This document shows, piece by piece, positions 1-31,993 of a stretch of 31,993 bases of DNA (positions are counted from its first letter, which is position 1; each line of letters starts with the position of its first letter). The notes under the pieces are model-generated. The model did not search any database, was not told the DNA's origin, and worked only from the letters and a program-made list of their open reading frames with translations. The DNA is taken from positions 1-31,993 of the IMG/VR virus record IMGVR_UViG_3300044961_000256. One strand, 5' to 3'. Position numbers and translations under genes: made by a program. This stretch comes from a virus.

Positions 1-3000
1 GCTGTCATCAGCGTGACCGCCCACCTCGTAGATGAACTTGTTGAACAGGTACTCCTCGGAGGTCACCTGCTCACCCAGCTCACGCAGCTGCGGCTGCCCA
101 CCGAGACGATCGATGTAGTCGTCGAAGTGGCTGACACTGAGCGCCGAGGTGATCGCACTCTCGGCGTCGTAGCCATGCTCCATGAGCGCATCCACGTCAC
201 CGACGAAGTCATCCCACCAGCCATCGACAACGTCGAGGCCTTCCTGGGTGACGGGCTTCAGATCGTTGATGTCGATCGCACCCATGGCGAAGGCGTTGCG
301 CAGCATGTCGGCCTGCGCCTGACGCAAGCCAGCTGGCGCAGCGTTGCCATACACGAGGTGGTTCCACTGCGGGTCCATGTCGGCAACCTTGCCGAGCGTG
401 GCCACGTCGGGCCCATAGACCCGAGGGTTGGCCACCCGCAGCTTCACTGAAGCGACCTTCGGCTTGGGGCCAGGCATCTCGAAGATGTCCCTGGCGATGT
501 CGTCGAACCCGTCGTTGGCGAAGAAGGGCAGACCAGGGAACCCCGCCTCGAGGCCACCACCCTGGATGACATCGTTGACCTGGCGGGTCAGATCCAGCTG
601 CGTGCCTCGCACGCCCTGGAACCAGATGTCGTCACCATTGACGGCGTTGATCAGTGTGCCCTTCTCGCTGACGGTGGACATGCGCTCGAGCACTTCGGCT
701 GCCTGCGCCGCCAGCGGGTCGTTACTGGCAGCCACCGCCTCGATCTGCTGGCGCACCTGGGTCAGCCCCTGGCGCCAGTAGTCCATCTCCGCACCCACCA
801 CGTAGCGGGTGGTCTGGTCGAAGACCTTCTGCTCGGTCTGCAGGTTCAGCAGCTGCTGCTTCAGGGCGTCGACCATGCGATCCCGAGAGGCCAGCAGCTT
901 GCGGGCCTGAGGGATGTCACGCACCCCGAGCCCCTCGAGGATCTTGCGCACGTCACGGATGTCGAGGCCCCTGATCTTGGCCACGTCGTGGGAGTCGGCG
1001 GCTTCCACCGCCATGCGCAGGAGGTCGAAGCGCTTCTTGTTGTTCGGGTCGGTGACGAGCTGGTGCAGCTTGTCCTTGATGGCGGTGATCTCATCACCGA
1101 TCCCAGGACGCACCCCGCCGTTCACGATCTGGGCGTGCAGCCCAGCGATGCGGTCCTCGATCTCGGCCAGGTAGTTCTCGAGGCTGGCCAGCTCCTTGCG
1201 GCGGGTCAGCTCCTTGGCGACCCGCTCGTCGGCCCGCTCGTAGACCTTGACGATGCCAGCACGTACCCGATCCCGCTCCTGGGTCAGGTAGTTCAGCTGG
1301 CGCTGCACCTTCCCCAGCGCCTTGTTGGACTCAGCGACGGCGTTGACCGCCTCCTCCAACCGCTCGGTGAAGTTGGCGTTCATCACGTCCAGCTCTGAGA
1401 GCGCCTGAGAAGCCCGCTGAGAGGCCTCTGCAGCCTCCCGCTCCAAACCCCCCCCAGCGGCCCTGAGACGAGCTGTATGGCCCTCCTGTGCAGCCAGGCG
1501 GGCATCCGCCAGGTCGGCGTCGAGGAAGGCCTTCTCCTTGATCTTGGCGATCTCGAGGGCGTAGGCATCCTCGGTCGCCTTGGCAGCGTCAGCACGCTTG
1601 CGTGCGGACTCGGCTACAGCTGCCTGGGACTTGACCTTCTGGCGGGCGTCGTACCAGACGCCCATCGCCTTGGAACGGCGCTTGGCTGCCTCCACCGCCT
1701 TGTCGTCGAAGACGGTGCGGTACATGTCGAGGGCGATCCCCTTCTTGGCGAGATCGGCCTCGATGCTGCGGTAGGTGGTGCGGTAGCCGAGGTCACGGAT
1801 GTAGGCGGGCATCGCCTTGAACACGTCGTCCTCGAACATGGCGTAGACGTGCTCGGCCCCCATGCGCTGCATGCGGTCCTGCAGGATCTTCTCGGCCTGG
1901 CCTCGAGGGTCCAGGGCCACACCATGGAGCTTCTGGTACTCACTGGCGTCGAGCAGCGTCTCGCCCAGGAACTCCTCGCCAGCGACGAGCTTGGCTCGCT
2001 TCTCGATCCCCGACGGCTTGAAGCTCTTCCCAGCCATGCGGGGAGAGCGACCCGACTCCTTCAGGATCTCCTTGAAGTCCTCGCTCGCCAGAGCGGGCTG
2101 CCACTGCTCACGCTTGACCAGCCACTGCTCGCCCGCCACCTCGTTGGCGTACAGGCGAGCCTCCTCGGAGAACTCCCGAGCCCGCTTGACGAACTGCTGC
2201 ATCGCATCGGGCAGCTCAGCGATGGCAGCATCGTCCATGCCCATCGCTCGGTACACCTCGGTGCCATCGACACCGAGCTTCTTCGCATCGTGCTCGAGCC
2301 CAGCCCAGCTGTTCTCCAGCTCCTGCAGCATGCGACGGGTCAGGAGTCGCTTGGAGCGTGCGGTGTCCAGCGCCAGGAACGCCTGGCGTGCCTGGTCTGG
2401 CGACCCAGTGAACACCATGCGCTTGACGATGGCGTCCTGGCCTGCAACGAGGTCGGCTACACGAGTGCCGCTGAAGGTGTTGCGAACCGTCTTGCGGGTC
2501 GCTTCGAAGACGCCCTTGGGCGTGACTCGGGCCAGCGACTGTGGCACGACCTGGACCTGCTTCGGCCCAGCGGTCGAGCGGGTCACCTTGCTGGCCACTC
2601 GGCCAGTCCCAGGAACGGTCCAGTGCATGCCGCCACGGATGGCCTCATCCGTGCCGAGCTTGCCCGTCTTCTGCAGCACCTGATTGACGGTGTTCAGTTC
2701 ACCCTTGGACAGCGAGGTCATGCCGTCTCGAGCGATCTTCTGCGCCAGCTTGTGGGCGGCTACATCGTCAGCCTGGCTGAACAGCGCTCGAGCGACAGCC
2801 TTCTGCCCACCGACCTTGGCCAGCGTTGCCTCGGGCGCCAAGTAGGTCAGCGGGTCTGCGGCGATGTCGCCCAGCAGACCGATGCCACGCTTGGCCCACT
2901 TGTTGTCATCACTGATGACACCAAAGGTCTTCTTCGGCTTGTCGCCTCGCTTCTCTCGAGCGAGGTTCTCGGCGTCCATCTTCTCTTGGAAGTGCTTGCC

Positions 3001-3333
3001 GAAGCCCTTGTTGGACCACGTGGCGTCCCAGAAGTCCTTCCACGAGGCGTTCAGCGTCTCGTGTCCGTCCAGCTTGAACAGATCGGTGAGAGCGTCGGTG
3101 CCCTCGCTCAGGCCCGCAGCAACGAAGGCTCGGGGCGTGTCGACGATGTCGAGCGCCCGACCGACCACCCGCAGAGCGATGTTCGGCTTCTTCTTGTTCT
3201 GCGCAGTGGCGAGCGCCTTCTGCTTCTCCGAAGCGGAAGCGCCCGACAGAGCGATCTTCTCGAGGGTGCTGCTCAGCCGATCAGCGTTGGAGACGGTGCG
3301 ACCACCGCTGCTCTTCTCGATGCGGACGACCAC
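1..3333 (-). CDS. Very large internal virion / ejection-type protein (C-terminus cut by window edge)
   Basis: The frame is open from a GTG at 3333 to the window edge (1,111 codons), so the C-terminus is missing. The start lies 3 bases after the stop of the preceding gene. The N-terminal third is mixed helix. Residues about 580-740 are strongly charged and heptad-like, rich in Ala, Glu, Lys and Arg, so a long coiled coil is likely. Further on, residues about 935-970 contain GFPGLPFFANDGFDD followed by a KLRVANPRVYGP segment. That spacing is faintly reminiscent of ADP-ribosyltransferase-like domains of large polyvalent phage proteins, a weak impression only. Its place as the last late gene, after nozzle and fibre genes and next to two other helix-rich proteins, fits the large ejected core proteins of short-tailed phages. 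A tape measure is the alternative, but no tail-tube genes are present. Confidence 0.75.
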   Translation of the reverse strand, partial: MVVRIEKSSGGRTVSNADRLSSTLEKIALSGASASEKQKALATAQNKKKPNIALRVVGRALDIVDTPRAFVAAGLSEGTDALTDLFKLDGHETLNASWKDFWDATWSNKGFGKHFQEKMDAENLAREKRGDKPKKTFGVISDDNKWAKRGIGLLGDIAADPLTYLAPEATLAKVGGQKAVARALFSQADDVAAHKLAQKIARDGMTSLSKGELNTVNQVLQKTGKLGTDEAIRGGMHWTVPGTGRVASKVTRSTAGPKQVQVVPQSLARVTPKGVFEATRKTVRNTFSGTRVADLVAGQDAIVKRMVFTGSPDQARQAFLALDTARSKRLLTRRMLQELENSWAGLEHDAKKLGVDGTEVYRAMGMDDAAIAELPDAMQQFVKRAREFSEEARLYANEVAGEQWLVKREQWQPALASEDFKEILKESGRSPRMAGKSFKPSGIEKRAKLVAGEEFLGETLLDASEYQKLHGVALDPRGQAEKILQDRMQRMGAEHVYAMFEDDVFKAMPAYIRDLGYRTTYRSIEADLAKKGIALDMYRTVFDDKAVEAAKRRSKAMGVWYDARQKVKSQAAVAESARKRADAAKATEDAYALEIAKIKEKAFLDADLADARLAAQEGHTARLRAAGGGLEREAAEASQRASQALSELDVMNANFTERLEEAVNAVAESNKALGKVQRQLNYLTQERDRVRAGIVKVYERADERVAKELTRRKELASLENYLAEIEDRIAGLHAQIVNGGVRPGIGDEITAIKDKLHQLVTDPNNKKRFDLLRMAVEAADSHDVAKIRGLDIRDVRKILEGLGVRDIPQARKLLASRDRMVDALKQQLLNLQTEQKVFDQTTRYVVGAEMDYWRQGLTQVRQQIEAVAASNDPLAAQAAEVLERMSTVSEKGTLINAVNGDDIWFQGVRGTQLDLTRQVNDVIQGGGLEAGFPGLPFFANDGFDDIARDIFEMPGPKPKVASVKLRVANPRVYGPDVATLGKVADMDPQWNHLVYGNAAPAGLRQAQADMLRNAFAMGAIDINDLKPVTQEGLDVVDGWWDDFVGDVDALMEHGYDAESAITSALSVSHFDDYIDRLGGQPQLRELGEQVTSEEYLFNKFIYEVGGHADDS

Positions 3334-3336
3334 AGA

Positions 3337-4614
3337 TCACCGCTTGTACTTCTGCGTGAGGTACTGCTTGTAGTCGCCCTTCGTCTGCGGTGCCACCGAC
3401 GCCAGTCGGTTGCTGCCGTAGCTCTGCTGCAGCTGTCGCACGTTGCCTCGATAGGCAGCCTTATCGAAGGCGCCAGCGTTGAACTGCTCCTGCAGCCATG
3501 AGGCGGCACCCTTGAGGTCGCCGCCCGTCACGGCAGCGAGGTAGGCGTCACTGTTGGGGTCGAGTGAGTCCAGATCGAACCCACCCTTCTGACCCATCTG
3601 GAGCTTCATGAGGTCCAGCTCGTAGTCCCGAGCATCCTTCTCCTGCTGGTAGGCGAACTTGGCCCAGTTCAGATCCGAAGAGCTGCTGCCACCTCCACCA
3701 CCGCCACCGCCAGCGGAACGCATGGCGAGCGAGCGGAGCCCCTCGTTGTAGCTGGCCTGTGCGGCCTGCTCCTGCTTCATGCGCTCGAGGTTCAGCTGCG
3801 TCTGGAACTTGTTGAAGTTCTGCTCGAGCTGCGTGGCACCAGCCTGCTTGATCGACTCACCAGTTGCCTTCTGGTTGGCCATCGAGGCATCGCTCAGCTG
3901 CTCCATGCGGGAGCCATACTCCCGCTGGACCTGCTGCTGTTGACTGACGTAGTTGTCCACCTTCGCAGCAGCGGGAGCGAACAGGTTCGGATCCACACCG
4001 AACTGCGACAGCACCTTGGCGGTGTTGTTCTTGTTCTCGGTGACACGGTTCAGCGTGTCGGCGTACAGCTTGGCCATCGACTGATCGACGGCAGCACGCT
4101 GCACCTTGTAGTCGTTCGAGATCTTGGCGATCGCCGCCTGATGGTCGGTCAGCGCCTGAGCGAGTACACCAGCGTTGGCGTCCTTCTGGCTCGTCATGCC
4201 CTTCAGGCGCTCTTCGTAGATGCGCCCGATGGCAGCCATCTGCTGATCCAGCTCAGCCTGCAGCTGCGCCTGGATGGCGGCGGCATAGCCGCCACCACCG
4301 CCCCCGCCACCACCGCCCGAAGGCTCGTAGTAGGGCGGTGCATCGGGAGGCGTGGTCTGGCTGTCGAGCTGGTTGGCGACGGCGTCGATGAGCTGGTCGC
4401 TCCAGCCCAGCTCGAGCGCCGAGCGGTTCTGCTGCGAGGGCGGCGCAGCGCCGCCGAGGAAGATCTCCTTGGCAGCCTGTCCACCCATGTAGATGTCGTT
4501 CGGGGAGACACTGACGGGCGGCGGTGCGAAGTTCTTCGCCGCCTGCTCCTGGCGGTAGGACGATCCAGGGCGAGAGCCCGCACTGTCGACAGTGGTCCTG
4601 CGACGAGTCGCCAT
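3337..4614 (-). CDS. Gly-linker, helix-rich virion protein (probable internal/ejection protein)
   Basis: This is a 425-residue protein from an ATG at 4614. It has a disordered N-terminus, then two helical, Gln/Ala/Lys-rich regions (about residues 110-295 and 315-425). They are separated by two striking linkers: about ten consecutive glycines near residue 100 and about eight glycines followed by four serines near residue 305. No enzyme motif is visible. The polyglycine spacers suggest helical domains that must move or unfold, which suits a protein passing through a narrow tail, but that is inference. It sits between two other helix-rich genes at the end of the late operon: the next gene starts 4 bases beyond its stop, and its own start is 1 base from the preceding stop. 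Exact function is unknown. Confidence 0.8.
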   Translation of the reverse strand: MATRRRTTVDSAGSRPGSSYRQEQAAKNFAPPPVSVSPNDIYMGGQAAKEIFLGGAAPPSQQNRSALELGWSDQLIDAVANQLDSQTTPPDAPPYYEPSGGGGGGGGGGYAAAIQAQLQAELDQQMAAIGRIYEERLKGMTSQKDANAGVLAQALTDHQAAIAKISNDYKVQRAAVDQSMAKLYADTLNRVTENKNNTAKVLSQFGVDPNLFAPAAAKVDNYVSQQQQVQREYGSRMEQLSDASMANQKATGESIKQAGATQLEQNFNKFQTQLNLERMKQEQAAQASYNEGLRSLAMRSAGGGGGGGGSSSSDLNWAKFAYQQEKDARDYELDLMKLQMGQKGGFDLDSLDPNSDAYLAAVTGGDLKGAASWLQEQFNAGAFDKAAYRGNVRQLQQSYGSNRLASVAPQTKGDYKQYLTQKYKR

Positions 4615-4615
4615 G

Positions 4616-5038
4616 TCACATCACCTCCGAGAGCTGCGCCGCACGCTGCGCCCGCAGCGTCGAGCGCTGCGTGTTGATGCGGCCCAAGCCGCTGGCCAAG
4701 GCACCCTCGTACTGCTGGCGGGCCAGGTCGAAGTTCCCCATGCGCTGGCTGTTGGACAGCTCGAGATCACCGAAGTCCTTGATGCGGGCGTTGCCCCAGT
4801 CCTTCAGTGCACGCTGGTACAGACCCGAGCGGAGCATGCCCCTGCGGGCGTAGCTCGGGGCGTAGCCCTGGAAGGCCTTCTGGTACTGCTCACCGAGGGC
4901 GTCGAGGGATCGCTGGTAGTTGATGCCAGCGTTGCCCCGCTCGAAGGCGATGCGGGCCAGCTGGGCGCCAAGCGTCTCTCGAAGCTGGTCCTCCTGCTGG
5001 GAGAACTGCAGGATCTCGAAAGGGGACAGATCAGCCAT
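4616..5038 (-). CDS. Small helical virion protein (probable internal/ejection protein)
   Basis: A 140-residue protein starting MADLSPFEILQF, almost entirely predicted helix and rich in Gln, Arg and Ala (segments such as RRGMLRSGLYQRALKDWG and RQQYEGALASGLGRI). No signal peptide, membrane segment or catalytic motif is seen. It is followed directly by the glycine-linker protein and then the giant protein, so the three may form an internal core or ejectosome-like set, as known in short-tailed phages. The 58-base gap before its start holds one copy of an element that is repeated upstream of two other late genes. Function is unassigned. Confidence 0.75.
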   Translation of the reverse strand: MADLSPFEILQFSQQEDQLRETLGAQLARIAFERGNAGINYQRSLDALGEQYQKAFQGYAPSYARRGMLRSGLYQRALKDWGNARIKDFGDLELSNSQRMGNFDLARQQYEGALASGLGRINTQRSTLRAQRAAQLSEVM

Positions 5039-5096
5039 AGGTCAACCTCACCCTTCAGGGCCTTCGTCCACAGCCGCATGTTGCGGCCTCTGAGCT
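5039..5096 (-). promoter_or_regulatory. Inter-gene element, copy 3 (TGTGGACG...GGGTGAG)
   Basis: This gap between the fibre-like gene and the small helical gene contains, on the minus strand, TGTGGACG, four variable bases, then CCCTGAAGGGTGAG. The same pattern lies in the gaps at 10128-10184 and 16445-16500. The core CCC-TGAA-GGG can form a tiny hairpin. It may be an RNA processing or translation-coupling element. Confidence 0.45.
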
Positions 5097-5720
5097 TCAC
5101 CACGGGTACAGGCAGTACCCTCGGTAGATGTCGCCGTTGGCGATGGTCACGTTCGGCGTTGTGCCCAGCAGGTTCGTCGTGGATGTTCCATGGATGAACC
5201 CGATGAAGCCCGTGTTGAACACCTCGGTCACGCAGGTGTAGCGGGCAGGCAGCGACACGTCGTACCACTGAGCCGACCCGAGGGTCGGGGCGCCCGATAG
5301 GGAGGGCGCCTTAGGGAGTCCACCGATGTAGATGTCGTTGCCAGCGGCACCAGCATTCGTCCCAGTGATGTCCCACTGGACCCAGCACAGCCGTCCCCAC
5401 AGGGCATACTTGGCGTTGGTGATCGTGCAAGTGCGCTGGACGCCCTGCCACAGGGTCGGCGTCCAGTCCTGCATCTCGGTGAACATCTGCTCGAGCCACT
5501 GCGTGCCGTCCCACTGGTGGGTCTTGCCTGTGGCCTTGTCGTAGACCAGCTGGCCAGCGGTCCACGCTGAGCCAGCCATGTCAGCGATCTTCTCGGTGTA
5601 CTGAGGCAGCTTGGCGAGTACATCGGCCAGCTCACCGAAGATCTGTCGCAACGGGCCCGAGTCGGGCCCGAGCAGCGAGATCCAGCGAGAGGGCCTCCAG
5701 CCCGAGCGGATCAGCGCCAT
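5097..5720 (-). CDS. Tail fibre / receptor-binding-like protein
   Basis: About 207 residues. The ATG at 5720 (7 bases after GAGG) is preferred over the GTG directly before it at 5723; both overlap the stop of the nozzle gene. A short N-terminal helix (about 20-50) may be an anchor. A central segment reads like the spacer of fibre proteins (VYDKATGKTHQWDGTQW). The C-terminal half is all-beta, with the pattern WTPTLWQGVQRTCTITNAKY, AKYALWGRLCWVQW and GAAGNDIYIGGLP. That pattern is typical of C-terminal jelly-roll-like knobs on many phage appendage proteins. Position after the nozzle gene supports a tail-tip role. Receptor binding is inferred, not shown. Confidence 0.7.
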   Translation of the reverse strand: MALIRSGWRPSRWISLLGPDSGPLRQIFGELADVLAKLPQYTEKIADMAGSAWTAGQLVYDKATGKTHQWDGTQWLEQMFTEMQDWTPTLWQGVQRTCTITNAKYALWGRLCWVQWDITGTNAGAAGNDIYIGGLPKAPSLSGAPTLGSAQWYDVSLPARYTCVTEVFNTGFIGFIHGTSTTNLLGTTPNVTIANGDIYRGYCLYPW

Positions 5721-7303
5721 CACTTGCCTCGGTTCACGAGCTGCATCGTCAGCTTGTCGACCGACCAGATCTTGTTCGACGAGGACGAGGTTGAGGGGAA
5801 GGTGAGCTTGATCTTCAGCGCTCGAGCAACGCCAGCGCCCGAGAGGCGCTGGATCTTGTGCGTAGCACCAGCGTCGAAGGTGACGGTCTTCGAAGCAGTC
5901 GTCGAGTAGTCCTTGTAGAAGCTCACGCTGAACTGGCCGTCAGCTGCTGACGGCCTGCCAGCGTTCACCGTCGTGAAGAGCCGCTTCCACCCCTTGCGGT
6001 TGATGGTGCCCATCTCGAGCCAGCCTGTCTCGATGTAGGCCTGCAGCTCACCAGAGGCCATGCCAACGTCCTGGATCTCATCGATCACCATGACGTTGCC
6101 AGTGCCACGCTTCCCCTGCAGCACTGCACCGTTGTGGCTGAGGGTCGTTGTGTCTACCCCGTTGAAGTTGAACTTCCACAGCGAGTACGCCTCGAGATCC
6201 ACGTCATACGTGAGGACAGCCGTCGATGACGCCGTCACCGAGTAGTACAGCGGCATCATCAGCAGTCGGCTGACGGGTGAGAAGCACATACCCCGAGGCG
6301 CAGGCAGCTGCGCCGTGTACGACGAGGAACCGAAGTGGCCCTCCCGCAACCCATCGAGAACCTTCTCGCCCTTGTAGTCCAGTCGTCGGCCATTCCACAG
6401 CCACAGCCCGCCACGGTCCCTGGACCACAGGAACAGCCCAACCCCAGGAACCAGCTCGTAGCAGTCGTTGAACAGCCCACCGTCGTCGGCACCGTAGATG
6501 CCGCCTTCGACGACCTTCACGAGCGAGAACGTCTCAGGGCTGTTCCCATACAGCGCCCACAGGCCCCTGCTCGTCATGAACAGCAGGTGGTCACCCATCG
6601 AGACTGCAGGGCCTGCGCCGTCGGGGATGTCGAACCAGTCGTCGCTACGCCACGACCCAGGGTCGCCAGGGTGCGAGAAGCGCACCCGACGCCCACTGCC
6701 ATCGCTGCCGCCTGCGGCGGTGTAGGTGCCGATGGCGAACATGTAGTCCATGTGCGACACGGCGTAGGTGCAGCGGGGGAAGTGGCTTCCTGAGGGCGAG
6801 GCGTAGTCGTCCTGCCATGTCGGGTTCGAAGCAGTCATCGTCGTCAGTGCGGAGTTGGTGATCTTCCGCACGTCGAAGGACGAACCAGCGACGTAGTACA
6901 CCGCATCGTTCATCCCGCCCAACTTCGACTTGGAGCCGTTGCGCCACAGGGTGTTGGCGGCGGTGTCGACCGTCGTGATCGGGTCGGCAGCGTTGCCTCG
7001 TCCCAGGTAACTGTTGAAGCTCGAGTTGTTGTAGCCGAACCACAGCGTGTTGTTGAGCACAGGCGAGTACACGGTGCGGCGAACTTCAGCGTTGGCGTTG
7101 TTCAGCCACGTGTAGTTGGTGACCCCACCTCGAGAGCGGATGCCACCATCGTGATCGATGATCACGTTGCAGCAGTCGGCCAGCTCGTTGGGCTTCACCT
7201 CGGCAGGATCCACCGAGATGCGGAGCCCGCCTCGGAAGTCCATGAGCTGCACCTCAGAGAGGCGCTTGGGCGACGGAGGCTTTGGCAGAGGACGAGGGGG
7301 CAC
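5720..7303 (-). CDS. Tail nozzle / stabilisation-type beta protein
   Basis: Up to 527 residues, beta-rich throughout. The N-terminus carries FRGGLRISVDPAEVKPNELADCCNV followed by an RSRGG stretch; split as FRGGLRISVDPAEVKPNEL and NVIIDHDGGIRSRGG, this resembles the start of podovirus nozzle (gp10-like) beta-propeller proteins, where residues describe 'N-x(n)-G-x-RxRxG'. Later blades have repeated LWxxGNSP, GLFLWSRDRGGLWLW and YDVDLEAYSLW elements. The GTG at 7303 lacks a convincing ribosome site. The ATG at 7243, 20 codons on, sits 6-8 bases after GAGGTG and is a good alternative. It lies 5 bases after the adaptor gene and overlaps the fibre gene, consistent with assembly of the tail onto the head connector. 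Confidence 0.75.
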   Translation of the reverse strand: MPPRPLPKPPSPKRLSEVQLMDFRGGLRISVDPAEVKPNELADCCNVIIDHDGGIRSRGGVTNYTWLNNANAEVRRTVYSPVLNNTLWFGYNNSSFNSYLGRGNAADPITTVDTAANTLWRNGSKSKLGGMNDAVYYVAGSSFDVRKITNSALTTMTASNPTWQDDYASPSGSHFPRCTYAVSHMDYMFAIGTYTAAGGSDGSGRRVRFSHPGDPGSWRSDDWFDIPDGAGPAVSMGDHLLFMTSRGLWALYGNSPETFSLVKVVEGGIYGADDGGLFNDCYELVPGVGLFLWSRDRGGLWLWNGRRLDYKGEKVLDGLREGHFGSSSYTAQLPAPRGMCFSPVSRLLMMPLYYSVTASSTAVLTYDVDLEAYSLWKFNFNGVDTTTLSHNGAVLQGKRGTGNVMVIDEIQDVGMASGELQAYIETGWLEMGTINRKGWKRLFTTVNAGRPSAADGQFSVSFYKDYSTTASKTVTFDAGATHKIQRLSGAGVARALKIKLTFPSTSSSSNKIWSVDKLTMQLVNRGK

Positions 7304-7308
7304 CTACA

Positions 7309-8055
7309 TCACTCCCAGGGGTAGCGAAGGCGCCCATGCGGGCGGTAGCGGTTCCGCATCAGCGACGGCCCACCGTTCACGACGATGGGCGCATCCATCG
7401 GCATCGCTGCGTAGTCGTCCATCATGCGCTGCAGGGTGTTGGCCCCGAGCTGCAGGTAGAAGACGCCGTTGTCGGCGTCGTCCTGATGGTTGTACGCACG
7501 CCCCAAGGCGAGCGTCTGCAGCACCTGATGCAGGCGCTCAGGCAGATCGGGCGTCGTGCTCGACGCCGTCAGTGCCACCCAGTCGATCGGCCTGCGGTAG
7601 GCACGGATGGTCAACGACACCGAGCCTGTGAAGCTCGGCGTCGGCCAGAAGTACAGCACCTCGCCCCACACCGAGTAGAAGTCGGGTGGGTTGGCGGTCG
7701 TCGTGACGCTCGAGGGATAGTGATCCAGCGCCCACTCGTGCGGCACCCGCTTCAGCGTCTGGTCCGCATGGTGGATGTCAACGATGGCCGAGCCATCGTT
7801 GATGTACACGGTGCGGTTCGTGTGGCTGGCGTTCAGGTCCACCAGTGCGGTGATGCCAGTCAGCGGGTACGTGTTGTCGCCTGTCGTCAGTGACAGCGTG
7901 AAGTTCTGCTCGTAGAACGGCCACGTGCGGATGGCCGACTCGATCTCGTGTGATGCGTCTCGGATCAGCACGTCCAAGATCGCATCGGTGAGGTCGGTTG
8001 AGTCGACACCGATGTAGTTGCGGACGAAGTCTCGGATGTTCTGCAGCGTGGCCAT
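7309..8055 (-). CDS. Head-to-tail adaptor protein
   Basis: A 248-residue protein. It begins with a helical segment (MATLQNIRDFVRNYIG, then DAILDVLIRDASHEIESAI), continues with a beta-rich middle that includes DVHHADQ-like and LYFWPTP segments, and ends with helices containing LPERLHQVLQTLALGRAY. The order helix, WPFYE.. strand, Y-x-W-G-x-x-L-Y-F-W-P, then L-P-E-x-L-H-x-x-x is characteristic of phage adaptor (gp4/gp6-type) proteins that sit between the portal ring and the tail nozzle. Its start overlaps the stop of the 79-residue gene as ATGA, and it is followed directly by the nozzle gene, the usual podovirus order. Confidence in the family is moderate to good. Confidence 0.7.
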   Translation of the reverse strand: MATLQNIRDFVRNYIGVDSTDLTDAILDVLIRDASHEIESAIRTWPFYEQNFTLSLTTGDNTYPLTGITALVDLNASHTNRTVYINDGSAIVDIHHADQTLKRVPHEWALDHYPSSVTTTANPPDFYSVWGEVLYFWPTPSFTGSVSLTIRAYRRPIDWVALTASSTTPDLPERLHQVLQTLALGRAYNHQDDADNGVFYLQLGANTLQRMMDDYAAMPMDAPIVVNGGPSLMRNRYRPHGRLRYPWE

Positions 8056-8294
8056 CAGGCCTTGCTCTTCCGCTCAGCGAGCTTCTTCGCCGCAGCCTGA
8101 CGGATGGCCTCGGGTACAGCCTCCTTGATGGCCTCCACGTCGCCCACCTCACCAGGGACGAGAGGATCCTCTTCGTCGGACCAGTAGCCAGCGACGGGCG
8201 CCACGCCACGTCGCTCGTTGCTGTTGACCTGGCGGTAGTTCGACCCGACCACTCGAGTGCCAGAACCACCGAAGATGCTCTGCCTCAGAGCCAT
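8055..8294 (-). CDS. Small acidic/basic tail-end late protein, unknown
   Basis: 79 residues starting MALRQSIFGGSGTRVVG. The ATG at 8294 is chosen because AAGGAG lies 5 bases upstream, whereas the upstream extension runs through a terminator-like hairpin and gives non-protein-like sequence. The N-terminal half is Ser/Gly/Asn-rich, the middle is acidic (SDEEDPLVPGEVGDVE), and the C-terminus is a basic helix ending AAKKLAERKSKA. It lies between the major capsid gene and the adaptor gene, overlapping the latter as ATGA. A minor head or connector protein is plausible, but I do not recognise a family. Confidence 0.65.
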   Translation of the reverse strand: MALRQSIFGGSGTRVVGSNYRQVNSNERRGVAPVAGYWSDEEDPLVPGEVGDVEAIKEAVPEAIRQAAAKKLAERKSKA

Positions 8295-8315
8295 GCTGTC
8301 TCCTTGAACGACGAA

Positions 8316-8346
8316 GGGGGCAGGGCGAGAGACTCGCCCCGCCCCC
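8316..8346 (-). terminator. GC-rich hairpin downstream of major capsid gene
   Basis: GGGGGC (8316-8321) pairs with GCCCCC (8341-8346), and GGGCGAG (8323-8329) with CTCGCCC (8333-8339), around an AGA loop with one A/C mismatch. On the minus strand it is followed by TTCGTCGTT. It is probably a partial terminator that gives capsid mRNA a defined 3' end and lowers expression of downstream tail genes. Confidence 0.65.
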
Positions 8347-8371
8347 GATGTGGCACTGGTCCCGATCAGGA

Positions 8372-9310
8372 TCAGGCGGTGCGGCCCGTGAGGAGGCCCT
8401 GCCGCTTGCGGTTGGTGCAGATCATCTGACCCATGAGGTAGATCTGCGCCACACGGATGTCCTGGTTCACAGGCTCCTTGAACTTCGTCGGCTTGAACCA
8501 ACGGTCACGGTGACCGATGAGCTTCAGGTAGCGGGGGTTCAGGAAGTACATGTAGCCCGTCGGCACGTACCGATCGAACATCACGGGAGCCTTCTTGAAC
8601 ATGAGGCTGATGAAGCCCGCATCCGCCATCTCGGTGGACTCGTAGCGGATGTTCGGCTGGAGCAGCGACTCGTACTTCTCGTACAGCGTCTGGGTCGTGA
8701 GGATGAACCCAGGCTGGTCGTTGCCCTCCGACACCGTGTTGTAGGCGGTGCCCATCGCAGCGACGGTCAGCGCACCAGCGCTGCCCTCGTGGTAGTTCGC
8801 CCACCACGAGTAGGTCGAGGAGTTGATGTTGCCGACGGTGTTGGCCGAGTTGGCGACGAGCGCCTTGAGGCCGAGCCAGTCCTTGCCCGAGTTGCCAGTG
8901 CCATCGGAGGTGATGAACATCTCGTCCATCTTCTCGATGATGGTCTGCTCGGCCTGCTCGACCTTGGCCTCGAGGAGGTCGATGACCGCCTCTTCGCCGT
9001 TGTTGCGCAGCTCGTCGAAGCCAGTGATGGTGATCGAGACGGCGTACTGCTTCCACTCCCACTCGGCAGCGGTGATGCCGTCCTGCTCGGCGGTGTTGAG
9101 GATGTCCGAGCCCGAGTACGACCCAGCGGTCGTGTTCTGGCCGTACATCAGCTCGGTGACGATCTTGGTGCCACCGCTCTTCAGCTCGATGTTGTCCTTG
9201 AGCCAGTAGGCGAGGGGACGGGCGGTGAAGACCACATCGACGAGAGTCGCCTGGCGATTCTCGAGCGTGGTCGTCAGGATCTGGTCGAAGTTGACGTTCG
9301 GGGAAGGCAT
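8372..9310 (-). CDS. Major capsid protein
   Basis: 312 residues, ATG at 9310 with AGGAG upstream. The sequence has the layout of an HK97-fold shell protein of the P22/gp5-like group. There is an N-terminal helix (NFDQILTTTLENRQATLVDVVF), an extended segment ending with LKSGGTKIVTEL, a long acidic helix (EEAVIDLLEAKVEQAEQTI), then a beta-rich A-domain with GFILTTQTLYEKYESL and MYFLNPRYLKLI. It is immediately downstream of the scaffold gene, and a strong hairpin follows it, as expected for the most expressed late gene. The exact structural subgroup cannot be fixed by eye. Confidence 0.85.
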   Translation of the reverse strand: MPSPNVNFDQILTTTLENRQATLVDVVFTARPLAYWLKDNIELKSGGTKIVTELMYGQNTTAGSYSGSDILNTAEQDGITAAEWEWKQYAVSITITGFDELRNNGEEAVIDLLEAKVEQAEQTIIEKMDEMFITSDGTGNSGKDWLGLKALVANSANTVGNINSSTYSWWANYHEGSAGALTVAAMGTAYNTVSEGNDQPGFILTTQTLYEKYESLLQPNIRYESTEMADAGFISLMFKKAPVMFDRYVPTGYMYFLNPRYLKLIGHRDRWFKPTKFKEPVNQDIRVAQIYLMGQMICTNRKRQGLLTGRTA

Positions 9311-9338
9311 TGTGCCTGACTCCTGTGAAGAGGCTCAG

Positions 9339-10127
9339 TCAGCGCTTCGGGCGCCACTGAGGGACGGTCTTGCCATCACGTGCCAGCTCGTAGGCCTCTC
9401 GAACGCTGAGGCGCTTCCCCTTCGGGACATCGACCAACTCACGAAGGTCGCCCGCTGCACCAGCGGACGAGCCTGCGTTGATGACTGCCGCCTTGCGCTT
9501 CACCTTGATGACCGAGTCATCGGCTACACGCTTCTTCACCGTCTGCTTGAAGGCGGGGAAGTAGGCGTCGAAGGCCATGTCCTTGTACGCAGCCTCGAGG
9601 GAGGGGAACCCATGGTCGATGGCGTGACGCATCACAGCCTCGACATCGATGTCCTCGTCCTCGTACTTGCTGAGCAGGGTCTGCACCTCACGCTCGACAG
9701 AGTCCTGCCGATCACGTGCTTCGAGGCTGGCCAGCTTGCGCTCCAACTCACGGATGCGCTCGGCCTGCGGGTCGTCGTAGGAGTCGTCCTCGACGTTATC
9801 CGCAAACGAAACCCCGAAGTGGCTCGCCAGTGCGGCGATGGCCTCTCGGGGATTCGCCTCGAGCGCCCTCTGCAAGTTCAGGGCTCGCTCCGCTTCCTTC
9901 CTCAGGGTCGCTACCTCTTGCGTCTTCTTCGTGTAGTCGCTCTGACGCAGATAGCTCTTCGCCATCTCCTCGAGGGTGACCTCGACATCCTCGCCATCGA
10001 TGGTCAGCGTGACTGTCTCCACGCCGCCATCGGACTCGGTGTCCTCGGTTCCATCGGGAAGATCGGCATCCGACGAGTCGGGGTGCTCGACCTCGTGGTC
10101 GAGTCCCTCATCCAGCTCGGTGGGCAT
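9339..10127 (-). CDS. Scaffolding protein
   Basis: 262 residues from the ATG at 10127, which has GGAGG 4 bases upstream. The N-terminus is very acidic (Asp/Glu-rich, residues 1-35). A DGEDVEVTLEEMAK domain follows, then a long heptad-rich coiled coil (about residues 60-165) and a basic C-terminus (KKRVADDSVIKVKRK and, at the very end, WRPKR). The acidic start, coiled coil and basic capsid-binding tail, directly before the capsid gene, are typical of phage scaffolds. The frame is open upstream to a TTG at 10184 that touches the previous stop. That would add 19 residues beginning MWTLALSGE, a peptide echoed by a repeated element elsewhere, so the longer form is a real alternative. Confidence 0.85.
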   Translation of the reverse strand: MPTELDEGLDHEVEHPDSSDADLPDGTEDTESDGGVETVTLTIDGEDVEVTLEEMAKSYLRQSDYTKKTQEVATLRKEAERALNLQRALEANPREAIAALASHFGVSFADNVEDDSYDDPQAERIRELERKLASLEARDRQDSVEREVQTLLSKYEDEDIDVEAVMRHAIDHGFPSLEAAYKDMAFDAYFPAFKQTVKKRVADDSVIKVKRKAAVINAGSSAGAAGDLRELVDVPKGKRLSVREAYELARDGKTVPQWRPKR

Positions 10128-10184
10128 GTTCCTCCGTGAGAGTCCTTGGGGGTTGCTCTCACCCGACAGGGCAAGCGTCCACAA
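10128..10184 (-). promoter_or_regulatory. Inter-gene element, copy 2
   Basis: The gap before the scaffold ATG contains TGTGGACGC, then TTGCCCTGTCGGGTGAGAGC and CCCCCAA on the minus strand. It closely matches the gap at 16445-16500. The ends TTGC and GCAA can pair around the shared CCCTGTCGGGTGA; in the other copy different bases (ATCCC/GGGAT) pair at about the same place. Either an RNA hairpin, or a coupled TTG start that extends the scaffold, would explain conservation. Confidence 0.5.
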
Positions 10185-10904
10185 TCAGCGGATCGCCAGC
10201 CCCCAGAAGCCCCTGCCATCGACGGCTACAACCATGGTGCCGAGGGAGGCCGTCAGGGTCACGGGCGTGAGCGCAACCGTGACCTCGCCTGGGCTGATGC
10301 CCAGTGCCACGAGTGAGGCGGTGATGGTGATCGGCGTCAGCTCGATCGTCGCCTCGGTCGTGATGCCGAGCGTCCCCAGAGTGGCCGTCAAGGTGAGTGG
10401 CGTGAGTGCCACGCTGACTTCACCTGGGGTGATCGTTAGTGTCTGCGGTGTCCCCGTCAGCGTGATGGGGGTGAGTGCAACACTCACCTCGCCTGGAGTG
10501 ATGCCGAGCGTGCCGAGGCTCGCAGTGAGCGTGATCGGCGTCAGCTCGACGCTCACCTCGGTACTGACACTCAGCGCCACAGGAGTGAACGTGGCAGTGA
10601 TGGGCGTCAGCGCCACCGTCACCTCGCCAGGCGTGACGGTGAGCGCCTGCGGCGTGGCGGTAAGCGTGATGGGCGTGAGGGCGATCGTCGCTTCGCCTGG
10701 GCTGACGCTCAGTGTGCCGACGCTCGCCGTCACCGTGATCGGCGTCAGTGCGATGCTCACCTCGCCCACGCTGACCGCCAAGGTCTGCGGGGTCGCAGTG
10801 AGCGTGATGGGGGTCAGCGCAACGCTGACCTCTCCAGGCGTGACGGCGAGCGCCACGGGCGTGCCCGTGACGGTGATCGGAGTGAGGGCGATGGAGACAT
10901 CGCC
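10185..10904 (-). repeat. Ten tandem 66/69-base coding repeats
   Basis: The DNA repeats with a period of 69 bases, sometimes 66, matching the protein units. Copies are diverged at the nucleotide level, so the array is old or under selection for protein structure. Units of 22 rather than 23 residues occur after the fifth and eighth copies. Confidence 0.8.
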
Positions 10905-10940
10905 CGCTTCCTGCGACGGGCGAAGCAGAAGTACTGACAC
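10185..10940 (-). CDS. Tandem-repeat beta virion protein (ten 22-23-residue repeats)
   Basis: 251 residues from a GTG at 10940. After 12 leading residues the protein is ten head-to-tail copies of a 22-23-residue unit close to GEVSVALTPITLTATPQTLA plus VTP. Copies differ at the third half-position pair (TGTPVAL, TATPQTL, TASVGTL, TASLGTL) and at the linker (TPGE, SVGE, TTE). Alternating Val/Ile/Thr positions indicate two short strands per unit, so a beta-solenoid or stacked beta-sandwich fibre is likely. It ends with a non-repeat cap (VDGRGFWGLAIR). It lies in the appendage block just upstream of the scaffold gene. I know no named family for it; a head-decoration fibre or adhesin spine is inferred. 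Confidence 0.8.
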   Translation of the reverse strand: MSVLLLRPSQEAGDVSIALTPITVTGTPVALAVTPGEVSVALTPITLTATPQTLAVSVGEVSIALTPITVTASVGTLSVSPGEATIALTPITLTATPQALTVTPGEVTVALTPITATFTPVALSVSTEVSVELTPITLTASLGTLGITPGEVSVALTPITLTGTPQTLTITPGEVSVALTPLTLTATLGTLGITTEATIELTPITITASLVALGISPGEVTVALTPVTLTASLGTMVVAVDGRGFWGLAIR

Positions 10941-10949
10941 GTCAGTACT
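10930..10949. promoter_or_regulatory. 20-base palindrome with CTGAC/GTCAG core at a gene junction
   Basis: AGTACTGAC (10930-10938) and GTCAGTACT (10941-10949) form a perfect inverted repeat around AC. It spans the stop of one virion gene and the GTG start of the repeat protein. The core CTGAC-AC-GTCAG uses the same half-sites as the palindromes in early promoters, so it may be a protein-binding site, or a chance coding palindrome. Confidence 0.35.
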
Positions 10950-11658
10950 CGCTGTTCAGCGTGGCTGGCATCCTGTCGAGGTCACGGACGTAGAGGTGGG
11001 CGATGTCGACCGTGGCAGCGCCCGAGCCGTACTCGAGGTTCAGTGCGACGTATGTGTTGTCGCCCATCTCGGTACCAGTCGGTCGGTTCGGACCATACTC
11101 ACGAGGGAGTGTTGCGGTGTTGTGCCACACCTGGGGCTCAGGCACGGAGTCGGGCCAGAACCTGACCTGCCACTCGTTGCCGACGACACGAACACGCAGC
11201 CAGTTCCAGTTCGTGGCTGACGTGGCGCCACCAGTGCTTGCAACCTCACCGCCGTAGGTGCGTGCGGAGCCGTCTCGGATCACGTAGCCGACGTTCTGGT
11301 TGTTGATGGTCTGCTTGAACGTGCCGACCCGACACAGGGGATCGACACCGCTGTAGCCGCTCGAGCTGATGAAAGGCGAGCAGCGCACGTCAACGAAGAA
11401 CCAGCCAAGTGTCGCAACCGAGATGGGGCGGAACTTGCACAGCGCCTCGACGTTCCAGGCCCTGAATCGGGTGTGGCGAACGCCGACACGGTTCCCTGAC
11501 GATGGGCATGCGAGGCGAAACACGTCAGCGTTGCCGTCACCAGGGGCAGTCGTCATGGTGCCCCCGCCGAAGAGCACCTGCGACCAGTGCTCGTTCGCCC
11601 CGAAGGCGGGCGAAGCTCCTGGGCCGATGAGGTCGATCCAGCCGTGACCAGCTGACAT
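10942..11658 (-). CDS. Lectin-like beta virion protein (probable appendage/adhesin)
   Basis: 238 residues. The N-terminus (GWIDLIGPGASPAFGANEHW) is followed by an all-beta domain of about 200 residues. It is rich in Trp and has alternating strands such as WNVEALCKFRPISVATLGWF, WNWLRVRVVGNEWQVRFW and YVALNLEYGSGAATVDIAHL. This layout matches concanavalin/laminin-G-like jelly rolls, with a closing strand of the type 'V-D-I-A-x-L-x-V', often seen in phage fibre and decoration proteins that bind sugars. It sits 4 bases from both neighbours in the appendage block. Carbohydrate binding is inferred from fold impression only. Confidence 0.65.
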   Translation of the reverse strand: MSAGHGWIDLIGPGASPAFGANEHWSQVLFGGGTMTTAPGDGNADVFRLACPSSGNRVGVRHTRFRAWNVEALCKFRPISVATLGWFFVDVRCSPFISSSGYSGVDPLCRVGTFKQTINNQNVGYVIRDGSARTYGGEVASTGGATSATNWNWLRVRVVGNEWQVRFWPDSVPEPQVWHNTATLPREYGPNRPTGTEMGDNTYVALNLEYGSGAATVDIAHLYVRDLDRMPATLNSEY

Positions 11659-11661
11659 GAC

Positions 11662-12417
11662 TCAGTCCTGTTCGATGAGGAAGCGGAACGTCAGTGAAGT
11701 GGCGCCACCGCCGAATACGGCGTTGGCCGAGCGGGTGACCGCCACGAAGTACAACGTGGTGGATGAGCCAGTGCAGACGAAGGGAACCGAGCCGCTCCAG
11801 TAGGACGCACGGTTCGAGCCCGCATCGATCGCAGTCGGGATCTGGATGACGCCCAAGCCAAGCTCGTTGTCGGCATCGGACGGGTTGAAGGCTGCGTTGT
11901 CGGAGCCAGGGCTGACCGTCGTGTCGTAGATGAACAGGTCGACTGCACCGATCACGTCGGAGTCGTCAGTCATGTAGACGCCCACGATGCGGCCAGAGCC
12001 GCCGTTGTGGCGAGCGCAGCTCGCCACTGAGAACACGCCACCGAGTACATCGCCTGAGGTGTAGGTCGTGGTGGCGGTCGTGAGGCCCGAGGGCGTTCCC
12101 GACACCGCCACGACCTTGCGGGATGCCTCGACGTACTGCGCCCCCTGAGCGTTGAACGTCATGATGGTGGCATCACCATCAGCACCTGCAGTCGACGCTC
12201 GAGTGTCCTTGCGCTGGCCGATGGCCAGGATGCCCGCCTCGCCACCAGCGATGGCGGCGTCCTCAGCGATGATGCTGAGTGCGGTGTTGGCGGTCCCGTC
12301 GAGCAGGATCGACGTGGGGATGTCGGTCGTCCCGCCACCATAGGTGCGGCTATCCGTGCCGACGTAGTAGTCGGCAAGGGTGCTCCCGTTCTCGACCTGT
12401 ACCCGAGATGCAGTCAT
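11662..12417 (-). CDS. Phage structural beta protein (tail/head appendage family)
   Basis: 251 residues. The second half shows a signature common in phage structural proteins: YTSGDVLGGVFSVASCARHN, GGSGRIVGVYMTDDSDVIGA, VDLFIYDTTVSPGSDNAAFN, then LGLGVIQIPTA. In words, it is 'G-D-V-x-G-G ... A-R ... G-G-S-G-x-I ... D-L-F-x-Y-D ... D-N-A-A-F'. The first half resembles a short coat-attachment region (VQVENGSTLADYYVGTDSRT). I recognise the pattern from many phage fibre or decoration genes but no biochemical role is established. It overlaps the next gene upstream as ATGA, so it is translationally coupled within the block. Confidence 0.7.
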   Translation of the reverse strand: MTASRVQVENGSTLADYYVGTDSRTYGGGTTDIPTSILLDGTANTALSIIAEDAAIAGGEAGILAIGQRKDTRASTAGADGDATIMTFNAQGAQYVEASRKVVAVSGTPSGLTTATTTYTSGDVLGGVFSVASCARHNGGSGRIVGVYMTDDSDVIGAVDLFIYDTTVSPGSDNAAFNPSDADNELGLGVIQIPTAIDAGSNRASYWSGSVPFVCTGSSTTLYFVAVTRSANAVFGGGATSLTFRFLIEQD

Positions 12418-12839
12418 CAGATGGCTCCAGCGGCCCTGAGTGCCGCCTCCTCAGCGGCGATGGAGGCTTCGAGCGAAGCGATCGAGGCCTTCACGTCGTC
12501 CAGCTGCTGGGACAGCCGCTGGCGATCAGCACGCTGCGCAGCCAGGATGCGCCTGGTCTTCTCGAGGCCCTTGACCCGCTTCTGCAGCGCCTCGGCGGCT
12601 TCGGCCGACGTGGGTGCTGCGGCGGCAGCGATCTGCTCGTCGGTGATGACGACCTGCTTGGAAAGTGCCTCGTTCGCCCTCTGCTCGAGGCGCTTGGCGA
12701 TGCGCCGCTGCGCCAGCAGCGTCACGTCCGCCTCGCTGCCAGCCAAGCTGAAGTTGAACGTCTCGGTCCCGTCGGTGGCGGCTACACGCCACTGGGTCTT
12801 GGTCGCATCTTCAGGAGTGAGTGTCAGCGTCCAAGGCAT
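12417..12839 (-). CDS. Coiled-coil virion-block protein, unknown
   Basis: 140 residues from the ATG at 12839, which overlaps the upstream stop (ATGA). A short N-terminal beta part (MPWTLTLTPEDATKTQWRV, then FNFSLAGSEADVT) is followed from residue 45 by a continuous helix rich in Ala, Glu, Gln and Arg (QRRIAKRLEQRANEALSKQV ... KASIASLEASIAAEEAALRA). It looks like a trimeric coiled coil stalk or chaperone. Its location between two beta-domain virion genes suggests it links or assists appendage proteins. No named family is recognised. Confidence 0.65.
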   Translation of the reverse strand: MPWTLTLTPEDATKTQWRVAATDGTETFNFSLAGSEADVTLLAQRRIAKRLEQRANEALSKQVVITDEQIAAAAAPTSAEAAEALQKRVKGLEKTRRILAAQRADRQRLSQQLDDVKASIASLEASIAAEEAALRAAGAI

Positions 12840-13279
12840 CAGGCGAACCTCAAGAAGTCGGAGATGGTGACGGTGTAGTTGCCGCCGTTGGTGGCGATGC
12901 TCCCGAAGCCCGTGTCGTAGTAGCCGATCAGGTACGAGTCCGAGTCGTTGGTGCCGAACTGGTAGATCACCGCAGCGACTGGCGTGTTGTTCGAAGCTCC
13001 ACCAGCGTTGGTCCACGTCTGGTTGTCGGCGTCGATGTTCGCTCGGTCGTTGGCGTCGTCCTCGGTGACCGAAACCGTCAGCGTCTTGCGGGCGTAGTTG
13101 GTGAAGTCACACTCAGCCACTGAGCCGACGGCGAGCAGCGCCGCCACTGTGTCGAGGTCGGGCGAGTACGCACCAGCTGCCGTCGTCTTCAACAGCAGCA
13201 TGCGGATGGTGGACGTGTCGAGGTCGAGCGACCCGTTGGCGAGACGGGCCTTCGCCACGTTGTACATGACCTGGGCCAT
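12839..13279 (-). CDS. Phage structural protein of the MYNxxKxxLxNGxxDLDTxT family
   Basis: 146 residues. The start MAQVMYNVAKARLANGSLDL followed by DTSTIRMLLL matches a widespread family of small phage virion proteins. In these an N-terminal helix is followed by 'D-L-D-T-x-T-I-x-x-L-L', a Thr/Val-rich beta-sandwich (YARKTLTVSVTEDDANDRAN), 'A-D-N-Q-T-W-T-N-A-G' and a closing 'A-A-V-I-Y ... L-I-G-Y-Y-D-T-G'. Here all of these are present in order. The family is known from virion gene clusters but has no proven function; decoration or fibre attachment is usual speculation. It overlaps the next gene (ATGA). Confidence 0.75.
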   Translation of the reverse strand: MAQVMYNVAKARLANGSLDLDTSTIRMLLLKTTAAGAYSPDLDTVAALLAVGSVAECDFTNYARKTLTVSVTEDDANDRANIDADNQTWTNAGGASNNTPVAAVIYQFGTNDSDSYLIGYYDTGFGSIATNGGNYTVTISDFLRFA

Positions 13280-13292
13280 TACTCCTCCTCGC

Positions 13293-13838
13293 TCACCCTC
13301 GAGTGAGCACGATGGTTACGGTGAGATCAGCGCCAGCGATCGTGCTGCCGACCTGATCGATGTCGACGGTGAGGTAGTCACCGCTCGCCAGCGAGGACAC
13401 CTCGATGGCATCAGCCACGTCGGTGTTCGTGCTCACGGCGATCTGGGGGCGGTTCGACTGCGTCGTGAAGATCGTCGTCCCGTTCTTGTTCACGTCCACG
13501 ATGAGCGCAGCGCCAGTCGGTGCCGTGCCGACCGAGGCCCGCACCGACGAGATGGTCCACGTCTCGTCCACGTAGAAGCGGCACGTGCCTGCCCCCACGC
13601 TGATCGTCCCCGTCATCGAGTAGGGGACGATCGTCTTATCCTTCTTGGCGCCAGATTCGATGGCGTCCAGCTTCGACTTGTCGGCCGCCAGCATCAGTCC
13701 CGTGTTGGACGATGTGGCAGCGAAGTCGGAGGCGTCGATCTTGCGAGCCTCCGCACCACCGTTGGGCAGGACGACGAAGAGGTCGTCTGCCCCAACCGAC
13801 GTGACTGCGGTGAGCTGATCGATGCGCTTGTTGGCCAT
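13293..13838 (-). CDS. Fibre-like virion protein with spacer-knob layout
   Basis: 181 residues, ATG at 13838 with GGAGG 6 bases upstream, inside the stop region of the preceding gene. Residues 1-40 (MANKRIDQLTAVTSVGADDL, FVVLPNGG) look like the capsid/tail attachment segment often found at fibre N-termini. Residues 45-70 include GLMLAADKSKLDAIESGAKK, a motif common in phage fibres just before the knob. Residues 75-181 form a beta-sandwich typical of C-terminal heads (TISVGAGTCRFYVDETWTIS ... LTVDIDQVGSTIAGADLTVT). A trimeric head or tail fibre is likely; the receptor is unknown. Confidence 0.75.
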   Translation of the reverse strand: MANKRIDQLTAVTSVGADDLFVVLPNGGAEARKIDASDFAATSSNTGLMLAADKSKLDAIESGAKKDKTIVPYSMTGTISVGAGTCRFYVDETWTISSVRASVGTAPTGAALIVDVNKNGTTIFTTQSNRPQIAVSTNTDVADAIEVSSLASGDYLTVDIDQVGSTIAGADLTVTIVLTRG

Positions 13839-13841
13839 CGA

Positions 13842-14123
13842 TCACCTCCACGCCAGCTCGACGCCGTCAGCGGCGAGGAGCGAGTCACCAGCAAGGTTGA
13901 TCGCCACGAAGTAGGTGATGGCCCCACCAGGACCATGCATCCAGTAGGCGTTGAAGTTGTCGGCGTAGGTGTCGAGCCCCTCCACCTCGTAGAACGCCAC
14001 GATGGCTTCCCAGTCCTCGAGGCCCTGGTCCACCTCGTGCCACGTCTTCAGCTGGACCCAGACGTTCTCCGAGTCGGCGCCGAAGTAGGCGGCGAGAAGG
14101 TCGGCTGAGTGATCGGCTGCCAT
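13842..14123 (-). CDS. Small protein between portal and fibre gene, unknown
   Basis: 93 residues, ATG overlapping the portal stop (ATGA). It is rich in Trp, Asp and Ala (ENVWVQLKTWHEVDQGLEDW), with a mixed helix/strand pattern and a beta-like C-terminal half (GAITYFVAINLAGDSLLAAD). No family is recognised. The tight coupling to the portal gene suggests co-expression with head assembly, for example a minor head or connector protein. Confidence 0.65.
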   Translation of the reverse strand: MAADHSADLLAAYFGADSENVWVQLKTWHEVDQGLEDWEAIVAFYEVEGLDTYADNFNAYWMHGPGGAITYFVAINLAGDSLLAADGVELAWR

Positions 14124-15997
14124 CAGCCACCACCCAGGTTCAGGCCGACCTGACCAGCGAGCTGGTTCATCATCCCCTGGCCGATGCCAGGCTCACCCTG
14201 CTGTGCTGCGAGCAGCATCGAGGGATCCATCTGCGGGGCGTCTACACCCTGCCCACTGGGTGCTGCGCCCTCAGCCATCGGGCCCATGACGGGCATGGGC
14301 GCCTGCTGCAGGAACTTCTCGGGGTTCTTCACCCCGAAGCCTTCCCGCAGGATGTAGCGAGCGACCTCGGTCGGGTTGATGATCCCGAGCTGCAGGAACG
14401 GGGCGATGGCCTGCACCATGGCCAGCGCCTGCTGGCGACGGAACGTCTCGTTGAAGGGCTGCGTGGAGCCCGCCTCGACGGTGAAGTCGTACTCGCCGAT
14501 GATGTCGTCCCGCTCGTACTCGAGCCAGTACATGGCGCCGTCTCGGCCGACGATGCGAGCAACCTGCTCGCCCGTCACGAACTGCTGGGCGACCATGTGC
14601 AGCTTGCGAGCGATGTTCGAGATGAACCGCTCGACGATGGCGAGCTTCTCGGCAGCTCGAGCGTTCGTCGAGTCGTTGATCAGCGCCGCCTCCGTCGCCG
14701 TGCGACGGATGGCCTGGGCGTTGCCACGCTGGTACTCGCTGACGCCCGACACCTCGTAGATGTCCGACATCGTCCGATCGCTGTAGTTGAACAGCTCGGG
14801 CGGCATCGGCACCACAGGCAGCGGTGCGATGAGATCGTTGAGCGGCGAGTTGTCGTCCACCACTGGGATGGCGACGTTGTCGTCGTCGCTCTCGAGCGCC
14901 GCACGCCCATGCTTGTCGAACGCCTTCTGGCGGATGACGTACTTGCGGGCGTACTTCTTGCGGTAGTTCATGAGCTGCGAGCGCAGCTTGTTCAGCTCGT
15001 CCTGCATGGGCAGGATCATCTCGATGTCACCGATCGGGTAGAACTGATCGGGTACGTCGTAGTTTCGGACCATCTCGAAGGGATGGCCGAAGGCGTAGGG
15101 CACCTCCATGGGGTCGACGAGGAACTCGTCGGCACCATCAGCCCAGATGCACAGCGTGCCCTTCTCGACGTTGTAGTGCTCCCACAGGATCACGTACTCG
15201 ACAGTCGAGGAGTACTTCTCTCGCTCCTCCTCGGGCATCCAGCTCGAGTTCTTGTGGATGCTCGTCGGCTTCAGCCGCTTGCGAGCGGCGGACGAGTAGC
15301 GCTCGTCCTTCTTGACCTGCTCGAGCGGCATGATGATCCGCTGGGCGATCCAGCGGATGTCCTGCGGGTGCGTGGCATCCACGTTCACGTAGATGTTGAA
15401 GGGCGACACCCGATCGATGAAGGGGCGGTCCTCGACGATGACCTGCTTCGTCTCCACCAGTGCGGTGGCGATCTCCTCATCGGAGGGAAGCCCGCCCGCC
15501 AGGTCGGGGTTCTCCGCAGCGAACGAGTTGGCGTCGGCTACACGACGTTCGTACTCGGCCTGCAGCTCCTCCTCGGACAGGGCGACGTTGTCCTCGACAA
15601 AGCGCCAGCCGACCTTCACCCAGCCGTGGCCGATGATGAGGAAGTCCTTGGTGGCAAGGCGGAACGGCTGCTGGAAGTTGTGGTGCTTCCACCAGTAGTT
15701 CATGATCGCCTCGTTGTAAACCGCACGAGGCTCGTCCTCAGGCTTGTTGGCGAGCACGCCGATCTTGGGCGTGTTCACCGACACCGAGGGGTAGATGACG
15801 TTGATCGTCGAGAAGGTGACGTTGACGGCGATGCGATCCTCGGGGCGCTCGGGATCGGGCCACAGGTTCTGTCCTGCGTATGCGTCGATGCAGCGCTGCC
15901 AGAGCTGGTCGTAGCCAGCCTCGTCACGCCACTTGACTGCCCACTCGACCTCGGAGCGGTACTTCTCGAGCGTTTCAGCCCTCGAGGTGCGTGCCAT
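14123..15997 (-). CDS. Portal protein
   Basis: 624 residues. The order of elements is that of podovirus-type portals: an N-terminal helical region with YDQLWQRCIDAYAGQNLWPD, FSTINVIYPSV, a long helix bundle with YWWKHHNFQQPFRLATKDFL and GHGWVKVGWR, then a beta wing with VILWEHYNVEKGTLCIWADG. These are followed by the YPIGDIEMILPMQDELNKLR helix, the GVSEYQRGNAQAIRRTATEA motif that precedes the tunnel helix, and a C-terminal Gly/Met/Pro-rich tail. It forms the dodecameric DNA channel at the capsid vertex and docks the terminase and adaptor. It overlaps its neighbours by ATGA on both sides. High confidence. Confidence 0.92.
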   Translation of the reverse strand: MARTSRAETLEKYRSEVEWAVKWRDEAGYDQLWQRCIDAYAGQNLWPDPERPEDRIAVNVTFSTINVIYPSVSVNTPKIGVLANKPEDEPRAVYNEAIMNYWWKHHNFQQPFRLATKDFLIIGHGWVKVGWRFVEDNVALSEEELQAEYERRVADANSFAAENPDLAGGLPSDEEIATALVETKQVIVEDRPFIDRVSPFNIYVNVDATHPQDIRWIAQRIIMPLEQVKKDERYSSAARKRLKPTSIHKNSSWMPEEEREKYSSTVEYVILWEHYNVEKGTLCIWADGADEFLVDPMEVPYAFGHPFEMVRNYDVPDQFYPIGDIEMILPMQDELNKLRSQLMNYRKKYARKYVIRQKAFDKHGRAALESDDDNVAIPVVDDNSPLNDLIAPLPVVPMPPELFNYSDRTMSDIYEVSGVSEYQRGNAQAIRRTATEAALINDSTNARAAEKLAIVERFISNIARKLHMVAQQFVTGEQVARIVGRDGAMYWLEYERDDIIGEYDFTVEAGSTQPFNETFRRQQALAMVQAIAPFLQLGIINPTEVARYILREGFGVKNPEKFLQQAPMPVMGPMAEGAAPSGQGVDAPQMDPSMLLAAQQGEPGIGQGMMNQLAGQVGLNLGGG

Positions 15998-16212
15998 CAG
16001 CGCACCCGCTGGATGTCGACCCCGTGCTCACGGGAGGTGTCGAAGATCTCCTTGGCCAGCTCCGACTGCGTGTAGCCGCCACGATTTGCCGCCTTGAAGT
16101 GCCCTGGCAGGGAGAAGGGCGTAGCGCCCTCCTCCCGCCATGCTCGAAGCTTGTGCTTCAGGCAGAGGTTGCGGCCGTTGCAGTCAGGCGTGGCGCAGTT
16201 CTCTGCGCTCAC
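15997..16212 (-). CDS. Small Cys/His zinc-binding-like protein
   Basis: 71 residues from a GTG at 16212. Residues 6-20 form CATPDCNGRNLCLKH, that is C-x4-C-x5-C-x2-H, a compact zinc-knuckle-like pattern. A basic helix KLRAWREEG and a C-terminal helix (ELAKEIFDTSREHGVDIQRV) follow. Starts farther upstream would read out-of-frame coding sequence of the neighbouring gene and are rejected. It is coupled to the portal gene as ATGA. Small proteins of this type are often seen near phage terminase and portal genes; a nucleic-acid-binding role in packaging is inference. Confidence 0.65.
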   Translation of the reverse strand: MSAENCATPDCNGRNLCLKHKLRAWREEGATPFSLPGHFKAANRGGYTQSELAKEIFDTSREHGVDIQRVR

Positions 16213-16216
16213 GCCC

Positions 16217-16444
16217 TCAGCCCTTGCTCTTGACCTTCTGGTTGCCACCAGGGCCAGCGAACTTGCCGACCTCACCAGTGGACTTGACCTTGACCTGATC
16301 GTGCCCGCCAGGAGAAGCGAAGCCGCCGCCCTCCTTGAGGGACGGCGAAGCCGCCTTGATCTTCTGGCCACCGCCAGGAGACGACGAGTTGTCGGTGATG
16401 CGCTTGCCGAGCTTCGGCTCGCCCTTGTCCCAGCTGTACGCCAT
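16217..16444 (-). CDS. Small basic disordered protein with three PGG repeats
   Basis: 75 residues starting MAYSWDKGEPKLGKR. Three copies of a short unit follow: SSPGGGQKIKA, ASPGGHDQVKVKS and AGPGGNQKVKS, i.e. [S/A]-x-P-G-G, two to three residues, then [I/V]-K. The protein is Lys/Gly-rich and has no predicted fold. It starts 2 bases after the stop of a 17-codon leader frame. Position between terL and portal suggests a packaging or head-completion accessory; function is unknown. Confidence 0.65.
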   Translation of the reverse strand: MAYSWDKGEPKLGKRITDNSSSPGGGQKIKAASPSLKEGGGFASPGGHDQVKVKSTGEVGKFAGPGGNQKVKSKG

Positions 16445-16500
16445 GTTCAGACCTCGAGGCTGTTGGGGGATCCCTCACCCGACAGGGGATGCGTCCACAT
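16445..16500 (-). promoter_or_regulatory. Inter-gene element copy 1 with coupled 17-codon leader frame
   Basis: The ATG at 16500 overlaps the terL stop (TGATG) and opens a 17-residue frame MWTHPLSGEGSPNSLEV whose TGA lies 2 bases before the next gene's ATG. The DNA (TGTGGACGC, ATCCCCTGTCGGGTGAGGGAT, CCCCCAA) recurs at 10128-10184 and partly at 5039-5096. ATCCC and GGGAT can pair. It may act by termination-reinitiation or as an RNA hairpin. Confidence 0.5.
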
Positions 16501-18047
16501 CAGCGTCTACGTCCGCCGCCGATGGTCCACGTTTCACCCTTGCGCTCGTTCTCTGTCTCGGAGATCCACCAGTCCAAGGTCCAACCCTTGGGCTTGTCGT
16601 CGCCGTAGGCCTCGGGTACATGGGCAAACTTGCGCATCTGGTTGGCGAGCGCCAGCGAGATCACACGGTCGTCGTAGGGCGACCCATGCGTGTGACCCTT
16701 CTCGTCACGCACGTAGGTGCGCAGCTCCTTGATGGTCGCTGCGGAGCGGATGTCGATCTCGGCGTTCTTCATCGCCATGTTGAGGTCGTCGATCAGCAGC
16801 GGCTTGGAGGTGCGGGTGGTGAGCCACCCGAACTGCACCGTCATGTTCTGGTTGGCGCTGTTCAGCTGCCTTCTGCGGTAGATCGAGGGGTAGCCCAGGC
16901 GCCGCAGCGCCGTGATGGTCGTGAGGCCGTGGTTGTTCGCCTCAGGGCACACGAGCGCTCGGTTGTAGTAGTAGCCCAGGTCGTAGAGCACTGTCCCGAA
17001 CTCATCGGCATCGATGTGTCCGTGCCAATGCGCTACCTCGTGGCCTGTGGCCACGTCGATGACGTGGGCGCTGGAGTAGTCGCCGTGGGCCAAGCCCTCG
17101 GCGGTGTCAGCGCCGACCACGTAGACCTTGCTCGGATCTGGGTACTCCCAGATCGACAGTGGGCCACCCTCGCCTCGGAACTCGAGCGCCCCATGCTCGA
17201 GCCGACGCAGGTGGCCGATCGCCTTCGGGGACTGCGGGCGCAGTCCATCGAGTACGTCCCCGAACACTGGGTTGCCCGACTTGATGAAGGCCTCTTCGGG
17301 GTCCGAGGGGTACTCCTGGGCCCGCTGCCAGGAGTTCATCTCTCGGCACTTGGCCTCGAACCAGGCGTCGTCCCGCTCAGGGACGGCACGCCAGCTGTAG
17401 AACATCGTCTTGAAGCTGTTGGCGCCTTCCTCGGCGTTGACCCACAGCTGGTGGAAGAAGTTGCCCGAGCCGTTTGCGGTCGACAGCCCGATGATCTGAC
17501 CACCGATGTCGGCTACAGGCTCGATGGACGCCCAGGCCTCTTCGGCGTTGGGCAGGAACGCCCACTCGTCCACGATCACCAACGAGCCCGAGAAGCCTCG
17601 AGCAGGGTCTGCAGCTGAGGGAACACTGATGATTTCTGAGCCGTTTGAGAACGCCATGTTCTGCAGGTTGTCGTTGGTCAGCTTGGGGGCCCGCTCCCGC
17701 ATCCAGGGCGGGAGGCGGTTCCAGGCGAACTTGACCTTCTTCAGCAGCTCCTGCGCCTCACGCTCACCCTTCGAGATGATCAGGATGCGACGGTCGTCGT
17801 GGAAGATCGCCATCCACAGCACGAAGGCGGCTACGAGGGTCGACCAGCCGATCTGGCGAGCCTTCAGGGTGAGCCAGTTCCCTCCACCCAACCACTTCAG
17901 GACGGCGTCCCGCTGCGGCTCCCGCAGCTTGAACAGACGCCTGCCCTGGGGGTGCTGGATGAAAAAAAACGATTCGAACGCAAAGATCGGGTCTTTCGCA
18001 CACCTGCGCCAGATGAGTTCTCGTTGCGCAGCCTGCTTGAGACTCAT
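16500..18047 (-). CDS. terL: Terminase large subunit (ATPase-nuclease)
   Basis: 515 residues. The N-terminal ATPase has a Walker A-like KARQIGWST (about 62-70), Walker B LVIVDE (156-161) and coupling motif GLST (187-190). The C-terminal RNase H-like nuclease has its expected acidic residues at D314 (VVGADTAEG), E369 (CPEANN) and D459/D460 (HGSPYDDR). It cuts concatemeric DNA and pumps it into the procapsid through the portal. Length is normal for the family. The start overlaps the HNH gene stop (ATGA). A run of eight T in the coding strand (17962-17969) lies near the N-terminus (FESFFF), unusual in this GC-rich sequence. Confidence 0.96.
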   Translation of the reverse strand: MSLKQAAQRELIWRRCAKDPIFAFESFFFIQHPQGRRLFKLREPQRDAVLKWLGGGNWLTLKARQIGWSTLVAAFVLWMAIFHDDRRILIISKGEREAQELLKKVKFAWNRLPPWMRERAPKLTNDNLQNMAFSNGSEIISVPSAADPARGFSGSLVIVDEWAFLPNAEEAWASIEPVADIGGQIIGLSTANGSGNFFHQLWVNAEEGANSFKTMFYSWRAVPERDDAWFEAKCREMNSWQRAQEYPSDPEEAFIKSGNPVFGDVLDGLRPQSPKAIGHLRRLEHGALEFRGEGGPLSIWEYPDPSKVYVVGADTAEGLAHGDYSSAHVIDVATGHEVAHWHGHIDADEFGTVLYDLGYYYNRALVCPEANNHGLTTITALRRLGYPSIYRRRQLNSANQNMTVQFGWLTTRTSKPLLIDDLNMAMKNAEIDIRSAATIKELRTYVRDEKGHTHGSPYDDRVISLALANQMRKFAHVPEAYGDDKPKGWTLDWWISETENERKGETWTIGGGRRR

Positions 18048-18574
18048 GCGGCCACCAGGGCGTGGAACTCGACGTAGTCCGCCGCCTTGCGAATCAGGTG
18101 CGGGTCGTCACGGAGCTTCCCGATGGCGGTGTTGCAGGAGCCGCAGAGTAGTGCTCGCACCTTCCGAGTCCTGTGGCAGTGATCCACATGTGCCCCACCC
18201 TGGCCTCCGAAGAGCACGATGTGGCGCGAGCAGATGGCGCAGCTTTCGTCCTGCGCCTCGTACATGGCCTCGAGTTCCTCGAGGGTCAGCCCGTACTTCT
18301 TGGTGCGCTGCCAGACTCGCTGGTACTCACGGGAGTGATCGCCGTTGCGGGAGCGCCATCCCTTGGCGTACTTGTTGGCGCAGGGTCGGCAGTACCCTCT
18401 GCCGACTCTTTCACGCTCGCCACACCTGGGGCAGATGGGAGTTCTTGGCCTCTTGGGCTGCGTCTCCCTGTAGCGGGCCTGCTTCGCCCGATCGCAGTCG
18501 CCGCAGTAGGAGCGGACCTTTCCTGTAGCCGAAACCGCTCGAGGTCGCTCGTTGCACCTGCAGCATGGCTTCAT
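18044..18574 (-). CDS. HNH endonuclease, recombination endonuclease VII-like, with zinc ribbons
   Basis: 176 residues. Two Cys pairs sets come first (C4-x2-C7 with C24-x2-C27, and C48-x2-C51 with C62-x2-C65), which look like zinc ribbons. The C-terminal domain has the endonuclease VII pattern: YGLTLEELEAMYEAQ, C112-x2-C115, VDHCH (130-134), VRALLCGSCNTAIG (C144, C147) and a closing helix. The enzyme should cleave branched or nicked DNA. HNH genes beside terminases are known to assist packaging in several phages; alternatively it is a free-standing homing nuclease. It overlaps both terS-like and terL genes by 4 bases. It contains one of only two CGCG tetramers in the window (18225-18228). Confidence 0.88.
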   Translation of the reverse strand: MKPCCRCNERPRAVSATGKVRSYCGDCDRAKQARYRETQPKRPRTPICPRCGERERVGRGYCRPCANKYAKGWRSRNGDHSREYQRVWQRTKKYGLTLEELEAMYEAQDESCAICSRHIVLFGGQGGAHVDHCHRTRKVRALLCGSCNTAIGKLRDDPHLIRKAADYVEFHALVAA

Positions 18575-19029
18575 GCGTAGCCCGCCAGCTTCGCCAGCTC
18601 ATCGTCGCTGAGCTTGTCGATGCTGTCGTCCTGCACGACTCGCTTCTCGGTCGGCAGGTACAGCTCGACGTACCGCAGGTACAGCTCGGCGGCTCGCACC
18701 GCCGCCGCTCCGCTGTCGTTGGCTGCCTGCCGCCACAGGTTGTCGGTGACGGCCTGGATCCGATCGGGCGACACGTTGGCCTCCTGGCCACGTGCCCGCC
18801 ACTCAGCTCGGAAGCGAGGGTCTTCCTTCCAGCGCCGCAGGGTGCGGGTGGCGATGCCCACCGACTCGGCGTAGTCCGTCTCCGTCTCGGGCACCCGCAG
18901 GGGGTTCACGAGCCACTCGAGGTAGTGGGCCCACGCCTCGGGCATCACGTCCTTGCCGTCGTCACCCTTGGTCCAGCGGTACTGGGGGTCGTGTGCCTTC
19001 GCTCGAGCCCGAGCCATGTTGTCAGCCAT
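18571..19029 (-). CDS. Terminase small subunit-like DNA-binding protein
   Basis: 152 residues from the ATG at 19029, preceded by GAGGGAG; an upstream start at 19065 has no ribosome site. Residues about 50-72 (TETDYAESVGIATRTLRRWK) form a helix-turn-helix followed by DPRFRAEWRARG, a layout shared with small terminases and with phage regulators of the 'phBC6A51-like' type. The C-terminal half is helical (AAVRAAELYLRYVELYLP), suited to ring oligomerisation, and ends with an acidic tail. It is the first gene of the late operon, next to terL in coupled order, so a role in recognising packaging sites is likely. Direct sequence support for terS is moderate. Confidence 0.72.
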   Translation of the reverse strand: MADNMARARAKAHDPQYRWTKGDDGKDVMPEAWAHYLEWLVNPLRVPETETDYAESVGIATRTLRRWKEDPRFRAEWRARGQEANVSPDRIQAVTDNLWRQAANDSGAAAVRAAELYLRYVELYLPTEKRVVQDDSIDKLSDDELAKLAGYA

Positions 19030-19243
19030 GCATGCTCCCTCTCGAGCATCAGGCTGACTGTCCACTTCGGACTGTTACCACCCTTTCGGGTGGAGGGATT
19101 GGTTCAAGAGTCTACATCCACAGAAAAAAACCTTTCCCTGTGGATAACGCTGTTATGCCCTGGTCAGGGGGCATGCTTGAGTATGAGAGTGGACACCACC
19201 CCCGTTTTTCGCCTTATTAGTAGAGGGCTCTGTAAAGAGGCGA
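19030..19243. promoter_or_regulatory. Divergent control region between late operon and rightward gene
   Basis: No gene is seen here. It holds a CCACCC-TTTC-GGGTGG hairpin (19078-19093), the DnaA-box-like repeat listed separately, an ATGCCC...GGGCAT inverted repeat (19155-19174), and a weak rightward promoter candidate, TGGACA (19190-19195) with TATTAG (19215-19220) 19 bases on. It is A/T-richer than the surroundings. A leftward late promoter must lie here, but I cannot assign its -10 confidently. Confidence 0.5.
19116..19147. promoter_or_regulatory. DnaA-box-like inverted repeat
   Basis: ATCCACAG (19116-19123) and CTGTGGAT (19138-19145) are a perfect inverted repeat around a 14-base A/T-rich spacer with seven consecutive A. 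The right copy extends to TGTGGATAA (19139-19147), the exact complement of the DnaA box TTATCCACA; the left copy matches 7 of 9. It could be part of a replication origin or a host-protein operator for the divergent promoters. Confidence 0.45.
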
Positions 19244-19418
19244 CTACACGACTGTCGGAGTGTAGGAGCCTGACAGATCCCTCTCCGATGGAATCTGCGA
19301 GGGATCCCGAAGACGAAGCGATCCAAGCGAAGTCTTCGAAGGCTTAAGCAGGAGACTGCCCCGAGTTCGGTGGACGGAGTGGCTGATGGATGAAGAGCGA
19401 CCAGCTCTTTCATCCATC
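19244..19418 (+). ncRNA. Structured 5' leader of the rightward virion gene (hairpin chain)
   Basis: Four consecutive inverted repeats lie in the 200 bases before the GTG at 19445: CTACAC/GTGTAG (19244-19265), GATCCCTC/GAGGGATC (19276-19306), CGAAGAC/GTCTTCG (19308-19338), and GATGGATGAAGAGC paired with GCTCTTTCATCCATC with one bulged T (19385-19418). The last is 14 base pairs with a GACCA loop. The stretch could be a cis-acting leader controlling translation, or an independent small RNA. Confidence 0.4.
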
Positions 19419-19444
19419 ACAACGCATCACCGAAAGGGCTTCTC

Positions 19445-20014
19445 GTGAGCTTCTTCTCCCCCTCCTACCGTCATCGGCTCGGCAACGCCGAGTGGTACAC
19501 GGTCCCTGGGCCCGTGTCGACCCTGCTGCTCACCGACCAGCAGCAGCTCTTCGTCCCCTACTACTTCGCTGAGCAGGTCACCCTCGACCGTGTCGGCGTC
19601 GAGGTGACCACTGGTGGCACCGCCGCCTCCTCGGTCATCCGAGTCGGCATCTACAAGGACGCTGGCCTCAACTACGCCCGCCCTGGCGAGCTGCAGGTGG
19701 ATCTCGGCACCCTCGATGGGAACCCCGTCGCCTTCACCTCGATCACGCCCTCCAGCTCGCTCGTCATCAAGCAGGGCCTGGTGTGGTTCTCGGTGTGCCA
19801 GCAGGCGAACCCCGCCACCAAGTCCACCATCCGCACGGTCACCTCTCCGACCGTGCCCTTCATCAACCTCAGCCATGGCACGACCGCCGCTGCGGCCACC
19901 CAGGCGGTGGCCTACGCCAAGGCCTCGACCTCGGGTGCCTTCGCTGATGTCACCTCGGCCACGACCCTGACGACCGTGTCGGCTGGGCCTCGAGTCCAGT
20001 TCCGCATCGTGTGA
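19445..20014 (+). CDS. Beta-rich virion surface protein, isolated on the plus strand
   Basis: 189 residues from a GTG 8 bases after AAAGGG. The protein is all-beta, with a pattern seen in C-terminal domains of phage appendage proteins: LTDQQQLFVPYYFAEQVTLD, RVGVEVTTGGTAASSVIRVG, IYKDAGLNYARPGELQVDLG, then SSLVIKQGLVWFSVCQQA. In words: 'Y-x-F, V-T-x-x-R-x-x-V-E-V, R-x-G-I-Y, P-G-x-L, D-L-G-T-x, L-x-x-G-x-x-W'. It has no anchor domain of its own. Unlike all other structural genes it is transcribed rightward from the divergent region, has a long structured leader and its own strong terminator, so it is a separate transcription unit, possibly expressed at another time or as a lysogenic surface factor. 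Confidence 0.75.
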   Translation: MSFFSPSYRHRLGNAEWYTVPGPVSTLLLTDQQQLFVPYYFAEQVTLDRVGVEVTTGGTAASSVIRVGIYKDAGLNYARPGELQVDLGTLDGNPVAFTSITPSSSLVIKQGLVWFSVCQQANPATKSTIRTVTSPTVPFINLSHGTTAAAATQAVAYAKASTSGAFADVTSATTLTTVSAGPRVQFRIV

Positions 20015-20575
20015 TCAATCCTCCCCAGTGTCCCGACTACGGGACTGCTGGGGCTACGAGCCAGCCAGCGTCGAGCTGGTGTCAGGCAGAGCAGCAACCC
20101 CCGAGAGAGATCTCGGGGGTTGTTCTCGTTTCGGGCCGAAGTGAGAACAAGGACTAGCTCAGGTACCCTCCTGACATCAGTCCGCAGATCGGACACTGAA
20201 CATGACAGGTTCAGAATCTGCGTGGGGCCCCAGATATATACATGCGACTCGCACCCCCGCCCCCCCTCATCCCCCTCCCCCTGCCAGTCCCCTGGACACG
20301 TCCTCACTCTGCATTCTCCCTGCTCAACACACGAAATAGAACACGCATTCACTACCGAAACACACTCTGACCAGGGGTTATGTGGTGGATGGGATCACTC
20401 AGCCGCCGAGGGTTGGGCCCATCGACGCCTAACCTTACGCTGTAAGGCTGTCGGTCGATCGGTTCTGTAGGCGTTGCCAGTCCTCTCGGGCCGATCGAGC
20501 GCTGCAGTAACCCATGAGCATGCACCGTTCTCAGCTGTCGTTCGGGGCGCATTGTGCCTGGTCAGACAGGGTGCC
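20015..20575. other. Long non-coding regulatory stretch
   Basis: After the terminator (20096-20121) I see no gene. Notable elements are CTGACATCAG (20171-20180), CTGAAC-N7-GTTCAG (20196-20214), a TGGGGCCCCA palindrome (20223-20232) followed by ATATATA, a C-tract block C5-G-C7-TCAT-C5-T-C5 (20254-20281) that gives a G-quadruplex motif on the minus strand, CCTTAC-GCT-GTAAGG with outer ACGCCT/AGGCGT and GGCCC/GGGCC pairs (about 20415-20494). It is a candidate for an origin and/or immunity control region. Confidence 0.45.
20096..20121 (+). terminator. Rho-independent-like terminator
   Basis: AACCCCCGAGA (20096-20106) pairs perfectly with TCTCGGGGGTT (20111-20121) around GAGA, 11 base pairs, followed by GTTCTCGTTT. 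It lies about 80 bases after the stop of the isolated virion gene and ends that transcript before the regulatory stretch. Confidence 0.85.
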
Positions 20576-20604
20576 TTGACAGACTGACAGTCAGCCCTCA
20601 CTAT
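20576..20604 (+). promoter_or_regulatory. Early promoter with palindrome in spacer
   Basis: TTGACA (20576-20581), a 17-base spacer, then CACTAT (20599-20604). The spacer holds CTGAC-A-GTCAG (20584-20594). A hairpin AGCCCTC/GAGGGCT (20593-20611) overlaps the expected start site. It should drive the gene at 20646. The -10 match is only fair. Confidence 0.5.
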
Positions 20605-20645
20605 GAGGGCTCCCCATCACTACTCACACGAAACGATATGAACCC

Positions 20646-21626
20646 ATGGCTATCACCCAAATCACCCTGCCGAACGGCATCACACTCGAGACGACTGCCG
20701 ACCCTGCCAGCCTGCTTGGCCAGCTGATGACGACTACAGCACCCGTCCCCGCACCAGTCGCTCCGACCCTGCCAGCGGCCGAGCCTGTCGCTGCTGCTCC
20801 TGCTCCCAAGCCGATGAAGCTGCAGATTCCGACCCTGGACATCAGCACGCTCGCTAGCGAGCCGACGCCGACCCTGCAGTCTGAGCCCGAGCCCGAGCCC
20901 AAGCAGAAGCGCGCCATGACTCCTGCTCGCTTGGCGGGCCTGGAGAAGGCCCGAGCCGCACGAGCCGCCAAGCGTGCGACCGAGACGGTCGCAACGCCCG
21001 AACCGACCAAGCGTGAGACGGTCGCCAAGCTGCAGCTTGCGGCCGAGCGTGCTGGCACCCAGTACAACGCACTGCCCAACGTTGAGGCTGCACAGGCTCG
21101 CAAGGCCGCTGGCAAGGCTCGCAAGCCGATGTCTGAGGCTCAGCTGGCTGGCTTGGCGAAGGCTCGTGAGGCACGAGCCGCCAAGCGTGCGCAGACGACC
21201 AACCCTCAGCCGCCCACCACTGCTGCTGCAGTGAGCGAGCGGAGCGAGCAGCCCGAGCCGATCCGCTCGGCGGGGACGGCTCCTGTGGTGCCGACCCTGG
21301 CCGAGCCGCAGAAGATCCGCCCCGATGCTGCACTGCAGTCGATCGGCTACAGCCAGCCTCACTGGGTCTTCGACATGCTCTGTGGTGCGACCCTGTCGGC
21401 CGAGCGAGTGATGATCCTCGAAACGGTTCGGGACATCACAGACGGCGATGACGCCGCCCGATGCGTCGACAACATGACGGCTACAGCGAACGAGTTGGGC
21501 GACGTCGCTCGCAAGCTGGCCGATGCTGGCCACGTCAAGCTGGCCGAGGTGGCAGGTGCCTTCGGTGCTCTGTATGACCGAGGGATCGCCATGGCTGAGG
21601 ACCGTTTCGCCAAGTTGATCGGCTGA
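20646..21626 (+). CDS. Ala/Pro-rich protein with two basic repeat motifs, unknown
   Basis: 326 residues. Residues 1-90 are Pro/Ala/Thr-rich and end in an acidic EPEPEP run. Two copies of a 21-residue basic motif follow: RAMTPARLAGLEKARAARAA and KPMSEAQLAGLAKAREARAA, each ending KRA. Both look like amphipathic DNA- or RNA-binding helices and are separated by a second Ala-rich spacer. The C-terminal 110 residues are a folded-looking helical domain (SQPHWVFDMLCGATLSAERV ... ELGDVARKLADAG). The layout suggests a nucleic-acid-binding protein, but no family is recognised. It contains the second of the only two CGCG tetramers (20910-20913). The gene is first in the early region, with leader CACACGAAACGA shared with 23434. 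Confidence 0.75.
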   Translation: MAITQITLPNGITLETTADPASLLGQLMTTTAPVPAPVAPTLPAAEPVAAAPAPKPMKLQIPTLDISTLASEPTPTLQSEPEPEPKQKRAMTPARLAGLEKARAARAAKRATETVATPEPTKRETVAKLQLAAERAGTQYNALPNVEAAQARKAAGKARKPMSEAQLAGLAKAREARAAKRAQTTNPQPPTTAAAVSERSEQPEPIRSAGTAPVVPTLAEPQKIRPDAALQSIGYSQPHWVFDMLCGATLSAERVMILETVRDITDGDDAARCVDNMTATANELGDVARKLADAGHVKLAEVAGAFGALYDRGIAMAEDRFAKLIG

Positions 21627-21650
21627 ACGAGCGCCAGCGAGTAGGGTGGC

Positions 21651-21712
21651 TAGACACTGATTGACACTCATGAGACAGTGCAGTCGGGTCTAGCCGCCCG
21701 CCCCAACCCGAC
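21651..21712 (+). promoter_or_regulatory. Promoter-leader cassette 1
   Basis: TAGACA (21651-21656), 17 bases, GACAGT (21674-21679), with TTGACA at 21661-21666 inside the spacer. A hairpin GTCGGGT/ACCCGAC (21683-21712) begins at the expected start of the RNA. Twenty-four of 30 bases match cassette 3 (23347-23376) with identical spacing, including TCATGAGACAGTG. Confidence 0.5.
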
Positions 21713-21731
21713 ACGACAGACAAGGAACCTG

Positions 21732-21950
21732 ATGATTCCCGAGCACACAGGCAAGGTCGTCAGCTACGACGCTCGCAACGACATCGCTCTGGTCGACGTC
21801 CGACCGACACCACACACGCTGCAGATCGGTGGCCAGCATGGCGACGGCTTCTGCTACCTGCACCAGTCCTGGGACTGCATCTACAGACTCGAGGTTCGGG
21901 GGGCGCTGCAGAACCTCGACTGGTCGCTGATCAACGATCCGACCGACTGA
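21732..21950 (+). CDS. Small early protein, unknown
   Basis: 72 residues from the ATG at 21732, with AAGGA 5 bases upstream. The upstream in-frame extension runs through the promoter-leader hairpin and is rejected. The sequence is strand-rich (HTGKVVSYDARNDIALVDVR) with two Cys and several aromatic residues; the fold could be a small beta barrel of the SH3/KOW type, judged only from the G-K-V-x-x-Y-D ... D-I-A-L-V-D-V pattern. Function unknown. Confidence 0.7.
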   Translation: MIPEHTGKVVSYDARNDIALVDVRPTPHTLQIGGQHGDGFCYLHQSWDCIYRLEVRGALQNLDWSLINDPTD

Positions 21951-22036
21951 CTGCAGCTGTAGCCGCTGCAGTGCTGGGCCCGCCACCTAGTGCTGCAGAG
22001 GGTGCGTCTGCACCACTGACACGACAAGGGGACACG

Positions 22037-22276
22037 ATGAAGGTCACCACACACAAGGACGGGACTGTGAGTCTGCGGGTCGCCGCCTACAACGGCGAGC
22101 TGAGCGATCTGCTCTATGCAGTCGAAGTGACTGCACTGCAGTTCAAGGCCGACCAGTACAAGTCGGCGCCCCATTGGTGGGGCGATCCGAACCTCGGCAC
22201 GCCGTGGGTGCAGTACTGCAAGGAGCGTGCTGAGCGGCTCGAGGAGATCGCTGCAGCGTTGAAGGGGGACAAGTGA
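22037..22276 (+). CDS. Small early protein, unknown
   Basis: 79 residues from the ATG at 22037 (AAGGGG 6 bases upstream; leader motif GACACGACAAGG as in other early leaders). Predicted strands in residues 1-22 (MKVTTHKDGTVSLRVAAYNG) are followed by helices with several Trp (KSAPHWWGDPNLGTPWVQYC) and a charged C-terminal helix. No family is recognised. Its TGA overlaps the ATG of the next small gene (TGATG). Confidence 0.7.
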   Translation: MKVTTHKDGTVSLRVAAYNGELSDLLYAVEVTALQFKADQYKSAPHWWGDPNLGTPWVQYCKERAERLEEIAAALKGDK

Positions 22277-22452
22277 TGAAGCTCCCCACGTACTGGGTCG
22301 CTGCAGTGGCTGCAGCGTTGCTCGCACTGGGCATCGGCCAGGGGCTGGCCATGCCCGACCCGATCTGCAGCGAGGGTGCTGCAGAGATCCGATCCGACGA
22401 CGGGCTGTTCCTGGCCTGTCTGCTGCCAGCGACTGTGGAGGTTCGTCCCTAG
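22276..22452 (+). CDS. 58-residue exported or membrane-anchored microprotein
   Basis: The ATG at 22276 overlaps the previous stop as TGATG; the gene ends with a rare TAG. Residues 1-25 (MKLPTYWVAAVAAALLALGI, then GQGLA) are a short basic N-terminus, a hydrophobic stretch of about 16 residues, and an A-x-x-like boundary, so a signal peptide or single membrane anchor is likely. The remaining 33 residues carry two Cys (PICSEG, LACLLP) that could form a disulphide outside the membrane. A cell-envelope role such as superinfection exclusion or lysis help is possible but not shown. Confidence 0.6.
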   Translation: MKLPTYWVAAVAAALLALGIGQGLAMPDPICSEGAAEIRSDDGLFLACLLPATVEVRP

Positions 22453-22469
22453 AGCGGTGCCAGAGGGAC

Positions 22470-22514
22470 TTGACACCCGCAGACAATGGTGGTGGGCATC
22501 GACGACCCACCACC
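22470..22514 (+). promoter_or_regulatory. Promoter-leader cassette 2
   Basis: TTGACA (22470-22475) is followed by GACAAT (22482-22487), then a perfect 9-base-pair hairpin GGTGGTGGG/CCCACCACC (22488-22514) and the leader CACACGACCCGAGAGGG. Compared with cassettes 1 and 3 the TTGAC and GACARTG elements have nearly the same spacing (6-7 bases). Confidence 0.5.
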
Positions 22515-22536
22515 CACACGACCCGAGAGGGATGGA

Positions 22537-23349
22537 ATGCGCAACCTGAACAAGCACCTGCTGCAGCTCGATCGCAGTGGGCAGATGAACTACCCCACAC
22601 ACGCTGAGGCTCAGCGTCTGTGGGTCGACTTCCGTCGCTCACAGGGGATCGTGAGCGACTGCAAGGTGCCGTTGCTGTCGGCGCCCGACAGCAACGCCAA
22701 GCTCAAGAAGGGCTCTGTCCCGATCTATGGGCTGTCGCTCGCTCCAGCGACTGTGAGCGGGGAGTACAACACCTGCAGCTGGTCGACGGCTCTGTGCCGC
22801 AAGGGCTGCCTGAACACTGCAGGCAAGGGCGAACTGGACCGAGTGCAGCGAGGGCGCAAGCTCAAGACTCTGTTCCTCGGCCAGCACCCTGGAGCGTTCC
22901 TGACTCTGCTGGATGCAGAGATCACCAAGGCCGAGCAGAAGCACAAGGATCTGCGGGTCCGTCTGAACGTGCTGTCGGATCTCGAGTGGGAGCGCTTCGC
23001 CTCGTGGATCTTCAGTCGCAAGTACACGACGAAGTTCTACGACTACACGAAGAGCGAGCAGCGGGCGCTGCTGGTGGGCACCACGCTGTGGCCACAGAAC
23101 TACCGCCTGGTGTTCAGCGCCAGCGAGCGGGTCAGTGACGCCGAGGTCAAAGAACTGCTGCAGAACCACGTCTCTGTGTCGATGGTCTTCGATCGGGTGC
23201 CAGAGCAGTACATGGGGATCCCTGTGGTCTGTGGCGACGACCACGACGACCGCTGGGCTGAGCCGCACGGCTCGCTCATCGGTCTGAAGGGCAAGGGTCG
23301 CATGCGCCAGACCGAGACGTACATCCCCTTCATCCGCAAGGCCCTCTAG
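22537..23349 (+). CDS. GP88-like phage protein with Cys cluster
   Basis: 270 residues from the ATG at 22537 (GAGGG 6 bases upstream). Residues about 75-100 contain NTCSWSTALCRKGCLNTAGK, i.e. C-x6-C-x3-C, near the start of a domain. It continues with helices and a TIM-barrel-like series (LRVRLNVLSDLEWERFASWI, YDYTKSEQRALL, YRLVFSASERVSD, VSMVFDR) and ends with conserved-looking CGDDHDDRW and LIGLKGKGR. This order resembles the mycobacteriophage gene-product-88 family, whose function is unknown. The Cys pattern could bind metal. It stops with TAG and is followed by cassette 3. Confidence 0.65.
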   Translation: MRNLNKHLLQLDRSGQMNYPTHAEAQRLWVDFRRSQGIVSDCKVPLLSAPDSNAKLKKGSVPIYGLSLAPATVSGEYNTCSWSTALCRKGCLNTAGKGELDRVQRGRKLKTLFLGQHPGAFLTLLDAEITKAEQKHKDLRVRLNVLSDLEWERFASWIFSRKYTTKFYDYTKSEQRALLVGTTLWPQNYRLVFSASERVSDAEVKELLQNHVSVSMVFDRVPEQYMGIPVVCGDDHDDRWAEPHGSLIGLKGKGRMRQTETYIPFIRKAL

Positions 23350-23403
23350 ACAGGCCTTGACGGTCATGAGACAGTGGTGGTGGGCAACAGGGCCCACCAC
23401 CAC
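23347..23403 (+). promoter_or_regulatory. Promoter-leader cassette 3
   Basis: TAGACA (23347-23352), 17 bases, GACAGT (23370-23375), with TTGACG at 23357-23362. A perfect 12-base-pair hairpin (23374-23385 with 23392-23403, loop AACAGG) starts at the expected 5' end, followed by CACACGAAACGAAAGG. It is nearly the same as cassette 1 and its hairpin shares GGTGGTGGG with cassette 2. Confidence 0.5.
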
Positions 23404-23433
23404 ACAACCCACACGAAACGAAAGGACAGAACG

Positions 23434-23580
23434 ATGATCGACTGCTACGAGGGCTGGGACAGCGCCAGTGGGCGCAGCTACAGCAGCTACCGCCGAGAGG
23501 TGAACGAGCTGCTCGAGGCCAGGCTCGAGGCTCTGGAGCTGTGGCGCACCGTCAGCGTGCAGCGGAAGCGGGTGCGGTGA
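23434..23580 (+). CDS. 48-residue early protein, unknown
   Basis: ATG at 23434 with AAAGGA upstream. An N-terminal Cys/Tyr/Trp-containing segment (MIDCYEGWDSASGRSYSSYR) leads into a charged helix (REVNELLEARLEALELW) and a basic end (QRKRVR). It is the first gene after cassette 3, and its stop overlaps the next ATG (TGATG). No family is recognised. Confidence 0.6.
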   Translation: MIDCYEGWDSASGRSYSSYRREVNELLEARLEALELWRTVSVQRKRVR

Positions 23581-23921
23581 TGCAAGGACAACTGCAGCTC
23601 ACAGATGTGCGCTTCGCTGTAGTCGTGGTCTACAAGCAGCGCTTCGAGAACCTCGTCATGGAGACGCTGTGGCAGGTGCCCGACGTGGAGCCGAGGAGCT
23701 ACCGAGAGTGCATGGCCGATGGCTACGCCTCGATGGCTCTGCATGGCGATGGCGTGGCGGGTGCCTGCCATCTGCTCGATCGACTGCAGCGCACAGGTGC
23801 CAAGGAGATCCACACGCTGACTGTGCTCGAGGGCTACGCCGAGGGCGTGCTCGACCAACTGAAGGCAGCAGACAGCAAGACCCGCATCCTGCAGATCATG
23901 CAGGGCGACAAGAGGAAGTGA
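23580..23921 (+). CDS. Early protein, unknown (113 residues)
   Basis: ATG at 23580 overlaps the previous stop. The sequence is mixed alpha/beta: a first strand VRFAVVVVYKQR, helices with RSYRECMADGYASMALHGDG, then LLDRLQRTGAKEIHTLTVLE and a basic C-terminus ending GDKRK. No catalytic motif is visible. It is co-translated with the 48-residue gene upstream and lies 2 bases before the next gene. Confidence 0.7.
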   Translation: MQGQLQLTDVRFAVVVVYKQRFENLVMETLWQVPDVEPRSYRECMADGYASMALHGDGVAGACHLLDRLQRTGAKEIHTLTVLEGYAEGVLDQLKAADSKTRILQIMQGDKRK

Positions 23922-23923
23922 CC

Positions 23924-24112
23924 ATGTTCAAGCGCAAGCCTGGGTTCTACGTGGTGTGTCCCTGCTACGACAGGCTGGGGCCCTTCAAGAGCTACGAGCG
24001 TGCCGAGTGGCGTGCTCATGAGCTGGCCGAGCACGCCAAGCGCAACCCGCTGCTGTGCCAGCACAACCATGACATCCAATACGTGGCAGACACGGAGTCT
24101 GCATACGTCTGA
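23924..24112 (+). CDS. Small Cys-containing early protein, unknown
   Basis: 62 residues starting MFKRKPGFYVVCPCYDRLGP. It has a C-x-C pair (12, 14), a central basic helix (YERAEWRAHELAEHAKR) and a later C-x-H-x-H segment (LCQHNHDI), so zinc binding is conceivable. It begins 2 bases after the upstream stop and ends shortly before an extended -10 promoter candidate. Confidence 0.65.
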   Translation: MFKRKPGFYVVCPCYDRLGPFKSYERAEWRAHELAEHAKRNPLLCQHNHDIQYVADTESAYV

Positions 24113-24123
24113 ATCAGACGGGC

Positions 24124-24143
24124 TTGACAGAGCCTGTCATAAT
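24124..24143 (+). promoter_or_regulatory. Extended -10 promoter candidate
   Basis: TTGACA (24124-24129) lies 8 bases before CATAAT (24138-24143), which is preceded by TGT, an extended -10 context. The short spacing excludes TTGACA as a normal -35 for this -10. Expected start is about 24150, giving a short leader to the gene at 24174. Confidence 0.4.
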
Positions 24144-24173
24144 GCAAACCAACGAGCCGAAGGGGCTGCATAC

Positions 24174-24456
24174 ATGAGCAACAAGACCGAGTTCACCATC
24201 AAGTTCAAGCACGAGCGCCACGCTCGAGCGTTCGTCGAGAAGCACAGCGACAGCATCGGCATCCTGAGAGACACGATGGGCCGACATCGTGCGCCAGATC
24301 GAAGAGCAGCTGCCTGCACAGATCGAGGTCGGGGATCGGGTCAGCCACCTGCAGTACGGCAACGGAACGGTGCTCTGGACCATGGGCGACTTCGCCTGGG
24401 TGGCGTTCGGCGGCACGCCAGTCACAGTGATGGCGACGAGCTGCAGGAAGGTCTGA
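24174..24456 (+). pseudogene. Small early protein, frameshifted (or programmed +1 shift); paralogue of 25975 gene
   Basis: The frame from the ATG at 24174 encodes MSNKTEFTIKFKHERHARAF and on to GILRDTM, then turns into Arg-rich nonsense-like sequence and stays open into the next gene. A one-base skip at the GGG of 24278-24280 restores a protein-like frame: ADIVRQIEEQLPAQIEVGDR, VSHLQYGNGTVLWTMGDFAW, ending at the TGA 24454-24456. The restored product of about 93 residues has the same layout as the intact gene at 25975 (QIEAQLPKPIEVG, then a small beta domain). This supports a real frameshift, a programmed shift, or a sequencing indel. A separate GTG start at 24289 is another option. Confidence 0.6.
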
Positions 24457-24563
24457 GCCAGGGCCTCTACACACACGCTGAACATCAGCGCTTCAGCTGC
24501 TGCACACGTAGCAGCTGTGAGCGGTGCTGGAGCAGCACCAACCAACACGAACAGGAGAACATC

Positions 24564-25550
24564 ATGGGCATCGACCAGTATGGATTGGTGGGCGGCGTCG
24601 ACCGAGGGGCGTACAGCCGCTGGAACCCCTGGCACCACCGCTCGAACACCGAGAACAAGCTCATCACCCTCGATCGATCGCTGACGATCGACGAGGCCAT
24701 CGAGTGGACCTTCCCCTACGAGGTGCGTGAGATCCCGCTGCAGGACGTGCTCTTCGCAGACGGGGCCGACGAGTACAAGGCCCTCGTGCGCAGCGACAAC
24801 GGCTTCGTGCTCAGCGTGGTCAGCTCGAGCTACGGCATCGTGCAGCCCCACGTCCTGGGTGACCTGGGCAAGGCTGCACAGGAGGCCGACGCCAGCTTCG
24901 GCAATGGCACCAACAAGCTCAACTGCTTCAGCCTGCACAAGGGCAAGGTGGCTGTGCTGTACCTCGAGCGTGACGAGGTCACGTCCCTCGGTGGTGGTGA
25001 CGTGCAGCTGCAGCGTGGGCTCGCTCTGATCACGAGCCACAACGGCACCTACGCACTGTCGGCCAAGCCCGTCAGCTGGGTGGTGGAGTGCATGAACACC
25101 ATGCCCTCCCGCAACGCCATGAGCGTGGCGTCGGTGCGCCACACCAAGGGTGCGATGGACTACGTGCCCGCCATGCGGCAGGCCATCGTCGACACCTACA
25201 GGGACTGGTCCGAGATGGACAAGGAGATCGAGAAGCTCCTGTCCCAGGGCTACAGCCGCATGGAGTACACCGACGTGCTCGTGCCCGCTCTGATGGGTGA
25301 GCGGCCCGACGAGGCTGGTCGTGCGCAGACGAACTACGACAACAAGTTCGAGGCCATCGTCAGCCAGTGGGGTGCAGTCGGGCAGCAGGCTGCCATCGGC
25401 ACCAAGTGGGGCGCCCTGATGGGCGTCAACTCCCATGAACTGTGGACCTCGAAGGTCAAGGGCGATCGGACGGAGCGCACGCTCGCTCGCTTCCTGGCCA
25501 ACGACTTCCCACTCACCAGGAAGGCGCACGCCATCCTGCAGGAGGTGTGA
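24564..25550 (+). CDS. DUF932-family phage/plasmid protein
   Basis: 328 residues from the ATG at 24564 with AGGAG 7 bases upstream. The order of segments matches DUF932: an N-terminal VREIPLQDVLFADGADEYKA, LSVVSSSYGIVQPHVLGDLG, a beta-rich middle (LHKGKVAVLYLERDEV), then LALITSHNGTYALSAKPVSW followed by VVECMNTMP, and a helical C-terminal part (NYDNKFEAIVSQWGAVGQQA). The family is common on phages and plasmids; its role is uncertain, with links to DNA replication or antirestriction proposed. Its stop overlaps the HNH gene start (TGATG). The open frame continues upstream to 24000, but that is the shifted frame of other genes. Confidence 0.82.
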   Translation: MGIDQYGLVGGVDRGAYSRWNPWHHRSNTENKLITLDRSLTIDEAIEWTFPYEVREIPLQDVLFADGADEYKALVRSDNGFVLSVVSSSYGIVQPHVLGDLGKAAQEADASFGNGTNKLNCFSLHKGKVAVLYLERDEVTSLGGGDVQLQRGLALITSHNGTYALSAKPVSWVVECMNTMPSRNAMSVASVRHTKGAMDYVPAMRQAIVDTYRDWSEMDKEIEKLLSQGYSRMEYTDVLVPALMGERPDEAGRAQTNYDNKFEAIVSQWGAVGQQAAIGTKWGALMGVNSHELWTSKVKGDRTERTLARFLANDFPLTRKAHAILQEV

Positions 25551-25978
25551 TGCCACGTAGGGATCCGCACTACAGGGTGCCCTGCGCTGACGGCTGCGGG
25601 CGGGAAATGCACTGGCGTTCCAAGCGGTGTAGCTCCTGCTCGTATGCCCGTCGTTCGGGCTCGGGACACCCGAAGTGGAATGGCGGAAGGACCATCAACC
25701 CGAGCACTGGCTACGTGTACATCCTCAACCCTAGTCACCCCAAGGTGCAGGGCAGGGGCAACCCGTACGTAGCCGAACACGTGCTGGTGATGGAGCAGAA
25801 GCTCGGCAGGTTCCTCCTGCCAGGAGAGAGCGTTCACCACCTCAACGGGGTGCGTGACGACAACCGACCAGAGAACCTCGAGCTGTGGATCACAGCTCAA
25901 CGCCCAGGGATTCGAGTGCAGGACGCACTCGCCTGGGCCAGGGAAATCATCGACAGATATGAAGGGAAGGGACTGTGA
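25550..25978 (+). CDS. HNH homing-type endonuclease
   Basis: 142 residues. An N-terminal Cys cluster (CADGC at 12-16 and CSSC at 27-30) looks like a zinc finger. The nuclease core has AEHVLVME (H77) and VHHLNGVRDDNRPENLELW, split as VHHLNGVRDDNR and PENLELW, the typical H-H-x-N-G-x-x-x-D-N-R-x-x-N-L of phage HNH enzymes. It is a free-standing nuclease gene inserted between DUF932 and the small paralogue genes with overlapping starts and stops, so it is integrated into the operon rather than an obvious recent insertion. Confidence 0.85.
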   Translation: MPRRDPHYRVPCADGCGREMHWRSKRCSSCSYARRSGSGHPKWNGGRTINPSTGYVYILNPSHPKVQGRGNPYVAEHVLVMEQKLGRFLLPGESVHHLNGVRDDNRPENLELWITAQRPGIRVQDALAWAREIIDRYEGKGL

Positions 25979-26274
25979 AGTTCGAGATCGAACTGAGCGA
26001 GAACGACGTGCGGGTGGTTAGGGAGGTCTGCTCGGGTACGATAAGCTGGGCCAGCGCCAACCTGACGGGGCCTAAGCTCTTCAAGCAGATCGAGGCCCAG
26101 CTGCCCAAGCCCATCGAGGTGGGCTGCACTGTGAAGTGGATCTCGAACTGGGATCAGCGCACCTTCACAGTGCTCTGCATCAACGGCAACAAGCTCTGGT
26201 GCGTCCAGCAGGGCGTTCCAGGCGGCGGGCAGCACTTCACTATGAACATGGCAGACGTGGAGCGTGTGTCGTGA
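25975..26274 (+). CDS. Small early protein, intact paralogue of the 24174 gene
   Basis: 99 residues from a GTG overlapping the HNH stop. An N-terminal helix/strand region (KFEIELSENDVRVVREVCSG) is followed by FKQIEAQLPKPIEVGCTVKW and a small beta domain (TFTVLCINGNKLWCVQQGVP). The segment IExQLPxxIEVGxxV is shared with the frameshifted gene at 24174, and the following beta domain has the same length. A small SH3/Tudor-like fold is possible. The next gene starts by GTG overlap. Confidence 0.7.
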   Translation: MKFEIELSENDVRVVREVCSGTISWASANLTGPKLFKQIEAQLPKPIEVGCTVKWISNWDQRTFTVLCINGNKLWCVQQGVPGGGQHFTMNMADVERVS

Positions 26275-26483
26275 GGCTGTACGTAGACGTGCATGGGGAC
26301 GAGTCGAAGGGCTTCGGACCCGAGAAGTTCTGGCAGCTCGTCAACGAGGTCAGTGCAGCGATCTTCGCCCTCGAGGGCGAGGACTGGACTGTCATCGAGG
26401 TCGGGCTGCAGACCAACCGACGGGAGTACCGTCGGGAGAAGCCCAAGGGCAGCCGACACCTGCGTGTAGCCGAGACGGGTTGA
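26271..26483 (+). CDS. Small early protein, unknown (70 residues)
   Basis: GTG at 26271 overlaps the previous TGA. The product begins with a strand (VRLYVDVHGDESKGFGPEKF), then a helix (FWQLVNEVSAAIFALEGE), a strand (WTVIEVGLQTN) and a basic end (RREYRREKPKGSRHLRV). Its TGA lies inside TTGACA (26480-26485), so that hexamer need not be a promoter. No family is recognised. Confidence 0.65.
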   Translation: MRLYVDVHGDESKGFGPEKFWQLVNEVSAAIFALEGEDWTVIEVGLQTNRREYRREKPKGSRHLRVAETG

Positions 26484-26496
26484 CAGAGGGGCTAAC

Positions 26497-26745
26497 GTGA
26501 AGGCCATGTCCACCCTGACTAGCTACCTGTCGACTGTGGCCGAGGCGATTCGTGGAGAGAGCACGTGGCTCGAGCAAGCCCGTGCCTCCCACGACGCCGT
26601 CAACGCCCTGCAGCAGGCGTACCAGCAGATGACGGAGATCCGTCGTGAGGCCATCCGTGCGCTGTACACGGAGGGCTGGTCGGTGGGGGACATCAGCAAC
26701 GAGCTGGGCATCTCGAGGGCTCGAGTGCACCAGATCTTGAGCTGA
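26497..26745 (+). CDS. HTH DNA-binding protein (sigma region 4-like)
   Basis: 82 residues from a GTG at 26497 placed 5 bases after GAGGGG; an ATG at 26506 is the alternative. Residues 1-50 are one long amphipathic helix (YLSTVAEAIRGESTWLEQAR, then ALQQAYQQMTEIRREAI). The last 30 residues are a classical helix-turn-helix (LYTEGWSVGDISNELGISRA, then RVHQILS), as in sigma region 4 or phage regulators. It lies just upstream of attP and the integrase, so a role in excision or control of integration is possible, but that is inference. Confidence 0.72.
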   Translation: MKAMSTLTSYLSTVAEAIRGESTWLEQARASHDAVNALQQAYQQMTEIRREAIRALYTEGWSVGDISNELGISRARVHQILS

Positions 26746-26752
26746 ATACGGC

Positions 26753-26767
26753 GCCACGTTCCGTGGC
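26753..26767 (+). terminator. Short hairpin after HTH gene
   Basis: GCCACG-TTC-CGTGGC, six base pairs, 7 bases after the HTH gene stop. No T-run follows. It overlaps the left arm of the 18-base inverted repeat at attP, so the two structures exclude each other. Confidence 0.3.
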
Positions 26768-26836
26768 CGCTGGGGCGCAGAGCGACACAGCGAGGGTTCG
26801 ATTCCCTTCACCCGCTCTCTCTGCGTCCCAGTGGCC
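26765..26836. other. Probable phage attachment site (attP): tRNA 3'-end-like core in an inverted repeat
   Basis: Bases 26792-26816 match the 3' end of a tRNA gene: T-stem GAGGG, T-loop TTCGATT, stem CCCTT, acceptor strand CACCCGC and a T. No 5' half exists, so it is not a functional tRNA. Such 3' ends are the usual crossover cores of tyrosine integrases. The acceptor strand would fit a tRNA starting GCGGGTG, such as actinobacterial tRNA-Gly. It is framed by an 18-base inverted repeat with two G/T mismatches (26765-26782 with 26819-26836). The integrase starts 10 bases further on. Confidence 0.65.
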
Positions 26837-26846
26837 GAAGGCCCTG

Positions 26847-27806
26847 ATGAGGATGCAGATGACAGACGACGAATCAGTGACCGAGTTCGATTCTTTCGAA
26901 CCACAGAAGAGACTCCGAAACCAGGATGTCGTTGACCGATACATCACGTGGTGCACCAAGGTGCGGCGACTGAGCCCGACCACTCTGCGTACATACCGCT
27001 CGAGACTCGAGCACTGGGCCACCTATCGAGGGCGTGCCTCGGTACTGACGGCTACACGTCAGGACATGGAGGCCTGGCTCTCGAGGGAGCGTGAGCGACG
27101 TGGTGGTGGCACCCGTGGGTCGGCTGCCACGCACCAGCTCGAGGGCACGATCCTGCGCTCGTTCTACAAGTGGTGCCATCAGGAGGGGTTGACACACCGT
27201 GACTTGGGGGTACACATCGTCAGCCCCAAGGTGAACAACACGAACCCTCGTCCGATCAGCGATCAGACGTGGCTCTCGTTGTGGGATCGCCCTTTGGGTG
27301 CTTACCAGCGAGTGGTCCTCGGGTTAGGGTTCTTCTGTGGGCTGCGTCGAGCGGAGCTTGCTCGGCTGACACCGCAGCAGTTGACGACCGAAGCGATCGT
27401 CAACTTCCCACGCAAGGGAGGGGGGGAGGACACACTGCGATGGACCACGGTCCATCGGATCTTCGCTGAGCGGCTGCCTCACCTCGTGGTGAACGAGGCG
27501 TGGCTGCCCGAGGCAGTCGACATGTGGCTGCACTACAGGCGCTCAGCGCCGCTGCTGTTCCCTTGGAGGGGGGATCCGCAGGCGGTGAACCGAGAGCTGT
27601 CGAAGTGGTGCAAGCAGGCGAACACAGCGCACGTGTCGCCGCACCAGCTGCGGCACAGCGCTGCATCCAATCTGTTGAGGGCGGGCGTACCAGTGATGCT
27701 GGTCCGCTCCATCCTGAACCACTCGAGCGTGGAGATCACGCAACGGTACATCCAAGCGAGTGGATCTGAACTCGACATGTGGCTGGAGGGCAGGTGGGGA
27801 CAATGA
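26847..27806 (+). CDS. int: Tyrosine integrase
   Basis: 319 residues from the ATG at 26847 (GAAGG 6 bases upstream); a second in-frame ATG follows two codons later. Residues about 25-115 form the SAM-like core-binding domain. The catalytic domain has R167 (FCGLRRAEL), K190 in the beta hairpin (FPRKGGGE), H266-x-x-R269 (HQLRHSAASNLLRAG), H292 (LNHSS) and Y301 (TQRYI). All active-site residues are present. It should recombine attP, just upstream, with a host tRNA gene, making the phage temperate. A clear arm-binding domain is absent or very short. Confidence 0.95.
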   Translation: MRMQMTDDESVTEFDSFEPQKRLRNQDVVDRYITWCTKVRRLSPTTLRTYRSRLEHWATYRGRASVLTATRQDMEAWLSRERERRGGGTRGSAATHQLEGTILRSFYKWCHQEGLTHRDLGVHIVSPKVNNTNPRPISDQTWLSLWDRPLGAYQRVVLGLGFFCGLRRAELARLTPQQLTTEAIVNFPRKGGGEDTLRWTTVHRIFAERLPHLVVNEAWLPEAVDMWLHYRRSAPLLFPWRGDPQAVNRELSKWCKQANTAHVSPHQLRHSAASNLLRAGVPVMLVRSILNHSSVEITQRYIQASGSELDMWLEGRWGQ

Positions 27807-27851
27807 CTTGAGGCTGTGAATAGTACGGTGCGGAGACTGAACAGGTTCTAT

Positions 27852-27862
27852 CTGTCAGTCAG
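27852..27862. promoter_or_regulatory. Operator-like site before HTH gene
   Basis: CTGTCAGTCAG differs by one base from CTGACAGTCAG at 20584-20594. It lies in the 68-base gap before the HTH gene, after a GAAC-AG-GTTC palindrome (27839-27848) and a weak promoter-like TTGAGG (27808) / TAGTAC (27821). It would allow autoregulation. Confidence 0.4.
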
Positions 27863-27874
27863 GGAGTAGGGGCG

Positions 27875-28186
27875 ATGGACAACAAGTACGACGACGAGTC
27901 GAAAGACGCCGCCGTCAGGCTGTACCAGCAGGGGGTGAAGACTGACAAGATCCTGAAGGAGACTGGCCTCTCGAGGGCCATGCTCTACTACGTGCTGCAG
28001 ACGAGGGGGATCAAGCCGACCCGCAAGGTGGGCCGCAGCTCCGAGCTGACGACGAGCGAGGTGCTCGAGCAGCTCAGCGCAGCGCATCGGGAGATAGGTC
28101 GTCTCGAAGCTGAGTGCGAGCGCCTGATGAAGGAGCTGTCCACGTGCCAAGAGAAGGCACGTGCAGCTCGCCGCAAGAGCGGCTGA
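27875..28186 (+). CDS. HTH + coiled-coil regulator (candidate repressor)
   Basis: 103 residues from the ATG at 27875 with AGGGG-type site upstream. Residues 8-45 (DESKDAAVRLYQQGVKTDKI, then LKETGLSRAMLYYVLQTRGI) form a helix-turn-helix similar to resolvase or transposase N-terminal domains, followed by a basic strip (KPTRKVGRSS). Residues 58-103 are a heptad coiled coil (EVLEQLSAAHREIGRLEAEC), so a dimer is likely. It lies alone between integrase and a terminator. A CTGTCAGTCAG site sits 12 bases upstream of its start, and related palindromes occur in three early promoters, which makes it the best candidate for the protein that binds them; this is inference. Confidence 0.75.
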   Translation: MDNKYDDESKDAAVRLYQQGVKTDKILKETGLSRAMLYYVLQTRGIKPTRKVGRSSELTTSEVLEQLSAAHREIGRLEAECERLMKELSTCQEKARAARRKSG

Positions 28187-28189
28187 CCA

Positions 28190-28221
28190 CACGACCGAGG
28201 GCATCCGCACCCTCGGTCGTG
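28190..28221 (+). terminator. Strong terminator after HTH gene
   Basis: CACGACCGAGGG (28190-28201) pairs perfectly with CCCTCGGTCGTG (28210-28221), 12 base pairs, loop CATCCGCA, followed by GGTTTCAG. It separates the HTH gene transcript from the RNA gene candidate that follows. Confidence 0.85.
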
Positions 28222-28241
28222 GGTTTCAGTGTCAGGGAGGG

Positions 28242-28270
28242 TTGTCACCCACTGATGTCAGGCCTATGGT
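28242..28270 (+). promoter_or_regulatory. Promoter with palindrome in spacer, for the RNA gene
   Basis: TTGTCA (28242-28247), a 17-base spacer, then TATGGT (28265-28270). The spacer contains CTGATGTCAG (28252-28261), whose complement CTGACATCAG occurs at 20171. Expected start is about 28277, just at the head of the hairpin series. A regulator bound to the spacer would block transcription. Confidence 0.6.
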
Positions 28271-28276
28271 TGGGGG

Positions 28277-28523
28277 GGTCAGGGGGGGCCGAACGCAGAA
28301 GGCGGCTGCCGAAGGGCACCCGCCCGAAGGCAGCCACTGAAGGCGAAAGGGATGGCGCTTGGAGGCGCCATCCGAAAGCAGACAGAGGCGGCTACATCAG
28401 CCGCCGAAGGCAGACGCTGAAGCGGCTCCACTCCTTGGCAGTCGTGTAGCCGCAGCTTTCGAAGAAAGCGCAGAAGGGCATTCGCATGCTCACCGTGAGG
28501 GTGAGCATGCACTTTCCTGAAAG
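28277..28523 (+). ncRNA. Putative structured non-coding RNA, about 230-250 bases
   Basis: No protein-like frame covers this stretch. From the promoter onward it shows two G7 runs (28272-28288), then these inverted repeats: A, GGCTGCC/GGCAGCC (28304-28335) with a symmetric GAA/GAA internal loop and inner GGGC/GCCC; B, GGATGGCGC/GCGCCATCC (28350-28373); C, GGCGGCT/AGCCGCC (28387-28405); D, GCGGCT/AGCCGC (28422-28453) extended by GCT/AGC across a GAA bulge, or alternatively E, GCTTTC-GAA-GAAAGC (28455-28469); F, an 11-pair GCATGCTCACC/GGTGAGCATGC (28484-28510). Linkers repeat CCGAAGGCAG (28324, 28404), CTGAAG (28337, 28417), CGAAAG and GCAGAAGG. Hairpin F probably ends the RNA. Target and function are unknown. 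Confidence 0.65.
28484..28510 (+). terminator. Terminal hairpin F of the RNA gene
   Basis: Perfect 11-base-pair stem with loop GTGAG, followed by ACTTTCC. It may end the structured RNA or control entry to the gene at 28533, whose ribosome site lies just downstream. Confidence 0.55.
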
Positions 28524-28532
28524 AGAGCGAAC

Positions 28533-28715
28533 GTGTACATCCGCACGAAGAGCGGCAAGAACGTGCGGGTGCTGCCCGCAGTGAGGCCCGACAAGGGCTT
28601 CCTCGTCAGGACCATCGACCCCGTCCTCGGGGAGATGGTCGATGGCTTCGCATCGTTCGACGATGCGGTCGCCTTCGCTGAGCTGAACCAGCCCGAGCAG
28701 ATGAGGAAGGCGTGA
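28533..28715 (+). CDS. Small early protein, unknown (60 residues)
   Basis: GTG at 28533, with purine-rich GAAAGAGAG upstream. The product starts VYIRTKSGKNVRVLPAVRPD, has a beta-rich first half with FLVRTIDP, and an acidic helix SFDDAVAFAELN. Its stop overlaps the next GTG, so it is coupled to the nuclease gene. No family is recognised; a small partner of the nuclease is conceivable. Confidence 0.65.
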   Translation: MYIRTKSGKNVRVLPAVRPDKGFLVRTIDPVLGEMVDGFASFDDAVAFAELNQPEQMRKA

Positions 28716-29569
28716 GGGTCAAGCAGCTCGAGGACCACCTCGAGGTGACCTTCAGGCAGTCGTGGTTGAACACGTTCTTGAAGTGCCCAGAGCAGGCACG
28801 TCGTGAGATGTTGAACCTTACCCAGCGCAAGGTCACCGACGCCATGGCGATGGGCTCTGCGATGCACAAGGGCATCGAGCTGCTGCTGTGCGGCGAGTAC
28901 CCACGAGCCAGCTTCGAGGCAGCGATGCAGTGCTTCGACGAGTACGTCGAAGGCATCGATGGGCCCTTCGAGTGGGTCCAGGTGAAGAGCCGCAAGACGG
29001 CGCTGACCTACGTGCGTAGCTGTCTGGTGTCGTGGGCAACCTGGGTGCATCCCCAAGTCAGGCTCGGTTCAAGCCCCTCTATCGAGGAGAGTTTCAACGT
29101 CAGCCTCGAAACAGTCAACCTGATGTCAGTGTCATCCGACATTATGACCACCGCTGAGATCCGTCTCAGCGGGACATGGGATCTGGCTGACGCCACTCCA
29201 GTCGTGTGGGACTGGAAGACCGCCAACCAGCCCTGGGAGGGGTGGGAAGCCAAGCGCTACTACGTGCAGCCGACGATCTACAGCTACGCCTACAGCGAGA
29301 CTCGGGGGTCAGAGCCTCCGCTGTTCAGGTACGCAGTGATGCCCAAGGGTCCGTCGCCTCGAGAGCCTCAGATCATCGAGGTCGAGCGGGACCAGCGGCA
29401 CTTCGACTGGCTGCGCACGAAGCTCACGTCCATCGTGGAGCTGTATCTGGCAACTGATGCTGGGCGCTTGAAGTGGCCGATGATCGACCAGGGGTGGCAC
29501 TGCAGCCCCAAGTGGTGCGCTGCGTGGGCCGATTGCAAGGGAGCGGCGCTCGGCGCCGAGCCCTGGTGA
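28712..29569 (+). CDS. PD-(D/E)XK nuclease (RecB/Cas4-like) with likely Fe-S cluster
   Basis: 285 residues from a GTG overlapping the previous stop. Motifs in order: SWLNTFLKCPEQAR with C25, GSAMHKGIE with H52, TWDLAD with D157, VVWDWKT with D167 and K169, and VQPTIYSYAY with Q186 and Y190, the RecB-type QxxxY. C25 plus C264, C269 and C275 (HCSPKWCAAWADC) match the four cysteines that hold a 4Fe-4S cluster in Cas4/AddB-type enzymes. It is expected to be an exonuclease for phage recombination or replication, next to a putative ssDNA-associated protein. Confidence 0.85.
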   Translation: MRVKQLEDHLEVTFRQSWLNTFLKCPEQARREMLNLTQRKVTDAMAMGSAMHKGIELLLCGEYPRASFEAAMQCFDEYVEGIDGPFEWVQVKSRKTALTYVRSCLVSWATWVHPQVRLGSSPSIEESFNVSLETVNLMSVSSDIMTTAEIRLSGTWDLADATPVVWDWKTANQPWEGWEAKRYYVQPTIYSYAYSETRGSEPPLFRYAVMPKGPSPREPQIIEVERDQRHFDWLRTKLTSIVELYLATDAGRLKWPMIDQGWHCSPKWCAAWADCKGAALGAEPW

Positions 29570-29587
29570 GAAGTTCGTCAGAGGGGG

Positions 29588-29616
29588 TTGACATCCGCCC
29601 TGACGTCAGGCATCAT
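29588..29616 (+). promoter_or_regulatory. Promoter with perfect 12-base palindrome in spacer
   Basis: TTGACA (29588-29593), 17 bases, CATCAT (29611-29616). The spacer holds CCTGACGTCAGG (29599-29610), a perfect palindrome with the same half-sites as the other operator-like sites. It lies just after the nuclease gene and before the gene at 29637, so the replication genes can be controlled separately. Confidence 0.6.
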
Positions 29617-29636
29617 GTTCAAGAGAGATCAACCTC

Positions 29637-30284
29637 ATGGAGGGGTTCATGGAAGAGCAGGTCGTCGAGCACAACACCCACACGGTGTCCTTCACCCGCA
29701 AGGTGAGCGACGGCAAGTTCGGCTCGCAGGAGGCCACGTGGTTCCTGCAGTTCGACACGCCCAAGGGCATCGATGACGGTGAGCTGATCGCCATCGCTGA
29801 GCAGAAGATCCAGCGCTGCAAGAGCGTCGTGCTCGAGCAGCTCGGCGTCGAGTTCACTGTCAACGAGAGCGGCGTCATCATCGAGCTGGCACCCGAGCTG
29901 CCGACCAACACTCCAGCCCGTCCCACGGGCAAGGTGAAGGTCGTCGAGGCTGGCATCGGCCAGACGGTGAAGGCCCTCGAGAACGCCTTCGGCGGTGTCG
30001 AGGTGGCCGAGGATCCCGACGGTGTCGTGGTGCAGTTCCCCGACCGCACCGATCGTGATCCCGACGTGGTGCCGCCTGCGGCGAGCAACGCCATCCCCGA
30101 GAAGCCGTCTCGTGAGTGGCTCCTCGCTCGTCTCGAGTCGCACCCGCAGGAGTTCTACGACAACCGCCAGAAGAAGGCGTCGGGTCAGTACAAGGACAGC
30201 GCCGCCGACTTCAAGCACAAGGCCACTGGCGCTCCGCTGTGGCTGAAGCCGAAGACCTTCACGAAGCAGCGCAGCTTCGCCTGA
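29637..30284 (+). CDS. Probable ssDNA-associated replication/recombination protein
   Basis: 215 residues from the ATG at 29637; an ATG at 29649 directly after GGAGGGG is an alternative. The first 75 residues are beta-rich (HTVSFTRKVSDGKFGSQEAT, WFLQFDTP) and then helical. The middle is Pro/Thr-rich. The C-terminal 65 residues include SREWLLARLESHPQEFYDNR and QYKDSAADFKHKATGAPLWL. The last element (D-F-K-H-K-x-T-G-x-P-L-W-L) is common at the ends of phage proteins that act with single-stranded DNA. Position between nuclease and helicase supports that. No OB fold can be proven by eye. Confidence 0.7.
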   Translation: MEGFMEEQVVEHNTHTVSFTRKVSDGKFGSQEATWFLQFDTPKGIDDGELIAIAEQKIQRCKSVVLEQLGVEFTVNESGVIIELAPELPTNTPARPTGKVKVVEAGIGQTVKALENAFGGVEVAEDPDGVVVQFPDRTDRDPDVVPPAASNAIPEKPSREWLLARLESHPQEFYDNRQKKASGQYKDSAADFKHKATGAPLWLKPKTFTKQRSFA

Positions 30285-30491
30285 TCTGCAGGTGCCCCGA
30301 GTGCCCCCAGCACGACCAAGGCCTCGCCTGGCGGGGTAGCAGGGGGAAAGTCGGACCCTCGGGGGAAAGTGTGTGGTCTCGTTCGTGACGACGGCGCCAC
30401 CACACACCCCTGCAGCCCCACTCAACATCCACCAACAACACGGGCCACGGTGACAAGCCGTGGCCCGTTCCATCCCCAAGGAGATACAGAC
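30285..30491. other. Non-coding gap with two inverted repeats and a direct repeat
   Basis: The 207 bases hold a direct repeat GGGGGAAAGT (30342-30351, 30361-30370), an inverted repeat GTGTGTGGT/ACCACACAC (30369-30407) and the terminator-like hairpin listed separately. No gene or clear promoter is seen. The leader resembles cassettes 2 and 3 only in its ACCACAC run. Confidence 0.5.
30440..30468 (+). terminator. Terminator-like hairpin before 30492 gene
   Basis: ACGGGCCACGG (30440-30450) pairs perfectly with CCGTGGCCCGT (30458-30468), loop TGACAAG, followed by TCCATCCCC. It could end the upstream transcript or shape the leader of the next gene, whose strong AAGGAGAT site begins 10 bases on. 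Confidence 0.6.
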
Positions 30492-30743
30492 ATGGACAAC
30501 GACTACACCGAGTTCTACGCACTGTCGGCAGACGTGCTGATCAAGGAGCCGAAGGGCTGGCTTCCCCTGCCCCTCTACCGCTCCGAGGACCATGGTGTGT
30601 TCCTGAGCTACGCCGATGCAGTCGAGCACGGGAAGCGGATCAAGGCCGACAACATCATCATCACGAAGAACACCGTCTCGAAGCGCATGATCGACGAGCT
30701 GGAGAAGGAGGGCCTCATCCGCCGCATCGAGGTGGCTGCGTGA
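30492..30743 (+). CDS. Small early protein before the helicase, unknown
   Basis: 83 residues from the ATG at 30492 with AAGGAGAT 6 bases upstream, one of the best ribosome sites here. The sequence is mixed (DYTEFYALSADVLIKEPKGW, LPLPLYRSEDHGVFLSYADA) and ends with a helix-turn-helix-like part (IITKNTVSKRMIDELEKEGL, then IRRIEV) that resembles a winged-helix recognition region. It may be a DNA-binding loader or regulator. Its stop overlaps the ATPase start. Confidence 0.7.
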   Translation: MDNDYTEFYALSADVLIKEPKGWLPLPLYRSEDHGVFLSYADAVEHGKRIKADNIIITKNTVSKRMIDELEKEGLIRRIEVAA

Positions 30744-31732
30744 TCCTGTCGCCCGAGGAAGCTGAGGCCCGTGTAGCCGCACTGCTCGGTGGTGGCGTGG
30801 TGGAGCAGGAGGTTCCTGCTCCACCCGCCTACCGCTTCATCCGCCCCTTCGCTGAGGCAGCCAACGACTACGTCGAGCTGATCATCAACGAGGAAGGGCG
30901 GTGGCTGTTCGGCATCGAGCAGCTCGACGCCATGGTGCGTGGCGTCGGGCGTGGCGAGCTGTGCTACGTGACGGGTCGCCCTCACTCGGGGAAGACCCAG
31001 TTGGTGCTGCAGTCGATCGCCAACAACCCCGACAAGCACTGCCTGGTGTTCACGCTCGACGAGGTGGACAGCCTGCTGCTGGCCAAGCTCGTGTCGATGA
31101 CTCGGTCGATCGACAACGAGACGCTCGAGCAGCGGATCAAGGAGCGCAACAAGGACATCATCGATCTGACGAAGCATGTAGCCGCACATGACTTCGGCAA
31201 CCTGATCGTGATCGATCAGCCGCTCACCTTCCGCCAGATGCAGGACGCACTGACGGAGGCGCAGCAGTACTGGCAGGCCGACTGCGACTCGGTGGTCATC
31301 GACTTCTTGGAGCAGCTGCCTGGCAGCGGCGACTTCGAAGGCGTGGCTGCGAAGAGCACGCAGCTCAAGCAGTGGTGCAAGCGCAATGACGTGCCCCTCA
31401 TCTGTCTGCATCAGGCAGGCCGCAGCTCTGGCCCTCGAGGCCAGGCGGCGGGCATGGAGGCCATGCGGTACGGCGGCGAGCACGACGCCATGTTCGTGCT
31501 CGAGGTGTTCCGCAAGCGGGACGACGAGAGCCTGGACGCCTTCCAGCGCCAGCAGGAGGAGAACACCGTCACGGTGAACGTGGCCAAGAACAAGCGCCCT
31601 CCCTGCAAGGTGGGCGAGATCGACCTGTTCATCCACCCGAAGTTCGGCTACATCCGTCCGATCAAGGACGGGGACAAGCACGTGCCAGGGACGAAGCTGA
31701 CCGCCGCACAGGCGGCAGCGCTGCGCTCATGA
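30740..31732 (+). CDS. DnaB/RecA-type replicative ATPase (helicase-like)
   Basis: 330 residues from a GTG overlapping the previous stop. The RecA core has Walker A GRPHSGKT (79-86), a glutamate motif FTLDE (104-108), Walker B SVVIDF (184-189), a polar motif LHQAGR (223-228), and a final VAKNKRPPCKVG segment like the K-N-R loop of DnaB helicases. The N-terminal primase-binding domain of DnaB is missing, and only a short region precedes the core. It should unwind DNA or load on replication forks. It is coupled to the 83-residue gene and to the HTH gene downstream. Confidence 0.85.
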   Translation: MILSPEEAEARVAALLGGGVVEQEVPAPPAYRFIRPFAEAANDYVELIINEEGRWLFGIEQLDAMVRGVGRGELCYVTGRPHSGKTQLVLQSIANNPDKHCLVFTLDEVDSLLLAKLVSMTRSIDNETLEQRIKERNKDIIDLTKHVAAHDFGNLIVIDQPLTFRQMQDALTEAQQYWQADCDSVVIDFLEQLPGSGDFEGVAAKSTQLKQWCKRNDVPLICLHQAGRSSGPRGQAAGMEAMRYGGEHDAMFVLEVFRKRDDESLDAFQRQQEENTVTVNVAKNKRPPCKVGEIDLFIHPKFGYIRPIKDGDKHVPGTKLTAAQAAALRS

Positions 31733-31993
31733 GGGCCTACCGTCTCGAGCCCGCAGGCTGGGGCACGAAGGGGCGTGGCTTCGGCCAGGACGACATGGAC
31801 TGGCTGTGCTACGTGGCCGACCGCTACGGGATGCCACAGAGCCCCGCACAGTGCGACCAGGGCAAACTCGACGCAGTGACCGAGGCACTTGACAAGGTGC
31901 CTCATGATCTTCGTGAGCTGTTGCTCATGCGATGCAACGGCCTGTCGTGGGCCTCGATCGCTGAGCTGCTCGACGAGCCCTACGAGGACACTC
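31729..31993 (+). CDS. HTH protein, truncated by window edge (sigma region 4-like)
   Basis: ATG at 31729 overlaps the helicase stop (ATGA). Eighty-eight codons are visible. The first part (RAYRLEPAGWGTKGRGFGQD, then DMDWLCYVADRYGMP) leads into a helical region with DKVPHDLRELLLMRCNGLSW followed by ASIAELLDEP, a helix-turn-helix resembling sigma region 4 or phage Q-like regulators. The end is missing, so size and role stay open. It contains an inverted repeat GAGGCAC/GTGCCTC (31882-31903). Confidence 0.65.
   Translation, partial: MRAYRLEPAGWGTKGRGFGQDDMDWLCYVADRYGMPQSPAQCDQGKLDAVTEALDKVPHDLRELLLMRCNGLSWASIAELLDEPYEDT

Follow-up and report, generated by a model that had tools for sequence, protein, structure and literature searches.

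GOLLD, ROOL and OLE are large hairpin-rich RNAs, some of them found in phages. The put RNA of phage HK022 is ~70 nt long, has two stem-loops and targets RNA polymerase (PMC9378689). Its binding partner is the zinc-binding domain of the beta' subunit. Phage messages can also carry structured 5' UTRs whose folding masks the ribosome-binding site and so controls translation, with examples from T4 among those reviewed (PMC3014915). The locus described here lies in IMGVR_UViG_3300044961_000256, a 31,993-base virus record that was analysed over its whole length and is referred to as the window. Like the lambdoid antiterminators putL and putR, it would give a hairpin RNA immediately downstream of an early phage promoter, but one of ~240 nt with seven hairpins, closed by a long-range helix (P1), and with no downstream terminator found by a simple scan. 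Like the masking 5' UTRs, it runs up to the ribosome-binding site of an early gene for DNA metabolism, and the corresponding leaders of marine relatives and of the freshwater group of L093 can pair with that site; the window leader, in contrast, is large, does not pair with the site and leaves it open. It is much shorter than GOLLD, ROOL and OLE, fronts an operon and has no Rfam match. A repeated purine motif in the joints between its hairpins recalls the RsmY/RsmZ/RsmW-type sponges, but the motif is GAA(GG) in joints and not GGA in loops, and Rfam RsmW yielded sub-threshold matches only (E 0.66-1.1). On balance, we think it probable that the RNA serves the early recombination/replication operon as a structured cis leader, which is the best reading of its place, its promoter, the lack of a terminator and the recurrence of such RNAs in relatives.

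The genes for the major head protein, portal and terminase lie on the - strand of the window. The + strand carries, in order, the integrase, a small helix-turn-helix (HTH) protein, the hairpin RNA, P0003, the exonuclease, P0005 and a DnaB-like helicase, so that the "lysogeny region" of an earlier note on this DNA is half right: the RNA sits at the border where the integrase/HTH genes give way to the early recombination/replication operon. The features around it are:

26763-27806, + strand: integrase
27875-28186, + strand: small HTH protein (resolvase-type HTH and a coiled coil)
28187-28226, + strand: hairpin that probably ends the transcript of the HTH gene (stem of 12 pairs, loop of 8 nt, no T-run)
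28242-28270, + strand: sigma-70-like promoter TTGTCA-17-TATGGT, a consensus match
28253-28263, + strand: spacer motif TGATGTCAGGC, shared with the next early promoter
28271-28289, + strand: G-rich 5' end, G7 TCA G7, as read in the sequence
28521-28527, + strand: ribosome-binding site AAGAGAG, directly 3' of P1 and largely unpaired
28533-28715, + strand: P0003, the operon's first frame (60 aa and of no family), which overlaps the start of the nuclease
28712-29569, + strand: PD-(D/E)XK exonuclease P0004, the operon's first recognisable gene

The start of the integrase frame (26763-26830) reads ARVRFPSPAL-like and resembles a tRNA 3' end, as it does in L093; attP therefore probably overlaps the integrase start in both.

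The hairpin that follows the HTH gene had been called a strong terminator. Strong it is, but it has no T-run and the terminator scan is silent at 28187-28226; it is probably a non-canonical terminator. The promoter credited to the RNA, with its 17-base spacing, is where it was said to be: TTGTCA begins at 28242 and TATGGT ends at 28270. A promoter scan gave 3 such sites in 5.7 kb against 0.2 expected, and for TTGWCA-N14..20-TANNNT this promoter is the sole match in the window. The spacer motif TGATGTCAGGC recurs as TGACGTCAGGC at 29601-29611, in the next early promoter (29588), making two exact matches where 0.10 would be expected; its consensus, TGAYGTCAGGC, occurs in the spacers of both early promoters and nowhere else in the window. 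The motif is probably a shared operator of a phage repressor, and its presence in both early promoters makes the one at 28242-28270 more credibly real. Transcription would be expected to start at ~28276-28279. The G7 TCA G7 run could, in principle, form a three-layer G-quadruplex; similar G-runs follow the -10 box in the marine relatives L026, L038 and L014. A different element, a short purine-loop unit (for example GCGAGC-NNN-GCGAGC), stands directly 3' of the early -10 box in L011, L047, L176, L235 and L256; it could form a tandem-GA hairpin in the RNA, or be an operator made of direct repeats.

The predicted fold is made up of the following helices, p being the predicted pair probability:

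28279-28287 with 28512-28520, + strand: P1, a 9-pair long-range closing helix (mean pair probability 0.98)
28288-28303, + strand: small hairpin GCC-GAACGCAGAA-GGC (p 0.94)
28304-28335, + strand: hairpin with a symmetric GAA/GAA internal loop, 7 + 4 pairs (p 1.0)
28337-28385, + strand: stem of 3 + 2 pairs bearing a 10-pair hairpin at 28350-28373 (p 0.92-0.98)
28387-28405, + strand: 7-pair hairpin GGCGGCU-ACAUC-AGCCGCC (p 0.92)
28406-28460, + strand: branched hairpin, 6 + 4 + 6 + 3 pairs (p 0.86-0.93)
28464-28483, + strand: weak hairpin, 3 + 2 pairs (p 0.89-0.96)
28484-28510, + strand: 11-pair hairpin GCATGCTCACC/GGTGAGCATGC (p 1.0), no T-run after it

Seven hairpins and P1 are thus packed into ~240 nt, with p of 0.86-1.0 for the main helices. 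The "five or six consecutive hairpins" first noticed are present, as are the symmetric internal loop (28311-28313/28326-28328) and the closing 11-pair hairpin (28484-28510), but what had been taken for a string is actually one domain: P1, overlooked earlier, encloses every other helix. Since the 11-pair hairpin is followed by ACTTTCCTGA instead of a T-run, it is not a canonical terminator. The sequence allows an alternative fold in which GGCGGCTACA (28387), otherwise paired in its own hairpin, would pair with TGTAGCCGC (28445-28453).

The 247-nt RNA (28277-28523) has a minimum free energy of -132 kcal/mol (z -7.67), and 0 of 200 shuffles fold as low; the mean z of 100 sampled 240-nt windows is -1.7. 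Comparably strong 240-nt folds (leader z -6.8) occur inside the DnaB gene (30761, z -6.8) and at 10721 (z -6.3), so that fold strength alone is insufficient for the case. The stretch inside the helicase gene, 30761-31000, has leader-strength folds on both strands (z -6.8 and -6.6). These two stretches, together with two open frames that cross the region (77 aa on the - strand, 111 aa on the +), are what speaks for chance folding of G+C-rich purine-skewed DNA or for an unrecognised short gene. That explanation is scarcely credible in view of the shuffles, of the compensatory change seen in syntenic relatives (described below) and of the two frames themselves, neither of which matches a PHROG family; the earlier statement that there is no protein-like frame needs amending as to the frames' existence.

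The unpaired bases of the RNA are 49% A and 29% G. GAA triplets number 13 in 28277-28523 (about twelve had been counted in the purine-rich linkers), and 10 of them are mostly unpaired. Dinucleotide shuffles give 5.9 +/- 1.6, and none of 1000 reaches 13. The exact short repeats reported before also stand: CCGAAGGCAG at 28324 and 28404, CTGAAG at 28337 and 28417, and GCAGAAGG at 28295 and 28470. A repeat search found a 19-nt unit in three copies inside the RNA, which for that reason seems to have grown by duplication. The abundance and exposure of GAA, the repeated unit and the closure of the domain by its own ends would suit a stand-alone trans-acting non-coding RNA, for example a sponge whose repeated GAA/GAAGG joints would take up several copies of a protein, freed by processing or termination near 28520. 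We regard this as rather unlikely: the scan found no terminator at the 3' end, which coincides with a ribosome-binding site, relatives keep their RNA in front of the operon, and the leaders of most relatives show no GAA enrichment, that of L093 being weak. A trans-acting role would need processing of the leader, which is possible. Of the "RNA gene" that the earlier note proposed, the structured + strand RNA with its own promoter is supported and the stand-alone status is not, there being no terminator before the next frame, at whose ribosome-binding site the RNA ends.

No known RNA class had been recognised, and the Rfam scan that was then suggested bears this out: with Rfam 15, no family reaches the gathering threshold anywhere in the window (best E 0.19, below threshold), and none matches in 11 relatives' loci. 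A single DNA relative of the region was found, a contig identical across 741 bases and thus with no base change that could bear on the window fold. Compared as DNA with phage records, the RNA gave no near or distant match. Viral contigs scanned with P0001, P0004 and P0005, one protein at a time, yielded the near-identical contig only, and the nuclease profile found nothing in bacterial genomes. Comparison of the window RNA by blastn and nhmmer with the leaders in the first set of relatives' loci detected no sequence homology; a 12-mer, GGCTACATCAGC, that it has in common with L093 is probably due to chance. No account of leaders like these came up in searches of the open-access literature, a weak sign that they are new.

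Relatives, some 200 contigs, were gathered with profiles of the nuclease and terminase (aligned with MW202803) and of the HTH protein. Three freshwater contigs are syntenic with the window. The order in L172 and L173 is integrase, HTH, RNA, HTH regulator, nuclease and P5, which is that of the window except for the 60-aa frame where the regulator stands; L093 reads integrase, HTH, RNA and regulator up to the contig end. (The regulator belongs to an HTH-like family of ~225 aa, P0006, which provides the early operon's first gene in L093, L172, L173, L176 and L256, is absent from the window and has no significant PHROG match.) In all three, the intergenic RNA starts right after a promoter (in L172, CTGACA-18-TACAAT), with fold z of -3.9, -8.2 and -7.5. 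When the three are aligned, 91% of pair cells are paired and 11 pairs have both partners changed, where shuffles give 3.8 (0/500) and slid structures 0-3; with only three sequences, from which the structure was also derived, this is moderate evidence of covariation. The compensatory changes for which the earlier note had looked to relatives are therefore present in this group, the window RNA's own relative being identical. The last hairpin of the L093 group (TTGCTCC...GGGAGCAA) includes the next gene's ribosome-binding site.

Beyond these three, hairpin-rich RNA is also found after the early promoter, or after the integrase/HTH genes, in L067, L043 and L047, with other hairpin arrays behind an integrase or HTH gene, and in L176, L256, L229 and L235, with short versions; no hairpin array was seen upstream of the nuclease in MW202803 (Manatee Spring phage). 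In the relatives in which such an RNA was found, it lies directly before the gene that opens the early nuclease operon, as befits a leader. The leaders have a common place and style, but their sequences and structures differ and cannot be aligned between groups, so that descent from one ancestor is not established. That related phages have hairpin RNAs of a different build at this spot argues for a fast-evolving control leader rather than a separate RNA gene, and this is probably what 28277-28520 is, fronting the early message.

Hairpin-rich RNA also occupies the equivalent position in about 30 marine relatives. Among nuclease-first loci, the 200 bases before the nuclease rank in the top 5% of the locus's folds in 28 of 33, and the representative marine loci that were scanned have no Rfam match. 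Their typical build is a tall hairpin right behind the -10 box, a second tall hairpin with a CTCC loop (mostly TCTCC(C/T)) and then the ribosome-binding site. Two-hairpin exonuclease leaders of this kind lie 100-170 bases before the nuclease start in L014, L016, L018, L021, L023, L026, L028, L029, L032, L034, L038, L044, L045, L048, L049, L050, L053 and L056. The second stem, compared over 25 leaders with 22 distinct arm pairs, varies in sequence but keeps its pairing: within a phage 11.84 of 12 positions pair, as against 5.6 of 12 when arms of different phages are combined. Its loop shows complementarity to the phage's own ribosome-binding site over 5-12 nt (mean 7.4, versus 6.4 between phages). 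To judge from these sequences, the marine element looks like a folded leader with a possible pseudoknot between loop and ribosome-binding site. The marine leaders are a separate lead, relevant to what leaders at this place can do and not to the mode of the window leader.

The marine stems also bear on the level at which such elements act. The hairpins at the window locus would form on either strand (- strand z -4.5), and the region adjoins the integrase; an operator array, an origin or a recombination site, with inverted repeats that merely resemble RNA hairpins, would have these properties. We consider a DNA-level element of this sort very unlikely: the + strand folds better (z -6.8 for the same 240 nt), the region lies just downstream of a promoter, and the relatives' stems accept G.U and not A.C (34 against 1, with a mild selection bias from folding the + strand).

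How might a cis leader at this place work? Masking of the ribosome-binding site by the window leader was considered and rejected: the longest complementarity of the leader to its operon's ribosome-binding sites is 5 nt, no more than in shuffles, and the site is largely open in the fold, so that simple masking is not its mode. Action on polymerase is the other precedent. A position directly after an early phage promoter and a hairpin build are what the locus has in common with putL (PMC9378689), and a protein-independent antiterminator made at the start of the early transcript would modify RNA polymerase. But put manages with ~70 nt and two stem-loops where the window RNA has ~240 nt and seven hairpins, and there is nothing evident to read through: a simple scan, which also misses the 28187 hairpin, finds no + strand intrinsic terminator in 28500-31993, and no terminator was found in L172 either. 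We judge an antiterminator of the HK022 type to be distinctly improbable. The boxA of lambda-type nut sites (YGCTCTTTA) has no match within one mismatch near 28240-28530.

The structured cis leader accordingly remains the reading that we prefer, with fold signal, promoter match, position, and recurrence and covariation in relatives as the observations in its support; that the window RNA is transcribed, belongs with the relatives' leaders in one functional class and has a regulatory effect is what we infer. Transcription would start from the 28242-28270 promoter, and the first 240 bases would fold as a multi-branched domain, closed by P1 and with purine-rich (GAA) joints. P1 would end at the start of the first frame's ribosome-binding site, leaving it open, on a message covering P0003, the exonuclease, P0005 and later the DnaB helicase. 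The leader would act in cis on this message, protecting its 5' end and setting the timing and level of first-gene translation; we put forward this mechanism, through translation or stability, only tentatively. The modes left for the window leader would be an open site with a protected 5' end, or action on polymerase. A more ambitious joint claim, which we consider doubtful, is that the window RNA is a highly elaborate member of a phage-wide, unrecorded class of early-operon leaders with a non-masking mechanism, in which hairpins are swapped and duplicated fast and only place and architecture are kept; a protein-independent antiterminator for host RNA polymerase and a GAA-repeat protein-binding scaffold would be examples of such mechanisms.

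If the cis-leader reading is true, a whole group of uncultured aquatic phages has, at the head of its early message for DNA recombination, a large folded RNA that is absent from the libraries. That the place is kept and the sequence is not suggests selection for fast change, which is to be expected of an RNA read by host factors or defences. A concrete candidate for an RNA switch controlling a phage exonuclease is the marine version, whose anti-ribosome-binding-site loop is kept while its stems change.
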